Assembly (NCBI GenBank): GCA_003151335.1
Contig: PLXE01000022.1
Location: 1-64,000 of the forward strand
DNA length: 64,000 nt
Origin: Acidobacteriaceae bacterium
GTDB taxonomy: Bacteria; Acidobacteriota; Terriglobia; Terriglobales; Acidobacteriaceae
Direction of reading: 5' to 3'
Part shown: one piece after another, positions 1 through 64,000 of the stretch
Layout: every line of letters starts with the position of its first letter
Numbering within the stretch: position 1 is the first letter of the stretch
Notes under the pieces: generated by a model
Told to the model about the DNA's origin: nothing
The model's database searches: none
Seen by the model: only the letters and a program-made list of their open reading frames with translations
Program-made: the position numbers and the translations under genes

Positions 1-108
1 AGAATCAGACGCAAGATATACCAGCGCACCAGTTTTCCTCCACACCGAATTCCGTGAGATGAACCGAAGCGCGCAGTATATCAATCTGGAAACGCAGGCA
101 CAAAAGAA

Positions 109-183
<75 letters not shown>

Positions 184-388
184 GTGTCTGTTGGCGCTGT
201 CGCCAGCGCGTCAAGTTGTAGCTGTATTGTAGCGGCAGCTACGCGCGTCGTCAAAGATTTGCTACAAGGCGTTCCGTTTTGGCGCAACGGAAGCGCCGCC
301 GACTGCCGACGTCGTTGTAGCGCCATTGCGCCGCTCTCGACGCCATAACCGCGGACTGCCAACCCTTCGCACTGGTAAACTCATTGCG

Positions 389-2545
389 ATGAATTGCCAT
401 GACATTGCCCGCTATTCGCTTCTTTCACTCGGCGCCTCACTCCTGCTGCTGGCAACCGCATTGGCACAGAACCACAACAACGGCAGCGCCTCATCTACGA
501 TGACTATTCCCAAGCCTCCCGCAACCAAGCAAGAGCCCGTCACCGACGATTACTTCGGCCGCAAAATTGTTGATCCGTACCGCTGGCTGGAGGATGGTAG
601 CAGTCCCCAAACGCAGCAATGGGTGGCGGCGCAACTGGCCTACACACGCAGCATCCTCGACAAGCTGCCCGGTCGCGACAAGTTGCACAACCGCATCGAG
701 CAGCTGCTCGAAATCGGCAACCTGGGCGAGACGCAGGTGGGCGGCGAGTACTACTTCCATACGCGCCGTGAAGGCAAGCAAAACCAGCCCGTGCTTTACG
801 TCCGCAAACACGTGGACGGCAAAGACGAAGTGCTGGTGGACGCCAACCAGCTTTCCAAGGATGGGACGGTGGCGCTCGACTGGTGGCAGACCTCGCACGA
901 CGGCAAGTTTGTGGCTTACGGCACCTCCGAAAGCGGCTCCGAGATGAGCACCTTGCACGTCGTCGAGACCGCCACCCACAAGCTGCTGCCTGATACCATC
1001 GAACGCACGCGCGCCGCCAGCATCGCGTGGAAGCCCGACGACGGCGGTTTCTACTACACACGTTATCCCAAGAAGGGGGACGTGGCGGAAGGCCAGGAGG
1101 TGTACAACCGGCACGTCTTCTATCACCCGCTGGGCGGCGATGCCGCGAAGGACCCGCTCGTTTTCGGCGAAGGCCGCGACCCGCAGGATTGGCCGAACGT
1201 AATCTTATCGAACGACGGCCGCTGGCTCAGCATCCTAGTCGCGCAGGGTTGGACCAAGACCGAACTCTTTCTCAAGGATTTGCAAACCAATGCCCCGGCC
1301 CTTCGCATCACCACGGGCAAGGACTTCCTGTACGTTGCACAGCCGTACGACGGCGATCTCTACATCCTGACCAACGAAGATGGCCCGCACTTTCGCGTCT
1401 TCAAGACCCCGATAACCGCGCCGGCGCGCGAACATTGGCGCGAGATCATTCCGCAATCCGATGCGGTGCTCAAAGAACTGCACATTCTCGGTGGACAACT
1501 GTTCGCACTCTACGAGCAGAACGCCCACTCGCTGTTGCGGCGCTTCACCACCGAAGGCAAGCCGCTCGGTGAAGTGGAACTCCCGACCCTCGGCACGATC
1601 GTCAATATCGGCGGCGAGTACGACAGCACCAGCGCGTTCTATGTCTTCACCTCATTCACCGTGCCGACTACCATCTACCGCTTCGACATTCAGACGGCGA
1701 AGAGCACACTGTGGGATTCAGTACCAACCGGCATTGACGCCAACAACTACGAAACCAGGCAGGTGTGGTACACGTCGAAGGACGGCACGCGGGTGCCGAT
1801 GTTCCTCGTCATGCGTAAGGGACTGAAGCTTACCGGTCACAACCCGGTGATGCTGACCGCCTATGGCGGATTCAACGTCAGCCTGACGCCGGAGTTCAGC
1901 AAAGTGCTGTTTCCCTGGCTCGATCATGACGGCATATTCGCCATGGCGAACCTGCGCGGCGGCTCCGAATTCGGCGAAGAATGGCATCGCGCCGGCATGC
2001 TCGACAAGAAGCAGAACGTCTTCGACGATTTCATCGCCGCAGCGGAGTATCTGGAGAAGGAAGGCTACACCGACAAGGAACACCTGGTGATTCGTGGCGG
2101 TAGCAATGGCGGACTGCTGATGGGCGCGGCGATCACCCAACGGCCTAACCTGTTTCGCGCCGTCATCTGCCAGGTACCGCTGCTCGACATGCTGCGCTAC
2201 CAGAACTTCCAGATCGCCAAGCTGTGGATTCCGGAGTATGGTTCTTCGCTGGATGCGAAGCAATTCGACTGGCTGTACGCCTACTCGCCGTATCACCACG
2301 TCAAAAATGGCACTGCGTATCCGGCGGTGCTCTTTATGACTGCCGATACCGACACGCGCGTCGATCCCATGCACGCCAAGAAGATGACCGCGCTGCTTCA
2401 GGCGGACAACGGCGGGCCGAATCCGATTCTGTTACGGATCGAGCCGAAAGCTGGACATGGCGCCGGCAAGCCCATCTCGAAGCAGGTGGAAGAGTGGACC
2501 GACATCTACTCATTTCTGTTCTGGCAGATGGGTCTGACACCGTAA
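389..2545 (+). CDS. Secreted prolyl oligopeptidase (family S9A)
   Basis: Serine peptidase cleaving after proline in short peptides, with an N-terminal beta-propeller gating a C-terminal alpha/beta-hydrolase. The catalytic triad is visible: Ser572 in RGGSNGG, Asp655 in ADTDTRVDP and His690 in AGHGAGKP. The propeller half spans roughly residues 50-430. At 718 aa it matches the family's usual size of about 700. The frame is open from 326, but ATG 389 is preferred because it gives a clean signal peptide (hydrophobic SLLSLGASLLLLATALA followed by AQ). The product is therefore probably periplasmic, unlike the cytosolic eukaryotic enzymes. The gene is monocistronic. The upstream bases carry no strong Shine-Dalgarno, so the start is less certain than the function. 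Confidence 0.93.
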   Translation: MNCHDIARYSLLSLGASLLLLATALAQNHNNGSASSTMTIPKPPATKQEPVTDDYFGRKIVDPYRWLEDGSSPQTQQWVAAQLAYTRSILDKLPGRDKLHNRIEQLLEIGNLGETQVGGEYYFHTRREGKQNQPVLYVRKHVDGKDEVLVDANQLSKDGTVALDWWQTSHDGKFVAYGTSESGSEMSTLHVVETATHKLLPDTIERTRAASIAWKPDDGGFYYTRYPKKGDVAEGQEVYNRHVFYHPLGGDAAKDPLVFGEGRDPQDWPNVILSNDGRWLSILVAQGWTKTELFLKDLQTNAPALRITTGKDFLYVAQPYDGDLYILTNEDGPHFRVFKTPITAPAREHWREIIPQSDAVLKELHILGGQLFALYEQNAHSLLRRFTTEGKPLGEVELPTLGTIVNIGGEYDSTSAFYVFTSFTVPTTIYRFDIQTAKSTLWDSVPTGIDANNYETRQVWYTSKDGTRVPMFLVMRKGLKLTGHNPVMLTAYGGFNVSLTPEFSKVLFPWLDHDGIFAMANLRGGSEFGEEWHRAGMLDKKQNVFDDFIAAAEYLEKEGYTDKEHLVIRGGSNGGLLMGAAITQRPNLFRAVICQVPLLDMLRYQNFQIAKLWIPEYGSSLDAKQFDWLYAYSPYHHVKNGTAYPAVLFMTADTDTRVDPMHAKKMTALLQADNGGPNPILLRIEPKAGHGAGKPISKQVEEWTDIYSFLFWQMGLTP

Positions 2546-2836
2546 CGCGTTTGTGCACCATCTTGCAGCACTTGCAAGAGGTTGCAAAAAATAGTTTTGC
2601 ACAGACAATGCCCTGGTGCGCCGTGTTTGGAGCGACTAAGTCATTGATTGCAAAAGTGCTTGTCGGAAATTCACAAGAGGGGGCGAGATTCCCAAGAAAT
2701 CCACAGGGGGAATCACCTGCTACCCTTTGGAATCTAGACCAGATCCGCACCCGACCGCTTGGCTAAGTTGTCCAAGGCGGCATTTGCCCGTTGGCAGCCG
2801 TGGCGCGACATTACTAACGATAAGGTGGAGGAAATC

Positions 2837-4180
2837 GTGGCATTAGACTCCCTGTTTCCCGCAATCACGGCTCGGCAGCCGAGCGGCGAGGGCATCCTGC
2901 CGTCTCAGGAAATTCGTACCTTCATCGACACGGGCATCATCCGTTCGACTCGCGAGATTCCCGACAATCAGATCCAGCCAGCCAGCATCGACCTCCGGCT
3001 GTGGCACGAAGCCTACCGGGTCCGTGCCAGGTTCCTGCCGGGGAGATCGACCACGCTGCTCAATAAAGCGACCGCGAACGGCCTGCTGGAGAAGAAGATC
3101 GACATAACCGAGCCTACCCTGCTGGAGAAGGGGGTGGTTTATATCATCCCCTTGATGGAAAGCCTCGCGCTTCCTTCCGACGTTTACGGAATAGCCAATT
3201 CGAAGAGCACCACTGGGCGGCTGGATATTTTTACCCGGCTAATTACCGAAACCGGGGACGAGTTCGAGCACGTCCGAAAAGGATACTGTGGCGGATTGTA
3301 CGTCGAGGTGGTTTCGCGAACATTTCCAATCGTTGTGCAATGTGGCATGAGGCTCAATCAATTGCGCTTTGTGCGCGGCAAGTCCAACCCTGCGGCGGAT
3401 GACGACCTGAAGGAGTTGGCTAAAGGGGACGGTTTGGTTTTGAGCGATGAAAACGGTTCCGGGCAAGCCGACATCAATCGAGGCCTCTACATGACCGTCG
3501 ATCTTCAAGGCAACGGGCCTTCCCAGGTCGTCGCGTATCAGGCCAAGAAGCACGCCCCCTCCATAGACCTTGGCCGGGTCACCTACTACGACCGGGCCGA
3601 GTTCTGGACTCCTATCGACAGGCCGCGCAACGGCCAATTCATTCTTGAGCCGGGAGAATTTTATCTCCTGGCGTCGAAGCAACGAGTTCGCGTGGGGCCT
3701 GACCATGCGGCTGAAATGGTGGCTTACGATCCAACCATTGGAGATTTTCGCGCCCACTACGCGGGCTTCTTCGACCCCGGCTTTGGATACGGAATGCGCG
3801 GAGAAATCCCTGGCACCAAGGCGGTGCTCGAAGTCCGTGTGCATGAAATGCCGATCGTCTTAGAGGACGATCAATACGTGGGCAGGCTGCACTATTACAA
3901 GATGGCGGCTGTTCCGGAGAAGGTGTATGGCGCTTCGATAGGTTCATCCTATCAGGAGCAAGGATTGGCCCTCAGTAAGCAGTTCAAACCAGAACTGCAA
4001 CACACATCCGGCCCTGCTTCCAGCACTGCCGCTCCTGCAAAAGCAAAGGACACTCCCGAAGCCGCGCATGGTCAAAGCATCGAAAAGCCAAAAACCGCGG
4101 ATGCCGACGACGACGATTCCATTCTGAATATTGCTTTCCACAATCGCGGTGAGCATAGGTTAAACGCCAAGAATCGTTGA
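2837..4180 (+). CDS. dcd: Two-domain dCTP deaminase-like protein (dUTPase fold)
   Basis: Resembles the long 2'-deoxycytidine 5'-triphosphate deaminases, which carry two dUTPase-like domains and convert dCTP to dUTP for dTMP synthesis. The first domain starts at GILPSQEIR and has QPASIDLRL, then KSTTGRLD (nucleotide-binding Ser/Arg region), then GLYVEVVS with the candidate catalytic Glu. A second domain follows from about residue 240 (FILEPGEFYLLAS ... FFDPGFGYGMRGEI). The last ~70 residues are an Ala/Pro/Lys-rich tail that looks disordered and is unusual for the family. The frame is open from TTG 2759, but GTG 2837 has GGAGG five bases upstream and gives the usual N-terminus, so it was chosen. 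The 291 bases before it hold no other gene. Confidence 0.8.
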   Translation: MALDSLFPAITARQPSGEGILPSQEIRTFIDTGIIRSTREIPDNQIQPASIDLRLWHEAYRVRARFLPGRSTTLLNKATANGLLEKKIDITEPTLLEKGVVYIIPLMESLALPSDVYGIANSKSTTGRLDIFTRLITETGDEFEHVRKGYCGGLYVEVVSRTFPIVVQCGMRLNQLRFVRGKSNPAADDDLKELAKGDGLVLSDENGSGQADINRGLYMTVDLQGNGPSQVVAYQAKKHAPSIDLGRVTYYDRAEFWTPIDRPRNGQFILEPGEFYLLASKQRVRVGPDHAAEMVAYDPTIGDFRAHYAGFFDPGFGYGMRGEIPGTKAVLEVRVHEMPIVLEDDQYVGRLHYYKMAAVPEKVYGASIGSSYQEQGLALSKQFKPELQHTSGPASSTAAPAKAKDTPEAAHGQSIEKPKTADADDDDSILNIAFHNRGEHRLNAKNR

Positions 4181-4377
4181 ACCGGTGAAACATCGGACTG
4201 TGAGCCTGCTTTCCGGGATGACTCTGTTTTCATCCCGTTCCATTCCCGCTTGAAATAATCCCCGTCGCCTCCCGGAGTCTAACCAACCCCTGGGAAGTTC
4301 GTTTGAGAAGACGCCTCTGATCCGCAGGCTCCTATATACTGAATCATTACCGTCGATCGGCTGCGCCCCGATCCATT

Positions 4378-5331
4378 ATGAGACAATCCCACATCCTTGC
4401 CGCGATATCTCTCGCCGCACTTCTGGCCGGCCAGACTGGATGCCTGTTCCGCACCCGCGTCGTCGAGATGCGGACCAGCACGGCCAAGCTGCAGACGGCC
4501 ACCAAACAGGAGTTGGTGGACCGCATCAACCGGCAAGCCTCGCAAATCAAGACCCTGAACGCCACAGTGGAGATTGGCACGTCCGTAGGAGGAGAAAAGA
4601 AGGGAAAGGTCACCGACTACCAGGAGATCCTGGGATACATTCTGGTGCGCAAGCCGGACATGCTGCGCATGATCGGGCTGTTTCCCGTCGTCCGCAACAA
4701 GGCGTTTGACATGGTGAGCGACGGAACTCGGTTCAAACTGTCCATTCCGGTCAAGAACAAGTTCTACGTGGGGAGCGCTGAAGTCACCCACCCTGCGGCC
4801 AATCCCTTGGAGAATCTACGGCCCCAGGTCATCTACAACGCTCTGTTGCTGCCGGAGATCGACAAGGATGAAATTGCGGTGTTGGAGAATGACACCGAGG
4901 CGGTGGTGGACGCGAAGACCAAGAAACTGGTGCAGCAGCCAGATTATGTCATTAATATTATCCGCCGCTCCGACTCTGACGCAGGCTGGTATTTGTTCAG
5001 CAAGATCATATTCGAGCGCGTAAACCTGGTTCCCCATCACCAGATTGTTTTCGACGCGGCGGGCGAAATCGAGACTGGCGTCACCTATCAGGTCTATCGG
5101 GACCACAACGGCGTCAGCTTTCCCACGGTGATTGAGATTGACCGCCCGCGGGAGGAGTACTCCATCCGGCTGATCGTTGACAAGCTGGTGATCAATGAGC
5201 CGATCAGGGATGATCAGTTCGCCTTGCAGCCGCCGCCGGGCTCGCAACTCGTGGACCTTGATCAACCGCAGAACGCTCCCGCCAAGGGCGCCCCGGGCCC
5301 CGAACCAAGCGTTAACACCTCGCCCAAATAG
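4378..5331 (+). CDS. Outer-membrane-type lipoprotein (LolA/LolB-like, DUF4292-like)
   Basis: A 317-aa protein with a signal peptide ending at Cys22 (ALLAGQTGC), a plausible but imperfect lipobox. The following region (MRTSTAKLQT, then KIKTLNATVEI-like text, then a KGKVTDYQEILGYILVRKPD segment) resembles the open beta-barrel lipid carriers of the LolA/LolB/DUF4292 group. A role in lipoprotein or lipid handling at the cell envelope is inferred from fold style only. The C-terminus is Pro/Ala-rich. It is monocistronic and is followed by a dispersed repeat. An ATG at 4378 is the only sensible start before the signal peptide. Confidence 0.65.
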   Translation: MRQSHILAAISLAALLAGQTGCLFRTRVVEMRTSTAKLQTATKQELVDRINRQASQIKTLNATVEIGTSVGGEKKGKVTDYQEILGYILVRKPDMLRMIGLFPVVRNKAFDMVSDGTRFKLSIPVKNKFYVGSAEVTHPAANPLENLRPQVIYNALLLPEIDKDEIAVLENDTEAVVDAKTKKLVQQPDYVINIIRRSDSDAGWYLFSKIIFERVNLVPHHQIVFDAAGEIETGVTYQVYRDHNGVSFPTVIEIDRPREEYSIRLIVDKLVINEPIRDDQFALQPPPGSQLVDLDQPQNAPAKGAPGPEPSVNTSPK

Positions 5332-5384
5332 CCGGCCAGTTTTGGCGTTACTGTACGCCCCCCTGTCTGAGTTGTCATCACGAA

Positions 5385-5563
5385 CGGCCTTTAGAGACTG
5401 TGTCGCAACCCATATTGGTTTGCGGGAGTGGAAGGAATCACACAAAATTCAGCCCCGAATGGGGCGAAAGAGCTTAGCCCAGCGCTTTAGCGCTGGGTCA
5501 AGTGGAAAATAAGACAGAGTCCCGTAGGGACGGCAGAGGTTGCGACACAGTCTCTTTAGGCCG
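5385..5563. repeat. Dispersed hairpin repeat, family A, copy 1
   Basis: Fills the 321-base gap between the lipoprotein and LysR genes. An 18-bp perfect inverted repeat (AGAGACTGTGTCGCAACC at 5393-5410 and its complement at 5538-5555), extendable to about 26 bp with two mismatches, encloses a core of smaller hairpins: GCCCCGAATGGGGC, CCCAGCGCTTTAGCGCTGGG and GTCCCGTAGGGAC. Related copies lie at 20352-20548 and 21871-22065. The size and terminal repeats look MITE-like, but no target duplication was identified. Confidence 0.75.
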
Positions 5564-5652
5564 TGAGGGATCTGCTTTTCCGACTTTTGCCGCAGGCTGT
5601 GAAAGGTGTGCTCCACCTAATCGCCACTGCATACAGGAACTCTGGAATTGTT

Positions 5653-6570
5653 CTACCGCTCGACCTGCCACATGTATCGCTCCGCAGGAGCTTGTGCCAA
5701 TGCTTTGCAGGTCTTAAGGAAGGCTTGCCCGGCGTGCGAGAGGACGGTCGCGCTGCGATAAACGATGCGCAATTTGCGCTCGAAGGCCAACTCGCGCAAA
5801 GCGACATGCACCAGCTCGCCGCTGCGGATTTCATTCTCCACCGCAATCAGCGGGACCAGCGCAATCCCATTCTCCATGCGGACGAAATGCTTGATATCCT
5901 CGATGGTCGGCAGTTCAATGTTCATGTGCAGCGCGGTGTGGTGCTTCTGGAACGCCTGGATCACGCGCTCGCGATACGGGGAAAGCACGCTGTGGGCCAC
6001 GAACGACTCCGCCACCAGGTCCTTGATGCCCACCTTGTTGGCCTGGGCCAGGGGATGCCGGGGATACACGATCAGCGCTAGCTCATCCCGGTAGATCACG
6101 GCCGAGCGCAGCTCCGGGTGATCGGGACGAAAGGAAAGCACTCCGAACTCGGCGTTGCGATTGAGCACGCTGCTGGGTATTTCGCGCGCCAGTCCGCGCC
6201 GCACCTCGATCTTGATGGTGGGATGCATGCGGTGGAAACGGTGCAAGACCGGCAGCAGGTAACGCGAGGTGAATTCGTTGGCCGCAATCACCAGCTTGCC
6301 CTGGTGCAGCATGCGCAGTTCTTTCAGCGCGTCGCGGGCTTCCTCGCGCACGTTGAGCAGCTCTTCGGCATACGCCAGCAGGACCCGTCCGGCGTCGGTC
6401 AGCGAGCCGTCACGCGAGGAGCGGTCGAACAGCTTCTCGCCGAGATCGTCCTCCAGCTTGGAAATGGTCTGGCTGACCGCCGACTGGGTGCGGTGCAGAC
6501 CTGACGCGGCCCGCGAGAAACTCTTTTCCTTGGCCACCGCGAGAAACGTCTCCAACTGGAACAGTTCCAT
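5653..6570 (-). CDS. LysR-family transcriptional regulator, likely of leuABCD
   Basis: A 305-aa LysR-type regulator. The N-terminal winged HTH (residues ~1-60) has the family text FLAVAKEKSFSRAASGLH and QSAVSQTISKLEDDLGEKLF. A periplasmic-binding-protein-like effector domain follows (~90-295). The chosen start is the second ATG of an ATGATG pair, because an AGAGG lies six bases upstream and because it gives the standard MELFQLETF beginning. The gene diverges from leuA, with only 130 bp between them. This is the classic layout in which a LysR protein activates the neighbouring operon and represses itself, so control of leucine synthesis is a reasonable inference. The effector is unknown. Confidence 0.9.
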   Translation of the reverse strand: MELFQLETFLAVAKEKSFSRAASGLHRTQSAVSQTISKLEDDLGEKLFDRSSRDGSLTDAGRVLLAYAEELLNVREEARDALKELRMLHQGKLVIAANEFTSRYLLPVLHRFHRMHPTIKIEVRRGLAREIPSSVLNRNAEFGVLSFRPDHPELRSAVIYRDELALIVYPRHPLAQANKVGIKDLVAESFVAHSVLSPYRERVIQAFQKHHTALHMNIELPTIEDIKHFVRMENGIALVPLIAVENEIRSGELVHVALRELAFERKLRIVYRSATVLSHAGQAFLKTCKALAQAPAERYMWQVER

Positions 6571-6700
6571 CATCAGCCTCTTCAAGGCATGCCTTGCCTA
6601 GGTCTTATTCAATCACATATGTTAATGCATTAGCAATTATTATTAGTTGGACTAATTTTCACCCTCGCGCCTACGATTCTAGTGAGTACGGGAGGTGGCT
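6571..6700. promoter_or_regulatory. Divergent LysR/leuA control region
   Basis: An AT-rich 130-bp spacer in otherwise GC-rich DNA. It holds a perfect 10-bp palindrome TAATGCATTA (6623-6632) and, 20 bp on, an inverted repeat TTAGTTGGACTAA (6643-6655). Dyads of this size and spacing are what a LysR dimer pair would occupy. GGGAGG at 6690-6695 is the ribosome-binding site of leuA. Assignment to the adjacent regulator is inferred. Confidence 0.55.
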
Positions 6701-7897
6701 ATGGAACCTGAGCGGGTATTGATCTTCGACACTTCGCTGCGCGACGGCGAGCAGGCCCCCGGTTGCAGCATGAACACCGCGGAAAAGCTGGTGCTCGCCC
6801 GCAAGCTGCGGCGTTTGGGAGTGGACATCATCGAAGCTGGATTTCCCATTGCCTCCGCCGGCGATGCCGAAGCCGTGCGCCGCGTGGCCGCCGAGGTGGA
6901 AGGTCCGATCATCGCCGGGCTGGCCCGCTGCGTCGAAAAGGACATTCGCGTGGCCTGGGAAGCGGTGCGCTGTTCCTCGCGTCCGCGTATTCACACCTTC
7001 CTCGCGACCTCCGACATTCACCTGGCATTCAAGCTCAGGATCGGCCGCGAGGAAGCCCTGCGCCAAACCGCGAACATGGTCGCCTACGCGTCTTCGCTGT
7101 GCGCCGACGTCGAATTTTCCCCCGAGGACGCGACCCGTTCGGACGTAAGCTTTTTGTGCGAGGTGCTGCAAGCCGCCGTGGAAGCGGGCGCAACCACGCT
7201 CAACATCCCCGATACCGTTGGCTACACGACGCCCATGGAGTTCGCGGAACTGATCCGCACCATTCGCCAGCGGCTGCATGGCGCTGAGCACGTCGTCATC
7301 TCCGTGCATTGCCACAACGATCTGGGCCTGGCGGTCGCCAACTCGCTGGCTGGCGTGGAAGCGGGCGCGCGGCAGGTCGAGTGTACCGTGAACGGCATCG
7401 GCGAGCGGGCGGGCAATGCCTCTCTGGAAGAGATCGCCATGGTGCTGCATGTTCGCGGCGACCGCTATCCGGTCAAGACCGGCATTCGGCACGACGAGAT
7501 CTACTCGACCAGCCGCTTGCTGTCGAAGATCCTGGGATTCGAAACTCAGCCCAACAAAGCGATCGTGGGCCGCAACGCGTTTGCGCACGAAGCCGGCATT
7601 CATCAGCATGGCGTGCTGAGCAATCCCCTGTGCTACGAAATCATGACGCCGGAAACCGTGGGGGTCCCGCCCGACCGCATCGTGCTCGGCAAGCACTCCG
7701 GCCGGCACGCGCTTGCCCATAAGTTCAAGGAGATGGGCCACGAGCTGTCCGCCGAAGAGATCAGCCGAATTTATCAGGACTTCATCCGGCTCGCCGATCG
7801 CAAGAAACATGTCTATGATCAGGACTTGTTGTCGATCCTTTACGGGCAACGTACCGGAGCGCGTCAACCCCAAGCCGGGCCGGAAATGAGGACGTGA
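6701..7897 (+). CDS. leuA: 2-isopropylmalate synthase, short form without regulatory domain
   Basis: Condenses acetyl-CoA with 2-oxoisovalerate in the first committed step of leucine synthesis. The TIM-barrel motifs are present: [12 protein letters not shown] near the start, DDVEF-equivalent [20 protein letters not shown], the metal-binding HCHNDLGLA and [14 protein letters not shown]. The linker ([21 protein letters not shown]) is also present. The protein ends at 398 aa, right after the linker subdomain, whereas typical LeuA is about 510-520 aa with a C-terminal leucine-binding domain. The stop codon overlaps the leuB start, so this is not a local frameshift. GTG 6695 is also in frame, but ATG 6701 has GGGAGG at ideal spacing. 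A related acyl-transferase specificity cannot be excluded, though the leuBCD context favours LeuA. Confidence 0.88.
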
Positions 7898-9000
7898 TGA
7901 AGTTGCAAGTGGCAATATTGCCGGGCGACGGCATCGGGCCGGAGGTTACACGCCAGGCCGTAGCCGTTCTGCAGACGGTGGCGGATGTCTGCGGGCACGA
8001 CTTCCAGTTTGAGTCGCATCGCATCGGCGGGACCGCCATCGAGCAGGATGGCACTCCGCTGCCCGAGCGGACGCTGTCCGCATGCCTGGAATCCGATGCC
8101 GTGTTGCTAGGCGCAGTCGGCGCGCGTAAATACGATCACTGCACCGGCGCAATGCGTCCGGAAGCCGGGCTGCTCGCGCTGCGTCAAGCCCTCGGCGGAT
8201 TCGCCAACCTTCGTCCGGTGCAGGCTTACGATGCGATCGCCGATTGCTCTCCCTTGCGCGAGGATGTCGTCCGAGGCGCGGACATCCTTATCGTGCGGGA
8301 GCTGCTGGGCGGGCTCTACTTCGCGCAACCGCGCGCCCTTGACCAGAACGGCCTCTCCGCCTACAACACCATGCGCTACAGCGTGGAGGAGATCGAACGC
8401 GTGGCCCACGTGGCGTTTCGCGAAGCCCGCACTCGTCGCAAGCATGTCACCTCGGTGGACAAAGCCAATGTTCTAGAGACTTCGCAACTGTGGCGGCGCA
8501 CAGTCACCGAGACCGCAAAGCAATATCCCGACGTGAAACTGGAGCACGCTTTGGTGGACTCGTTCGCCATGCAGATGATCACGACGCCTGCGCGCTATGA
8601 CGTTGTGCTCACCGAAAACCTGTTCGGAGACATCCTTTCGGACGAAGCCTCGGTAATCTGCGGATCGCTGGGCATGCTGGCGTCGGCGAGCATCGGCGGC
8701 CCAGTCGCGCTGTACGAGCCGGTGCACGGATCGGCGCCCGACATCGCCGGACGAGGAGTGGCGAATCCCTTTGGCGCGATCCAATCCGCCGCGCTGCTAC
8801 TGCGATACTCCGCCGGTCTCATCGAGGAGGCGGAGAAGATACAGGAGTCGGTGCAGCGGACCCTCGCCCGCGGCCTGGTGACCGCCGATCTCGCCGGGCG
8901 TCGCAAGCGCCTGCCGTCGGGCACAGACGCAGTTGGCGAGGCGGTAGTCGAAACGGTAGCAGACCTGCTGCGAAGCCAGATGGCCTATCACGCGGTTTGA
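7897..9000 (+). CDS. leuB: 3-isopropylmalate dehydrogenase
   Basis: Oxidises and decarboxylates 3-isopropylmalate to 2-oxoisocaproate with NAD+. The 367-aa protein has the family landmarks: [13 protein letters not shown] at the N-terminus, [11 protein letters not shown], the substrate-binding [25 protein letters not shown], and the metal/NAD region [14 protein letters not shown] with the [10 protein letters not shown] loop. Its ATG overlaps the leuA stop by one base (TGATG) and is preceded by GAGG, so translation is probably coupled. The in-frame GTG three bases earlier is less likely. It acts in the cytosol as a dimer with the other leu enzymes. Confidence 0.95.
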
Positions 9001-9008
9001 GGTTGCAA

Positions 9009-10427
9009 ATGGAGAAGTCGAAGACCCTGTTCGAGAAGGTATGGGACTCGCACACCGTGATGCAGCGCGAGGGCGAACCCACGCTTCTCTACATCGATCT
9101 TCATCTCGTCCACGAAGTGACTTCTCCGCAGGCCTTCGCCGGACTTCGCTTGGCCAAGCGGCAGGTTCGCCGTCCTGATCTTACCTTCGCAACCATCGAT
9201 CACAACATTCCCACCACCTCGGACGAACGCTTCCACATCAAGGACCAGATCGCGGCGCAACAGATTGCGACCCTGCGCCGCAATTGCGAGAGCGCGGGCA
9301 TTCCGTTGTTCGACGTGGGTTCGGGCCGGCAGGGCATCGTGCATGTCATCGGGCCGGAGCTGGGGCTTACCCAGCCGGGCATGACCGTGGTGTGCGGCGA
9401 CAGCCATACCAGCACTCACGGGGCCTTTGGCGCGTTGGCGTTTGGCATAGGCACCTCGGAAGTCGAGCACGTGCTGGCGACGCAATGCGTGGCCCAGACG
9501 AAGCCGCGCAGCATGCGCCTGACCGTCTCGGGAAATCTGCCAGAAGGAACGTCATCGAAGGACCTGGTGCTCGACATCATCCGGCGGCTGGGGACCGACG
9601 GCGGTACCGGCTTCGTCATCGAGTATGCGGGGGAGGCGATTCGCAGCCTGACCATGGAAGAGCGCATGACGCTGTGCAATATGAGCATCGAGTGCGGCGC
9701 GCGTGCGGGCATGGTGGCGCCTGACCAGACCACGTTCACGTACCTCCATGGGCGACCTTATGCGCCCAGCGGGAATGCCTGGACCGAGGCTGTCAATCGC
9801 TGGCAGCAACTGGCAACGGACGAGAGTGCGCAGTTCGACCGCGAAGTCAGCATCGACGGCTCCCGCCTGGAACCAATCGTCACTTGGGGCACGAACCCCG
9901 GAATGGCAGCGCCGATCACCGGCAGGGTCGCGCGACCTGACGAGGCGCGTGACGCTTCCGAGCGTGCTGCGATCCTAGCGGCACTGGAGTACATGGGATT
10001 GCAGCCGGGCATGCGCATCGAAGACATCTCGCTCGACCGCGTGTTTATCGGCTCGTGTACAAACGGCCGGCTGGAAGACCTGCGAGCTGCGGCGAAAGTG
10101 CTCCGCGGCCACAAAATCCATGCCAGCGTGACTGCCCTGGTGGTGCCGGGCTCGGAAAGCGTGAAGCATGAGGCCGAGCGCGAGGGGCTGGATCGCGTTT
10201 TCATCGAGGCTGGCGCCGAGTGGCGCGAGCCCGGATGCTCGATGTGTCTGGGTATGAATCCTGACATTCTGGCGCCCAAGCAGCGCTGCGCCTCCACCAG
10301 CAACCGAAACTTCGAAGGGCGCCAGGGCCGCGAAGGACGCACCCATCTGGTGAGCCCGGCCACGGCCGCGGCCGCCGCTGTCGCCGGGCACTTCGTCGAT
10401 GTGCGTGGCTGGCATTACAAGGAGTAA
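9009..10427 (+). CDS. leuC: 3-isopropylmalate dehydratase, large subunit
   Basis: Aconitase-family subunit that, with LeuD, isomerises 2- to 3-isopropylmalate. The 472-aa protein carries the [4Fe-4S] cysteines in GSCTNGR and [10 protein letters not shown]. It also has [19 protein letters not shown] and the C-terminal [10 protein letters not shown] loop. The length is normal for the proteobacterial-type LeuC. ATG 9009 is preferred over TTG 8997 because GAGG lies six bases upstream. It follows leuB by eight bases and ends two bases before leuD, so all four genes form one operon. Confidence 0.96.
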
Positions 10428-10429
10428 AG

Positions 10430-11038
10430 ATGGAACCGTTTCGTCAACATCGCGGGACCGTTGCGCCGCTGTTGCGGGAGAACATCGACACCGACCAGAT
10501 CATCCCCAAGCAACATCTGAAGAGCATCGAGCGCACCGGTTTCGGCGCCCACCTATTCTCCGGCTGGCGTTTCCATGGCGATGGAACGCCGCGGCACGAT
10601 TTCGTACTCAACCAGGAGCACTATCGTTCCGCAAGTATCTTAGTGGCTGGGAAGAATTTTGGCTGCGGCTCTTCGCGAGAACACGCAGCCTGGGCGCTGT
10701 CGGAGTTTGGTTTTCGCGCCATCATCGCGCCATCGTACGCCGATATCTTTCGCACCAACGCGGGCAACAACGGTCTGTTGCTCATCGAAATGGAAGAGCC
10801 GCTGGTCCGTCGCATCGCTGAACAGGCGCAGACCAAGCCGCCGTATGAATTGACGATTGATCTCGAAGCGCAGACGATCACCGATGATTTCGGTTTCTCA
10901 GAAACCTTCGCGGTGGAAACATTCCGCCGTCATCGCCTTTTGCACGGACTGGATGAGATTGGGATGACGTTACTGCGCGAAGCCGACATTTCGCGCTTCG
11001 AAGAACGCCGCCGCACGTTCCTGCAGCGCGGCACATGA
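10430..11038 (+). CDS. leuD: 3-isopropylmalate dehydratase, small subunit
   Basis: Swivelling-domain subunit that completes the LeuCD isomerase. The 202-aa length fits the long LeuD type. Motifs seen are NIDTDQIIPKQHLK near the N-terminus, the FGCGSSREHAAWAL loop and APSYADIFRTNAGNNGLL. A strong AAGGAG precedes the ATG. It is the last gene of leuABCD. The next gene is on the opposite strand, and no convincing rho-independent terminator was found in the short gap. Confidence 0.96.
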   Translation: MEPFRQHRGTVAPLLRENIDTDQIIPKQHLKSIERTGFGAHLFSGWRFHGDGTPRHDFVLNQEHYRSASILVAGKNFGCGSSREHAAWALSEFGFRAIIAPSYADIFRTNAGNNGLLLIEMEEPLVRRIAEQAQTKPPYELTIDLEAQTITDDFGFSETFAVETFRRHRLLHGLDEIGMTLLREADISRFEERRRTFLQRGT

Positions 11039-11140
11039 ACCCCTGACAACTGCTCACACCTGTGTCACATAGACCGCCCATCCTCGCGGGCTGGCCCAAA
11101 AGTCGGCGTGACCATCGGCCGAGGTGGTCCTGGAATCGCT

Positions 11141-11809
11141 CTACACCCTGGCGGATTGCTCGTCCGGGCCCAGTGGCAGGAAGTATTGCGTGCCCCGGAT
11201 GGGCTCGCTGACCCGCCGCAGCAGCGCCTGCAAATCTTCGCTGCGCTCCACGAAATCGATCTCCGAGGTGTTCACGATCAGCAGGTCCGACGAAGTGTAG
11301 TGAAAGAAAAAGTGTTCGTACGCCTTGATCACCTCTTCCAGGTAGTCGTCGCTGATGGCCTTCTCGCCGGGGGCGTTCTTTTTCTTCAGCCGCTTCTTCA
11401 GGACCTCGGGCGTGGCTTGCAGGTAAATGACGAGATCGGGCGTGGGCACGTTTTGCCGGAACAGCTCATAGTAGCGGTTGTAAACCTCCAGTTCCGCATC
11501 GCCCAGGTTAAGGCAGGCGAACAGCTTGTCCTTTTCGAAAATGTAATCGGCAACGTAGGTCTTGTTGGGATTGCGCTTGACATCGAGGCTGCACAGTTGT
11601 TCATAGCGCGCGATGAGGAAAGCGAACTGTGCCTGGAAGGCGGCCCCGTGCTCGCCTTCGTAAAACGACCGCAGGAACGGGTTACGCTCGGGCTCGGTGA
11701 TGCGCTGCGCGTGCAGGGTCTCCGCGATGACCTGGCAGAGGGTGCTCTTGCCGACTCGAATCGGGCCTTCGACCGCGATGTAGCGGGGTGGTTCGAAAAG
11801 GTTCGCCAT
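11141..11809 (-). CDS. Deoxynucleoside kinase (dGK/dAK-like)
   Basis: Phosphorylates deoxyribonucleosides to monophosphates for dNTP salvage. The 222-aa protein has the P-loop GPIRVGKS at residues 15-22, then TEPERNPFLRSFYEG (substrate region), an SLDVKRNP-type ERS/DRY-equivalent segment and PDLVIYLQATPEVLKKRLKKKN, the lid-arginine region usual for this group. ATG 11809 is taken as the start, although no strong Shine-Dalgarno is visible. It converges with leuD and is divergent from the deacetylase gene. Substrate preference cannot be read from the sequence. Confidence 0.85.
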   Translation of the reverse strand: MANLFEPPRYIAVEGPIRVGKSTLCQVIAETLHAQRITEPERNPFLRSFYEGEHGAAFQAQFAFLIARYEQLCSLDVKRNPNKTYVADYIFEKDKLFACLNLGDAELEVYNRYYELFRQNVPTPDLVIYLQATPEVLKKRLKKKNAPGEKAISDDYLEEVIKAYEHFFFHYTSSDLLIVNTSEIDFVERSEDLQALLRRVSEPIRGTQYFLPLGPDEQSARV

Positions 11810-11934
11810 GGGAGTAAAACGTTACGAATCGCAGAATATCTTGCCTGCCGCCTGTGCGCAATTGTCGTGATAGTAAATGTTGGCCCGAGTTTCCCACCGG
11901 GGAACGCCGCCGCAGTTACAATCAAGCCAATTCC

Positions 11935-12660
11935 ATGATTGCAGGGCTAATTGGCGGTGTGGGCGTTGCGGGGCTGGCCTGCGTGGGGGGCTATCACACC
12001 ATGTCGCCCACCTCCCAGCTCTACGGCCGGACGTTTATTGGCCTCGGGTCCGGCTCTCGCCTGCTGGCGCTAACCTACGACGACGGGCCCAACGATCCCT
12101 ACACCTGGCGCATGATGGAAGTGCTGGAACGCCATGGCGTGAAGGCCACATTTTTTCTCATTGGACAATATGTTCAACAGAAGCCCGAGATTGCGCGCGC
12201 CCTGGTCGCCGCCGGTCACGCCATTGGCAGCCATACCTGGAGCCATCCCAACCTGATCTTTACACAGGTAACCGAGTTGCGTCGCCAGCTTGTGCAGACG
12301 CGGCAAGCCATCCTTGACGCCACCGGGGTGGAAACGAAGATCTTCCGGCCTCCGTTCGGCGCGCGCCGGCCGGCCACGCTCCGCACGGTGCGAGCCTTCG
12401 GGCTGCAGGCGGTGATGTGGAACATCACCTGTTACGACTGGAAAGCGAAGTCGGCTGAGGAAATCGTCGCCCGTGCCGAGCGCCAGATTCGCGGCGGCGA
12501 TGTCATTTTGCTGCACGACGGCTCACATGTGCGGATGGGCGTCAATCGCAGCCGCAGCGTCGAAGCCAGCGACCGCATTCTCAGCCGCTACCGGGGCGAG
12601 GGGTTCGAGTTCGTCGCCATTCCGGAGATGATGGAAAGGCAACTAGCAATTAGCAGTTAG
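11935..12660 (+). CDS. Polysaccharide deacetylase (CE4, NodB-type)
   Basis: Metal-dependent hydrolase removing N- or O-acetyl groups from polysaccharide. The NodB motifs are clear: TYDDGPN with Asp49/Asp50, SHTWSH with metal ligands His100/His104, RPPFGARRP, and LLHDG near the end. The 241-aa product starts with a short hydrophobic stretch (MIAGLIGGVGVAGLACVGG) that could be a signal anchor, so a periplasmic substrate such as peptidoglycan or exopolysaccharide is likely but not shown. The frame opens at 11854, but the first 27 codons lack protein character, so ATG 11935 was chosen. Confidence 0.87.
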   Translation: MIAGLIGGVGVAGLACVGGYHTMSPTSQLYGRTFIGLGSGSRLLALTYDDGPNDPYTWRMMEVLERHGVKATFFLIGQYVQQKPEIARALVAAGHAIGSHTWSHPNLIFTQVTELRRQLVQTRQAILDATGVETKIFRPPFGARRPATLRTVRAFGLQAVMWNITCYDWKAKSAEEIVARAERQIRGGDVILLHDGSHVRMGVNRSRSVEASDRILSRYRGEGFEFVAIPEMMERQLAISS

Positions 12661-12668
12661 CAATTAGC
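12639..12668. repeat. Short tandem repeat (TTAGCAA-type)
   Basis: Iterations of TAGCAATTAGCAGTTAGC with a 7-8-base period run across the 3' end of the deacetylase gene into the convergent gap before hemL. Similar heptamer tracts lie at 16062-16127 and 21240-21292. Confidence 0.7.
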
Positions 12669-12683
12669 CAAAGCCGGATCACT

Positions 12684-13979
12684 TCACAGCGATGCCAGCG
12701 CTTCGCGGGCCGCGGCGATGGTGTCGTCGATATCGCCTTGGGTATGCGCGAGGCTGAGGAACGCCGCTTCGAACTGCGAGGGCGGCAGCCAAACACCAGC
12801 GTCAAGCAGCGCGCCATGGAAGCGGCCAAACTTGGCGGTGTTGCAGGTGGCCGCGCTTTCCCAATCGGTGACCCGCCTGTCGGTGAAGAAGAACGTGAAC
12901 ATCGACCCCACGCGGTTGGCGGTCATGGCCACGCCCGCCTCTTTGGCCGCTGCGGTGATGCCCGCCACCAGTTTGCCCGCCATGTCATCAAGCTGCTTGT
13001 AGAACTGCTGCCGGTTGGCCTTCAACTGGCACAGCGTGGCGATGCCCGCCGCCATTGCCAGCGGGTTGCCGCTCAGCGTTCCCGCCTGATACACAGGACC
13101 GACGGGAGCGACCAGGTCCATGATCTTCGCTGGCCCGCCGTAAGCGCCCACCGGCAGGCCGCCTCCGATGATCTTGCCCAGCGTCGTGAGGTCAGGCTTG
13201 ATGTTGTATAGCTCCGACGCGCCGCCGAAAGCCACGCGAAAGCCGGTCATTACCTCGTCGAAAATGAGCAGCGCGCCTTCGCGCGCGGTGATCTCGCGCA
13301 GAGCCGCGAGGTAGCCCGGCTGGGGCGGCACGCATCCCATGTTGCCGACTACCGGCTCCACGATCACGCAGGCGATCTGGCCTTGGAATTTGGCGAAGGC
13401 CGCCTCCACTGCGTTGCGATCGTTGTAAGGCAGTGCCAGGGTGAACTCGACAAACTCTTCGGGCACGCCCGCCGAGCCTGGGATGCCGAGCGTCGCCACG
13501 CCGGAGCCGGCTTTCACCAGCAGGGCGTCGCTGTGTCCGTGATAGCAGCCTTCGAACTTCACAATGAACTTGCGCCGGGTATGCGCGCGGGCCAGACGGA
13601 TCGCCGACATCGTCGCTTCGGTTCCGGAACTGACGAAGCGGAGCTTCTCGATTGCAGGAAAGGCCTCGATCACCAGCTCGGCCAGGTCAGCTTCGGTTGG
13701 AGTGGAGGCGCCGAAGCTGGTGCCGTTGCGCGCGGCCTGGACGATGGCCTCGATGACCTCGGGCGGCGAGTGCCCGAGGATCAGCGGCCCCCAGGAGCCA
13801 ACGTAGTCGATGTAGCGGTTGCCGTCGGCATCCCACACGTGCGCGCCCAGGCCGCGGACCAGAAACGGCGGCGTGCCGCCGACCGAACGGAAGGCGCGGA
13901 CCGGCGAATTGACTCCGCCGGGAATGAGCCGCTCAGCGCGGGTTTGCAATGCGCGGGACTTATCAAGACTGCGGGCCAT
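12684..13979 (-). CDS. hemL: Glutamate-1-semialdehyde 2,1-aminomutase
   Basis: PLP enzyme converting glutamate-1-semialdehyde to 5-aminolevulinate in the C5 tetrapyrrole pathway. It has the fold-type-I aminotransferase landmarks: [50 protein letters not shown] and the PLP-lysine motif [18 protein letters not shown] near residue 270. The length of 431 aa is standard. ATG 13979 precedes the usual [20 protein letters not shown] start. It stands alone on the minus strand, with repeats on both sides. Confidence 0.97.
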
Positions 13980-14345
13980 GGTTCGCTATTCACCTTTCGG
14001 AATTCGCTCTTCGCTCTTCGCGATTCGCCTTTAGCTCGTCGCTTTCCGGCGTTCAACGTAAAACAGAGGAGTTTATCAGGGTAAATGCAGAGGAGGTTGT
14101 GAGAAAGATCACAGGGGAGTCACGCTGGGGTGGCCATAAATCCGCTATTCGCCTTTCGCGATTCGCTCTTCGCGGCCTGGTGCAGCTTACGATTCGCCTT
14201 CGGCCCACGTCCAACCGATAGCCGGAAGTGGGCAATTTGCCGGAAGTTAGGCGATTTTCCTGCCTTTTCCTGCCACCTTCCCGTCAGTCCGGCATCGAAA
14301 CTGAGGTAGAATGGGAGCGAGAGTATCCCTCCCAGCGAATTACAC
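13980..14345. other. Intergenic region with TTCGC-rich degenerate repeats
   Basis: This 366-base divergent gap between hemL and the S41-like gene holds two tracts (13982-14040 and 14146-14200) built from variants of ATTCGCCTTT and CGATTCGCTCTTCGC. No ORF with protein character was found. The promoter of the downstream gene should lie within 14200-14345. Confidence 0.55.
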
Positions 14346-15569
14346 ATGTCAAAGACCACCAAGCTTATCGTTCTTACCCTTTCCTTTGTGCTGGCCACGT
14401 TTGCCGTGGTTGGCGGACTGGGAGTTCGGGCCAACACCAATGACGACGGTTCGTATCGCCAGTTGGGCGTTTACAGCGAAGTGCTGTCGCGTATTCGCAC
14501 CGAGTACGTCGAGGAACCGAACATTCCCAGTGTTACCAGCGGCGCCCTGCACGGGTTGCTGGAATCGCTGGACGCCAACTCCAGCTATCTCGATCCCACC
14601 GAGTACAAGGATTACAAGCAGCGCAAGGAAGGCAAGGCCGGCATCGGCGCCGCGGTTTCCAAGCGCTACGGCTACGCGGCGGTGATCGCGGTGATTCCGG
14701 GAGGGCCCGCCGACAAGGCGGAAATCGAGAGCGGCGACATCATCGAGGCCATCGAAGGCAAGACCACGCGCGACATGTCGCTGGCTGAGATTGACGGCCT
14801 GCTGACCGGAAATCCGGGATCGACGGTCAACGTTTCCGTGGTGCGTCCGCGGCGAGCGCAGCCGGTGAAGTCGGTGCTCACGCGCGCGATGGTTACCGAT
14901 CCGCCGATCAGCGACAAGATGATGGAAGACGGCATCGCCTACATTAAGGTGGATGACTTCCCCGAGGGACGTTCGCAGGAGATCGCCAACAAGCTGAAAG
15001 CGGTGCAGAAGGAAGGCGCCAAGAAGATCATTCTCGACCTGCGCAATTCGGGCGACGGCGAGGAGAGCGAGGGCATCGCTACCGCGAACCTTTTTCTGAA
15101 CCATGGCACCATCACCTACCTGCAAGGCCAGAAGTATCCCAAGCAAATCTTCAACGCCGATCCGGAGAAGGCGGTGACCAGCCTGCCGCTGGTGGTGCTG
15201 GTGAACCGCGGCACGGCCGGAGCGGCTGAGATCGTGGCCGCCGCTGTGATGGAGAACGCGCGCGGCGACGTAGTGGGCGACAAGACCTTCGGCTCGGGGT
15301 CGATCCAGAAAGTGATCGACATGCCGGACGGCTCGGCGCTGGTGCTGTCGGTGGCCAAGTACTACTCGCCATCGGGCAAGGCGGTGCAGGACACGGCGAT
15401 CACGCCGAATATCCTGGTTGCCGATAACAACGACGACTTCATCGCCCCCGACGAGGACGAGAACGCGCCCGACGACGCGCAGCAGGAGAAACAACAGAAA
15501 GCCAATCAACCTGACGATCAGTTGAATCGCGCCATCGAGGTGCTGAAGAACCAGGGCAAGAAGGCGTAA
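14346..15569 (+). CDS. S41 (C-terminal processing peptidase)-like protein, catalytic residues lost
   Basis: A 407-aa exported protein: signal peptide or anchor (residues 1-28), helical region, PDZ domain (~95-180; SKRYGYAAVIAVIPGGPADKAEIESGD holds its core), then the S41 core. In active CtpA/Prc proteins the core reads SASASEI and FGKG, with nucleophile Ser and general-base Lys 25 residues apart. Here the aligned text is TAGAAEI and FGSG, so Gly292 replaces Ser and Ser317 replaces Lys, at exactly the 25-residue spacing. The fold is therefore kept while chemistry is presumably lost, making this a pseudoprotease, perhaps a PDZ adaptor or chaperone in the periplasm. The C-terminus is acidic and Gln-rich. 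A hairpin terminator follows. Confidence 0.85.
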   Translation: MSKTTKLIVLTLSFVLATFAVVGGLGVRANTNDDGSYRQLGVYSEVLSRIRTEYVEEPNIPSVTSGALHGLLESLDANSSYLDPTEYKDYKQRKEGKAGIGAAVSKRYGYAAVIAVIPGGPADKAEIESGDIIEAIEGKTTRDMSLAEIDGLLTGNPGSTVNVSVVRPRRAQPVKSVLTRAMVTDPPISDKMMEDGIAYIKVDDFPEGRSQEIANKLKAVQKEGAKKIILDLRNSGDGEESEGIATANLFLNHGTITYLQGQKYPKQIFNADPEKAVTSLPLVVLVNRGTAGAAEIVAAAVMENARGDVVGDKTFGSGSIQKVIDMPDGSALVLSVAKYYSPSGKAVQDTAITPNILVADNNDDFIAPDEDENAPDDAQQEKQQKANQPDDQLNRAIEVLKNQGKKA

Positions 15570-15596
15570 GCGCCGGTTCACCACAGAGACACAGAG

Positions 15597-15617
15597 GCAC
15601 GGAGAAGTTCTCCGTGC
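15597..15617 (+). terminator. Rho-independent terminator
   Basis: A 10-bp perfect hairpin (GCACGGAGAA and TTCTCCGTGC with one base between) is followed by TTTCTTCTT, 28 bases after the S41-like gene's stop. The preceding CACCACAGAGACACAGAGG looks like a common dispersed acidobacterial repeat. Confidence 0.75.
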
Positions 15618-15672
15618 TTTCTTCTTGGAGTTCGGGTTTTTTCTGTGCAAAGAGGACGGCTGAGGAGGCACG

Positions 15673-16065
15673 ATGAAGCGAGTGATTGGACTGGGTGGAA
15701 TTTTCTTCAAAGCGAAAGACCCGCAGGCGCTTTACGAGTGGTACCGCCAACACCTCGGCATTGAGAGCGCGACCGACGGTTCAGGGGCGATGTGGCGTGA
15801 CGCCGACCATCCTGAAGTCCCGGGCTGCAATGTGTGGGCGATCTTTCCCCAGGAGACGAAGTACTTCGCGCCCAGCCAGTCCAGTTTCATGATTAATTTC
15901 CGGGTAGAGAACCTGGACGATCTGCTGAAGGCGCTGCGCGAGGAGGGCGTGCAGGTGGATCCCAAGGTGGAGGAGTACGAGTACGGGAAGTTTGGGTGGA
16001 TCATGGATCCGGAGGGGAACCGCGTGGAGCTGTGGGAACCGCCAAAGGCAGGGGCTAGTGGCTAG
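15673..16065 (+). CDS. VOC-family (glyoxalase/bleomycin-resistance fold) protein
   Basis: A 130-aa single-module pair with the beta-alpha-beta-beta-beta pattern of vicinal oxygen chelate proteins. Visible landmarks are GGIFFKAKDPQALYEWYRQHLGI at the N-terminus, NFRVENLDDLLKALREEGV in the middle and GKFGWIMDPEGNRVELWEP at the end, where Glu is a usual metal ligand. GGAGG precedes the ATG. Substrate and even enzymatic activity cannot be told from sequence, and many members are uncharacterised. It is monocistronic. Confidence 0.85.
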   Translation: MKRVIGLGGIFFKAKDPQALYEWYRQHLGIESATDGSGAMWRDADHPEVPGCNVWAIFPQETKYFAPSQSSFMINFRVENLDDLLKALREEGVQVDPKVEEYEYGKFGWIMDPEGNRVELWEPPKAGASG

Positions 16066-16127
16066 GGGTCAGGGGCTAGTTGCTAATTGCTAGTTGCTAG
16101 TTGCTAGTTGCTAGTTGCTAGTTGCTT
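16062..16127. repeat. Heptanucleotide tandem repeat (GCTAGTT)n
   Basis: Five to six near-perfect copies of GCTAGTT, preceded by decayed copies, fill the convergent gap between the VOC and fabF genes. The 7-bp unit resembles the heptanucleotide STRR repeats known from cyanobacteria, but it is not a CRISPR because there are no spacers. Confidence 0.85.
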
Positions 16128-17372
16128 CTACTCCGTCCAGCGCTTGAACACCAGGCAGCCATTGGTGCCGCCGAAGCCGAAGGAATTCGACATGGCGTAA
16201 TCCATGCTGACCTGGCGGGAAGTGTGGGGCACGAAGTCGAGGTCGCAACCCTCGTCCGGATTGTCGAGATTGACGGTCGGCGGGGCGATCTGATCGCGCA
16301 ACGCGAGGACCGTGATCGCAGCTTCCAATCCTCCCGCGCCGCCCAACAGATGCCCGGTCATCGACTTGGTGGAGCTGACCAGCATCTTGTAGGCGTGATC
16401 GCCGAAGGCGCGCTTGATGGCCGTGGCTTCCAGCTCATCGCCGATCGGAGTGGAAGTGCCATGCGCATTGACGTAGCCGATGCGCTCAGGCGAGATTCCG
16501 GCATCGCGCATAGCATTACGCATCACCCGAAATCCGCCTTCGCCGTTCTGCGCCGGCTGGGTGATGTGATTGGCGTCGGCGCTCATGCCGTAACCGACCA
16601 CCTCGGCGATGATCTTCGCACCGCGTTTCCTGGCGGACTCCATCTCTTCCAGGATCAGGATGCCCGAGCCTTCGCCGATGATGAAGCCGTCGCGGTCTTT
16701 GTCCCAGGGGCGGCTGGCGCGGTGCGGATCGTCGTTGCGCGTGGAGAGGGCGCGCATGGCTGCGAATCCGCCGACCCCCATGGGCGTGATGGCGGCTTCG
16801 GTGCCGCCGGCGATCATCACGTCGGCATCGCCATACTTGATGACCCGAGCGGCATCGCCAATGGAGTGTGCGCTGGTGGTGCAGGCGGTACAGGTGGCCT
16901 CGTTGGGGCCTTTGGCATTGTTGCGAATGCTGACCTGCCCGGCAGCCAGGTTGACGATGGCCGCAGGAATGAAGAACGGTGAGATCTTGCGCGGGCCGCC
17001 GTTGAGCAGGTTGGAGTGTTCGCGTTCGATGATGTCGAAGCCACCGATACCGGAGCCGATGTTCACTCCGGTGCGCTCGGCCATCTCTTCATTCTCGACT
17101 TTGTAATGGGCCATGCGCAGGGCTTCATCGCTGGCCGCGATGGCCAGATGAATAAAGCGCGCCATTTTGCGCGCCTCTTTCTTGTCCAGGAACTGGAGCG
17201 GGTCGAAGTTCTTGACCTGGGCGGCGATCTGGCAGGCAAACTGGGAGGCGTCGAAGGCGGTAATGCGTTCCACGCCGCTCTTGCCGGCCAGCAGCGCCGA
17301 CCACACCTCTTCGGTGTTGTGGCCGACCGCGCAGATGACCCCGATTCCCGTTACGACGACACGGCGACTCAA
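16128..17372 (-). CDS. fabF: 3-oxoacyl-ACP synthase II
   Basis: Condenses malonyl-ACP with acyl-ACP in fatty-acid elongation. The Cys-His-His thiolase triad is seen in TACTTSAHSIG (Cys near residue 165), AHGTSTPIGD and SMTGHLLGGAGG. The C-terminal SNSFGFGGTNGCLVF is also typical, and the 414-aa length is standard. The start is a TTG one base after the stop of the upstream acpP gene, giving MSRRVVVTGIGVI, the family's usual beginning, so translation is probably coupled. It is third in the acpP-acpP-fabF operon. Confidence 0.96.
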   Translation of the reverse strand: MSRRVVVTGIGVICAVGHNTEEVWSALLAGKSGVERITAFDASQFACQIAAQVKNFDPLQFLDKKEARKMARFIHLAIAASDEALRMAHYKVENEEMAERTGVNIGSGIGGFDIIEREHSNLLNGGPRKISPFFIPAAIVNLAAGQVSIRNNAKGPNEATCTACTTSAHSIGDAARVIKYGDADVMIAGGTEAAITPMGVGGFAAMRALSTRNDDPHRASRPWDKDRDGFIIGEGSGILILEEMESARKRGAKIIAEVVGYGMSADANHITQPAQNGEGGFRVMRNAMRDAGISPERIGYVNAHGTSTPIGDELEATAIKRAFGDHAYKMLVSSTKSMTGHLLGGAGGLEAAITVLALRDQIAPPTVNLDNPDEGCDLDFVPHTSRQVSMDYAMSNSFGFGGTNGCLVFKRWTE

Positions 17373-17373
17373 T

Positions 17374-17619
17374 CTACTTGGATCCCTTCGCGTGCGAGTT
17401 GATGTAGTCCACGGCGTCCTTCACGGTGCGGATCTTCTCCGCATCTTCGTCGGGGATCTCGATCTCGAAGGCCTCCTCAAAGGCCATGACCAACTCCACC
17501 GTATCCAGCGAATCGGCGCCCAGATCGTCCACAAACGATGCATTGGGCGTCACCTCGGCCTCATCCACGCCCAATTGTTCCACGATGATTTGTTTTACCC
17601 GTTCCTCTACGGATGCCAT
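17374..17619 (-). CDS. acpP: Acyl carrier protein (second copy)
   Basis: An 81-aa acidic four-helix protein that carries growing acyl chains on a 4'-phosphopantetheine attached to Ser37 in the GADSLDTVE motif. It differs from the ACP gene just upstream at about seven residues, mostly in the last 15. An in-frame opening reaches 17709, but the ATG at 17619 gives the canonical [18 protein letters not shown] start. It lies directly before fabF. Confidence 0.95.
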
Positions 17620-17726
17620 GAGGTCAGCAATCTCCTTTCGACCCGCCTGCCCGGCAAGCGAAAAACCTTCGCTATGTCGGTTGACCGGAACCAGGCCGCT
17701 CCCCGCCACCGCGGGCGGAGCGGCGA

Positions 17727-17972
17727 CTACTTCTTCACCTTGGCGTGCTGGTCGATGTAGGTCACGGCGTCCTGCACGGTGCGGATCTTCTCCGCGTCCT
17801 CGTCAGGGATCTCGATCTCGAAGGCCTCTTCGAAAGCCATGACCAGTTCGACCGTGTCCAGCGAGTCGGCGCCCAGGTCGTCCACAAACGAAGCGCTGGG
17901 CGTCACTTCCGCTTCATCCACGCCCAACTGCTCCACGATGATCTGTTTCACCCGTTCTTCAACCGAAGCCAT
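17727..17972 (-). CDS. acpP: Acyl carrier protein (first copy)
   Basis: An 81-aa ACP with the Ser37 attachment site in GADSLDTVE. It is about 90% identical to the copy 107 bp downstream, so the pair arose by tandem duplication. It is first in the operon that ends with fabF. Whether both copies serve the same synthase is unknown. The differences cluster in helix IV ([15 protein letters not shown] against [15 protein letters not shown]), a face that could alter partner choice. Confidence 0.95.
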
Positions 17973-18237
17973 CGATTCGTTCTCCTATCGCGCACGTGGC
18001 ATCCGCCGCGGCGGGCAAACCCATAAGTTTAATTGCAGCCAGGATGCCGTGTAAAGAATGCCTGGGCCCTTGAGACAGCCGAAGCCCGGGGGCGGCTTCG
18101 CAAACGCTCAGATAGATGACGCCCGATTCATCCTAAACGGTAGGCTGGGCAAGGTCAACGCGAGGGGGAATTCTTTTCTGCGCCAAACGGGACGGGCCGC
18201 CGTGTCTTCACCTCGGTGACTGTGATACAACGCTGCC

Positions 18238-18687
18238 ATGCGGGCTGTGGTGCAGAGAGTGGGCCGGGCGAGAGTCAAGGTGGGCGACGAGATTACCGGG
18301 GAGATCGGGAAAGGTCTGCTGGTATTGCTGGGAGTCGGGCAGGGGGACAACGAGGGCGATGCCGACTATCTTGCGGAAAAAGTGGCGGGATTACGGATCT
18401 TTGAGGATGAGGCAGGGAAGATGAATCTCAGCGTGGGCGAGATAGGCGGGGCGGTACTGGCGGTTTCGCAATTCACGCTATTTGGGGATGTCCGGCGAGG
18501 CAAACGGCCATCGTTCGATGCAGCTGCACGGCCGGAGCGCGCGCGCCAGTTGTACGACGCTTTCGTGGAGCGGATTCGTGCGCGTGGGTTGCGCTGCGAG
18601 ACGGGACGCTTTCAGGAGATGATGCAAGTCGAGCTGGTGAACAACGGGCCAGTCACGATTCTGCTGGATTCGAAGAAGGCGTTCTGA
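18238..18687 (+). CDS. dtd: D-aminoacyl-tRNA deacylase
   Basis: Hydrolyses D-aminoacyl-tRNAs (and Gly-tRNA-Ala), keeping D-residues out of proteins. The 149-aa length and the motifs SQFTLFGD and [11 protein letters not shown] (active-site Gly-Pro cis-motif) identify it, as does the start [15 protein letters not shown]. It is monocistronic. The ~265-base gap upstream is a divergent promoter region shared with acpP, with no further gene seen. Confidence 0.96.
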
Positions 18688-18735
18688 GTTTGGCAGAAAC
18701 GCGACGTCTGTGGGCGTGACTTTCGGCTGATCTGC

Positions 18736-19227
18736 TCACTTGGGCTGCTTCTGCTGTTGTTGCTGCTTACGCTGCTGCTGTTTCGCTTTGCTGACGGGCG
18801 TTGTCGCGCCTGGGGCGGTGCAGTGGGGCGAGAGCACCGCGATTGCCGTCACCTGAAAGCGGCGCTCTTCCTTGGCTTTCGTCTGCGGTGGCTGCTGAGG
18901 GCTGGCTTCCCAAGCGCCAGTCAGTTTGACCTTGCTGCCGGAATCGTTCTTCAAGTCATCAGGACCAAGCACCTGGACCCCAGTGCGGTGCTGCATGCTG
19001 GTCAACACATACTTGCCGTCCTTATCGGGTCCGCTGAGACAACCGATGAGCGTCGTACCTTTGGCACCGGCCGGCTTGGTTACCTGGTCGCCGCTGATGC
19101 CGCTGTTGTCTTTGCTTGCGCTGGCTGCATTCTTCTGCTGTTCGGCGGGAGTGGTGGCAGGCTGTTGGGTCAACGCGGGGATGCTGATGGCGGCCGCCAG
19201 CGTCAGGAGATAGAGGAGGGACTTCAT
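18736..19227 (-). CDS. Small secreted protein with Gln/Lys-rich tail
   Basis: A 163-aa protein of unknown function. A signal peptide (MKSLLYLLTLAAAISIPALT) is followed by a low-complexity Gln/Ala/Lys segment, then a compact central part (TTLIGCLSGPDKDGKYVLTS ... VQVLGPDDL ... SKVKLTGAW). That pattern of a GCL box then small beta-strands is often seen in acidobacterial exported proteins. The end is almost pure Gln/Lys, read from CTG-rich DNA on the plus strand. ATG 19227 was chosen over upstream openings because of the signal peptide and a GAGG upstream. The next gene upstream on the same strand is also secreted. Confidence 0.65.
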   Translation of the reverse strand: MKSLLYLLTLAAAISIPALTQQPATTPAEQQKNAASASKDNSGISGDQVTKPAGAKGTTLIGCLSGPDKDGKYVLTSMQHRTGVQVLGPDDLKNDSGSKVKLTGAWEASPQQPPQTKAKEERRFQVTAIAVLSPHCTAPGATTPVSKAKQQQRKQQQQQKQPK

Positions 19228-19303
19228 GAGCAGACCTCGGGTGCGTATCGAGGATACCTCAAGCTTCGACGCGGCGCAGCGATCCATAAAGCCACCTTCA
19301 AAT

Positions 19304-20218
19304 TCACAGTGGATAGTCCACATACAGCAGGGCCGAATCGCGCGAGTATTTGGGCGGCGATGAGGCGTCGTACTGCCGCAGGTAGTAGCCCTGCACGCGC
19401 GAGAGGCGCGGCAGATTGAAGGTCTGGGTGGTAAAACGGCCGGCCAGGTTGCCGTCGCTGCCGGCGCCCCAACCGCCGTTTGAGCGGCGCACTTCGATGC
19501 CGCCGCCGGGAGGCGGAGCGACGCCCGCGTCCACCGTAATTTCGGTGGCGATGACGTTGGTGACTTGTGCCGCGGTAAGAGCCGGAAGATACAAAGACGA
19601 CGACGGAACTGTGGTGGTGAAAATTGCCGTGAGCGGCTCGGGCAAGATCATGGTTTCAAACTTGAAGGCCAGCAGCTCGGCGGCGTCATTGGAGAAACGC
19701 AGCAGGTACTCCGAGCGATCATCGCGAAGCGAGACCACCTGCAGGTCCACCTCACGAACGATGGCGGTGAATGCCGCGCCGCGGGAGGGCGCTGAAATTT
19801 GGACAGCATTCGTGGGGATCACGTCGCCGGCGGGGAGGAAGTCGCTCATGACGCGGTATTCGCCGGCCCAGGCTGGCAGCACCGCGTCATCATCCAGCTT
19901 GAAAATGGCGCGATAGTAGGTGCCCGCAGGACTGGCGCCGGTGTTGGGCGCGAGGCTGGCGTTGAAACCGCCACTGGAGTCCAGAGTGACGGTAAGCGAG
20001 CCGGGGGTTACCGCCCGTCCCGCAGCGGTGGTGAAGGCCGGCCACGAGATCAGGGCGGTGCCTTGCGCGGGAGTGCCGTCGGCGCGGTACACCGTGTCGG
20101 TGATCTGACACAGTGTGGGGGCCTGGCCGATTGCTGCGACCGGCAGCAACAGCGCCGCAAGAATGATCGGAAGGAGGACAGAAAAAAACCGCCCTGCGAG
20201 GCGGCTGATGGTCGGCAT
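19304..20218 (-). CDS. Secreted protein of unknown function
   Basis: A 304-aa exported protein with a clear signal peptide ending near AAIGQA. The body is beta-rich: TVYRADGTPAQGTALISWP and GSLTVTLDSSGGFNASLAPN resemble carbohydrate-binding/prealbumin-like or phage-tail-decorator sandwiches that acidobacteria often encode, but no family was recognised. AGAGG lies eight bases before the ATG. Its 3' end lies 76 bases before the small secreted protein on the same strand, so the two may be cotranscribed. Confidence 0.6.
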   Translation of the reverse strand: MPTISRLAGRFFSVLLPIILAALLLPVAAIGQAPTLCQITDTVYRADGTPAQGTALISWPAFTTAAGRAVTPGSLTVTLDSSGGFNASLAPNTGASPAGTYYRAIFKLDDDAVLPAWAGEYRVMSDFLPAGDVIPTNAVQISAPSRGAAFTAIVREVDLQVVSLRDDRSEYLLRFSNDAAELLAFKFETMILPEPLTAIFTTTVPSSSLYLPALTAAQVTNVIATEITVDAGVAPPPGGGIEVRRSNGGWGAGSDGNLAGRFTTQTFNLPRLSRVQGYYLRQYDASSPPKYSRDSALLYVDYPL

Positions 20219-20351
20219 AATCCATGCCTCTCTGCTGCCGGCGGCAGCCGGCGGAAAGTTGCGTATTGGATATAATGTCCCACAACGTGGGACTCCTTAG
20301 GCTCGGAACGGCTTGAAGCGGGAAAAACTCCGCGCGCATTTGATTTGAAAG

Positions 20352-20548
20352 GGCACGGCTTCAGAGTGTGCGTGAGAACTCATTTTGAGTTGGCTCGGTG
20401 GAACCAATTGCGCAAAATCCGAGCCCCGCTGGGGCGAAAGAGTTTAGCCCAGCACGGAGCCGCAGGCGGAGTGCTGGGTAAAAGTGGAAAATAGATCCGA
20501 GTCCCTTTAGGGACGGCACGGTTCTCACGCACACTCTTCAGCCGTGCC
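20352..20548. repeat. Dispersed hairpin repeat, family A, copy 2
   Basis: Sits in the 365-base gap between the secreted-protein and phosphatase genes. Outer arms 20352-20379 and 20521-20548 are complementary at 26 of 28 positions. The core (AGCCCCGCTGGGGCGAAAGA, TTTAGCCCAGC ... GCTGGGT, GTCCCTTTAGGGAC) matches copy 1. The outer arms differ from those of copy 1 in sequence while still pairing with each other. Confidence 0.75.
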
Positions 20549-20583
20549 GCTCAGCCCTTTTTCCTCGTCATTTTCGAGGGGCT

Positions 20584-21099
20584 TTAGCCCCGAGGAATCT
20601 GCGGTTTCTTCTCATCGCGGCCACGCCGATGCTCAACCGCTTCGACGCTTTCCAAACCGCCGTAGCTGCGCATGAACTGCTCCACGCTGCGCACGTAAAC
20701 GTCGGCGAAGTCCACGACCTGGCGGCGGGCCTGGATCATGTCCATGGCATGGTTAAGCCCGAAGCCCTGGGCGCGCAGCACCGCCAGCGCCATCATGGGG
20801 GCGCGATGTACGCCCGCGGCACAATGGATGAACACCTTATTGTCGGCGCCATCGCCCAGCGCCTCCAGGGCAAAGTCCACGCCGCGCTGCAACAGCTCCG
20901 GCGGCTTCAGTTGAAAGTCGTCGTCGGTGGGGTTCCACAGCACCTTGACGCCGTAAGGCTCGGCGAGTGCGGTGTCATCCCACTCGATCTGCATGTTCAC
21001 GATGTGAGTCACTCCGGCGCGCACCACCTCAATCATCTTGTCATCGAACCAAATGGCGCCGCCTAAGGCGATGCGATCGGTCACCCACGTCATGTCCAT
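20584..21099 (-). CDS. Dual-specificity/tyrosine protein phosphatase
   Basis: A 171-aa cysteine-based phosphatase. The signature CX5R is HCAAGVHRAP with Cys93 and Arg99, and a general-acid Asp lies upstream in PTDDDFQ. It is probably cytoplasmic, as no signal or TM segment is seen. Likely substrates are phosphoproteins, or possibly phosphosugars or lipids, because the family is broad. The C-terminal ~20 residues are charged and poorly conserved-looking. It is monocistronic. ATG 21099 or the ATG six bases later could start it. Confidence 0.85.
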   Translation of the reverse strand: MDMTWVTDRIALGGAIWFDDKMIEVVRAGVTHIVNMQIEWDDTALAEPYGVKVLWNPTDDDFQLKPPELLQRGVDFALEALGDGADNKVFIHCAAGVHRAPMMALAVLRAQGFGLNHAMDMIQARRQVVDFADVYVRSVEQFMRSYGGLESVEAVEHRRGRDEKKPQIPRG

Positions 21100-21239
21100 G
21101 CTACAGTCTGCTCCCCTGCGGAGCTGTCCGCCGCAGCGGCAACTCCACTTGCCATTCTACAAGGCGGCTATCTCCCCTATCGGTTTTGCCAGCGCTCGGC
21201 TTCACCGGCTGCTGAAATGAGGGGCATGGGATGCTTTCT

Positions 21240-21292
21240 CTGACAACTGACAACTGACAACTGGCTACTGGCTACTGGCTACTGGCTACTGC
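21240..21292. repeat. Heptanucleotide tandem repeats (GACAACT)n and (GGCTACT)n
   Basis: About three copies of GACAACT run into four copies of GGCTACT, immediately at the 3' end of the downstream minus-strand gene. Same 7-bp periodicity as the tract at 16062-16127. Confidence 0.85.
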
Positions 21293-21295
21293 CCC

Positions 21296-21799
21296 TCACG
21301 CCGCCACGTCCGGTTCAGGCTCGTCGTCCGACAAAGGATCGAGTCCCATTGTCTTCAGGAAGGCTTCCACCCGATTGACCGGCGGCGCCACCGGCGGCGG
21401 GGAAGGCGCGCCCCCGGCGTCCGGCGCTGCGGGAAGAGCGTTCGGCGCGGTTTCCTCCTCCAGCGGCAGCGTATACAGGCCGGCAAAATCGAAAAGTGTC
21501 TTGGCCGCCAGGTAGCTGCCCGATTCCGCCAGCTTGATGATGGCGCTGTTGATCTCCTGCAGGTGACGCCAGATTTGCAACTTGGCGCGCTCCACCGCCT
21601 GTTGTCGCGATTTCAAGGTGGAAAAGGCTGCGGTATGGCGGCGGGCTTTCTTCGCCGCGTTGCTCGAAGCTGGCGCTTTGCGGTTCTTCTTCGCGGCGCC
21701 GATCTTCTTCACCCCCAGACGCTTGCTGTTGGAAACCGCGCTCCGCGGACCCGGCGCCGGCTTCTTACTGGCCGGCGCTGCGCTGTTCTTGAGTGGCAT
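21296..21799 (-). CDS. Basic N-terminal, proline-rich hypothetical protein
   Basis: A 167-aa protein not recognised. The first ~55 residues are Lys/Ala/Ser/Pro-rich (histone-H1/AlgP-like low complexity). Residues ~55-105 form one amphipathic helix region (TLKSRQQAVERAKLQIWRHL and following), and the end is Pro/Ala-rich and acidic. ATG 21799 has AGGAG upstream. The frame stays open to 22156, but that extension is a translation of repeat DNA and is rejected. The basic start suggests nucleic-acid binding, which is only a guess. Confidence 0.6.
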   Translation of the reverse strand: MPLKNSAAPASKKPAPGPRSAVSNSKRLGVKKIGAAKKNRKAPASSNAAKKARRHTAAFSTLKSRQQAVERAKLQIWRHLQEINSAIIKLAESGSYLAAKTLFDFAGLYTLPLEEETAPNALPAAPDAGGAPSPPPVAPPVNRVEAFLKTMGLDPLSDDEPEPDVAA

Positions 21800-21870
21800 G
21801 TTCGTTCTCCTAAAGGGGAGGTTGACTGACAGCCGCGTAGCGGCGGTACCCCTTGCGACCCTGTCATCCC

Positions 21871-22065
21871 GTCCGAGGACTCTAGAGGATGTGTGTATGA
21901 GGACCCCTTCTGAGTTGGCGCGGTGGCGTGATTGCGCAAAATCCAGCCCCGTAGGGGCGAAAGAGTCTAGCCCAGCACGGAGCCGTAGGCGGAGTGCTGG
22001 GTAGAGTGGGAAATAAGACAGAGTCCCGTAGGGACGGCAGAGGTTGCGACACAGTCTCGTAAGCC
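21871..22065. repeat. Dispersed hairpin repeat, family A, copy 3
   Basis: The core (ATTGCGCAAAATCC, AGCCCCGTAGGGGCGAAAGA, TAGCCCAGC ... GCTGGGT, GTCCCGTAGGGAC) and right arm (GGTTGCGACACAGTCTC) match the other copies. The left arm pairs only partly with the right. It lies in a ~770-base gene-free stretch before the mobile element. Confidence 0.7.
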
Positions 22066-22321
22066 CGCGGTCAAGCGGGGGTACGGACCGGGGGAGTCCC
22101 TTCAGGGACGGCACTGCCCTCTGGCGGGTGGAGCGGGACATTTGCAGTCCTCCCAATTGGGTTACCGCGGAGAGACGCCCTTCAAGCCGCGGGATGATAC
22201 ATGCTTTCCGCCGGTCGAATCATGTGAAGTTTCGTACCGGGGATGAAGTATCGCGCGAGCTGAAGTCGTTTACATTGGCAACTCAGTGGAGGCGCGCAGG
22301 CCCGCTCCACCCAACACTGCC

Positions 22322-22430
22322 CCAGAAACACAAAAGCCCAGCCGAAGCTGGGGTATGGCCGAAAGTCGTTGGCCTGCGAAGGAAAATGAGGCCAGAAACA
22401 CGAAAACCCAGCGCTCGGCTGGGTCGCTGG
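22322..22430. repeat. Pair of direct repeats with hairpins
   Basis: CCAGAAACAC[A/G]AAA[G/A]CCCAGC occurs at 22322 and again at 22392. Each copy runs into a short hairpin (CCCAGCCGAAGCTGGG; CCCAGCGCTCGGCTGGG). The function is unknown, and they could act as terminators or small structured RNAs. The remaining bases up to 22565 turn AT-rich and hold no gene. Confidence 0.45.
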
Positions 22431-22565
22431 GAAAGCTCTACAGAACCGCCTCCCAATCTTTAACTCTAGTTTTAATATAGCACATTTCAGGGGTAAATGG
22501 ACACCATTTTCGTGGTTTATTTCGCGGTTGTTTTCAATGGTTTGGATGCGATTGTTGTATTTTGC

Positions 22566-22588
22566 CAGGAATATTCACTTGACACAAA
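22566..22588 (+). repeat. Left terminal inverted repeat of the IS1595-type element
   Basis: 23 bp identical, in inverted orientation, to 25568-25590. It begins CAGGAATATTCACTTGACAC. TTGACA inside it could serve as a -35 box for the transposase, whose ATG is 26 bases downstream of the repeat. Confidence 0.9.
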
Positions 22589-22613
22589 CCAATCATTTGT
22601 GTAATATGAATAC

Positions 22614-23594
22614 ATGAACAAGCGAATCCATCCTAAGCCCATGAATATCAGGGACATTGCGATAAAGTTCTCTACCGAAGAGCAGTGTCTTGAGTACGTC
22701 GAGCAAATGCGCTGGCCGGACGGCGTTGTGCGCTGCCCGATCTGCGGCGGCGATCAGGTCAAGAAGGTGCGCCGGGATGCTGAGTCCAAGAACAAGCGGC
22801 CCTGGTTCTACCTGTGCCTTGAGAAAACCTGCCATCAGCAATTCTCGCCCACGGCGGGGACGCTGTTCGCTGACTCGCATCTCCCGCTCATAGTCTGGTT
22901 CCATGCCATCGGCCTGATCTTGAACGCGAAGAAGGGCATCAGCGCAAAGCAGCTACAGCGCGATCTCGGCATCGGCGGATACAAAACCGCCTGGTATCTG
23001 AATCACCGCATCAGGGAAGCGATGCGCGAGAACGATGGCAATCTGCTCGGCGGGACCGTCGAAATTGATGAGACGTATGTAGGCGGTCGCGTGAAGGGCA
23101 AGGGCATCAGTTACGCCATGAGCAAGAAACAAGTTGTGATGGGTGCTGTAGAGCGCGGCGGCGAGCTTCGCTTGCGTCACGTCGAAAATGCCGAAGCCCA
23201 CACCTTGCGCGGGTTCATCGCAGCGCACATCAGCCCTGATACTGAGCGCATCATGACCGATCAGCACAAGAGTTATCCTCCGGCCCTGAAATCGCTAACC
23301 AAAATGAATCCCGATTTTTCGCCACGGCATGAAACCGTGAATCACATAATCGGGGAGTACGTGCGCGGCGACGTTACGACTAACGGTATCGAATCCGCGT
23401 TCTCACTGCTCAAGCGCGGAGTGATAGGCCAGTTCCACAAGCTGTCCGGCAAGCACTTGCACCGCTATTTGAGTGAGTTTGAGTACAGGTTCAACCGGCG
23501 TAACGATGCGGACGTGTTCATAGACACGGTGCGCCGTTTGTGCGGAGTTGCACCGCTGCGATTCGAGGAGCTTACTTCTGGCGAGAAGGCTTAG
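22614..23594 (+). CDS. IS1595-family transposase
   Basis: A 326-aa transposase. The N-terminal zinc ribbon (CPICGG and CLEKTC) is followed by an HTH-like segment (KGISAKQLQRDLGIGGYKTA). The DDE catalytic domain has TVEIDETYVGG, IMTDQHKSY, VNHIIGEYVRG and the TTNGIESAFSLLKRG block with the terminal Glu, and ends HLHRYLSEFEYRFNRR. The ORF is intact. Five ATA codons are present (for example codon 17), which matters given the UAU-anticodon tRNA next door. It reads toward the minus-strand passenger operon and overlaps the 43-aa ORF at its 3' end. Confidence 0.95.
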   Translation: MNKRIHPKPMNIRDIAIKFSTEEQCLEYVEQMRWPDGVVRCPICGGDQVKKVRRDAESKNKRPWFYLCLEKTCHQQFSPTAGTLFADSHLPLIVWFHAIGLILNAKKGISAKQLQRDLGIGGYKTAWYLNHRIREAMRENDGNLLGGTVEIDETYVGGRVKGKGISYAMSKKQVVMGAVERGGELRLRHVENAEAHTLRGFIAAHISPDTERIMTDQHKSYPPALKSLTKMNPDFSPRHETVNHIIGEYVRGDVTTNGIESAFSLLKRGVIGQFHKLSGKHLHRYLSEFEYRFNRRNDADVFIDTVRRLCGVAPLRFEELTSGEKA

Positions 23595-23703
23595 ACCGTT
23601 TGGCCTGGGCCTTCTTCCCCGCCTTTATCTCTGATTCCTTCTTCGGCGGGGACTTCAGCATCCGCGAGAGAAGCGCGTCGAATTGTGCCTTATCGGTTTT
23701 CAT
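23572..23703 (-). CDS. 43-aa basic ORF at the end of the passenger operon
   Basis: Translated from the minus strand, the 43-aa product starts MKTDKAQFDALLSRMLKSPP and continues Lys-rich to RSKPSRQK. It starts four bases after the 3' end of the tRNA-like gene, and its last 23 bases overlap the end of the transposase gene on the other strand. Helical D-x-x-L-x-R-M text followed by a basic tail suggests a small partner-binding or nucleic-acid-binding protein, but no family is assigned. No Shine-Dalgarno is evident, so translation could depend on coupling or on processing of the tRNA. It could be spurious. Confidence 0.5.
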   Translation of the reverse strand: MKTDKAQFDALLSRMLKSPPKKESEIKAGKKAQAKRSKPSRQK

Positions 23704-23707
23704 TCGG

Positions 23708-23796
23708 CGGGACCGATCCGATTCGAACGGACGGAACGTGAATGCACGTTCACCCGATTATAAGTCGGGAGCACTAAGCCACTATGCGACGGTCCC
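23708..23796 (-). tRNA. Class-II tRNA-Ser-like gene with UAU anticodon
   Basis: Cloverleaf read by eye on the minus strand. The 7-bp acceptor pairs GGGACCG with CGGTCCC. Then come U8, a 17-nt D arm (GCATAGTGGCTTAGTGC, 3-bp stem, A14, G15 and the GG pair), and a 5-bp anticodon stem CCCGA/TCGGG with loop CTTATAA (anticodon TAT). A long variable arm follows (GAACGTG, loop CATT, CACGTTC), then a T arm GTCCG-TTCGAAT-CGGAT. The discriminator is G, followed by CCG rather than CCA. Long variable arm, 3-bp D stem and G73 are serine-tRNA traits, yet the anticodon would read the isoleucine codon AUA. It lies inside the mobile element, between two ORFs. Confidence 0.8.
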
Positions 23797-23798
23797 AC

Positions 23799-24083
23799 CT
23801 AATTCGGGGCCTTCGTTGCTGGCTTCGCATCATCTGCTGGCTTTGGGTTTACTTTTGCGGCGTCCACAGTGACGCTGTTCTCCTTCTCGCCCTTCATCAG
23901 CCCAATCTCAAGAATTGCGATCACTGCTGCTGGACGTAGGCTGTCGTCGTTCTCCCCAATATTTGCAGCGTTAAGTCCAAATTTGACGAACAACGACCAG
24001 AGCCCCTCGTGAATACCTTGGGACTTGATAAGGGATGTGGCTACTTCCTTGTACGAAAAAACAATGTTGCCGACCTCAGGCAC
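23799..24083 (-). CDS. 94-aa hypothetical protein, third gene of passenger operon
   Basis: Not recognised. The first ~60 residues look folded (EVGNIVFSYKEVATSLIKSQ, then a GLWSLFVKFGLNAANIGEND segment and PAAVIAILEIGLMKGEKEN). The last 25 are Lys/Ala/Pro-rich and probably disordered. A GTG start overlaps the end of the repressor gene by eight bases, so the two are likely translationally coupled. Its TAG stop is two bases before the tRNA-like gene. A third component next to a toxin-antitoxin-like pair could be a chaperone or effector, but nothing in the sequence proves it. Confidence 0.6.
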   Translation of the reverse strand: MPEVGNIVFSYKEVATSLIKSQGIHEGLWSLFVKFGLNAANIGENDDSLRPAAVIAILEIGLMKGEKENSVTVDAAKVNPKPADDAKPATKAPN

Positions 24084-24573
24084 GGTACACCACGCTTTTC
24101 TTGTCGTTAGAGCTTGTCAGCTCAAGTTGTGCGTCTATGTGCAATGGCGTATAGGGTTCATTGGTAGTTACAGCAGTGTCGTACCATAGTGACATGCGGC
24201 AAGTTGGAAGAAGTGCACTTCCAAGCTCAAAGTAGTCAACCGGCGCACCCTGTAATTTCCAGCATTGCTCAAAGATTTCCGAGCTAATGGGTCCACGCAA
24301 GTTACGCGGGTCTCCATCGTCATAAGCGACGAGAGCAACCTTCAAACCGAGTCCCTTGGCGTATTCGACCGCATTAACCAGTTGCAGATTGCCGGGCTTG
24401 TTCAGGAACTGCGATACGGCAGAACGTGTCACATGAAGCCGTTTGGCCAGTTCTGTTTGGTTAATCGGAACCTGGTCCATCCGCTTCATCAACTGAGTAA
24501 CAAAATCAAACGAAATCCGATGGATGAATGCTGCTGTACTTCTCTCGGTCCAATGGCGCTTTAGTTTTTCCAC
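24076..24573 (-). CDS. XRE-type helix-turn-helix protein (antitoxin/repressor-like)
   Basis: A 165-aa protein. An N-terminal helix (residues 1-35) precedes an HTH: INQTELAKRLHVTRSAVSQF then LNKPGNLQLVNAVEYAKGLG, the Cro/CI-type fold. Residues ~95-165 form an extra domain with beta-strand character (APVDYFELGSALLPTCRMSL and following). A GTG start has GGGGAGGA six bases upstream, the strongest ribosome site in the operon. It overlaps the RelE/HigB-like gene by 13 bases. Binding to the twin palindromes upstream of the operon is inferred from usual autoregulation of such pairs. Confidence 0.82.
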   Translation of the reverse strand: MEKLKRHWTERSTAAFIHRISFDFVTQLMKRMDQVPINQTELAKRLHVTRSAVSQFLNKPGNLQLVNAVEYAKGLGLKVALVAYDDGDPRNLRGPISSEIFEQCWKLQGAPVDYFELGSALLPTCRMSLWYDTAVTTNEPYTPLHIDAQLELTSSNDKKSVVYRA

Positions 24574-25019
24574 GACTTCCTCCCCTTACCGTACTCCGGG
24601 TACTCCTTTGCTATAGCTTCTATCGCCCTTAGATCGGCAAGCATTTGCATTGCATGATCTAGAATTGTCGGCTCTGTATTCCACTGGTATTTTGTTGCAG
24701 ATTCAGTCAGAACACACAGCCGAAAGCCACCGTCGGTTTCCGGCCTCGGATTACACAGGAAGCCGTATAACCGCAACGACTGATGTTTAAACGCGTAGCA
24801 CTCGTGGTGCTTAGGGTCATTCGGGAATCCGTGGTGATATTTGTCGTGCACTCCCCCGCTCAACCAATGGTCGATCCTGTCCCTGATTTCTTGCTCTTCC
24901 TTGCTTCCAAGGGCATCAAATGTTCGACCAGCATCTAACCAACCCTCACCCTCCAGAAAGCCAATACCGCGTCGTCTGAAGTAGAAACCACTTGGCGTTC
25001 TGAAAGTGAGTATCGGCAT
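24561..25019 (-). CDS. RelE/HigB-like protein (putative toxin)
   Basis: A 152-aa protein, first gene of the passenger operon. Central residues (HHECYAFKHQSLRLYGFLCN, then GGFRLCVLTESATKYQW) followed by a long helix (ILDHAMQMLADLRAIEAIAKEYPEYGK) follow the strand-turn-strand, positive-patch, C-terminal-helix order of HigB/RelE-type mRNA interferases. The match is by pattern only, the protein is longer than typical toxins, and the N-terminal ~60 residues are extra. The frame opens at 25079, but that stretch covers an operator palindrome, so ATG 25019 is preferred. Position ahead of an XRE gene is the HigBA order. Confidence 0.55.
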   Translation of the reverse strand: MPILTFRTPSGFYFRRRGIGFLEGEGWLDAGRTFDALGSKEEQEIRDRIDHWLSGGVHDKYHHGFPNDPKHHECYAFKHQSLRLYGFLCNPRPETDGGFRLCVLTESATKYQWNTEPTILDHAMQMLADLRAIEAIAKEYPEYGKGRKSWKN

Positions 25020-25045
25020 CGGACTTGGCGGCCCATTTGTCCACA

Positions 25046-25101
25046 GTTTAGCTGGGGCTAAACAATGTGTCAATGGCACTTATGTTTAGCTGGGACTAAA
25101 C
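25046..25101. promoter_or_regulatory. Twin palindromic operators of the passenger operon
   Basis: GTTTAGCTGGGGCTAAAC (25046-25063) and GTTTAGCTGGGACTAAAC (25084-25101) are 18-bp inverted repeats with 6-bp half-sites, 38 bp apart centre to centre. They lie 27-82 bases upstream of the RelE/HigB-like start. The pair also faces the plus-strand region leading to the 46-aa peptide. They are likely sites for the XRE protein. Confidence 0.75.
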
Positions 25102-25330
25102 TTTGGTAACGCCATTCTATGCCAATGGATACAGCCCTGTCACGGCATTTTCATTCTCTCAGCGGTGGCGGCTATTGCCGCGTTATTGGCCGGACCTCCG
25201 TACCGTGACCGCCGTCACAGACAGCGATCAAGTGGGCAATATTGCTCAGACAGCGATCTGTCGCCTGCGTAATACTGACTCGATTCGGAACCCATCGGTT
25301 TCTGTTTTCGACACCATAATTGGAGGCGTC

Positions 25331-25471
25331 ATGACTTCGTCCATTTTAGTGCTTGGTGCTAGTCTGGTAGTGATCGCGCTGCTGGCGATCTATGTCCCTA
25401 CGATTTATATCCGCAAGACGAACAAAATGATCCACCTCTTGGAGCAAATCGCGGCCAACACACGCAAATGA
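25331..25471 (+). CDS. 46-aa single-pass membrane peptide
   Basis: The peptide MTSSILVLGASLVVIALLAI followed by YVPTIYIRKTN and a short amphipathic tail has one transmembrane helix (residues 4-24) and a basic C-terminal side. GGAGG lies five bases before the ATG, good support for translation. The upstream part of the open frame (25103-25330) is not coding-like. It is the last gene inside the IS1595-type element and is divergent from the toxin-like operon. It is similar in size to type-I toxins and small holin-like peptides, but the function is unknown. Confidence 0.6.
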   Translation: MTSSILVLGASLVVIALLAIYVPTIYIRKTNKMIHLLEQIAANTRK

Positions 25472-25567
25472 GGGTTTAGCCCGGCCACCGTTGGGACGAC
25501 CTGAACAACCCCCTGCCGGGGGCTGTACTTTTTACCCACTGCCCTGTCTATCCGATTCTAGCAGGTA

Positions 25568-25590
25568 TTTGTGTCAAGTGAATATTCCTG
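25568..25590 (-). repeat. Right terminal inverted repeat of the IS1595-type element
   Basis: Perfect 23-bp complement of 22566-22588, followed directly by CATTTTGC, the right copy of the 8-bp target duplication. Confidence 0.9.
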
Positions 25591-25717
25591 CATTTTGCAA
25601 TATTGACATGTAAAAAGTAGGCGGTAAAAAGTGCTAGTGGTAGCACGACGACTATAAAATGGACCGTTTCGGGAAAGAGCCCACCCTCGCCCTTTACTGT
25701 AGCCATGACTACTCGCT

Positions 25718-25763
25718 GGGTGCCCCACCCTGCTCGCCCGTTTTTGGCGAGAGGGTGGGTACC
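25718..25763 (-). terminator. Hairpin after glnA (GGTGCCCC family C, copy 1)
   Basis: A long stem: CCCACCCT and CTCGCC pair with GGCGAG and AGGGTGGG around the loop CGTTTTT, eight bases after the glnA stop (minus strand). Related hairpins with the GGTGCCCC opening lie at 32972-33010 and 34677-34718. It is probably a terminator or mRNA 3'-end stabiliser. Confidence 0.6.
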
Positions 25764-25770
25764 ACTGTTG

Positions 25771-27201
25771 CTAAAACCGGTTCCACAGAAACTGGTTATA
25801 CACGTCGTGGTGGTATTGCACCTCGGGCGCTTTGACGAAGGTCCCCAGCAGCCGCGGACAGCGATCGGCCGAGGCTTGCTTCAGGTCGGCGTAGCGGCCC
25901 TTGACGTCGTCGCCGAGCATGGTAGTCGTCCACTTGGCCAGGCGGAAGTTCTCCAGCGCGGTGTAGATGTTGTCGGGCAGATAGCGCTCGGCCTGGCGCA
26001 GGTTCTTGATCTTCGCCGTCTCGCCGTCGAGTCCCGACTTGAACACCGCGTACATCACCATGTAGGGATTCGCATCCGGGCTGACCGAGCGCACTTCCAC
26101 GCGCATGCTCTTCTCGTTGCCGATGGGAATGCGGATCATGGAGCCGCGGTCCACCGCCGACGCCTTCAGCTGATTGGGCGCTTCAAAGTGCGGATCGAGC
26201 CGGCGATAGGCGTTCACGCTGGCGTTCAGCATCAGGCACAGATCGTTGCCGTGCGTGAGAATGCGGTCCACAAACGCCCAGCCCATTTTGCTCAGCTTCT
26301 CTTCGCCCTTGGCGTCCCAAAAAAGGTTCTTGCCCTTCTGGCTGACCGAAACGTTGGTGTGCATGCCGCTGCCGTTCACCCCGACCACCGGCTTGGGCAG
26401 GAACGACGCGGTGAATCCCATCTTGGTGGCCACCTGGCGGCAGATCAGCTTGTAAAGCTGGATCTGGTCGGCGGCATTCACCACTTCCGAATACGCGTAG
26501 TTAATTTCGAATTGCGACGGCGCCACCTCGGGATGGTCCTTCTCGTTCTGGAATCCCATGGCGCGCTGCACTTCGGCGGTGGTGTCGATGAAGGTGCGCA
26601 GCGGATCGCCGGGCAGCGAGTGATAGTAGCCGCCGGTATTGACGTAATCGAACTTCTGGGTCTCATGATAGTGGCGCTCGGCTTGGACGCCATCGAAGAG
26701 AAAGCCTTCAATCTCGTTGGCGGCGTTGAGGGTGTAGCCCTCGCGCTGCAAGAGCTGCTCGGCATAGGTTTTGAGCACACCGCGAATGTCGGCGGCATAC
26801 GGCGTGCCGCCCTTGTCGATGACATCGCCGAACACCAGCACTTTGCCGGGCCCAAAAATGTCGGCCGGGCCCCAGTAGAACGAGGGCCAGTCGATGCCCA
26901 GGCGGAGATCGCTCTCGCGCTGCGCGGTGAAGCCGCGGATCGAGGAGCCATCGAAGGTCAGGTTGTCCCAGCTCTTGAGCAGGAACTTTTTGTCGTAGTC
27001 CAGCATGTGCAGGCGGCCTTCCAGGTCGCTGAACAGCACGGTGACCGCCTTGATGCGCTTCTCGTCGGTCAGGTACTTCAGGCGCTCCTCCTGGACCTTA
27101 TGCAGGGGGACGCGGTTCTTGCGCTGCTCTTTGGCGCGCAAATTCAGGTCTTCGAGCTCGTCATAGGAGAGCGTGAGGAAGCTACGCAGTTCAGTGGACA
27201 T
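25771..27201 (-). CDS. glnA: Glutamine synthetase, type I
   Basis: ATP-dependent amidation of glutamate, the central ammonium-assimilation step. The 476-aa protein has TFDGSSIRGF, the Glu metal ligands in ANEIEGFLFD, NGSGMHTNVS, and the ASVNAYRRL and MIRIP regions. The stretch where adenylylated enzymes carry Tyr in NLYDLPP reads NLRQAERYLPDN here, so classic adenylylation is unlikely. ATG 27201 has GAGGAG upstream. The frame continues to 27330, but that part is a translated repeat. It is monocistronic and is preceded by a 300-base repeat-rich leader. Confidence 0.95.
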   Translation of the reverse strand: MSTELRSFLTLSYDELEDLNLRAKEQRKNRVPLHKVQEERLKYLTDEKRIKAVTVLFSDLEGRLHMLDYDKKFLLKSWDNLTFDGSSIRGFTAQRESDLRLGIDWPSFYWGPADIFGPGKVLVFGDVIDKGGTPYAADIRGVLKTYAEQLLQREGYTLNAANEIEGFLFDGVQAERHYHETQKFDYVNTGGYYHSLPGDPLRTFIDTTAEVQRAMGFQNEKDHPEVAPSQFEINYAYSEVVNAADQIQLYKLICRQVATKMGFTASFLPKPVVGVNGSGMHTNVSVSQKGKNLFWDAKGEEKLSKMGWAFVDRILTHGNDLCLMLNASVNAYRRLDPHFEAPNQLKASAVDRGSMIRIPIGNEKSMRVEVRSVSPDANPYMVMYAVFKSGLDGETAKIKNLRQAERYLPDNIYTALENFRLAKWTTTMLGDDVKGRYADLKQASADRCPRLLGTFVKAPEVQYHHDVYNQFLWNRF

Positions 27202-27510
27202 GGATCTCCTCGGAATAAATTCGGCCGGCGTGGATTCGGCCGGGTTGGATTTGGCCGGCACGGATTTGAGCGGGATAAATTCGCCCGGCTCCGGCCAGAT
27301 TGAACATGAAGATGAAATCGCGCATTGCAACGGGACTTGCTACGTTTTTGCTGATTGCGGTTTCCTTGCTGCTTGATCTGTTTTTGCTGATTGCGGTTTC
27401 CCTACTGCTTACGGACACGATCTGTTTTCGGTGATGCGGTTGCCCTGTGCTCGGGGGTGAAGTTCTTTCCCATTTGCTCGGGGTGAATCCGGGTGAAGTT
27501 CGAGGTTACA
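27202..27510 (-). promoter_or_regulatory. Repeat-rich leader of glnA
   Basis: Next to the start codon, 27215-27285 holds about five degenerate 15-bp units like TGGATTCGGCCGGCG. Further upstream GTTTTTGCTGATTGCGGTTTCC-type 22-bp direct repeats lie at 27344-27365 and 27380-27401 (36 bp apart). Beyond these are two to three GCTCGGGGTGAA-like units (27447-27500). Direct repeats phased upstream of a nitrogen gene suggest regulator sites or a structured leader. The factor is unknown. Confidence 0.45.
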
Positions 27511-27747
27511 GCCCGCCGCTTCCCCTCGCCAGTAAAAAAAGTTGATCGGAGGTATTAGGGAAATTTATGCTGGCAGCGGGCACCAATGCGGGCCGCCCTC
27601 TGTGACGGCGGTCACTGACTCCGATCTGCGTCGTATGGACAATATCAATGCTACGCGACAAGGAGCGTGCCCGCGGCACGCTGTCACAATCTGGCCGGCC
27701 CCTTTCCTTGTCCAGTTTCCCAAATAGTTGTGACCGAGGAAGAGCCC

Positions 27748-28575
27748 ATGATCTGCTTCCGAGCAATCCTCACACTAAGCCTCGCCATGGTGCTTGTGTT
27801 TACATGTCCGGTGGCAAATGCCCAGGACACAAACCCGACGGCTAGTATCCAGCAGAAACTGGCAGCACAATACCCCATCACGAAGACGACTGACGACAAA
27901 ACCGATATTGTCACCGCAGGTGCGGTTTTGGTGCTCCAGAAAGACCACTTGCTGATGTATAGCATCGCGACGCCGTACCCACCGTTGAACATCTACAAGA
28001 AGGGCAAGATCTCGCAAAGCGTTGGGAGCGGCTTTCTCCGAGATCTGGCCAACGTCATGATGACATCGGCGAATAACGCAAGTGACATTCCACAACGCAA
28101 GTTTCAGGCGGGTGAAAAATTCTGGCTCACTGCTATTCTGATCCAGAACGATGGCATCCTCTTCCAGTTTTACAGCGATCCGTACGATGGCATTCGCTAT
28201 TACGGTCAACTGAAGTTCCCGTTCCCCCGAGGGCAGGTGCCGGCGAGCGATGAAGCGTTGAAGACCATTGCGGAAGTCTTGACGGTGCAATCCAACGACG
28301 CTGCTGACGGAAATACCCAAGCGCAGCAAACTGGTTCCAGCCCGCCAGCCGGATCTTCAGCGGAAGCTGCATTGGCCCCGATCCCGCCGCCGCCGCCGCC
28401 GGCCGACGCGCCACCTCCGGCACCAAAAACAATTTCCTTAGGCCAAACCAAGGACGTGGTGGTGGCCATCTTGGGGCAGCCTACAAAGGTGGCCAAGCTG
28501 GGCGCTAAGGAGATCGATTATTACCCGGACATGAAGGTTACGTTTGTCAATAACAAGGTCACGGATGTTCAGTAG
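27748..28575 (+). CDS. Secreted protein with C-terminal BamE/SmpA-like module, 1
   Basis: A 275-aa exported protein with signal peptide (MICFRAILTLSLAMVLVFTC ending near ANA). A central part (residues ~25-175) is of unknown fold (VLQKDHLLMYSIATPYPPLN, GEKFWLTAILIQNDGILFQF). A Pro-rich linker (PPPPPPADAPPPAP) follows, and then the last ~45 residues, SLGQTKDVVVAILGQPTKVA through YPDMKVTFVNNKVTDVQ. This C-terminal module resembles the small-protein-A (BamE) fold and recurs at the end of the next gene. GAGGAAGAG precedes the ATG. A cell-envelope role is inferred. Confidence 0.7.
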   Translation: MICFRAILTLSLAMVLVFTCPVANAQDTNPTASIQQKLAAQYPITKTTDDKTDIVTAGAVLVLQKDHLLMYSIATPYPPLNIYKKGKISQSVGSGFLRDLANVMMTSANNASDIPQRKFQAGEKFWLTAILIQNDGILFQFYSDPYDGIRYYGQLKFPFPRGQVPASDEALKTIAEVLTVQSNDAADGNTQAQQTGSSPPAGSSAEAALAPIPPPPPPADAPPPAPKTISLGQTKDVVVAILGQPTKVAKLGAKEIDYYPDMKVTFVNNKVTDVQ

Positions 28576-28633
28576 CCTCCCTGCGAGTTGATTCTGGAGA
28601 ACTTCCAGGAAGGAAAGATAAGAGGAGGGTGCT

Positions 28634-30538
28634 TTGGACAGCTTATTTGTTCGCACCGTTAAGTGTTCCAGCTATCTGGCATTAGTTTTGGTAATCCTAG
28701 GTTCGGCCTGCCTCACGGCAAACGCCGACGATACGAAGAAGAAGTCCTCGGCCCCTGCGCCTGCACCGGCTAGGCCTGCGCCTGCCCCATCGAGGCCCGC
28801 ACCGGCCCCATCGAGGCCTGCGGCTGCCCCTGCCAGCCGTGCTCCAAGTACCAGCGGCGCAAGCCGCGGCCCGACCACCAGCGGCGCAAGCCACAGCCCG
28901 ACCGCCAGCGGCGCAAGCCGCGGCCCGACTACCGGCGGCGTGAGCCATGGGCCAACTACAAGCAACCCTGGCGGACCAAGGACGACCACGACCACCGGCA
29001 GTGGGAGCCGTGGTTCAACCGCCGGCAATGCCGCTGGGGGCAGGACAGCCCCGACCACCGGCAGTGGGAGCCGTGGTTCAACCGCCGGCAATGCCGCTGG
29101 GGGCAGGACAGCGCCGACCGTAGGCGGTGGGAGCCGTGGACCGACCCCCGGTAAAGCTGGGGCAACAGCGGGAGGGCGTCCCGCACCTGTTGGCAGCCAT
29201 GAAACGCACACCGCCAACGGCAGCCTGGTGCGCACCCGCGCCAACGGTACTCGCAGCGATGTGCACGATACCAAGCGAGGCATGGATGTTCATCATGGGC
29301 TGAATGGAAACCGGCGCGTGTCAGTAGAGCGGGCCGACCATTCCCGCATTGTCGCCGAACGAGGAGGGCGCGGCGGGTATGTTCAGCATCCGTATATGTA
29401 CCACGGACATGAATTCGGCCGTCGCAGTTACTACTACAACGGACGCGGCTATGATCGTTATTACCGCGGGTACTACTACGGTGGCGGTTATGTGAACGTG
29501 TATGCCCCAGCTTACTACTATGGACCCGGCTTCTACGGGTGGGCTTACAACCCGTGGCCGGCGCCGATCGTGTATTCGTGGGGATGGGGAGGATATCCTT
29601 GGTACGGATACTACGGCGGTTATTTTGCGCCGTACCCGGTTTATCCGAGCGCCGCGTACTGGTTGACCGACTATCTGATTTCTTCCTCTCTAGCAGAGGC
29701 GTATCAAGAGCAAGTAGACGATCAAGTTGCTGCTACACGTTTCGCCGGCGGATCGCCCGTTCTCACCCCGGAAGTGAAGCAGATGATCTCCGAAGAGGTT
29801 AAGCGCCAGGTTGCGTTGGAGAGTTCCGAGGCGACGGACAACGCGCAGAATAAGGACATTGACCCGGCCTCCAGCGGGATTGCCCGGATGCTGAGCGACA
29901 ACCAGACGCACGTGTTCATTGCCGGAACTTCTCTCGATCTGGTCGATACCACCGGTGGGGAGTGCGGGATCAGCCAAGGGGATGTATTGGAGGTGACGGC
30001 GGCGCCTCCACCTGGCGCCACCGCAGCCACGGCAGTCGTCCTGTGCAGCAAGGGCGGAAGGGAGTGTTCCAAGTCTGCCCAAGTCTCGGTGCCGTTCCCC
30101 GATTTGCAAGACATGCAAAACCACATGCGCGAGACCATCGATCAGGGTTTGGGCGACCTGCAATCCAAACAGGGACAAGGTGGACTGCCTCCCGCGCCGC
30201 CGTCTGCCAAGGGTCCCCCGGTGCAGTCGGCCTTTGTCGCAGCTGCTCCTGCGGCGGACCCGAATGTCGCCGCCGAACTCAAGCAGCAGACACAGGAGGC
30301 GGACCTGGCGGAGCGGGAAGTCGCCAGCGCAGTACCGCCAAGTCCCCCAGGAGTAAGCTCGCCTACCTCCGCTGCGCCATCCGCTCCGGTAAGGATCTCA
30401 CTGGGACAGACGGTCGATGAGGTGACCGCAGCGTTAGGACAGCCCAAGAGCGTGGTTGATTTAGGCGCGAAGAAGATCTACGTGTACCCTGACATGAAAG
30501 TCACGTTCAAGGGCGGTAAAGTGAGCGACGTTCAGTAA
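28634..30538 (+). CDS. Secreted low-complexity protein with C-terminal BamE/SmpA-like module, 2
   Basis: A 634-aa exported protein. The start is TTG with AGGAGG just upstream. After the signal peptide comes an Ala/Pro/Arg tract, then Gly/Ser/Thr-rich repeats, including a 63-bp tandem duplication (28991-29053, 29054-29116). A Tyr/Gly/Trp-rich segment (residues ~255-355) follows, then an alpha-helical part and a pair of Cys in GGECGISQGD and VVLCSKGGREC. It closes with SLGQTVDEVTAALGQPKSVV, similar to the end of the preceding protein. The pair probably forms one transcription unit. Low-complexity parts suggest surface exposure. Confidence 0.7.
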   Translation: MDSLFVRTVKCSSYLALVLVILGSACLTANADDTKKKSSAPAPAPARPAPAPSRPAPAPSRPAAAPASRAPSTSGASRGPTTSGASHSPTASGASRGPTTGGVSHGPTTSNPGGPRTTTTTGSGSRGSTAGNAAGGRTAPTTGSGSRGSTAGNAAGGRTAPTVGGGSRGPTPGKAGATAGGRPAPVGSHETHTANGSLVRTRANGTRSDVHDTKRGMDVHHGLNGNRRVSVERADHSRIVAERGGRGGYVQHPYMYHGHEFGRRSYYYNGRGYDRYYRGYYYGGGYVNVYAPAYYYGPGFYGWAYNPWPAPIVYSWGWGGYPWYGYYGGYFAPYPVYPSAAYWLTDYLISSSLAEAYQEQVDDQVAATRFAGGSPVLTPEVKQMISEEVKRQVALESSEATDNAQNKDIDPASSGIARMLSDNQTHVFIAGTSLDLVDTTGGECGISQGDVLEVTAAPPPGATAATAVVLCSKGGRECSKSAQVSVPFPDLQDMQNHMRETIDQGLGDLQSKQGQGGLPPAPPSAKGPPVQSAFVAAAPAADPNVAAELKQQTQEADLAEREVASAVPPSPPGVSSPTSAAPSAPVRISLGQTVDEVTAALGQPKSVVDLGAKKIYVYPDMKVTFKGGKVSDVQ

Positions 30539-30757
30539 TACAGGAGGGGGACGGTAGCTGGACAGAGCGTGTCCGGACGTGCGCCTGCAGCGCAAGCTGT
30601 TCTGACTTTAGCGCCGCGCCTCTTTTCGTTCTGCCATGGCTTAGCAAGGCGGAACTTTCCACCTTGCACAAAGCGGAACTTTTCATCCTGCGGCCTCCCC
30701 CTTCGATTTCGTTGACCCGCATCGGAACCACGACTAAGATTCGCACGACAGGTCCGC

Positions 30758-32986
30758 ATGGATCGCGAAACCATCTCGCACTACCGGCTACTGGGGAAGC
30801 TGGGCTCCGGTGGAATGGGTGTGGTTTACGCCGCTGAGGACCTGAAGCTGGGGCGCAAAGTGGCGCTTAAGTTCCTCTCGGATGAATACTCCCGCGATCC
30901 TGTTGCAGGCCATCGCTTCGAACGCGAAGCACGGGCAGCCTCGGCCCTCAATCACCCCAATATCTGCACCATTTATGAGATCGACGAGTGTGACGGCTAC
31001 CGGTTCATCGCGATGGAACTGTTGCAGGGCGCGACCCTTCGCGACCGGATCGCAGGAGAGCCGATGCAGCGTGACCCGTTGCTGGATTTCGCAATTCAAA
31101 TCATAAGCGGATTGGAAGCGGCCCACTCGGCGGAAATCATCCATCGCGATATCAAACCAGCAAACATATTTGTCACGCAACGCGGTTATGTGAAGTTGCT
31201 GGACTTCGGTCTGGCCAAACTTAGTGTCGATGCTGGGCAAGCGCTGGAGACAGCAGCAGAGACTCTATCCAGTGATGCAGTTGTGAAGGAACATTTGACC
31301 ATGCCGGGTGTGCCCTTGGGCACCGTGGCCTACATGTCGCCGGAGCAGGCTTTGGGAGAGCCGCTGGACGCGCGCAGCGATCTGTTCTCCTTCGGCGCCG
31401 TGCTGTACCAGATGGCGACCGGGCGCCACGCTTTTATCGGAAATACCTCAGCCGGGACCGTTGATGCCATCCTTCACAAGACTCCTTTGCCGATAGCCAG
31501 GCTCAACCCGGAATTACCGCCAGAGCTGCAATCCATCATCAACAAGGCGCTTGAAAAAGATCGCAATCTCCGGTATCAGACTGCAGCGGACCTCCGCTGT
31601 GATTTACTGCGGGTCAAGCGCGATTCAGAATCTTCACCTGCTTTGATGGTGACCCATGATAGGCCAACCAAACCCATACCTGAGATAGCGCCGAGCAAAG
31701 CGATCCCAAGCACCCGGCCGGAGGTGGACCCGCAAATCAGACGGAGCCGGAGAACTCTGGCCTTCGGCGCAGGAGCGCTGGCGCTGGCCGTAGTGGCGAT
31801 TCTCGCGCTGTGGTGGTGGCGAGTCACAGTCAGCAGTGCGACGGACGCAAACCTAAGAATCCAATCCAATCCGGGAGCGCAAGTCATCATCGACGAGAAG
31901 GCGTTAGGTACCGTCGCCCCCGATGGGACAGCGACCATCAAAGTCGCTCCGGGCAAGCACTCGCTCCGGTTGAGCTTGCAAGGATACGAGCCTTATTCCA
32001 CCAGTGTTACCGCGAACCAGGGCGAGCGGCAGAGCCTTATCGCGGCGCTGCATCCCCTATCGCCTCCGCTACCACCTCCTGCCGCGGAGGGCAGCTTGTT
32101 GGTGCGCAGTAACGTCACTGGGGCGGAAATTATGGTCGATGGGCAATCGAGGGGTTTTACAGAGCAAGCCAACCAGATAATGAAGGTGCCGTTGGACCAG
32201 GGAATTTACCGGATACAGCTCAAGAAACCTGGTTATAAGGATTCTGCGGAACAGCAGACGGAAATCATCGCCAACCGAGAAAACCAAGTTGGCTTCATTC
32301 TGGTTCCGTCGGCAGATTCGGCATCGGTTGCCGTACTGAAGCCATCTCCTCCGGCGATTGTGTCATTCACCGCCAGCCAGTCAAAGATCACGATGGGGCA
32401 GACCGCCAGCCTCAAATGGTCCACCCAAAATGTAACCGAGGCGCGGATCGAACCGGGTATAGGTACAGTTTCGCCCAGCGGGGCGCACGACGTCTCGCCG
32501 AGCCAAACTACCACTTACCTACTGACGGGAAAAGGGAGCGGCGGGAGCACGACCGCCAAGGTATCCCTCGCGGTCGTACCCAAATCGCTGGAAACTGGAA
32601 GTATCACCACAGCCAGCGGAAGTTCGGACGCACAAGGCATTCAAGAAACCTTGGCCAGATTTAAGGGGGCCTACGATTCCATGGATATCAATGCCCTGCG
32701 GCGAGAATGGCCGTCTCTTACCCAAACGCATGCTGATGCAATCAGAACGACTTTCGTAGGATTGAAATCGATTCGCCTGAATGACGCATGCGATGGCTTG
32801 CCCGCGATCTCTGGCGACAGGGCGATGTGGACATGCAGAGAGACTATAACCTACGTCATAAAGGGACAGCATCAAATCCCCGCGGTGCGCCATACGATCA
32901 CTTTTTATTTCAAGAGAGCTGGTGGAAAGTGGTTTGTGGATCGCCGAGAAGGAGCTGCCAATGGCAAGCCTGGTGCCCCAGGTTAG
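30758..32986 (+). CDS. Ser/Thr protein kinase with PEGA, Ig-like and NTF2-like extracellular parts
   Basis: A 742-aa membrane kinase. The catalytic domain (residues ~8-275) has LGSGGMGVV, Lys38, HRDIKPAN (Asp131) and DFG (149-151), so it should be active. A TM helix lies at ~330-352 ([20 protein letters not shown]). The outside part has two PEGA domains (~358-425 and ~445-515), an Ig-like segment ([20 protein letters not shown]) and a C-terminal NTF2/SnoaL-like domain ([32 protein letters not shown]). It probably senses an envelope signal. It is monocistronic, and a hairpin covers the stop. Confidence 0.92.
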
Positions 32987-33010
32987 CTGGTATGAGACGG
33001 CTGGGGCACC
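32972..33010. terminator. GGTGCCCCAG hairpin (family C, copy 2)
   Basis: GGTGCCCCAG (32972-32981) pairs perfectly with CTGGGGCACC (33001-33010), spanning the kinase stop codon. No T-run follows, so it is either a factor-dependent terminator or a dispersed repeat. Confidence 0.5.
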
Positions 33011-33036
33011 AGGCAGCGGTTGAAGGTGTACTTCTC

Positions 33037-33218
33037 GGTGGGAGCCCCCGCATTTATGTGGGGGAAGGAGCGCTTCAGCGCTCCGGTAGAAGTTCGACTT
33101 CGATCTGCGCTTTAGCGCCGGGATGGAGAAATCCCCGCTCTAAAGCCCATTTCATAATTGAACGCTTTTCCGCTGGACTGAAGTCCAGCTCCCCCTGCTA
33201 AAGCAGGGGGCTCCCACC
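33037..33218 (+). repeat. Dispersed hairpin repeat, family B, copy 1
   Basis: Bounded by a perfect 13-bp inverted repeat (GGTGGGAGCCCCC and its complement). The inside holds GGAGCGCTTCAGCGCTCC, GCGCTTTAGCGC, GGACTGAAGTCC and CCCCCTGCTAAAGCAGGGGG hairpins. A related copy lies inverted at 36590-36754. The rest of the 549-base gap (33219-33535) shows no gene. Confidence 0.8.
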
Positions 33219-33535
33219 AAAAGGCGGATGGCAGCCGGCACCAGGCCGTTGAGAGTGAGTTTCACGGAACAATCCCAAGCGCGCAACTATCCCATCCCAG
33301 CAAAACCGGCTTGGGGCACGCGGCGCCCGGCGGCCGAGTACTTGGGCGCTGATGGAGGGCTCGGGTATATTATCCGAAGTGCCCGGGTCTGGCTCGAAAT
33401 CGATGCCATCCTCGCGGCAATCATAGGGCTGGGCATTTTGCCTTTCTGCGGGATCAGATCATCCGGTTCATTTTTGCACGCCTGACAGTCTGGGCGCCTC
33501 AGGATAGTAATACCGCTGCATTGGGGAGGGAAGCT

Positions 33536-34630
33536 GTGAAACGGATACTGGGAATGGTTGCGCTTCTTGGGATGGTCTTGGTGGCCAGCGGTTGCAGCCA
33601 CAAGACCCAAACTACCGCTGTCCAAACCGTCAGGTTCGCGGTCCCTCGTAATCCGGATTCGCTGGTGGTGACGTTCGCACAGGAGAAAGGATGGTATCGA
33701 GAGGAAGGCCTGGACGTGCAATTTACCATGGTCGAGGCTGACAAAGTCCAGGAGATGCTGGCATCAGGGGCAGTGGACGTAGCTTGGAGCTCGACGACAA
33801 GCACGATGATCGCCTCGATCAAGAACCCGAACGTAGTGTACGTCTCCCCATGGAACACTTTCGACAAGGGTTTTGCGTTGATCGCGCGTCCCAATGGTCC
33901 CTTGAAGTCCGTGGACGAACTCAACAAGTCAACACCGAGTTACGTGGAGGCGGTCCGCCTCGCCGCCGCACAGTTGCGCGGCAAAACCGTGATCACCACC
34001 GCTAATACTGACATGGAGCGGGCCGTCGCCTCGGTTGTCGCGCGCGGGGACCTGATCTATAGAAACGTGAGAATCATCGACTTTCCACCTGACGAGGGGC
34101 TCGCAGCCTTCTTGTCAGGAAAGGGCGATGCGTACCTGGGAGGCATTCCCCAAAGGACCAGCGCGGTCCAGCAAGGGATGGTAGTGGTACTGAGCGGTTT
34201 CGATCTTGGTCCGGCGCCGATTAACGGGTTGGTGACTTCCAGGGCATATCTCAAGGGCCATGAAGACGTGCTCATGAAAATGATGAAAGTGTGGTTTCGT
34301 ACCGCGACCTATACCAACTCGCACACGGACGAGGTTGGCGCCTATATAGCTGCCCAGCTCAACCGGGATGGCGGAGCTCACTATGATGTCGCCGATTTTA
34401 GTAGGGACTGGAACGGGCTTGAGCATTTTGTCGACTCGCCGCAGTATGCCCAGAACGACATCTTCGATAGGAAGGGGAATAATTATTGGCGGCGCCGCTG
34501 GGATGAAGACAACAAGTACTATTACATTACCAGAAGATCGACCCCCTACTCGGTGTCTTCAGACGGAATATTCGTAGCCGATACGATGCAGATCAAGTTT
34601 ATCCAACGCTACGGTAAGGGACCTTTTTAG
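33536..34630 (+). CDS. ABC-type solute-binding lipoprotein (SsuA/TauA/NMT1-like)
   Basis: A 364-aa periplasmic binding protein anchored by lipobox VASGC (Cys20). The body resembles nitrate/sulfonate/taurine-type binding proteins: VRFAVPRNPDSLVVTFAQEK, GWYREEGLDVQF, a GAVDVAWSSTTS loop, and LRGKTVITTANTDMERAVAS with a hinge. GTG 33536 with GGGGAGGG upstream gives the lipoprotein signal. No permease or ATPase gene is adjacent, so the protein is an orphan that either shares a distant transporter or acts as a receptor. The ligand is unknown. Confidence 0.8.
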   Translation: MKRILGMVALLGMVLVASGCSHKTQTTAVQTVRFAVPRNPDSLVVTFAQEKGWYREEGLDVQFTMVEADKVQEMLASGAVDVAWSSTTSTMIASIKNPNVVYVSPWNTFDKGFALIARPNGPLKSVDELNKSTPSYVEAVRLAAAQLRGKTVITTANTDMERAVASVVARGDLIYRNVRIIDFPPDEGLAAFLSGKGDAYLGGIPQRTSAVQQGMVVVLSGFDLGPAPINGLVTSRAYLKGHEDVLMKMMKVWFRTATYTNSHTDEVGAYIAAQLNRDGGAHYDVADFSRDWNGLEHFVDSPQYAQNDIFDRKGNNYWRRRWDEDNKYYYITRRSTPYSVSSDGIFVADTMQIKFIQRYGKGPF

Positions 34631-34676
34631 TAGCTTACCAACCGGCGCCTTCGATCCCACGAAAATAAACTATCTG

Positions 34677-34718
34677 GGTGCCCCGTTCTAGCCCGGTTTT
34701 GGCTAGGGCGGGGCAGTT
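34677..34718 (+). terminator. Hairpin after the binding-protein gene (family C, copy 3)
   Basis: GCCCCG and CTAGCC pair with GGCTAG and CGGGGC around CGGTTTT. The design and opening (GGGTGCCCC) match the hairpin after glnA. It lies 47 bases after the stop. Confidence 0.55.
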
Positions 34719-34856
34719 GCCGGCTTGGTAATGCGAACCCGCAGCGGCATTCCTAAACGTACCCAAGTTCGACCCTGCGCATCCCTGAAACTCCGCTTTG
34801 TGTCCGCCGTCACCGACTGGCCTGCCGCGCTTTTCCTACACTGGGCGTGGCTGCCC

Positions 34857-36491
34857 ATGTCCAACTCGGCCCCAGCCCCGGTGAATCCCTGGATCGTGAC
34901 CATCGCCGTGATGCTGGCGACCTTCATGGAGATCCTCGACACCACGGTGGTCAACGTCTCCATTCCTCACATGGCGGGGAGCCTGGGCGCCACCGTCGAA
35001 GAGGGTACCTGGGTGGTGACCTCGTACCTGGTGTCGAACGCCATCATTCTGCCCATGGCCGGATGGCTGGCCAACCGCTTCGGGCGCCGCCGCATTCTGC
35101 TGACCTGCGTCGGTGGGTTCACGCTTACCTCGCTGCTTTGCGGCATGGCCACCAGCCTGGACTGGCTGATCTTCTTCCGCGTGCTGCAAGGGCTGACCGG
35201 TGGCGGGTTGCAGCCGCTGGCGCAGGCCGTCCTGCTGGAGACCTTCCCTCCCAAAAAGCACGGCTCGGCGATGGCGGCATTCGGGCTGGGCATCATCCTC
35301 GCGCCCATCCTCGGCCCCACGCTCGGCGGCTGGATCACCGACAATTACACCTGGCGCTGGATTTTCTACCTTAACCTGCCGGTGGGCGCGTTCTCCATGC
35401 TGATGATCAGCGCCTTTGTGCGCGATCCCCACTACATCGGCAAACACAAGACCGGCGGCGTTGACCTGTGGGGCATCGGCTTTCTGGCGCTGGGCTTCGG
35501 AATGCTGCAGGTCGTGCTCGATACCGGCGAGCGTAAAGACTGGTTCGGCAGCAATCAGATTCGGGTGTGGACCGCGCTGTGCGTCTTCGGACTGGTTGCC
35601 ATGGTGATCCGCGAGTTGAAGGCGCGCCATCCGATCGTGGACCTGCGCGTCCTGAAGGACGTCACGTTCAGCGCCGGCACCTTTCTGATGACGATGCTCG
35701 GCTTCGTGCTGTACGCCAGCCTCATGCTGCTGCCGATCTTCCTGCAAACGGTGCTCGGCTATCCGGCACTGCAATCGGGGCTGGCGCTGTCGCCCCGCGG
35801 ACTGGGATCGCTGGTTATGATGCCGGTTGTCGGGCAACTCACCAACCGCTACGATCCGCGCAAGCTGCTCGTCATCGGACTGGCGGTGGGCGCCTGGACC
35901 ATGTTCAGCCTCTCGCATCTGAACCTGAATACAGGCTACTGGGACATCTTCTGGCCGCAGGTGATCCAGGGCGGTGCCATGGCGTTTCTGTTCATCCCGC
36001 TGATGGCGACCAGCATGTCGGGCATTGCGAAAGAGAACATGGGCAACGCCACCAGCATCTACAACCTGATGCGCAACATCGGGGGCAGCTTCGGCATCGC
36101 CACCATGACCACCTTCCTGGCTCGCCGCAATCAGGTACACCAGGACCAGTTGGTCGGCCATGTCTCGGCATTCGACCCGCACACGCGCAACGTGTTGCAC
36201 GGGCTGCAAAGCTGGTTCCAGGTGCACGGATTTAACTCGGTGGACGCCAGCAAGAAGGCGCTGGCCGCCGTCTATGGCATGGTGCAAAAGCAGGCGGCCA
36301 TGCTCTCGTTTGTCGAGGCTTTCTGGATCATGGGCGTAATCTTTCTGCTCATGCTGCCGCTGCTGTTCCTGCTGCGCAATGCGCGCTCGTTGCACCCGCA
36401 TACGCGGAAGGCTGCTGCACCGATTGGGAGGCAACGATCGGCTGCGGCAAAAGTCGCGCCGGAGGAGGAATTGGTGGGATTCGGGCATTAG
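34857..36491 (+). CDS. MFS drug exporter, DHA2 (EmrB/QacA) family
   Basis: A 544-aa inner-membrane protein with about 14 predicted TM helices. The DHA2 motifs are seen: FMEILDTTVVNVSIPHMA in TM1, TWVVTSYLVSNAIILPMAGW, WLANRFGRRRILL (motif A), LQGLTGGGLQPLAQAVLLE and GPTLGGWITDNYTWRWIFYL (motif C region). Proton-driven efflux of amphiphilic compounds, usually together with an EmrA-type adaptor, is the family role, but no adaptor gene is adjacent. The frame opens at 34725, and ATG 34857 was chosen because it sits directly before the first helix. Confidence 0.92.
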   Translation: MSNSAPAPVNPWIVTIAVMLATFMEILDTTVVNVSIPHMAGSLGATVEEGTWVVTSYLVSNAIILPMAGWLANRFGRRRILLTCVGGFTLTSLLCGMATSLDWLIFFRVLQGLTGGGLQPLAQAVLLETFPPKKHGSAMAAFGLGIILAPILGPTLGGWITDNYTWRWIFYLNLPVGAFSMLMISAFVRDPHYIGKHKTGGVDLWGIGFLALGFGMLQVVLDTGERKDWFGSNQIRVWTALCVFGLVAMVIRELKARHPIVDLRVLKDVTFSAGTFLMTMLGFVLYASLMLLPIFLQTVLGYPALQSGLALSPRGLGSLVMMPVVGQLTNRYDPRKLLVIGLAVGAWTMFSLSHLNLNTGYWDIFWPQVIQGGAMAFLFIPLMATSMSGIAKENMGNATSIYNLMRNIGGSFGIATMTTFLARRNQVHQDQLVGHVSAFDPHTRNVLHGLQSWFQVHGFNSVDASKKALAAVYGMVQKQAAMLSFVEAFWIMGVIFLLMLPLLFLLRNARSLHPHTRKAAAPIGRQRSAAAKVAPEEELVGFGH

Positions 36492-36589
36492 ACCACGCAA
36501 GTGTGGCGCTTTGGCTGAATGATTCATCAGACCGTCAGGCCCTGAAGCGCACGGCTTTACAAGCCGCGGGAAAACTCTGTGGAAGAGTC

Positions 36590-36754
36590 TTGGTGGAAGC
36601 CCCCTGCTTCAGCAGGGGGAGCTGGACTTTAGTCCAGCGGAAAAGCGTTCGATTTTAGAATGGGCTTTAGCCCCGGGATTTCTCGATCGCCGGCGCTAGA
36701 GCGCATGATCGAAGTCGAGTTTCTCCCGGAGCGCTGAAGCGCTCCTTCCACCAA
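36590..36754 (-). repeat. Dispersed hairpin repeat, family B, copy 2 (inverted)
   Basis: Ends TTGGTGGAAG and CTTCCACCAA are perfect complements. The reverse complement follows copy 1 almost hairpin for hairpin (GGAGCGCTTCAGCGCTCC, CGCTCTAGCGCCGG, GGACTAAAGTCC, CCCCCTGCTGAAGCAGGGGG). It lies in the 351-base gap between the MFS and gluQ genes. No gene is seen in the rest of that gap. Confidence 0.8.
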
Positions 36755-36842
36755 CAAAGGCACTCCATGGGTTTCCAATTCTGAAAACGCCATAGACAAC
36801 GTAACCCAACAGCGCAGGCCGCCACACCTCTACAATCAACCC

Positions 36843-37709
36843 ATGATCGCAGGCCCCAATGTGCATGGCACTTCTTACCGCGGACGGCTGGCGCCCTCGC
36901 CCACCGGACTGCTGCACATCGGCCATGCCTGCACCTTCTGGACAGCCTACCGGCGCGCCGTCGAACATGGTGGGACCCTGATCTTCCGCAACGAAGATCT
37001 GGACCCGCAACGTTCCAAGCCGGAATTTGCGCGGGCCATGATGGAAGACCTGGAGTGGCTGGGCATCCGCTGGCAGGAGGGCCCCGACGTCGGCGGGCCG
37101 TTTGCGCCCTATGAGCAAAGCCGGCGGCGCGAGTCTTACCTGGCTGCGTGGCGCAAGTTGCGCGATGGCGGATTCATCTATCCCTGCAATTGCTCGCGCA
37201 AAGACTTGGCGCTATCGGCGGCGGCGCCGAATGAAAGCGATGATGGGCCGCTGTATCCGGGACGCTGCCGCGAAAAGGCCGTCGAGGCCAGCCAGCACGA
37301 AGCGCCCGCAGGCGTGAACTGGCGATTCCGCGTGCCCAACGGCGAGATGGCGGCCTTCGACGATCTGCGGCAGGGACCGCAGCATTTCATCGCGGGCAAG
37401 GACTTCGGCGACTTCGTGATCTGGCGGCGCGACGACGTGCCCGCCTATCAACTGGCGGTGGTGGCCGACGACGCAGCCATGGCGATCACCGAAGTGGTGC
37501 GCGGCGCCGACCTGCTGAAGTCCACGGCGCGGCAGTTGCTGCTGCTGCGCGCGCTCGGGCTACCGGCTCCCGCCTACTACCATTGCGATCTGTTGCGCGA
37601 TGAAGCGGGCCTTCGCCTGGCCAAGCGGCACGACGCCCTCAGCCTGCGCAGGTTGCGCCAGCAGGGTCATGCGCCGCAGCAGATACTGAATAGGTGCACA
37701 CAGCAGTGA
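36843..37709 (+). CDS. gluQ: Glutamyl-Q tRNA(Asp) synthetase
   Basis: A truncated GluRS paralogue that attaches glutamate to queuosine-34 of tRNA-Asp. The 288-aa size lacks the anticodon-binding domain, as expected. It has LAPSPTGLLHIGHACTFW (HIGH at 25-28), IFRNEDLDPQRSKPE, zinc-type cysteines in YPCNCSRKDL and YPGRCRE, WRFRVPNG, DFVIWRRDDVPAYQLAVVAD and a degenerate KMSKS, LRLAKRHDALSL. It acts in the cytosol. The upstream gap ends in a repeat, and no operon partner is evident. Confidence 0.93.
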   Translation: MIAGPNVHGTSYRGRLAPSPTGLLHIGHACTFWTAYRRAVEHGGTLIFRNEDLDPQRSKPEFARAMMEDLEWLGIRWQEGPDVGGPFAPYEQSRRRESYLAAWRKLRDGGFIYPCNCSRKDLALSAAAPNESDDGPLYPGRCREKAVEASQHEAPAGVNWRFRVPNGEMAAFDDLRQGPQHFIAGKDFGDFVIWRRDDVPAYQLAVVADDAAMAITEVVRGADLLKSTARQLLLLRALGLPAPAYYHCDLLRDEAGLRLAKRHDALSLRRLRQQGHAPQQILNRCTQQ

Positions 37710-37764
37710 TGGCAAATCTCTATCCGTAAGACTTGCACGCCCACTCACCGTAGAATGTCACTTC

Positions 37765-39468
37765 ATGAATTATGTGCCGATTAACGGTCTGCGGATGCTG
37801 GCAGTGGAAAGCGGCATACTGTTCGCCGCATTCCTTATCGCATATATCAGCTTGCGCTTTCTGCATCCAGAAGTGAGGCAGCCAGGATGGCTCGCGTGGA
37901 TACTCGGCAGCAATTTGCGCTCGGTGGTGTTGGTGATGGCCGTCGCGCTGGCCGGTCGGGCGCTGCTGTTGCCCGTCGTCGGTATTCCCCAACCTCGCAT
38001 CAACGACGAATACAGCTATTTGCTGATGGCTGACACCTTCTCCCATCACCGGCTCAGCAATCCAACCCCGCCCGCGTGGCAGCATTTCGAGACCTTCCAT
38101 GTGAACATGACGCCCACCTATCACTCGAAATACCCGGTGTCGCAGGGAATCGCGTTGGCCTTCGGGCAGATCGTTTTCCATCAGCCGTGGATCGGGGTGT
38201 ATCTCAGTACCGCTCTCTTGTGCGGGGCGATCTGTTGGTGCCTGCAAGCCTTCCTGCCGCCGGGATGGGCGCTGCTGGGCGGGTTGCTGGCGGTGGTCCG
38301 CTTCGCGCTTTTGTCCTACTGGATGAATTCCTACTGGGGAGGGTCCATGGCTGCGCTCGGCGGCGCGCTGGCTCTGGGCGCTGTCGTGCGGCTATTCCAG
38401 CCTGGGCTTACAAACCCGCGCCGGTCCATACTTGCAGGTGCCTTTGCGATCGCGCTGCTCATCCTGGCTACGTCGCGTCCCTACGAAGGTTTGGCATTGT
38501 CCATTCCGCTGTTGGCGTACTTCGGCTACCAGACAGTACGGGCGAGGATTGGGACCAAAGCGCTGCTTCGCGCGACGCTGCTGCCGGTCGTAGTCATCGG
38601 ACTCGCCGGAGTTGTACTCATGGGCTACTACAACCAGAAGACTACCGGGAGTCCTCTCTTACTACCGTACGTCCTGTACCAACGTACCTATCCAGATCTG
38701 CCGCTTGCGCTGCCCCTATTCCTTGGGCAAAGAGGCAGGCCTCACCTACCCGTTAGCGATCCGGTCTTCGAAAAATGGTACGCAGTCCTGGCCGAGGAGC
38801 ATGGCTACCAGCAAACCAACACGGTCGCTGGACTCGCCGCCTTGGAAGCCCGGCGGCTTGGGATCAATTGGCTTTTCTACGTGGGCCCGGCGCTATCTTT
38901 ACCAGTATTACTGGGCTTCTTGTCGTGCCTAATGCAGCGCCGGCTGCGGATTGCGGTAGCCGTCACGATCACGACCGGAGCTGCCATTGCACTATCGATT
39001 GTCTCGCAACTCCACTACTTCTCACCGGCGACCGTCGCCGTGTACCTCTTTGCCGTCGCCGGTCTGCAGTACCTCTGGCAGCAGCAAAAGGACGGCGAGC
39101 GGGCCTTCGTTCTGGCCGTATGCCTCACCGTAGTTGCGGTTTCACTGTCGCGGCAAACCGGCGGCACGGCGATGAATGCCGTCTTCGCCTTCCGCGACGC
39201 CCGCAAATGGGTGGCCCAGCAGCTAGACAACCAGCCGGGAAAACAGTTGGTCCTGGTGGCGTACGATTTGCAGCAGCATTATCCGGGAAACGAACTGGTG
39301 CACAATGGGGCGGATTTCAACTCAGAAAAGATTCTGTGGGCGCGATCCAAGGGAGAGGACAATGACCGGGAGTTGTGCCAGGCGTATGCGGACAGGACCT
39401 TCTGGAGCGTGAAGACTGACGACGTGAACATCTCGTTGACTCCTCTCGACCTGTGTCAACACCCGTAA
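37765..39468 (+). CDS. Polytopic glycosyltransferase-like membrane protein
   Basis: A 567-aa protein with about 11-12 predicted TM helices. The first external loop contains INDEYSYLLMADTFSHHRLS, the acidic-pair signature of GT-C (PMT/ArnT-like) enzymes that use polyprenyl-phosphate sugars. Then comes FETFHVNMTPTYHSKYPVSQG. The C-terminal ~110 residues are soluble and probably periplasmic (FRDARKWVAQQLDNQPGKQL). Donor and acceptor cannot be inferred. It starts 55 bases after gluQ. A strong hairpin follows. Confidence 0.75.
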   Translation: MNYVPINGLRMLAVESGILFAAFLIAYISLRFLHPEVRQPGWLAWILGSNLRSVVLVMAVALAGRALLLPVVGIPQPRINDEYSYLLMADTFSHHRLSNPTPPAWQHFETFHVNMTPTYHSKYPVSQGIALAFGQIVFHQPWIGVYLSTALLCGAICWCLQAFLPPGWALLGGLLAVVRFALLSYWMNSYWGGSMAALGGALALGAVVRLFQPGLTNPRRSILAGAFAIALLILATSRPYEGLALSIPLLAYFGYQTVRARIGTKALLRATLLPVVVIGLAGVVLMGYYNQKTTGSPLLLPYVLYQRTYPDLPLALPLFLGQRGRPHLPVSDPVFEKWYAVLAEEHGYQQTNTVAGLAALEARRLGINWLFYVGPALSLPVLLGFLSCLMQRRLRIAVAVTITTGAAIALSIVSQLHYFSPATVAVYLFAVAGLQYLWQQQKDGERAFVLAVCLTVVAVSLSRQTGGTAMNAVFAFRDARKWVAQQLDNQPGKQLVLVAYDLQQHYPGNELVHNGADFNSEKILWARSKGEDNDRELCQAYADRTFWSVKTDDVNISLTPLDLCQHP

Positions 39469-39484
39469 CCAAGGCGTCTTCCGC

Positions 39485-39542
39485 CCGCGGTTGCGCAATG
39501 CAGCTGCGGCAATTCTGCATTTGCGCCGCGTCCCAACCGCGG
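39485..39542. repeat. Long two-tier inverted repeat after the membrane-protein gene
   Basis: CCGCGGTTG (39485-39493) pairs with CAACCGCGG (39534-39542). Inside, CGCAATGCAG pairs with CTGCATTTGCG with one bulge. There is no T-run, so it may be an mRNA 3'-end structure. The rest of the 401-base gap up to 39869 shows nothing recognisable. Confidence 0.6.
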
Positions 39543-39869
39543 TCAAAGGCCAACCTTTCGCCCGCGCTTTTCATCCTATGAGCACATGTGACCAGACACG
39601 GAATGCGGTGTCGTCTAAGGTTGGGCAAGTTAGTGGGGTTGATAGGCCGAGCGCCGGTTAGAAAATCGCCTGACTGCCGAGCTGTAAAGTTTGCGCAGCA
39701 GATTGCCGAAGTAGCTTAGCAGTATGCACTGCCCAAGCGGCGCTCACCGCAAGGAACAAATTCGAACGGGGAGTCGACGGTCGCATGATGGTCGCTGTGC
39801 TTTCGGCCATGCCACCGCGTCAGTCAAACCAGCATCGTAGCGGGTGAAGGGACCGCAATCGTCATCCCA

Positions 39870-40169
39870 ATGACCCTAAGTCAAAAAATCGTTCCGTTGC
39901 TTGTCCTTTGCGTCTTGCAGGCTGGAGACCTGCTCTCGACCCGCCTGGCGTTGAAAATACCGGGAGTCATGGAACTGAACCCGCTGGTGCGCCAGTTAGG
40001 GTTATGGCCGGCGAAACTGCTGGTGTGCGCACTCGTGCTGGTGCTGGTGTGGCAGGCGAAACGGATGCGGCGGCTGTGGACGCTGTGCGGAATCTATGCG
40101 GTGATCGTCGCTTCCAATGTGCTGTTACTTGTCACCCATGCCGGCGCCTTGGCGCAGCGGACAAACTGA
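39870..40169 (+). CDS. Small membrane protein (DUF5658-like)
   Basis: A 99-aa protein with three predicted TM helices. It begins with a hydrophobic segment containing the QAGDLLSTRLALKIPGVMEL motif and the ELNPL turn that typify small DUF5658-like membrane proteins. It ends in a third helix (IYAVIVASNVLLLVTHAGA). The function of that group is unknown. No clear ribosome-binding site. It is convergent with the PEGA-protein gene. Confidence 0.6.
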   Translation: MTLSQKIVPLLVLCVLQAGDLLSTRLALKIPGVMELNPLVRQLGLWPAKLLVCALVLVLVWQAKRMRRLWTLCGIYAVIVASNVLLLVTHAGALAQRTN

Positions 40170-40250
40170 ACCACGACCTGGACCGCCATGCCGGTCTCCA
40201 AAAACGGTCCGGCTCCAACCCGGATGTGAGCTTCACCCAGCCTCACGCCG

Positions 40251-41519
40251 TCACTGCGGGGCCAGCGATTTTTGTTCCAGGTTTGCGCCCACTTTGCGCT
40301 GGCCGGCCTCCACCACCATCTTGCGCTGCCACGTTCCGCCGTCCTTCTTGCGCAGGGCGATCGTGTGCTGACCAGGTTCGACGGCGAAGGAATACGGCGT
40401 TTTCCCGACGTACGCGCCATCTACGAATATGTCAGCGCCCACCGGGCTCGACCAAAAATTCAATACTGCCTCTCCTGGTGAATCTTTGGCGACAGGTTCT
40501 GAATATTTGGCAGCCGGTTCTGCATGTTTGGGAGCCGGTGCTGAACTCTTGGGTGCCCCTGCGGGCGGGGTGGGCGCGGGCGGAAATGCCAGGTTGAGCG
40601 ACTTTTGTTCCAGATAGGCGGTGACTCTACGATTGCTGGGGTCCGCCCGCACGGTGCGCTGCCAGGTCGCGAAGTCCGGCTTGCGCAGAGTGATCGTATG
40701 TTCACCCGGTGGAACGACGACGGAATGCGGTGTTTTCCCGATGGTCATGCCATCCAGGGATATATCAGCGCCCGCCGGACTCGACCAGATCTCCAACGGC
40801 ATCGGTGGTGGCGGTGGTGGCGGCTCCTTGCGCGGCGGTTCTGCCGGCGGTGGGCTGGGCGGAAGTGCCAGAGCAGTCTGCACCGCTGGACTATCCACAT
40901 CGCAGTTGACGTAGTAAACGGAGAGAGGCGCTGCCTTGGGCATCTGTTTCGTTGGCAACAGTACATCGCCTTGGATGGCGGCCAGTACATACTCCACAAG
41001 TTTCTCTCGGGAAGGAAACCCAGCCAGGCTGTAACGGGAGACTACCCGGCCTTGCTGATTGTAGGCGCGTGCATACAGCGACTTGGGCTTGTCGTCGCGC
41101 TGCAGATCCAGCGTGGTGGTGGTTTTGGGGGGTGGCACGCCGGCATACGCGTAGCTCCAGGTTCCTCCGTAACTGCTGGTCTTGGTCACATTCCCGGCCT
41201 CAGGCGCCGTACTGGTGTAAGTGTGGGCCGAGGGAGTAAGCCCTTCGAACATCGCTTCCGAGGTCGAAAAAATCACCACGTAGTTATTGGTGCTGGAGGA
41301 CGGTATTTGAGAAAAGCAAAGGCCTGTGTAGTCCTGCTTGCGTAACTTTTTGTCGATCCATTTCGCGGCGAACTTGGGGATGGCGGGAACCGGCTGTCCA
41401 CCTTCAGCCACCGCGAAGGAGACGTTCTTGGTGCAAACTTCGGGAGCGGAGGCCGGCGTCTGCGCCCAGACACCGGCGGCTGCCGCGAGCAAGCAAATCA
41501 GTACCGCGGGAGTTTTCAT
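40251..41519 (-). CDS. Secreted protein with two C-terminal PEGA domains
   Basis: A 422-aa exported protein. The signal peptide MKTPAVLICLLAAAAGVWAQ is followed by a ~180-residue unknown domain (VSFAVAEGGQPVPAIPKFAA, AYNQQGRVVSRYSLAGFPSR). A Pro-rich linker (EPPRKEPPPPPPPMP) leads to PEGA domain 1 (LEIWSSPAGADISLDGMTIG), an Ala/Pro/Lys linker, and PEGA domain 2 (LNFWSSPVGADIFVDGAYVG). The two PEGA copies are close paralogues. PEGA modules are surface-associated beta-domains. ATG 41519 is preferred over the upstream opening because of the signal peptide. Confidence 0.8.
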   Translation of the reverse strand: MKTPAVLICLLAAAAGVWAQTPASAPEVCTKNVSFAVAEGGQPVPAIPKFAAKWIDKKLRKQDYTGLCFSQIPSSSTNNYVVIFSTSEAMFEGLTPSAHTYTSTAPEAGNVTKTSSYGGTWSYAYAGVPPPKTTTTLDLQRDDKPKSLYARAYNQQGRVVSRYSLAGFPSREKLVEYVLAAIQGDVLLPTKQMPKAAPLSVYYVNCDVDSPAVQTALALPPSPPPAEPPRKEPPPPPPPMPLEIWSSPAGADISLDGMTIGKTPHSVVVPPGEHTITLRKPDFATWQRTVRADPSNRRVTAYLEQKSLNLAFPPAPTPPAGAPKSSAPAPKHAEPAAKYSEPVAKDSPGEAVLNFWSSPVGADIFVDGAYVGKTPYSFAVEPGQHTIALRKKDGGTWQRKMVVEAGQRKVGANLEQKSLAPQ

Positions 41520-42013
41520 GGTGAAGCCGCAATTATAGCGGAAAAAACGCGGCCGAGATGCTTCTGCTGTGTGGCGCTGTGCGAGGTGATCCAACAACGT
41601 GGAGCGGTAGCCTTCGGCTGCGCTTAGGGCAGAGCTGTTCATCATCTGACACCTTCTGGGCATGCATATTTTGACATTTATATGGAGCAAAAACAAGAAT
41701 AAAGTAGCCTAAAAGTTCAGCAAATTACGGCCTTAAAGTGCTTAATCGAAATCCGCTTTCTGCAAGCCTTTAGTGCCATGTCTTTTCGCTATAAGGGCCA
41801 TAGATTTTGCGAAAAAACAGCCCTACACTCATAGGATTGATGCGGTTTTCGTGGGTTCCTTCTAGCTCCGTGTGAGTGGCACTTTCTACGATCAGGTCGG
41901 GCTAATATTGCGGATTTGTTTACTTCCAGGATGGTTCGGCTGTGGCGATTCCGTCTTGGCTAACGTTGACAAACCGCCGGAATCGAAACATTCGCGTACG
42001 CGGAGGTGCTAGG
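41520..42013. other. Divergent AT-richer control region before the Tad locus
   Basis: This 494-base gap between the divergent PEGA-protein and tadG genes becomes AT-rich at 41660-41860 (for example TTGACATTTATATGG at 41671), a likely promoter area for the pilus minor genes. No ORF or RNA was recognised. Confidence 0.4.
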
Positions 42014-43336
42014 GTGACGAATTTATCTCCAACACAGAAACAGAATTTGAAGCGATTCGGCAGGTCCGACGAAGGACAAGCCCTGGTGCTGACCGCCCTG
42101 GCGCTGGTTGTCCTGGTGCTGATGGCCGGCCTGGGTGTCGATGTCGGGTATCTGCGCTACCAGAAGCAGCAGATGCAGAAAGCGGCTGACGCTGGCGCCC
42201 TCGCCGGTGCCACGGCGCTTGCTTATAACGGGAACTGGAACGCCGCGGCTATAGCCGATGTCAACGCGAATGGGTTTTCTGCCACCAAGTCTGATGGAAC
42301 GTCCACTGGAGTAACGATCACCGTTGCCAAGCCTTGGGAGGGCTCGTTTGCGGGTCAAGACGGCTATGTGGAAGTCAGTGTGACCCAGCCTCAGCCAACC
42401 TTCTTCATGAGGGTCCTCCCCGGCCACGATACGGTGGCGGTTCGTAGCTGGGCGGTGGCCTCCGCATTAGCGCCCGGGTCATTTTGTATCATCGCCATGG
42501 ATCCCACTGATTCAAGGTCCTTCTTGGTAGATGGGGGCGTCACCATCGGGTCTACGTGCGGTATCTACGTTAACTCGAGTGACCCATCTTCAGCTTTACA
42601 GAAAAATGGAGTTAGCGGCACTATAAAGGCCTCCTATATTGGCATCGTTGGCGGCTGCAGCGCTAGCGGCGGTAGCGGCTGCGTACCACCTGAAGTTGTC
42701 AGCGACCTTTCCTCAGGACAAAAGCCGGTGACTGGGATTGCCCCGATCAAGGATCCGTTGGCCAATGTGTGCCCCAGCCCCGCAACTGCCAGCTGTCCAC
42801 AGCTAAAGCCGCTAACTTGCAGCCTTCAGAAGGGCCCGACGTTTTATCCGGACACCTTTTGCAACCTTAGCCTTGGCAGCACCAACACCTACACCTTCAC
42901 TCCAGGCGTTTATGTCCTGGTTGGTGGCCTAAGCGTCACCGGTTCACCGACAATAAAGAGCACTGGTGGGGTGACCTTTTACAATACCTCCAAGGCAGGC
43001 TACCCGTACGGTGGCATCACGATGGCCGGTTCACCCAAGGTGACACTGTCCGCTCCCACGACTGGTCCTCTTGCGGGAATGCTCTTCTTTCAAGACCGTT
43101 CAGTGCCCGTCGGCTCCCCAGGCAGCAACTTTAAAGGTTCCAGTGTGCAGGGTTACACAGGGTCAATCTATTTTCCGACTACTGATATCACATTTGAAGG
43201 GACCCCCGCTGTAGCATCTACGGCCACAATTTTGCTTGGCTACCAGTTGCACTTCAAGGGGAATACCAGCATCGAGAACTACACTTACCTTTCCACTGGT
43301 GGAGGCCCAATTCACGGCGCAACCCTGGCCGAGTGA
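42014..43336 (+). CDS. tadG: TadG-like pilus assembly protein
   Basis: A 440-aa protein with an N-terminal membrane anchor in DEGQALVLTALALVVLVLMA, followed by GVDVGYLRYQKQQMQKAADA GALAGATAL-type text. This is the TadG/TadE-like prepilin start, in which pseudopilin-like proteins are processed or anchored next to the Gly-Gln pair. The large C-terminal domain (residues ~160-440) is Ser/Gly/Thr-rich and extracytoplasmic. GTG 42014 has GGAGG seven bases upstream and is preferred over GTG 41942. It is followed immediately by two tadE genes on the same strand. Confidence 0.83.
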   Translation: MTNLSPTQKQNLKRFGRSDEGQALVLTALALVVLVLMAGLGVDVGYLRYQKQQMQKAADAGALAGATALAYNGNWNAAAIADVNANGFSATKSDGTSTGVTITVAKPWEGSFAGQDGYVEVSVTQPQPTFFMRVLPGHDTVAVRSWAVASALAPGSFCIIAMDPTDSRSFLVDGGVTIGSTCGIYVNSSDPSSALQKNGVSGTIKASYIGIVGGCSASGGSGCVPPEVVSDLSSGQKPVTGIAPIKDPLANVCPSPATASCPQLKPLTCSLQKGPTFYPDTFCNLSLGSTNTYTFTPGVYVLVGGLSVTGSPTIKSTGGVTFYNTSKAGYPYGGITMAGSPKVTLSAPTTGPLAGMLFFQDRSVPVGSPGSNFKGSSVQGYTGSIYFPTTDITFEGTPAVASTATILLGYQLHFKGNTSIENYTYLSTGGGPIHGATLAE

Positions 43337-43915
43337 GTGAATGAAGTGGATCAAATGGAACCGACGGCAATGAGGCAAAAGAAAGCGGTGGGCTGTCTAT
43401 CTAGGCAGGCGGCACGGCAGGCCAAGACCGCGGAGTCTGGGCAGACCTTGCTGGAGTTTGCTTTCATGCTGCCGTTCATGATGTTGCTTTTGCTGGGAAT
43501 CGCAGAAATCGGGCGGGCGGCGTTCATCAGCATTACCGTGACCAACGCGGCTACCGCGGGCGCCGAATATGGTTCTCAAAACGGTACCACTGCATCGGAC
43601 GTTCCCGGCATGCAAAACGCAGCCCTATGTGATGCCAATGGTCACATCAGTTTGAGTGCTTGCAACACCACTGGTATTCTCACGAGCGGGAATATTATTC
43701 CGACTTCTGGTTGCGCCTGCGATACGGGAGCTGGGACGTCCTGTAATCAAGCCTTTCTTTCCTGCACCAGTTCGGCAATAACTGGCTGCAGTGGTCAAAT
43801 TGTTGAGTGCGTCCAAGTTACCACCCACGTAGACTTCAGTCCGTTGTTTCACTATCCGGGATTGCCCACGACGTATCAGGCCAACGGGAAAGCAGTCCAG
43901 CGGGTGCGGCAGTAG
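43337..43915 (+). CDS. tadE: TadE-like pseudopilin, 1
   Basis: A 192-aa protein with the TadE signature: ESGQTLLEFAFMLPFMMLLL followed by LGIAEIGRA, a single N-terminal helix with the Glu-Phe pair. The C-terminal part has several Cys pairs (CNTTG, SGCACDTGAGTSCN), suggesting disulphides outside the cytoplasm. The GTG start abuts the tadG stop, and ATG 43355 or 43370 are alternatives. Together with tadG and the next gene it forms the minor-pseudopilin operon of the Tad system. Confidence 0.83.
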   Translation: MNEVDQMEPTAMRQKKAVGCLSRQAARQAKTAESGQTLLEFAFMLPFMMLLLLGIAEIGRAAFISITVTNAATAGAEYGSQNGTTASDVPGMQNAALCDANGHISLSACNTTGILTSGNIIPTSGCACDTGAGTSCNQAFLSCTSSAITGCSGQIVECVQVTTHVDFSPLFHYPGLPTTYQANGKAVQRVRQ

Positions 43916-43960
43916 CAGATCGAGGGCTTGCTGCTATAGGCAAGGCTAAAAGGAGTGATG

Positions 43961-44419
43961 ATGATGCGAAGCGTCCGACAAAAAAACGGAGAGGCGGGTA
44001 GCGCCCTGGTAGAGTTCGCACTGGCGACCGTGATAATCCTCACCGTGCTGTTCGGTATCATAGACATGGGCCGGGCGCTTTATGCCTTCGATTGGGTATC
44101 GGATGCGGCCCGCCGAGGCACACGCTACGCGATGGTGAGAGGAACGTCGTCCTGCACAGGCTCGCCGCAGTTGTCGGACTGTAAAGCCGGTCCACCTCTG
44201 ATTACGACTTATATCGAGGGTAATGCGTTCGCACTCGATCAGAGTGCGATCACCGTGATTGCCCAATGCTGGCCGTCGAGCCACGCCTTTGACCCACCGC
44301 CCTGCACTCCCGGCAAAACGGTAGCGGTCACGGTGCAATATAATTTTGCATTCCTTTCTCCCTTTACCCCCCATTCATGGACCATGACGAGTTCTTCGAT
44401 AAGGACAGTCTCACAATAG
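43961..44419 (+). CDS. tadE: TadE-like pseudopilin, 2
   Basis: A 152-aa protein with EAGSALVEFALATVIILTVL followed by FGIIDMGRALYAFD, the TadE pattern. The extracytoplasmic domain has Cys in GTSSCTGSPQLSDCKAG. AAGGAG with five-base spacing supports the ATG at 43961 within a GTGATGATGATG run. It is the last gene of the plus-strand tad minor operon, and the main Tad genes converge from the other side. Confidence 0.83.
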   Translation: MMRSVRQKNGEAGSALVEFALATVIILTVLFGIIDMGRALYAFDWVSDAARRGTRYAMVRGTSSCTGSPQLSDCKAGPPLITTYIEGNAFALDQSAITVIAQCWPSSHAFDPPPCTPGKTVAVTVQYNFAFLSPFTPHSWTMTSSSIRTVSQ

Positions 44420-44578
44420 AGCGCGGCGACCCTAGAACGGGCTGCGATTTGAGGATCGAGATTGCGGCTCTCCAACCACGGCTTGCCGGCATCTTCGCAT
44501 TGACGCCCCACAACTCCGCGAAACCGAAGATCCTCCGGCGCGAAGAACCCGCCAAACAAGAGTGAGAAACGGCAAGCG

Positions 44579-45043
44579 CTAAGCCAACAGATCGTCGATT
44601 ATCTTCTGGCCCAAGCGTTCCGGGGTGTAATGCTTGGCGCCTATCTCGGCGAGTAAGACTCCGTCAGGAGAAAGCACCAACTTGATAGTTTGAGCAGTTT
44701 CCGCGCCCCCGCCAAAACCCACACTCAATCCCAGGGAGGCGGTGTTTTCCTCGTAGCTCAGGCTGGCTGTGCCCTCTTTGGTGCGTATCGGTCGCGCCAG
44801 GATTTGAGCGCTGCGGCAGCCGTCACTTCCCACCGCACTTACCGCCAGCACTTGAGCGCCAAAGCGATTATTAAAACGTACTTCTACGCTTTCGAGCCAG
44901 GCAAAAAGCTCTCGGCAAAATTGATTGCCGAGTTTACGTTTTAGGGCCTCGGTTTGGACCGATTTTTCATCCTGCGCCCGCTGGGCTTCATACTTCTGCT
45001 TCGCCCTCTGTACGGTCGCGTCGAGCCAGTCGGTCGCTTCCAT
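44579..45043 (-). CDS. Hypothetical protein in the Tad region
   Basis: A 154-aa soluble protein of unknown family. An N-terminal helix (ATVQRAKQKYEAQRAQDEKS) is followed by a mixed domain with FNNRFGAQVLAVSAVGSDGC, TIKLVLSPDGVLLAEIGAKH and a final YTPERLGQKIIDDLLA. The frame opens at 45178, and the ATG at 45043 was chosen because the extra residues look non-coding. It is on the same strand as the main Tad genes but separated from them by 458 gene-free bases. It could be a Tad accessory protein only by location. Confidence 0.5.
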   Translation of the reverse strand: MEATDWLDATVQRAKQKYEAQRAQDEKSVQTEALKRKLGNQFCRELFAWLESVEVRFNNRFGAQVLAVSAVGSDGCRSAQILARPIRTKEGTASLSYEENTASLGLSVGFGGGAETAQTIKLVLSPDGVLLAEIGAKHYTPERLGQKIIDDLLA

Positions 45044-45501
45044 TTCGAGAGGACTCCTTGTGGAACTCACTGGAATAGGGCGATTGCCGGTTGTGTTCAA
45101 GCTGCGAACGGCGGGCCACCTATATTCCGAGGGTTGCCTCTGGTCGCTCGGCGCTGGGTATGGCAACTTATCATTCATGCGATCACTCAGGACCAGAGCC
45201 TCTTGCTCTCCATGCCCATAGGCGGCGGGTCGCTTCGGGCTTCGTCCACAATCCTAATGGAGAACAAGGAATGGGAGCCTGTCATCCTACGCTGGGCTTG
45301 TCGTCGCGTTGCTTATCGCCGTGTACCCAAGTTCGGGAACTTCATCGGGTTTCAGAGCTGGCGTCCCGCTACTGGGAGTGGAGTAGCTGGCGTTTCCCGC
45401 TTGTGGTGGCCCAATGGGAAGCTGCGTATGCTATTGCCCATAACTACGGCTTCCTCGAAGACACGCGTTCGCTTGTCACTTGGAGCGCCGATCATTTACG
45501 C
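45044..45501. other. Gene-free stretch within the Tad region
   Basis: Long open frames overlap on several strands here, but none has a signal, motif or ribosome site, and they run through neighbouring real genes. Nothing recognisable was found. It may be a decayed gene. Confidence 0.4.
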
Positions 45502-45861
45502 CTACTCCGTGAAGGACAATTGGTCGCCGACCACAGTCGAGGTTTGAGCGATCACACCTGCCGGCAGCTCCAGCACACTACGCGCCTTCCAATGAAGCCC
45601 GGTCATGCGAAATGGGGGCATCGCCGGTCGCAAATGGATGACGCGCCAGTTGCGGTCCAGGAAAACCACATCGATCGCGAACCGCATGGCAACCGTATGG
45701 ATGGCTTGCGAGGGAATAATGAGCAGGCCCGTACCGGGTTCGAGTCCTGGTTTGCCCAATAAGCCTACCAGCCGGCGCAGACTCGTCCCGGCGACCTTGA
45801 TCTGCTCACCCAGCACGGTGTTCCTGGTCGTATTCAGAACTGCGATCGTCTCCGTTTCCAT
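45502..45861 (-). CDS. DUF192 family protein
   Basis: A 119-aa protein with the DUF192 pattern: TSLRRLVGLLGKPGLEPGTG, then IIPSQAIHTVAMRFAIDVVF and LDRNWRVIHL, ending VLELPAGVIAQTSTVVGDQL. Members are small beta-barrels of unknown function and are often found beside Tad loci. It starts seven bases after the 39-aa peptide gene and is probably the last gene of the tad operon. Confidence 0.85.
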   Translation of the reverse strand: METETIAVLNTTRNTVLGEQIKVAGTSLRRLVGLLGKPGLEPGTGLLIIPSQAIHTVAMRFAIDVVFLDRNWRVIHLRPAMPPFRMTGLHWKARSVLELPAGVIAQTSTVVGDQLSFTE

Positions 45862-45868
45862 ACTAATA

Positions 45869-45988
45869 CTACTTCTTCGGAGTCATACGCCTGCCCGAAG
45901 CCATACGTTTCCGCCGGGCGATTAAGATCGCCAGCAAAACCACAGCGACCACTGCTGCGGCAACGCGAATCAAAGTTACGTTATCCAT
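45869..45988 (-). CDS. 39-aa single-pass membrane peptide of the tad operon
   Basis: The minus strand encodes MDNVTLIRVAAAVVAVVLLA then ILIARRKRMASGRRMTPKK. One TM helix (residues 8-24) is followed by a strongly basic cytoplasmic tail. GGAGG lies four to five bases before the ATG. It sits between tadC and the DUF192 gene with gaps of 18 and 7 bases, so it is almost surely cotranscribed. The function is unknown. Confidence 0.72.
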   Translation of the reverse strand: MDNVTLIRVAAAVVAVVLLAILIARRKRMASGRRMTPKK

Positions 45989-46006
45989 AACCCTCCGTGT
46001 TTACTT

Positions 46007-46921
46007 TTATCTGCCAAGATCTTGGAACGTCTTCATCATGGAAAGCACTCCCGGCCCCAGCAGCACCACAAAAAGCGCGGGGAAAATGAAGATGGCCAAG
46101 GGAAAGATCAGCTTTACGGTAGTCTTAGCCGCCTGTTCCTCAGCCAGCATCAAGCGCTTGATCCGCAAGCCGTCGGCAAAGGTTGCGAGAGCGCGAGCAA
46201 TGGGCGTTCCCAGGCGCTCGGTTTGTACCAACATAGCGACGAACTGACGGATCGTGTCGAGATCAACCCGGTCCGCCATGCTCCGCCAGGCATCGAGGCG
46301 CGGTTTGCCGGCCCGCTGCTCGCGGCCGATAATGACCAGTTCTTCACTTAGCTCGGGGTGAATGGGCTTTATTTCGCCGGCGATCCTGATCACCGCCTGG
46401 TCTATGCCCAAGCCTGCTTCCATACATATCACCAGCAGATCCAGTGCGTCGGGCAGGGCCTTGCCAATTCTTGTCTTGCGCCGGTTGATGGCACTAAACA
46501 GCCACATATCCGGCGCAAAGAACCCCAGCACCGCCAAAATTATACCGTACAGGAGGAAGTTGCCCGCTCCCGCAAAGGTAGCCAGCAGGATGCCGACGAT
46601 CGGAGCCAGCAGCTTTAGGCTCAGAAAGGTATCGGCGTCTTCCGGTTTGCGATAGCCGGCAACGGCCAAACGATAGGACAGTTCTTGATCATTCGAGCGC
46701 AGCCAATCGCGGAAAGGCGCGAGTGGGCTGGTAAGCAGGGAGAGCACATCATGGACCTGGGCCTTGTCGGGCGCCTCGCTATCGTAGGTAGCGCGCGTCT
46801 GAGACTGCAGTGCCGCCAGCCGAGTTTCGGTCGGCGAACTCCTTCTGACGAGCACCAGGAGGAGCAGCGCGCTGCCCGCAAACAGGGCCAGAGCCGCGAA
46901 AATGGCAACCAATAGCGTCAT
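46007..46921 (-). CDS. tadC: TadC inner-membrane platform protein (GspF family)
   Basis: A 304-aa polytopic protein of the type II secretion F family. The GspF core is ALDLLVICMEAGLGIDQAVI, then SEELVIIGREQRAGKPRLDA and FVAMLVQTERLGTPIARALA, with TM helices near the start, in the middle and at the C-terminus. With TadB it forms the platform that the TadA ATPase drives. ATG 46921 is one base after the tadB stop (TGATATG), so translation is coupled. Confidence 0.92.
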   Translation of the reverse strand: MTLLVAIFAALALFAGSALLLLVLVRRSSPTETRLAALQSQTRATYDSEAPDKAQVHDVLSLLTSPLAPFRDWLRSNDQELSYRLAVAGYRKPEDADTFLSLKLLAPIVGILLATFAGAGNFLLYGIILAVLGFFAPDMWLFSAINRRKTRIGKALPDALDLLVICMEAGLGIDQAVIRIAGEIKPIHPELSEELVIIGREQRAGKPRLDAWRSMADRVDLDTIRQFVAMLVQTERLGTPIARALATFADGLRIKRLMLAEEQAAKTTVKLIFPLAIFIFPALFVVLLGPGVLSMMKTFQDLGR

Positions 46922-46922
46922 A

Positions 46923-47885
46923 TCAGTACTTGATCCGAATGATCCGTCGTATAAAGAAGGCCCCAAGGGCCATGCTTACCAAGGTCCCATAAACCATTTT
47001 CAGGCCCGTATCCGACTCGAACAACGGGGCTGTGTAGCCGGGCCTAACCAGATTCAAAAGAACGAAGGCGATAAACGGCAGGGCTATGAGTACAGCCCCG
47101 GTCATGCGGCCTTGCGCGGTGTACACCTTCACTTTTTGCTGTAGGTGAATGCGTGACCGCAGTAGGGCTGCAGTCTTGTCGAGCAACTCCGCGAGATTTC
47201 CTCCGGTTTCCCTTTGCAGGAGAATGGCGGAGATAAGAAACTGCAGGTCCTGCAAAGGAAATCTCCGGAAAATATTCTGCATGGCTTCGCGAAAGGGCAG
47301 CCCGAAGTTCATTTCATCGGCGCTGCGACGAAATTCCGGCCCCAGGGGATCGGCAATTTCGTCGGCCACCGTCACCAAGGCCATCGGCAGTGACTGTCCG
47401 GCACGCAGGGAGCGAGCGATCAAGTCGACGGCATCGGGAAGCAGCATATTGAACCGCCGGAAGCGCACCGAACGCCGGTACAGCGCCCAAGCCAGCGGAG
47501 CCACACCCAAGGCCAGCCCCGGAAACCATCCCGCAAAACCCGCGGGTATCCACCAGTGGCCAACCACCGCACCCACCAACATCATGCAGGCCGAATAGAA
47601 GAAGAAGCGGCCCACCGTCCAAGACAGCTTGGCCTGCTCCAGCAATAATTGCAGTTGCAGTGCGGCTTTCGTACCCCGCAGGAATTGATCGAACCAGGCA
47701 ATGCGGCTGAAGGTGACCTGCTGCCTTACGATTTCTCCTTGGTCATCCTCGCCCGTGAGGTGGTGGCGATCCAACCCGCCCAGCCGCTGCTGGATCTTCT
47801 TGTCGGCTTCCGAAGGCTCCGTGAAATAGGCAAGCGTAGCGAACACGGCCACCAAAACAATCAGAAACACGGTGATCATGGACAT
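46923..47885 (-). CDS. tadB: TadB inner-membrane platform protein (GspF family)
   Basis: A 320-aa TadB homologue. An N-terminal TM helix is followed by a cytoplasmic stretch, then the GspF core (LPDAVDLIARSLRAGQSLPM, FGLPFREAMQNIFRRFPLQD, ILLQRETGGNLAELLDKTAA) and two C-terminal TM helices. It lies between tadA and tadC in the standard tad order. Confidence 0.92.
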   Translation of the reverse strand: MSMITVFLIVLVAVFATLAYFTEPSEADKKIQQRLGGLDRHHLTGEDDQGEIVRQQVTFSRIAWFDQFLRGTKAALQLQLLLEQAKLSWTVGRFFFYSACMMLVGAVVGHWWIPAGFAGWFPGLALGVAPLAWALYRRSVRFRRFNMLLPDAVDLIARSLRAGQSLPMALVTVADEIADPLGPEFRRSADEMNFGLPFREAMQNIFRRFPLQDLQFLISAILLQRETGGNLAELLDKTAALLRSRIHLQQKVKVYTAQGRMTGAVLIALPFIAFVLLNLVRPGYTAPLFESDTGLKMVYGTLVSMALGAFFIRRIIRIKY

Positions 47886-47897
47886 AAGTCGCTCCGC

Positions 47898-49250
47898 TTA
47901 TACTTCGAACGAGTGTTCAAAGACGCTTGCCGGGAGGACGATCCCGGCCTTCTTCAGCCGCTCGTGGAACTTGGGAGACACACCGGTCGCCTTAAACCTT
48001 CCCATCACACGTCCACCGACGTCGATGCCGAGCTTTTCGAAGACAAAGATGTCTTGCATGGCCACCACGTCGCCGGTCATGCCGGTAATTTCCGAAACGT
48101 AGGTGATGCGACGCGTACCGTCGCTCATGCGAGCGATCTGCACCACCAAGGCTATGGCCGATGCGATCTGCTGCCGCAGGGCCTTCTCGGGAAGATTAAG
48201 GTTAGACATCAAAGCCATGGTTTCCAAGCGGGCCACGGCATCACGGGGAGTGTTGGCGTGAATCGTGGTCAGCGATCCATCATGCCCCGTGTTCATCGCC
48301 TGCAGCATGTCGAGAGCTTCCTCGCCACGCACCTCGCCGACGATGATCCTGTCCGGCCGCATGCGCAAGGAGTTGATGACCAGTTCGCGCTGCCGTACCG
48401 CGCCTTTCCCCTCCACGTTAGGGGGACGGCATTCCAGGCGAACCACGTGTTCCTGCTGGAGCTGGAGTTCGGCAGAATCTTCGATGGTGACGATGCGTTC
48501 GGTGTCGCTGATATACCCGCTCAGCACATTCAACAGCGTGGTCTTTCCGGCGCCGGTACCGCCGGAAATGACGATGTTGAGTTTGCCCCGCACCGCCGCC
48601 TTCAAAGCCTCAAAAATCGGAGCGGTGACGGTACGATTGGCCAGTAACTGCTCGGGCCCGATGGGGATTTTGCCAAAACGGCGAATCGAGAGAATCGGGC
48701 CGTCGACCGCCAGCGGGGGGATGATGACGTTGACGCGCGATCCATCGGGCAGGCGCGCATCGCACATGGGCGAGGATTCGTCTATACGTCTGCCGACTTG
48801 GGATACGATCTTATCGATAATGTGGCTAAGGTGGGCGTCGTCCTTAAAAACGACGTTGGTTTTCTCCAGTTTGCCGGCGCGCTCGACATATACTTTTCTG
48901 TACGTGTTCACCAGGATGTCGTTGATGGTGGCATCCTGGAGCAAAGGCTCCAGCGGCCCCAAGCCAAAGACTTCCTGCAACACCTCCCGCGCCAGGCGGT
49001 CTCTCTCGGCGGTACTGAGAGGCGTCTCCAGGTCCACGATGAGGTCTTGAATTACTTGCTGTACCTGCGCCCGCGCCCGGACATCCTCGAGCGAAGTGAG
49101 TTTCTCCAAATCGATCTTGCCCAGCAGCTCGCGATGCAGGGTGGTTTTCAGTTCCTGGTACGCCTTGGCGGAAACTCCAATGCTGCGTGGCGCGCTCCAG
49201 GTGCCAGTGCCAACGCGCATATCAGGGCCAAAGGTCTTTGTGTTAGCCAT
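47898..49250 (-). CDS. tadA: TadA/CpaF secretion ATPase
   Basis: A 450-aa hexameric GspE-type ATPase driving Flp pilus assembly. It has Walker [10 protein letters not shown], an Asp box with [10 protein letters not shown], Walker B region [20 protein letters not shown] and the His box [14 protein letters not shown]. The N-terminal domain contains [17 protein letters not shown], typical of CpaF. It is the energy source for TadB/TadC. It follows tadZ by only eight bases. Confidence 0.96.
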
Positions 49251-49258
49251 TTAACTCC

Positions 49259-50494
49259 TTAAGACTGAGATCCAAAGAGGCTGAATAATTTACGCGACCC
49301 TTTGCCTGCCTTCTCCGTAACCGGCTCATTCGCCATGAACCGATCCGTCCAAGCATCGAAGGCCGCGCCCAGTTCCGACTTGCGGTCCAGATCGATTGGG
49401 GTACCAGCATTTATGGCGTTCACCATCAGGTCGTAATCGTTGGGGATTTTCACCGCAATCTGCCGATGCAGCGATGCTTCTATCTCGCGTTCACTCAACG
49501 GGTTCTTTCTGGAATAGCGGTTGAGCACGATATCGATGTTCTCATCGGGATAGTGCAAGCTGGTCAGATACTGGATGGAGCGAATGGCGTTATGGATCGC
49601 CGGCAGTTCGGGAGTGATAACGATGGCCAGGCGGTCCGATTGCCGGATGACCGCACAGGTGTCCTCGCTCAGTCCAGGGGGGCAATCGACGATGACAAAC
49701 TGATAGTTCTCCGCCAGAAAAGCCAGCGTATGTTCGATGGCGTCCGTGGGAGTATTGGAAAAGGCATGGATGGCTTCCGGGGAATCCAAGACGTGCAATC
49801 CGCTGGAGTGCTGCAACAGGAAGCCCTGCAGCAGGTCAGCATCCAGCCGGTCCATGTTGTTGGCCAGTTCGTAAAAGCTGTATTGATGCCGGCCCAAGCC
49901 GAGGCACAGGGCGAGATCGCCGAGCGCCGGATGTTGGTCCACCAGCAAGACCTTCTGCTGGTGTCGCACCAGATTGAGCGCCAGATGCAAGGCCAGGGAG
50001 GTAACCCCGGCACCCCCTTTGGCCCCCATCAAAGTGATCACCCGGCCTTTTTGTCCCGGCACCCGGCCCTGATGCCGGGCCTCGAGATGCGCCAGGGCGT
50101 CCGCTATCTGTTCCGAGCGGAATGGCTTTAACAGATATTCGGAACACCCGGAACGCATGGCCGCGATGATCTGGTCGGGATGAGAGTCGCTGGAAGCGGC
50201 AAAAATGCTTACGCTGGTATCGCAGCCTTCGTGAATCCGCTGGCTGATCCGCGCGCTCTCCTCACCTTCGTCAAAATTGATCACGCAAACGCGATGCTGA
50301 AACTCCTCCAGCATCCGCATAACTTCGCGCGGGGTGGCATGCCGATCGACGTTGTCCACGACATGGGCCCCGGGCGTTTGGGCAACCAAGGCCTCCAAGC
50401 CTTCCAGCGAGACCGGATCCAGATTTACGCAGAGGATGCCGATACGCCGCTCGGAGCTGCGCGAGCCTCTTATCGTTACATTGGGGTCAGTCAT
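49259..50494 (-). CDS. tadZ: TadZ/CpaE localisation protein (receiver-like plus ParA/MinD-type ATPase)
   Basis: A 411-aa protein. The N-terminal ~130 residues form a response-regulator-like domain (EYLLKPFRSEQIADAL marks its end) and the remainder a MinD/ParA-type ATPase (GAKGGAGVTSLALHLALNL). The P-loop keeps the KGG lysine but has Val where ParA has the second Lys, as is common in TadZ. DCPPGLSEDTCAVIRQSDRL follows. It is expected to place the pilus machine at a cell pole. It starts between the secretin and TadA genes. Confidence 0.9.
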   Translation of the reverse strand: MTDPNVTIRGSRSSERRIGILCVNLDPVSLEGLEALVAQTPGAHVVDNVDRHATPREVMRMLEEFQHRVCVINFDEGEESARISQRIHEGCDTSVSIFAASSDSHPDQIIAAMRSGCSEYLLKPFRSEQIADALAHLEARHQGRVPGQKGRVITLMGAKGGAGVTSLALHLALNLVRHQQKVLLVDQHPALGDLALCLGLGRHQYSFYELANNMDRLDADLLQGFLLQHSSGLHVLDSPEAIHAFSNTPTDAIEHTLAFLAENYQFVIVDCPPGLSEDTCAVIRQSDRLAIVITPELPAIHNAIRSIQYLTSLHYPDENIDIVLNRYSRKNPLSEREIEASLHRQIAVKIPNDYDLMVNAINAGTPIDLDRKSELGAAFDAWTDRFMANEPVTEKAGKGSRKLFSLFGSQS

Positions 50495-50496
50495 AG

Positions 50497-52110
50497 TTAC
50501 TTTGTTCCTGGATTCTTAGTCGGGCCCGGCAGACCTTTATCGAACTCTCCCTTGTCAAGGTTTTGAACCGGCTGATTAACCTCCGGCTCCCCACTGGGCA
50601 TCTGCCCTGTCGCTGGATCCACAATGGTGGGCGTGACTAGTACCAGCAGTTCCGTGTTCGTACGATTCACGCTCCTGGACCGGAAAAGCTGTCCCAGGAT
50701 GGGGATATCCCCGATGCCTGGAACCTTGCTGAGTTGTATGGTCGTGCGGTCGTCCAGCAGACCTGCGATGCCGAAGCTCTGTCCATCTTTGAGTTCGATC
50801 TCGGTTTCAGCGCGCCGGGTCGAGATGGCGGGCATGACGAATCCCGCAATCGTGATTGTATTGGTATAGTCGAGCGAGCTGACTTCGGGAGCAACTTTGA
50901 GCCGAATTATACCATTGTCCTCGATGGTCCCGGTGAACTCCAGCTTCACCCCATAGGGCCTGAACTGGATGGTGATGATGGGAACCGTGCCAGCGGCGCC
51001 GCCCTGCACTATCGGGTACGGGAACTCACCGCCCGCCAGGAAATGTGCCGACACCCCACTGTAAGCCAGCAAGTTGGGTTCAGCCAGGATTTGCAAAACG
51101 TTCTTCTCCTGGAGCAACTTGATAGTAGCGCCGAGGTTAATGTCGGGGCGGAAGAGGAAAATATTCAAAAGGTCCGACAAGACAAATGTTGTTTGAGTGC
51201 CAGTGCCGGTCGAGTTCGACTGCTGTAGAGCAAGCGGGCCAAATTGCTGCGTGCCTGTGGTGCCAATGGTGTTGGTGGCGCCGGTGCTGAACAGATTGAC
51301 GCCGAATTGGCTCAGCTTGCCGCGGTCTGCCTCGGCGAAGCGCACCTTCAGCATCACCTGTTTCAGATGCGGCGGGGGCGCGATCCGCAAACCGTTGACC
51401 ACATTCTTGCCGTAGTTGCCGGCCATCTTCAGCATCTGTTCCGCAACCGCGGCGGTGGGCACGGTCCCGACCAGCATCACGTTGTCTGCCTGAGATTGCA
51501 CATCCACGCCACTATTTGGGAAGGACTGGTCCAAGGTGTTGCGCAATTGCGATACATCCAGGTCCGCGTAAAAATCCAGGGTACGGTTCTGTCCCGTCTC
51601 ATCCCACAGCATCAGACTGCTGCCGCCAGGCGTCTTGGCGGTAACTACCAGTTCCCGGGGTGAAGTCAGTACCGATTCGATGACCGCGGGATTTCCAGTA
51701 AGAACGCGCCTGATCCGAGTCGGGGTGCGGATCAGCAGCGAATGTCCCACGATGACATGCACGCTCTCCGGCCCCTCGCCTTGCTGTTGCAGGGTTGCCT
51801 GGGGCGGCGGGGTTGAGGCCGGGGCCTGCTCCGTGTAGGACACTTGCGATGTGGTGGGCTGCTGGGCTGGCGCCGGAGCCTGCTGCGCGGGCGCTGGCGT
51901 TGTGGGCGGCTGCGGGGTGGTTGCCGGAGCCTGCTCCGGGTAGGGCGGTTGCGTTGCGGTGGGTGGCCCGGTTGGCGTCGGAGCCGGCTCCTGGGCTGCA
52001 GCTCCCAACGTGGTGAGGCAAAGCGCCGTAACTGTTAGCAGCACGAAAGCCATGCTTTGCCACAAGGGCTTTTGCTGGTTTGGTCTTTTCCGTTCCACGA
52101 GATGCTCCAT
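50497..52110 (-). CDS. rcpA: RcpA/CpaC outer-membrane secretin
   Basis: A 537-aa secretin. A signal peptide is followed by a Pro/Ala/Gln-rich linker with repeats of QPPYPEQAPATTPQPP. Then come a pilus-formation N-domain (VIVGHSLLIRTPTRIRRVLT), a BON/secretin N-domain (VDVQSQADNVMLVGTVPTAA) and the secretin barrel (IMVILAEPNLLAYSG-type QILAEPNLLAYSGVSAHFLA; TEIELKDGQSFGIAGLLDDR; VPGIGDIPILGQLFRSRSVN). ATG 52110 has GAGG upstream and overlaps the end of the rcpC gene in a coupled arrangement. It forms the pilus exit pore. Confidence 0.93.
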   Translation of the reverse strand: MEHLVERKRPNQQKPLWQSMAFVLLTVTALCLTTLGAAAQEPAPTPTGPPTATQPPYPEQAPATTPQPPTTPAPAQQAPAPAQQPTTSQVSYTEQAPASTPPPQATLQQQGEGPESVHVIVGHSLLIRTPTRIRRVLTGNPAVIESVLTSPRELVVTAKTPGGSSLMLWDETGQNRTLDFYADLDVSQLRNTLDQSFPNSGVDVQSQADNVMLVGTVPTAAVAEQMLKMAGNYGKNVVNGLRIAPPPHLKQVMLKVRFAEADRGKLSQFGVNLFSTGATNTIGTTGTQQFGPLALQQSNSTGTGTQTTFVLSDLLNIFLFRPDINLGATIKLLQEKNVLQILAEPNLLAYSGVSAHFLAGGEFPYPIVQGGAAGTVPIITIQFRPYGVKLEFTGTIEDNGIIRLKVAPEVSSLDYTNTITIAGFVMPAISTRRAETEIELKDGQSFGIAGLLDDRTTIQLSKVPGIGDIPILGQLFRSRSVNRTNTELLVLVTPTIVDPATGQMPSGEPEVNQPVQNLDKGEFDKGLPGPTKNPGTK

Positions 52111-52121
52111 TCTGGTGCCTC

Positions 52122-52901
52122 TCAAAACTTGACTTGACCCTTCTTTGTACCATCGTAAGTGTCAACCGTATATACGCTCGGTGGTGGTTTGGGCGCCGCC
52201 GCCTTTTTGGCGACAAGTGGGGCTGATTTAGGGATACCTTGCAGGTCCCTCATGTCCACGGGGCGGGTCGCCGGCTGGGCCTGATCGGAAGCATTCCGAA
52301 GAACGAACTGCACCGTCCCCTGGTTGCTGGCCAGCAAAAGTTTTTGCGAATCATCCGGCGTCAGCAACACCGTCACCACCTTCACATTTTGCGGTTTGCC
52401 GTTCGGATCCGGTTGCAGCTTCTCGCCGGTGCTCAAAACCTCGACGTTCTGTAAAACGGTCGTGGTCATGGCTTCCTTGGTGCCGACGTCCGGGCGGAAG
52501 CTCACCAGCACATCGACGTGCGAACCGGGAAACAGAAATCCGGAGACGTTGTTCAACTCATTGGTGACCACAGCCACCGCGCGCATACCATCCGGAATTT
52601 TGGCGGTGAGGCCGACGGTGGCTCCCGGAGCCGCCAACAGCCCGTCGCGGATGGGTTCTTTGAAGGCTATGGGATACATCACCACCCTGCCGGTCACGTC
52701 TTCCAGCTTGTGGAAGGACCCATCCAACGGAGCGTTGCTCGGCCAATCCATCAGCGTCAGGTCGCCAGCCGCCAACGGGGTCCCGGTGTCCAGCGGCTTG
52801 GCCGCGGCCACCACCTTGATAAGCGCCCCGCCCCCATATTGCTGCTTAATGCGCTTGTAGAGAAAATAGGTGACCAGCACCGAAACCACCAGCGCCATCA
52901 A
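52122..52901 (-). CDS. rcpC: RcpC/CpaB pilus assembly protein
   Basis: A 259-aa protein with an N-terminal TM helix and the SAF-domain/CpaB pattern: VVAAAKPLDTGTPLAAGDLT, then YPIAFKEPIRDGLLAA, then AVAVVTNELNNVSGFLFPGS HVDVLV-type text. It works at the periplasmic side with the secretin. The start is odd. The frame is open back to the stop of the prepilin-peptidase gene, but no ATG, GTG or TTG occurs before the TTG used here, although GGAGG lies at the preceding stop. The N-terminus may therefore begin earlier at a rare start codon. Confidence 0.85.
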   Translation of the reverse strand: MMALVVSVLVTYFLYKRIKQQYGGGALIKVVAAAKPLDTGTPLAAGDLTLMDWPSNAPLDGSFHKLEDVTGRVVMYPIAFKEPIRDGLLAAPGATVGLTAKIPDGMRAVAVVTNELNNVSGFLFPGSHVDVLVSFRPDVGTKEAMTTTVLQNVEVLSTGEKLQPDPNGKPQNVKVVTVLLTPDDSQKLLLASNQGTVQFVLRNASDQAQPATRPVDMRDLQGIPKSAPLVAKKAAAPKPPPSVYTVDTYDGTKKGQVKF

Positions 52902-52934
52902 CAGAGCGATACCTAACCGACCAGTTTTCGTAAC

Positions 52935-53501
52935 TCACCTCCACAGTATCAACAGCAACGGGTACAGCGTTCCCGCCGCAATCGCCAATCCGTATGGCAT
53001 GCGTAAGGCCGTGGGATTGTCCAGATTCAATTCCGGATGGACCTGCAAGCCGGTGCGAGCATGGAACAACAGCACGGAGCCAAGATTTTTGAGGGTCTCC
53101 CCCATGCGGCCGCGGTAAACGGAAATAACGATGGCCATCACTCCGCCGCAAATTGCGGTTGCCAGCAGCACCACGATCCCATGCCCCGAACCTACCCCCG
53201 GAGCTACCTCCGGACCTACCCCCGGACCCACCAGCGATCCGATGGCCGCCATCAACTTCACGTCCCCCGCTCCCATGGCCCGCACCGCGTAAAACAGAAA
53301 CATGATGCCGCCCGTAAGTAGTAATCCCTCACCGGCGCTGCCCAGTCCCTTCCATCCAAATAGCACACCGCGGAGCACCACGCCCAGAACGATCCCCGGG
53401 TAGGTGAGCCAGTTCGGTATGCGATGCTGCCGCACATCAAAAACGGCGGCGGTGATGGCCAGCGCCAGCGCGATAATTAGAAGAGCGATATCCCGATGCA
53501 T
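52935..53501 (-). CDS. tadV: TadV/CpaA prepilin peptidase (A24)
   Basis: A 188-aa integral membrane aspartic peptidase that removes the prepilin leader. The two catalytic aspartates are visible: Asp22 in FDVRQHRIPNWLT and Asp80 in GAGDVKL. About six TM helices are predicted. An insert GPGVGPEVAPGVGSGHG follows the second motif. It lies between the flp pilin genes and rcpC on the minus strand, and its stop overlaps the GGAGG of the next gene. Confidence 0.92.
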   Translation of the reverse strand: MHRDIALLIIALALAITAAVFDVRQHRIPNWLTYPGIVLGVVLRGVLFGWKGLGSAGEGLLLTGGIMFLFYAVRAMGAGDVKLMAAIGSLVGPGVGPEVAPGVGSGHGIVVLLATAICGGVMAIVISVYRGRMGETLKNLGSVLLFHARTGLQVHPELNLDNPTALRMPYGLAIAAGTLYPLLLILWR

Positions 53502-53566
53502 GGCGCATCATCGAAAAGCCAAAAAACGAAGAAAAAACAAAAAAGAAAGCGAAAAATGGAAGCAAG

Positions 53567-54125
53567 CTACGAGGCTAACGATCGGCTCGTAGCCGCACGC
53601 CCGGCCAAGCGCATTCCCTGGTTCTTGCGTGCAGACGAAGCCGGGGATGTTCCGGCCCCCTCTTCCTGCATAGCCTGCTTCCAACAGGCAAAGTGGTGGT
53701 TAAGTGAGGCAGCCCGCGACCTTGGTGAACTCCTTGTTGATTGCGGTAGCCAACGTGCCCATACCAGCGATGGCGCCCAGAGCGATCAGCAACGCGATCA
53801 ATGCGTACTCGATCAGGTCCTGGCCCGATTCTTCCTTGTGCAGATTCTTCAACATGTTGATCATTTAGATATCTCCTTGTTCTCTTACGATTCGGTCTGC
53901 TGCCCTGCCCAAGCGAGTCGAGAGGTTTCCCCGAACCGCAAGGGTTTCGGACAAAGCGGCGCAACCGCAATGTAGGGTAGCAAAGACAATGTAGCAGTGA
54001 AAGCGCCGGTCAGCAAGGAAAAATTAAGTGGATTCTAACTAAAAGTAATCCCCTTTTGGTGCTTTACTTGGGTACTCGGTGAGGGAAGTAACCTCTCAGT
54101 TGCAGCCGGGCTGGTTGGGCGAGTC
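53567..54125. repeat. Tandem duplication containing flp, copy 1
   Basis: The segment matches 54437-54995 with few differences. Similarity covers ~130 bp on the 3' side of the pilin gene (AGCAAGCTACGAGGCT, CTGCATAGCCTGCTTCCAAC), the gene itself and ~255 bp upstream of it. The offset between the two start codons is 868 bp. The spacer 54126-54436 is unique and has CACGGGTAGTGCGGG direct repeats. Confidence 0.8.
53700..53864 (-). CDS. flp: Flp/Fap pilin subunit 1
   Basis: The minus strand encodes a 54-aa prepilin: leader MINMLKNLHKEESG, then mature QDLIEYALIALLIALGAIAG followed by MGTLATAINKEFTKVAGCLT. The Gly-Gln boundary with Glu at +5 and the adjacent Tyr is the Flp processing site for the TadV-type peptidase. 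It is the structural subunit of the Tad pilus. It differs from the second copy only at a few residues (N3/T3, K44/T44). A 250-base leader precedes it and is shared with copy 2. Confidence 0.93.
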   Translation of the reverse strand: MINMLKNLHKEESGQDLIEYALIALLIALGAIAGMGTLATAINKEFTKVAGCLT

Positions 54126-54436
54126 CGTCGCCCGCAAGCTTTTTCCCAAATTGACAATTCTTGTAGCACCTTTGTACCAGAAAGCTACAGTACCAGCGAG
54201 CTATAAAATGGGAGATGGAGTATCGTTGGCTAGAGCGCTTCCGCAATGTGTCCAGTTTGCACGGGTAGTGCGGGCACGGGTAGTGCGGGCGGATACAGTA
54301 ATCCCGGAACCGCACTGGACTCCGAACGAAATACTTCTCGTTCACTGCATGAAATCTGCACCTGTCGCCTAGTCACGCGAGATCGCACAAAGTTGGATAG
54401 CCGTGGATGACAAGACGGAACCGCTTCACTGGAGGG

Positions 54437-54995
54437 AGCAAGCTACGAGGCTTACGATCATAGCGACATGCCCGGCCAAGCGCGTACCCTGGTTCTTGCG
54501 TGCAGACGGTACCGGTGTTTCCAGCCCCCTCAGCCTGCATAGCCTGCTTCCAACAGGCAAAGTGGTGTTAAGTGAGGCAGCCGGCGACCTTGGTGAACTC
54601 GGTGTTGATTGCGGTAGCCAGTGTACCCATACCAGCGATGGCGCCAAGAGCAATTAACAACGCGATCAATGCGTACTCGATCAGGTCCTGGCCAGATTCT
54701 TCCTTGTGCAGATTCTTCAACATGGTGATCATTTACATATCTCCTTATTCTGTTACGATTCGATCTGCTGCCCTGCCCAAGCGAGTCGAAAGGTTTTCCC
54801 GAACCGCAAGGGTTTCGGACAAAGCGGCGCAACCGCAATGTAGGGTAGCAAAGACAATGTAGCAGTGAAAGCGCCGGTCAGCAAGGAGAAATTAGTGGAT
54901 TCTAACTAAAAGTAATCCCTGTTTGGTACTTTAGTTGGGTTACTCGGTGAAGAAGTAACCTCTCAGTTGCAGCCGGGGGTGGCTGGGCGAAGTCC
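54437..54995. repeat. Tandem duplication containing flp, copy 2
   Basis: Partner of 53567-54125. Pilin gene, 3' flank and 5' leader are all conserved. The leader TTACTTTTAGTTAGAATCCAC and the GCTACATTGTCTTTGCTACC segment (minus strand) are nearly identical in both, so both genes probably share one promoter type. Confidence 0.8.
54568..54732 (-). CDS. flp: Flp/Fap pilin subunit 2
   Basis: A 54-aa prepilin nearly identical to copy 1: leader MITMLKNLHKEESG, mature QDLIEYALIALLIALGAIAG then MGTLATAINTEFTKVAGCLT. GGAGATATG stands before the start codon, as in copy 1. It is presumably a second structural or dosage copy of the pilin. Third-position changes (GTTAATTGC against GCTGATCGC) show that the duplication is not brand-new. 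Confidence 0.93.
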   Translation of the reverse strand: MITMLKNLHKEESGQDLIEYALIALLIALGAIAGMGTLATAINTEFTKVAGCLT

Positions 54996-55107
54996 GTCGC
55001 CCGCGATCGTGGCAACACGCCCGGCCAATCGCGGTCTTCCCTGGGCCGTATGTGCAGACGGGCGCGCTGTTTGCAGTGGTAATTGCAGTGCGCTTTCCGC
55101 TATAAGT
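54957..55107 (+). promoter_or_regulatory. Repeated promoter-like module before the PAP2 gene
   Basis: AACCTCTCAGTTGCAGCCGG, a G-rich stretch and then CTATAAG about 143 bases on. Related modules occur at 54091-54207 and 56203-56287, each ending GCTATAA. The last one leads directly into the GT87-type gene. They could be shared promoters or leftovers of duplication. Confidence 0.4.
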
Positions 55108-55162
55108 GAAGAAGTGCGACAGCCCCTATTGGGACAAACGGGGGAAGGCTCGGTAAACCGTG

Positions 55163-56119
55163 ATGCGTTCATTTACCCAACACGACGAAAGCACACGATT
55201 CAACCTGCTGATGGCTGCGACTGTGATACCGCTGCTCGCCATCGATATCGTCCTGGAGAGGCTCGTCCACCTAAATGCTGGCGAAGATTTACGTGCTCTG
55301 GCGCACGTGTCGGTAGGATCCTTTGGCCTGTGGCTGCTAATTGCGGCCTACTGCTATTGCCGCTGGCGGGGCATGACAAAGTTGGAAGACATCTCCCAGT
55401 TGTTGGCTTGGGCAATGCTTGTCGTCCCGGCTATTTCGTTTCTCATTCCATCGGCCGCCAGAAGCCCCTATCCGCTGGTCGACAGCGCGCTGGCAAGAAT
55501 CGATGCTGGCATGTATTTCCACACCGTCACGGTCGTCCACCTAGTTTCGCAATTTCCGCGGCTGCGGCTGGCGCTGGCCATCGCGTACAATCTACTGCCT
55601 CTATTGATCCTGGCTTCGCTCTTGCTTCCGCCGTTGTGGGGACGAGCAGTGGATTCGCGCCGTTACGTCCTCGCGGTGATCATTGCGGCGGTAATGACCG
55701 CTGCGCTTTTCGCGTTGTGGCCAGCCGCCGGTCCGTGGACCGTCGAAGGTTTCGCCCCAACCAGAGATCAGGCGGTAGTGGTTGACAGCCTGGCCTTACT
55801 CAAGTCGGGTAGGCCACTACCGGAGGGAGTGAAAAGTGCCGTCGTTGCCTTTCCCTCATTTCACGTCGTTCTCGCCGTGCTGTCAGTTTTCGCCGTGTGG
55901 AAGGTGCGCTGGGCGCGCTGGTTTGTGTTTACCGTTGGCATGCTGGTCTGCGTCTCGACCATCACCACCGGGTGGCACTATGCGATCGACGTCATCGGCG
56001 GCCTAGCCGTGACCTATCTGGCGCAGGCGACCGCCAACCTTATGTTAAGACCCGAGCCGTCCCCGGCTGCTCCGGCGATGTCTCGGGAGGGCGCCGAAAT
56101 CTCTGCGGCCGCCTGTTAA
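55163..56119 (+). CDS. PAP2-superfamily membrane protein (inositol-phosphotransferase-like)
   Basis: A 318-aa protein with about seven TM helices. The active-site motifs of the PAP2/Aur1-Ipt1 type are FPSFHVVLAVL and TTGWHYAIDVIGG, whose His and Asp complete the phosphatase-like centre. It probably transfers or removes a phosphate group on a lipid at the outer face of the inner membrane. The substrate is unknown. GTG 55160 and ATG 55163 are both possible. The promoter-like module lies upstream. Confidence 0.82.
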   Translation: MRSFTQHDESTRFNLLMAATVIPLLAIDIVLERLVHLNAGEDLRALAHVSVGSFGLWLLIAAYCYCRWRGMTKLEDISQLLAWAMLVVPAISFLIPSAARSPYPLVDSALARIDAGMYFHTVTVVHLVSQFPRLRLALAIAYNLLPLLILASLLLPPLWGRAVDSRRYVLAVIIAAVMTAALFALWPAAGPWTVEGFAPTRDQAVVVDSLALLKSGRPLPEGVKSAVVAFPSFHVVLAVLSVFAVWKVRWARWFVFTVGMLVCVSTITTGWHYAIDVIGGLAVTYLAQATANLMLRPEPSPAAPAMSREGAEISAAAC

Positions 56120-56202
56120 GCGCGCCGCGTGGCCGTCTGATTGGAAAATTGCTGGTTGTCGCTCGCACTATCACGTTCTGTTACGCTCGGCCGCTTACCA
56201 GG

Positions 56203-56287
56203 CAACCTCTCAGCTGCGGCCGGGCTGGTTGGGCGAGTCTGCTTCCGCATTCCGCAGTGGCAATCTTAATGCCTGCTGCGCTATAAA
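56203..56287 (+). promoter_or_regulatory. Repeated promoter-like module before the GT87-type gene
   Basis: AACCTCTCAGCTGCGGCCGG at 56204 followed by GGCTGGTTGGGCGAGTC. CTATAAATAG at 56281 gives a good -10-like box 40 bases before the start codon. Related to the modules at 54091 and 54957. Confidence 0.45.
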
Positions 56288-56320
56288 TAGCATTGACGTG
56301 GCTCACCTAAGGTCAAATGG

Positions 56321-57568
56321 ATGAAAGATTCGCCGCTTGAAACCGCGGCCCCGGCTACCACCTCTGTAGACGAGCATGCCACTTCTGTGGCGAACGCACG
56401 AAGCTTTGCCACGGTCCTCAAGCGGGCTTTGCGCGTACTGGTCGCATTAGTCATCATCGCTATCACATTTGCGATCTTGACAATAGGCATGACGAGTACT
56501 GGGACCACGGCGCACAAGGATTTCATCGCCTTTTGGGCGGCTGGCCGTCTGCTGATACGCCACGCCAATCCCTATGATGCCGCTGCGGTTTTTCCCCTCG
56601 AGAAGTCTGCCGGCTACAGCGAAGCGCAGGCTAATGTGATGCGCACCCCGCCCTATGCGCTTTGGCTGTGCATCCTCGCAGGACTGCTTAGTCCAGTGAA
56701 AGCTGCTGCCTTCTGGATGCTTCTGATCGTAGCTTCTATCGTTTCCTCGATTCGCATGTTGTGGAATATTCACGGACGCCCGCCTGATCGGCTTCACCTG
56801 CTGGGATATCTGTTTGCGCCAACGTTCGCCTGTACGGTATTTGGGGGGGGGTCGGGCTTCGGCCTGCTCGGTGTCGTCGGCTTCCTCTACTGGCATCGTA
56901 GCCGGCCTTTCCTCGCGGGGCTGTGTATCGTGCTGCTGGCGTTCAAGCCGCAGGTCCTCCTGCCCTTCGGCTTGGTCCTACTGGTGTGGATCGTCGTTCG
57001 CAGGACGTACCGGGTGTTGCTGGGGGCGATTCTTGGAATGGCGATGGCGATGGCGGTGGCGCTGTGGTTCCGCCCTTCGATTTGGTCGGATTATCTCCCC
57101 AATTTCCGAGGCGCAGTTTCCGGTGGCGTCCTTACCCCGACCGTAAGCACGCTGCTGCAAATGGAGTTCGGCCGGCATGCCGAGTGGGTGCAGTTTTGTC
57201 CCGCGATTCTCGGCGGTATCTGGGCAATTTGCTACTTCGCGCGCCACAAGGCGCAGTGGGACTGGAATCGGCACGGGCCTTTGTTGCTGTTGGTCTCAGT
57301 GTTCGTAGCCCCCTATAGCTGGTTCCCCGATGAGATCGTGGTGCTGCCCGCGATGCTGGCCGCAGTCTATTGCTGTGCGGAGCGCGACCGGTCACTGCTG
57401 GGTTTTGCCATCCTGGACGCCGCGGCGCTTCTGCTGGTCTTCTTCACCGTCCCTGCGCAGTCGGGCGCCTACATCTGGACCACGACCGCATGGCTGGGCT
57501 GGTATCTTTTCGCCACCAGAGGCATTCGCGAGCAGCATGTCCTGTCGTCCGGAGTTGCCACGAGCTGA
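56321..57568 (+). CDS. GT87-type (DUF2029) mannosyltransferase-like membrane protein
   Basis: A 415-aa protein with about ten TM helices. The family signature HKDFIAFWAAGRLLIRHANP with YDAAAVFP is present. Members use polyprenyl-phospho-mannose or similar donors to build glycolipids. The N-terminus MKDSPLETAAPATTSVDEHA is nearly repeated at the start of the next, otherwise unrelated gene. It heads an apparent operon with 57611-59152. Confidence 0.8.
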   Translation: MKDSPLETAAPATTSVDEHATSVANARSFATVLKRALRVLVALVIIAITFAILTIGMTSTGTTAHKDFIAFWAAGRLLIRHANPYDAAAVFPLEKSAGYSEAQANVMRTPPYALWLCILAGLLSPVKAAAFWMLLIVASIVSSIRMLWNIHGRPPDRLHLLGYLFAPTFACTVFGGGSGFGLLGVVGFLYWHRSRPFLAGLCIVLLAFKPQVLLPFGLVLLVWIVVRRTYRVLLGAILGMAMAMAVALWFRPSIWSDYLPNFRGAVSGGVLTPTVSTLLQMEFGRHAEWVQFCPAILGGIWAICYFARHKAQWDWNRHGPLLLLVSVFVAPYSWFPDEIVVLPAMLAAVYCCAERDRSLLGFAILDAAALLLVFFTVPAQSGAYIWTTTAWLGWYLFATRGIREQHVLSSGVATS

Positions 57569-57610
57569 TTGGCCGTGGAAGCCGCCAGTCACTCGGGAAC
57601 GATCAAAATG

Positions 57611-59152
57611 ATGAAAGACTCCTCGGTCGAAACCGCGGCTCCGGCTACTGCCTCTGCACCCCCGTCAATCGGGGAAGCAATCGATACGCAGCGCGGCAAC
57701 TTCTTCCCCTTTTCCATAGTGTGGTTTTCCATTGTCGCGCTGGAGATCTCGTGGCTGGCAGGCCTGAGCATCACGGACACCGATATATGGGTCCACCTGC
57801 GCAATGCGCAGGAGCTGCTCACCAGGCACTCCTTCTTACATGCCGACTTGTACACCTTCACCAGCGCGGGTGCGCCGCTGCTGGACCATGAATGGCTTTC
57901 CGAACTGCCGTATTACTTTGCCTTTCAGGCGTGGGGCCTGCATGGCCTGCTGGCGATGTACATGGTGCTTCTGTGGCTGATCTTCGGCGCGGTGTATTAC
58001 CTGGCCTTGCGGCGGGGCGCCAATTGCGGCGACGCAGCCCTGGTCACCATGGCCGGAGTCGCCCTCGGTTATTATTGCTTCGGCTCACGAATGTACCATT
58101 TTGGATGGCTCTGCCTGGCCGTCCTGCTCCTCGTGCTGGACCGTTTTCAGCGGACCGGCGAGGGCCTTTGGCTGCTGCCGCTGTTGTTCGCTGTGTGGAT
58201 CAATTTGCACGGTTCCTGGGTCTTCGGCTTGGTGGTGATGGGTATCTATATTGTCTCCGGCTTGGTGGAAGGCCAGTGGAACAATGTGGTGGCCGAGCGT
58301 TGGACGCCAGCCCAGCTAAAGAAACTCCTGCTAGTCTCCGCCGCCTCGGCGGTCGCGCTGTTGGCCAACCCCTACGGTTACAAACTGGTGTGGTATCCGT
58401 TCGATCTGTTGTTCCGTCAGCAGGTAAACCTCGACAATATGGCCGAGTGGCAGTCGGTGGACTTCCACAGCGGATATGGCAAGCTGGCGATGGGGATGGT
58501 CCTCGCGGTGCTGGGGGCGGCATGGTTCTCCCCCAAGCCCTGGAAGCTGGGCGACATTTTGCTGGCCGTATTTGCGGTGTGGGCGTCGCTGTCCCACATT
58601 CGTTTTCTGCTCTTTGCCGCCATTCTCCTGGTACCGATGCTTGGCCCACGCCTGCAATTGTTTCCCCCTTACGCTGGCAAGAAGGACAAGCCCTGGTTGA
58701 ACCTTGCGGTCACCGCTGCCATTGTGGCCATCATCGTAGGGTCTTATCCCAGCACCACACAACTGCAGGACACCCTGGACAGCTACTTTCCCCGCGATGC
58801 CTTGCATTTCATGCAGCAGAAACAGATTACGGGCCGGCTATTCCACTATTTCGCCTTCGGCGGTTACATCGAATGGTATGACCCTGCGCTAAAGGCCTTT
58901 GTGGACCAGCGGACCGATATTTTTGTGTATAACGGCGTGCTCGACGACTACTTTAAGATCGCCAAAATCGACAGGTCCTTGGAGTTGCTCGACCAGTACA
59001 AGATTGACTACGTGCTTTTTCCGGTGAACAAACAGCTTACTTATGTGCTGGATCATAGCGCGGGATGGCGCACCATTTATGAAGACAAAGTAGCGAAGCT
59101 TTACCAGCGCGTGCCCGCGGCGGCGACAACCTTGAAGGTGCAGGCGAAATAG
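57611..59152 (+). CDS. Large polytopic envelope protein, paralogue 1
   Basis: A 513-aa protein with about ten TM helices, not assigned to a named family. The region after TM1 reads DIWVHLRNAQELLTRHSFLH and DLYTFTSAGAPLLDHEWLSE, the GT-C-like first loop. The C-terminal soluble part has YFPRDALHFMQQKQITGRLF, DQRTDIFVYNGVLDDYF and YKIDYVLFPVN. It is about half identical to the 62100-63626 product. ATG 57611 aligns its start with the preceding gene's N-terminal tag and is preferred over 57569. A glycosyltransferase role is inferred from topology. Confidence 0.72.
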   Translation: MKDSSVETAAPATASAPPSIGEAIDTQRGNFFPFSIVWFSIVALEISWLAGLSITDTDIWVHLRNAQELLTRHSFLHADLYTFTSAGAPLLDHEWLSELPYYFAFQAWGLHGLLAMYMVLLWLIFGAVYYLALRRGANCGDAALVTMAGVALGYYCFGSRMYHFGWLCLAVLLLVLDRFQRTGEGLWLLPLLFAVWINLHGSWVFGLVVMGIYIVSGLVEGQWNNVVAERWTPAQLKKLLLVSAASAVALLANPYGYKLVWYPFDLLFRQQVNLDNMAEWQSVDFHSGYGKLAMGMVLAVLGAAWFSPKPWKLGDILLAVFAVWASLSHIRFLLFAAILLVPMLGPRLQLFPPYAGKKDKPWLNLAVTAAIVAIIVGSYPSTTQLQDTLDSYFPRDALHFMQQKQITGRLFHYFAFGGYIEWYDPALKAFVDQRTDIFVYNGVLDDYFKIAKIDRSLELLDQYKIDYVLFPVNKQLTYVLDHSAGWRTIYEDKVAKLYQRVPAAATTLKVQAK

Positions 59153-59226
59153 AGAAGACGACTGTGCCGGCGAAAGCGTTCCGGGGTAGTCAAGAGAACT
59201 GCTCTGCCCTTCCTGTTCAGCCCATC

Positions 59227-60792
59227 TCACGGTTTGGCACAGCAGACGTAAATGGATGTGTCGCCGATTGATCGAACCAGGGTATATCCGTGGGCTCGAA
59301 GTGAGCTTTTGGCCGTATCCCGCATTACCTCCCGCATGTAATAGTTTTCGTTTCCCAACACAACGATTCGAGGCACATGAGCGGCAAAATTGCTTTCGAT
59401 CTCGGCCGGCGAAACCATGTGATATCGCGCCCTCTGTTGCGAAGTAAGCCTCTCCGAGACGGGTAGAGCAAAATCGTTTTCAAATCCCGGAAAAGGAATT
59501 GCTTTGGTTTGGAAAACATATCCGGGCCAGAAGCTGGCCACTATTTCGCCGGGGTCCGCGATCTGGTCAATCGCTTGCGACACCTCGAGGACCCGTTGCA
59601 ACCTCCAGTCGCCCTTATCAACGGCTCGCTGTAGGTCTGGGACTCCATCACCAGTCACGAGATATCTGTGGAAATCGTTGGCGGATACCGCAAGATATGT
59701 CCCTAATACGAAAACACAAGCGGCGGTCGCAACCATCCGCCCTCGCCTCGTCTGCAACTCGGCAAGCAAGTCGTTTACGACGCATACTGCAGTTAGCAAA
59801 ACGAAGGGGATACATAAACAAAAGTATTGGGGTAAAACAGGGGTGGGAAGAAGGGAAATTAACCCAATGGCAAGGGCCATCTCAAAGGCAAACCTTGGCG
59901 GGTATCTCCGCCTGGGTATAGAAAAGACAAACGCGAAACTGATAGCAAACAAGATGCTGTCTTGAATCCCGTTGCTAGCGTCCTTGTCCCACAGGAAGAA
60001 CAGGAGAACGGCGAAGAGCTTCTCTTTCCACATTCCGATCAGGCCCGCATTCGTCCGCAGCGCGTGATATCCCAGGTTATTGAACAGAAATGCATCGGGA
60101 GAGGAGATGAACAAGTAGAGGCAGGGCGCCATTGCGATGGTGAAGCCACCGAGGAACCAGAGAATTGAGGCTAACTTGCCACGCGTGTCGAGGTCCTGAA
60201 AGATCCACCATAGCAACACTGGAGTAAGCAGAAGCAAATAGGAGCGGGTATCGACGCTCAAGCCAAACAATAGCCCGCCAGCCGCGATCAGCCATCGCGG
60301 AGACGTCGGGGACAGTCGGCTGACAACAACATAGGCAGAGAAAAGAAACAGCGCTGCCAGAGAGAAGGGTTTCACGACTGGGAACCAGGCGAAGACAAGT
60401 GTGCTCGAAGCGAATAGGACCACCGCCGCAAGCCCCGCGACCCAGTTTCTCGTCTGTCGGCAAACGTGCGCATATAACAGGCTACCGAGAAGAGCCGTCA
60501 GCAGTGCAGAAAATAGCTTGGCTGACGTCCAGGACACTGCGGTGCACTTCATCCACAGAGCGTAAACATAAGGGAGCAGAGGCGCTTGGTTATAAAAGAA
60601 GTCCAAATAGGGCGTCTTGTGCATGAGCACCAGCCGCGATGCCAGTAGATATTGACCCTCGTCTCCATCGACGAACCGATGCATGGCCAGGAAAGCGAAG
60701 AACAGTATCTGCAGCACAAGTACCGGGACCAGTAGCAGCTTAGCTCCGCGAGTCATAAGGCGGTTTCCCCAGTCGGACAAGATGCCAAACAC
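59227..60792 (-). CDS. GT39/PMT-like glycosyltransferase membrane protein, 1
   Basis: A 521-aa protein with about 11 TM helices. VDGDEGQYLLASRLVLMHKT followed by PYLDFFYNQAPLLPYVYALW carries the catalytic-type Asp-Glu of dolichyl/polyprenyl-phosphate-sugar-using transferases. The C-terminal ~130 residues are soluble (FWPGYVFQTKAIPFPGFEND). The GTG start overlaps the upstream gene by 53 bases, while ATG 60756 would reduce the overlap to 17. The two genes are coupled. Substrate unknown. Confidence 0.78.
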   Translation of the reverse strand: MFGILSDWGNRLMTRGAKLLLVPVLVLQILFFAFLAMHRFVDGDEGQYLLASRLVLMHKTPYLDFFYNQAPLLPYVYALWMKCTAVSWTSAKLFSALLTALLGSLLYAHVCRQTRNWVAGLAAVVLFASSTLVFAWFPVVKPFSLAALFLFSAYVVVSRLSPTSPRWLIAAGGLLFGLSVDTRSYLLLLTPVLLWWIFQDLDTRGKLASILWFLGGFTIAMAPCLYLFISSPDAFLFNNLGYHALRTNAGLIGMWKEKLFAVLLFFLWDKDASNGIQDSILFAISFAFVFSIPRRRYPPRFAFEMALAIGLISLLPTPVLPQYFCLCIPFVLLTAVCVVNDLLAELQTRRGRMVATAACVFVLGTYLAVSANDFHRYLVTGDGVPDLQRAVDKGDWRLQRVLEVSQAIDQIADPGEIVASFWPGYVFQTKAIPFPGFENDFALPVSERLTSQQRARYHMVSPAEIESNFAAHVPRIVVLGNENYYMREVMRDTAKSSLRAHGYTLVRSIGDTSIYVCCAKP

Positions 60793-62002
60793 AGTATCCT
60801 GCGGGCAGGAGCGACAACCAGAGAATCGGATAACGGTATCTTGTGTCGGTTACCACGATGTAGTACATCAGCGGATACAGCAGAAGCACCCCCACTACAA
60901 ATGGCGTGACCGGTTCCCGCCGATATCCCATTAAAATCAGACCCGGAAGTGAGAGGGCTGTGATTATGGAAATAAAATGCGCGTGATACCAGGAACCCAC
61001 TTCCGCAGGCGGGAACCAGAAGTCCCTGATCCGAGTGAGCGTCAGCCGACAGAACCGGCCCGGATTGGAGAAAATCCAGTTCCTCGTGTCCGCTATTCGC
61101 ATGCGATCATATCGGACTTCCCCCAAGCTGCGAAGCAACTCCGCTTCCTTGACATTGAGGTTGGGATGGTGCGCTTTATAGCAACCGCTCGACAATTCCT
61201 GCCGGAGAGTCGATTGCGCACAATCATTATCTGATGTGTAGAGCGTCATTCCCAAGTTTGTCCTAACAACGAATGCTCCCAGTTGGCGATAGTTGCGGGC
61301 GGCCCAACCGACGGGCAAAATGCACATTGCGACAAGCAGGACGAAACAATATTTGAGCGCATGAGGCGCATGCGCCCTGCGGCTGAGGTAGAGATAAAAG
61401 AGCCAGGGCAGGAATACCAGTAGCGACGAAGGATTCAGCAAGAAAAGCAATCCCGCGACAATGCCTGCCAATGCTCCCCGGCTGACGACATGCTTGTCCT
61501 TATTAATGTCCGATGCCGTCAGGAGGACGAAGGCGAGCAGACCGGCGACCGTATAACTGGTGTCCCAAGTGGGGGTCGGTTGCATCGCCCCGAGCCACAA
61601 AACGGAAGCCAAAGCACCGGAAATCACCTCGCCGAAGAATAGGAAAGAAACGTACGGCAGCAACGCTGCTGTAATTGCATTCGCCCCTATGCTTCCCAGC
61701 AGCGCTGCTCCATGGACAAGGAGAGGAAGCTGTAGAAACTTCATCAGGAAAGCTAAAACTAAGGGGTACAAAGGAGGGTTGGCTGCGGTCGGCCCCGTGT
61801 TTGCGGCGAAGAACGGATTTGCGAATGCGCCATTGTCGACCAAATTTTTGGCGATGGTGACCATCTCATATCCTCTCCAATCAACCCATTCGTAGTTCGT
61901 CTGCAATATCCCAACAAATCCCGCCACCAGAAAGAGGAGAGGAGAGATGTCATTTGCGGTAGCTGCCGCAAGTCTGGTGTACCGCCTTGAAACGAATCTC
62001 AT
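60740..62002 (-). CDS. GT39/PMT-like glycosyltransferase membrane protein, 2
   Basis: A 420-aa protein with 9-10 TM helices. The first loop has YEWVDWRGYEMVTIAKNLVD and NPPLYPLVLAFLMKF, the PMT-type arrangement. A long soluble loop follows (MTLYTSDNDCAQSTLRQELS, CRLTLTRIRDFWFPPAEVGS). It is paired with the downstream gene through overlapping ends. An acceptor in surface polysaccharide or lipid is inferred from the neighbouring envelope genes. Confidence 0.75.
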   Translation of the reverse strand: MRFVSRRYTRLAAATANDISPLLFLVAGFVGILQTNYEWVDWRGYEMVTIAKNLVDNGAFANPFFAANTGPTAANPPLYPLVLAFLMKFLQLPLLVHGAALLGSIGANAITAALLPYVSFLFFGEVISGALASVLWLGAMQPTPTWDTSYTVAGLLAFVLLTASDINKDKHVVSRGALAGIVAGLLFLLNPSSLLVFLPWLFYLYLSRRAHAPHALKYCFVLLVAMCILPVGWAARNYRQLGAFVVRTNLGMTLYTSDNDCAQSTLRQELSSGCYKAHHPNLNVKEAELLRSLGEVRYDRMRIADTRNWIFSNPGRFCRLTLTRIRDFWFPPAEVGSWYHAHFISIITALSLPGLILMGYRREPVTPFVVGVLLLYPLMYYIVVTDTRYRYPILWLSLLPAGYCVWHLVRLGKPPYDSRS

Positions 62003-62099
62003 CGCGAAGCCCTACACGGTTTACAATCAGCCCCAACATACTATACTGGGGTACTTACAACTGTGACACCGCCGAAAACGACAGGGTAGCCGAGAGGGA

Positions 62100-63626
62100 A
62101 TGCCCGTGCCAACCGCGTCCGAATCACCCCCAGAAACAGCCCCGCCGGGCGCCAGCACCTCCCGAACCAGTTTGGCGGCCAGGGTCTTCTCCTTCCCGGT
62201 TATGTGCATGTTTCTGCTGGCCGCGATGATCTTCGGGTTTTCTGTAAAACATTTTGCGGAGCCGGACATCTGGTGGCATCTGCGCAACGCCGCCTATCTT
62301 TTCCAACATCACTCGTTCCCGAGTGTGGACACCTACTCGTTCACCGCCGCGGGATCGCCCTGGATGAATTTCGAGTGGCTTTCCGAAGTCCCATTATTCC
62401 TAGGTTTCAAGGCCATGGGACTGCAAGGCCTTCTGCTGGTATATTTCTCGCTCTTGGTGCTGATTTACATCGGCGTTTATCACCGTTCGTGCCGCGCTGG
62501 CGCCGATTGCAAGGATGCTACCCTCGCCACCTTGTTGGCTATTTTTCTTGGAGTCGTGTCCATCGGCCCCCGCACGCTTTTGTTTGGCTGGCTCTGCATG
62601 GTGGGGCTGCTGCTGGTGCTGGACCGTTTTCAGCGGTCCGGAAAAGGCCTTTGGCTGCTGCCGCCGTTGTTTGTCCTCTGGATCAACCTGCACGGCTCCT
62701 GGATCTTTGGCATGGTGGTGCTGATGATGATCATCGCCTCCGGCATGGTGGAAGGGGAGTGGGGTTTGGTGGTAGCTCGCCGGTGGACCTCCGGAGAGTT
62801 GAAAAAGCTACTGCCAGTGTTCACGATTTCACTGGCTGCTCTTTTTGTGAATCCCTTTGGTTACAAGCTGGTGCTATACCCATTTGACCTTCTTTTCCGC
62901 CAGCGGGGCGCCATGCAATACGTCCAGGAATGGCACTCTGTGGACTTCAGCACCGGGGATGGCAAGCTGGCACTGATCGTGATCCTGGCGCTGCTGGCGG
63001 CCGCCTTGTTCTCCCGCCGCCGCTGGAAGCTGGATGAGGTGTTGCTGACGGCGTTTGCTCTGTGGGCGGCGCTGTCGCATGTGCGGTTCTTGTTCTTCGC
63101 GGGCATAGTCCTGGTCCCGATCCTGGCGCCACGTCTGAAGCTGTTTCCGCCCTACCAGCGGGAATTGGATAAACCGTGGCTGAACGCCGGCATTATGGCT
63201 GCTGTCGTGGGCTCGCTCATCTTCTTCTTTCCGTCAGCAGCAAAGCTACAGCAGAAGGTGGACGAAGAATACCCCACGGCCGCGCTGCGGTTCATGCAGC
63301 GACAGCACCTCAATGGGAGGATCTTCAACCAGTACGTGTGGGGCGGGTATATGGAGTGGAATGCCCCCGAGTTGAAGCCTTTTATTGACGGACGCGCAGA
63401 TATCTTCGTGTACAACGGCGTACTGGATGACCATCGCAAGGCGACGACGATCGAGGGGCCATTCCAGATCTTGGACAAGCACCAAATCGACTATGCTCTG
63501 CTGCAACCAGAATGGCCTCTGACGTATCTTCTGGAACACTCTCCGGCATGGCGTCCGATTTACTCCGACAAGGTTGCGGTGCTGTTCGAACGTACGCCAC
63601 GGTCGGCAGTGGAAAAAAGCCGGTGA
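62100..63626 (+). CDS. Large polytopic envelope protein, paralogue 2
   Basis: A 508-aa paralogue of the 57611-59152 product. It shares EPDIWWHLRNAAYLFQHHSF, LLVLDRFQRSGKGLWLLPPL, WINLHGSWIFGMVVLMMI, NPFGYKLVLYPFDLLFRQR and DGRADIFVYNGVLDDH with its sibling. About ten TM helices precede a soluble C-terminal domain. The N-terminus differs (Pro/Ser-rich, no MKDS tag). The two paralogues flank the divergent GT39-type pair, suggesting one cluster assembled by duplication. Confidence 0.72.
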   Translation: MPVPTASESPPETAPPGASTSRTSLAARVFSFPVMCMFLLAAMIFGFSVKHFAEPDIWWHLRNAAYLFQHHSFPSVDTYSFTAAGSPWMNFEWLSEVPLFLGFKAMGLQGLLLVYFSLLVLIYIGVYHRSCRAGADCKDATLATLLAIFLGVVSIGPRTLLFGWLCMVGLLLVLDRFQRSGKGLWLLPPLFVLWINLHGSWIFGMVVLMMIIASGMVEGEWGLVVARRWTSGELKKLLPVFTISLAALFVNPFGYKLVLYPFDLLFRQRGAMQYVQEWHSVDFSTGDGKLALIVILALLAAALFSRRRWKLDEVLLTAFALWAALSHVRFLFFAGIVLVPILAPRLKLFPPYQRELDKPWLNAGIMAAVVGSLIFFFPSAAKLQQKVDEEYPTAALRFMQRQHLNGRIFNQYVWGGYMEWNAPELKPFIDGRADIFVYNGVLDDHRKATTIEGPFQILDKHQIDYALLQPEWPLTYLLEHSPAWRPIYSDKVAVLFERTPRSAVEKSR

Positions 63627-63662
63627 GTGGGCTCCGCGCCGGTCTGACCCCCTTCATCGCAG

Positions 63663-64000
63663 CTACCTTCTGAGCACTTGCAACAGATTGCTGTAGTCAT
63701 CGGTCCACAACCGCGACTCCGGCAGGCGGACGCCGTCCAGGGTGCCCGCCGCCCCCGCCACCAGCGGGTTGCTCTGCGACAGCAGCATCCACTCGCTGGT
63801 GGCCACTGTTTCGCCGTCGCCACTGGAGCTGATCCAGGCGCTGCGCAGCCCGAAGCGATTGGCCAACTTCAAGACCACGGGCCTGAGGTCCAGATAGGTG
63901 TTAGTGATGTGAATGGCGATGATCGCCTGCGGCCCGCTCAAGTGCTTCAGGTAGGTTTGGAATGCCTCCACCGTCAGCAGGTGAACCGGTATGGCATCGC
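63663..64000 (-). CDS. Spermidine-synthase-like protein, C-terminal part (runs off the window)
   Basis: The minus-strand frame is open to the window edge. Before the first internal start codon it reads DAIPVHLLTVEAF, followed by QTYLKHLSGPQAIIAIHITN TYLDLRPVVL-type text. That is the segment after the catalytic Asp in spermidine/spermine-synthase-like methyltransferase-fold domains, often fused to an MFS-like membrane half in bacteria. The last ~60 residues form the usual C-terminal sheet (RLPESRLWTDDYSNLLQVLR). The 5' end lies beyond 64000, so length and membrane part are unknown. Confidence 0.8.
   Translation of the reverse strand, partial: DAIPVHLLTVEAFQTYLKHLSGPQAIIAIHITNTYLDLRPVVLKLANRFGLRSAWISSSGDGETVATSEWMLLSQSNPLVAGAAGTLDGVRLPESRLWTDDYSNLLQVLRR

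Follow-up and report, generated by a model that had tools for sequence, protein, structure and literature searches.

A transposon-borne class-II tRNA with anticodon UAU that may re-read AUA codons in its own transposase gene

A tRNA gene that combines the body of a serine tRNA with the anticodon UAU, which matches the isoleucine codon AUA, raises the question of which messages it serves and with which amino acid. The gene was found in the window, i.e., the whole stretch of 64,000 nucleotides analyzed here from an Acidobacteriaceae bacterium, as follows:

23708-23796, minus strand: class-II tRNA with 7/5 arms, anticodon UAU (23762-23760) and G73 at 23708, then CCG (sequence, ARAGORN, Rfam)

As read from the sequence, the acceptor stem GGGACCG/CGGUCCC has 7/7 Watson-Crick pairs, the D stem GCA/UGC has 3 bp, the anticodon stem CCCGA/UCGGG closes the loop CUUAUAA, the variable arm GAACGUG-CAUU-CACGUUC has 7 bp, and the T stem of 5 bp, including one G-U pair, carries the T loop UUCGAAU. 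The original prediction, which had described a 7-bp acceptor, a 3-bp D stem, a 7-bp variable arm, G73 and UAU, agrees with the sequence, ARAGORN and Rfam. Covariance scoring, which it had named as a check, accepts the fold, since the Rfam model RF00005 matches 23708-23796 on the minus strand with 50.5 bits (E 7.2e-8; gathering threshold 29) and an entire cloverleaf, which places the gene in the tRNA family. As predicted too, CCA is not encoded and G73 is followed by CCG (23707-23705). The genome contains one match to this tRNA. An identical 12-mer, TCGGCGGGACCG, is present in the transposase gene (23047-23058) and at the tRNA 3' end (23704-23715), probably by chance.

The automatic label of ARAGORN for 23706-23796 (minus strand), tRNA-Ile(tat), does not hold as an identity, because a class-I body with A73 is expected of tRNA-Ile, whereas a class-II body with G73 is seen; the host CAU tRNA that resembles tRNA-Ile2 is of the expected kind, class I with A73. 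The long variable arm and G73 are both traits of tRNA-Ser, the substrate of SerRS. The proposed likeness to allo-tRNAs was sustained in the class-II variable arm, G73 and the non-Ser anticodon, but not in the arms, which are 7/5 instead of the 8/4 or 9/3 of the 12-bp acceptor/T domain, and the window tRNA is therefore outside the published 12-bp definition. Allo-tRNAs were reportedly the subject of a study by Mukai et al. in 2017, as related in a review (PMC7609411).

The tRNA is carried by an IS1595-family transposon at 22566-25590, which consists of the following features and is flanked by the two target-site duplications:

22558-22565, no strand: left target-site duplication TATTTTGC, 8-bp flank, 7/8 against CATTTTGC; empty site in genome G383
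22566-22588, plus strand: left terminal inverted repeat CAGGAATATTCACTTGACACAAA, 23 nt, 100% complementary
22614-23594, plus strand: IS1595-family transposase, 326 aa (PF12762, 111.5 bits; PF12760, 39.1 bits)
23799-24083, minus strand: 94-aa ORF ending just ahead of the tRNA, without Pfam match
24076-24573, minus strand: 165-aa HTH_3 protein, cargo (PF01381, 26.8 bits)
24561-25079, minus strand: 172-aa cargo ORF, without Pfam match
25568-25590, minus strand: right terminal inverted repeat, 23 nt, 100% complementary
25591-25598, no strand: right target-site duplication CATTTTGC, 7/8 against TATTTTGC; empty site in genome G383

Assignment to the IS1595 family follows from the DDE domain, the zinc ribbon and the 23-bp terminal inverted repeats (100% complementary), along with the 8-bp target duplication (7/8). 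Judged by eye from relatives, the transposase might start at the ATG at 22641 instead of 22614. The insertion is absent from the same-genus genome G383, which holds the empty site, and removal of the element together with one 8-bp copy (TATTTTGC/CATTTTGC) yields the G383 sequence with two substitutions by eye. The inverted repeats, the transposase (PF12762) and this empty site bear out the prediction that the tRNA sits in a transposon. Elsewhere in the window, an Acido-Lenti-1 RNA, indicative of Acidobacteriota, was noticed at 5451-5497 (minus strand, 46.1 bits).

The neighboring transposase had been predicted to contain five AUA codons, and five were counted and placed in the transposase alignment:

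22662-22664, plus strand: AUA codon 17, column 114
22890-22892, plus strand: AUA codon 93, column 224
23346-23348, plus strand: AUA codon 245, column 436; tRNA-less relatives have Ser in 13 and Lys in 12 of 35
23424-23426, plus strand: AUA codon 271, column 469; tRNA-less relatives have Ile in 12, Val in 10 and Met in 9 of 35
23520-23522, plus strand: AUA codon 303, column 506

All of them (5/5) fall within nine columns in which the family carries AUA. At the two columns that covary with the anticodon (110 and 477), the window transposase has AGG and GGC and no AUA, so the case for coupling in the window rests on the family.

Relatives were collected by searching for the transposase in genomes of the same class and the same family and by scanning the neighborhoods of the matches. 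All 53 matches of one relative search were taken, two longer lists contributed part of the matches listed, and, as the genome searches overlap, their number (1996) refers to searches and not to distinct genomes; the judged IS1595 elements all belong to a single bacterial family. When 95 transposase loci were scanned strictly and without regard to the anticodon, 24 class-II tRNAs were recovered (19 UAU, four UAA and one GUC with A73), and a relaxed scan restricted to UAU gave 28 tRNA(UAU), the window's included. The best arm fit of these 28 is 8/4 in 16, 7/5 in nine and 9/3 in three, and allo-tRNA arms (8/4 or 9/3) are thus present in 19/28; G73 is found in 27/28. Relative to the transposase, 23 of the tRNAs lie on the same strand and five, including the window's, on the opposite one. 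The anticodon loop is nearly invariant in their alignment while most other positions are variable, the invariance of the anticodon being a consequence of selecting the set for UAU.

A covariance model was built on the 28 UAU tRNAs. The AUA-rich loci L299, L300, L295, L225, L292 and L284 had been wrongly regarded as tRNA-less, as the model or the relaxed search finds a tRNA in them, and the covariance-model tRNAs of these loci are all UAU by eye. In the UAU tRNAs of L299, L300, L295, L292 and L225, anticodon stems of 4 bp with an A-C mismatch at the loop end were noticed by eye; the 4-bp-stem tRNAs of PMC13092985 offer a comparison. No tRNA was detected by the model in 11 low-AUA loci (L305, L310, L312, L246, L249, L229, L251, L313, L357, L361 and L234), and the sole match in 24 outgroup loci is a gene that ARAGORN calls tRNA-Val, in L231. 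The broken or contig-end-shortened loci L220, L286, L226, L227, L306, L311, L298 and L291 gave no match. L287 gave a weak one only (22 bits). The remaining exception is L224, which has AUA codons and the right end and in which the model finds no tRNA. A close relative, L219, has a second tRNA-like gene (Ala, TGC; 4211-4285) beside its UAU tRNA.

A search for flanking repeats around 39 tRNA-bearing elements returned 21 with a pair scoring at least 14, one of which is spurious (L355). The tRNA lies inside the inverted repeats in 20/20 genuine pairs (17 computed; L284, L295 and L299 from positions), and exact 8-bp target duplications were found in 7/20 elements with genuine repeats, the window having 7/8. 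No cargo protein is shared throughout the 21 elements, the largest cluster spanning 4/21, and among the cargo seen only the tRNA is common.

Further class-II tRNAs were noticed during the searches. An anticodon-blind pattern for one acceptor type, applied to 383 family genomes, found 17 tRNAs outside a second, clearly distinct allo-tRNA type by eye, and all of them (17/17) are UAU; for five of the 17 (L400-L404), no IS1595 transposase was present within the 4.6-8 kb examined. The second type (GGAGGGTGTTNCCAGTGGGTACTGGAC..., L405-L419) has the anticodons GCG, GUC, UUC, GCC and GUA by eye and seemingly chromosomal neighborhoods in L407, L410 and L413, and it was rejected as IS1595-linked since no IS1595 transposase is nearby. 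Two other candidates for the same system were dismissed as well, namely, from the class-II UAU tRNAs that occur scattered in other phyla, the one of Candidatus Acidiferrum, with an IS1595 transposase about 3 kb off (32% identity, one AUA), and L262 (class II, GUC, A73), with five AUA codons, four of them in hydrophobic columns. Class-II tRNA(UAU) with G73 also occur in CRISPR-cas neighborhoods of three MAGs, i.e., between cas3 and a csx17-like gene (L062:2729-2816), beside a csx17-like gene (L063:7081-7172) and upstream of cas3 (L064:7804-7892); the csx17-like genes of L062 and L063 are without Pfam match, and by eye one L062 AUA is aligned with an Ile codon other than AUA in L063. In viral contigs (L066-L185), ARAGORN calls a tRNA(UAU) no shorter than 84 nt in 82 among the 120 IMG/VR matches listed for CTTATAAN{20,46}GTTCGAATC; many of those listed have an A73 end and AGATT in the variable arm, a separate phage class-II UAU kind. 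An IS1-like transposon (L402:3476-7833) with inverted ends of 24 nt carries an 8/4 tRNA(UAU), and its transposase has seven AUA codons, some at Ile-like and some at variable places; the element possibly represents a second family with the same habit. Finally, the IS1-like element of L435 carries a class-II tRNA with anticodon UUA, which would read the stop codon UAA, about 185 bp ahead of the transposase and between a repeat-like left end and that gene.

Returning to the IS1595 family, the transposases were compared as follows. From the starting loci, L216 (ORF broken at 181 codons; tRNA(UAU), two AUA), L291 (269 codons, six AUA) and L252 (the same as L232) were removed to give 72, while L217 (a duplicate of L216) and L218 (242 codons) were never in the transposase set; 20 added transposases brought the alignment to 92. 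Judgment was confined to 77, after exclusion of the pseudogene L220 and of 14 with less than 3 kb downstream and no known tRNA. The nine columns contain at least two AUA codons in 33/33 transposases with tRNA(UAU), at two to six each, versus 1/44 without it (Fisher 5e-21); they are the columns with at least three AUA in the UAU set, hand-set without column 146 (seven AUAs), and were chosen from the very data that are tested. The same contrast appears in counts that involve no choice of columns: three or more AUA codons occur in 31/33 versus 3/44 (Mann-Whitney 4e-12). Among the 44, six carry a UAA tRNA, and 43 have zero or one AUA in the nine columns, while L224 has three. The mean number of AUA codons per transposase is 3.94 with tRNA(UAU) (n=33), 1.12 in a sister clade with UAA (n=8) and 0.54 in the tRNA-less set (n=35; L220, L224, L262 and L238 left out).

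The sister clade is where codon and anticodon change together. In L236, the class-II G73 tRNA bears the anticodon UAA, and the only two UUA codons of the L236 transposase stand at the two columns where AUA is commonest (110 and 477). Seven relatives, 67-97% identical to L236, also have UUA at both columns, so that in this clade of eight UUA makes up 15/15 readable codons at columns 110/477 versus 3/213 Leu codons elsewhere; in the other judged transposases, UUA is found in the nine columns in 0/71. The class-II G73 UAA tRNA was found in 7/8 members, and the contig of the eighth, L351, stops 56 bp past the transposase gene. AUA and UUA differ at codon position 1, UAU and UAA at anticodon position 36, and the bases at these two positions are complementary. 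On the tree, the switch to UAA is one event, later kept in divergent copies.

Shared descent has to be weighed against these figures. A tree computed with the codons in question masked offers six independent contrasts in the tRNA; five pairs agree, none disagrees and one is a tie (p 0.06), so that this control is suggestive, not conclusive. It is conceivable, although very improbable, that the tRNA has a non-translational or toxin-antitoxin role and that the codon pattern is mere inertia of descent. An association of allo-tRNA(UAU) with transposons or toxin-antitoxin systems is a published hypothesis, given in a section of a review (PMC7609411), the window tRNA has an HTH gene close by, and the independent contrasts are few; however, cargo proteins are shared by at most 4/21 elements, and the codons follow the anticodon.

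AUA in these genes does not behave as a synonym of AUC and AUU. In the tRNA(UAU) set of 33 transposases, AUA occurs 111 times across the nine columns and AUC/AUU once, while in seven columns with Ile in at least 60% of tRNA-less relatives the same transposases have 95 AUC, 17 AUU and 0/112 AUA. The synonymous share of differing codons, calculated from 26 transposases, is 0.013 for AUA and 0 for Met and Trp, while every other codon that has synonyms lies at 0.146-0.825. In the tRNA(UAU) set, hydrophobic columns (at least 80% IVLMF) hold 26/128 AUA versus 381/503 AUC/AUU (p 8e-31); part of this contrast is not tRNA-specific, because the tRNA-less set shifts in the same direction, though more mildly (7/17 versus 383/509; p 0.003).

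Co-occurrence, the loss of synonymy and the UUA/UAA sister clade together make a coupling of the tRNA to the codons of its own transposase well supported. The central guess of the original prediction, that the tRNA acts on its own transposase via AUA, is accordingly strongly supported by the family.

A coupling of this kind might reflect no more than rare-codon supply, in which charging would follow the anticodon (Ile for UAU, Leu for UAA) and the tRNA would merely aid translation of rare codons. We consider this unlikely. AUA is indeed rare in the neighboring glnA (0/21 Ile codons), and Ile stands at columns 469 and 110 in many tRNA-less relatives and outscores Ser per occurrence; yet AUC or AUU would be equally serviceable and are outnumbered 111 to 1, some AUA codons occupy columns of Ser/Lys, of Glu or of Gly/Pro, the tRNA resembles host tRNA-Ser in its long arm and G73, and the host has TilS.

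The columns themselves do not name the inserted residue. With each AUA column counted once, the residue scores are -0.48 for Ala, -0.50 for Thr, -0.66 for Arg, -0.89 for Ser and -1.60 for Ile, while per occurrence Ile is above Ser in both weightings (-0.64 versus -1.72; -0.95 versus -1.64) and Val or Thr is top; deriving the amino acid from the alignment was abandoned, as the weighting decides between Ser and Ile, and Ala, Thr, Val or Arg is higher. Among the 92 transposases, Ser is found in 0/92 at columns 110, 469 and 477, and Ile from non-AUA codons occurs 7 times at column 110 and 13 times at 469, while columns 384 and 436 have Ser 33 and 35 times and non-AUA Ile once each. Columns 384 and 436 are thus Ser-like, 110 and 469 Ile-like and 477 Ala-like; column 469 is Thr or Asn in the UAA clade. 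Such a mixed pattern would suit a doubly read codon about as well as a clean reassignment.

Double reading leads to another explanation, a codon-level throttle, in which AUA and UUA would be selected as slow or ambiguous codons, the tRNA would set the outcome, the residue would matter less, and mixed Ile/Ser (or Leu/Ser) products would keep activity low. This is a possible account that we hold tentatively. It would explain why the codon is conserved while no residue stands out, and why the same codon stands in Ser-like (384, 436) and Ile/Val-like (469, 110) columns; in its favor, too, the fourth codon of the MNL-X-D start that is common in the family lies at column 110. But the columns are not random, with three (384, 436 and 477) rich in Ser or Ala, and two to six sites per gene are few for a throttle.

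As for decoding in the host, its genome contains TilS and three CAU tRNAs, one of which we take to resemble tRNA-Ile2, and judging from these genes the host is able to read AUA normally. All host tRNA-Ser found (4/4) have the long arm and G73, while all host tRNA-Leu (5/5) have A73. The window tRNA is thus probably charged with Ser by host SerRS, as its long arm and G73 suggest. According to a section of the review PMC7609411, Ser was inserted in Escherichia coli at CUC and UUA, both Leu codons, by Silvibacterium allo-tRNAs, while allo-tRNA(UAU) was unusable for translation in E. coli; UAU is listed there among the predominant anticodons of 8/4 allo-tRNAs, and Edaphobacter C40 is described with an allo-tRNA(UAU) pseudogene overlapping a transposon-related ORF.

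The explanation we prefer, at about even chances, is that the IS1595-family transposon brings along a dedicated decoder, a tRNA probably carrying Ser, which gives AUA (or UUA) another reading in the transposase gene of the element. In this view, a rare sense codon (AUA, or in the sister clade UUA) stands at a few favored sites of the transposase message and is matched by the anticodon of the transposon's class-II G73 tRNA, which host SerRS would charge through its long arm and G73. Ser might then enter at these codons at least in part, alone or mixed with Ile, with the element's tRNA competing against that of the host. If Ser is read at these codons, a working transposase would depend on the element's own tRNA, and enzyme output would be tied to the dose of that tRNA, which would limit jumping, with control as its likely use. 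That the codons track the anticodon suggests that, in these soil-type bacteria, the genetic code is privately amended for a single gene. It is an evenly balanced prospect that the self-encoded tRNA reassigns AUA (UUA after the anticodon switch) inside its own transposase, that code and reader co-evolve, and that other allo-tRNAs, with other anticodons, may serve other mobile elements in this way.

If this is true, sense-codon re-reading would be restricted to a single mobile-element gene whose reader is self-supplied in a host still equipped for normal AUA, and database translations of such transposases would be wrong at AUA/UUA positions. For allo-tRNA(UAU), whose role a section of the review (PMC7609411) leaves open, a target gene and target codons can now be named and are directly testable.

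Compared with known allo-tRNAs, the window tRNA shares the class-II body, the Ser-type identity elements and a non-Ser anticodon, but its arms are 7/5, and the section of the review (PMC7609411) is silent on transposase codons. Codon coupling of a tRNA and a transposase was not found in the literature searched, which was mostly without subscription papers. Like other IS1595-family transposons, the element has zinc-ribbon and DDE_Tnp_IS1595 domains, inverted repeats, 8-bp target duplications and cargo; unlike them, its constant cargo is a tRNA and its transposase holds the matching codons. The normal bacterial reader of AUA is tRNA-Ile2(CAU) with lysidine, made with TilS, which the host likewise possesses, but that tRNA has a class-I body and A73 and serves the whole genome, whereas the window tRNA is class II with G73. 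With phage suppressor tRNAs and stop-codon recoding, too, a mobile element supplies the tRNA by which a codon of the element's own genes is read anew. Here, in contrast, a sense codon is concerned, at a handful of sites in a single gene of a small transposon, and anticodon and codon covary.
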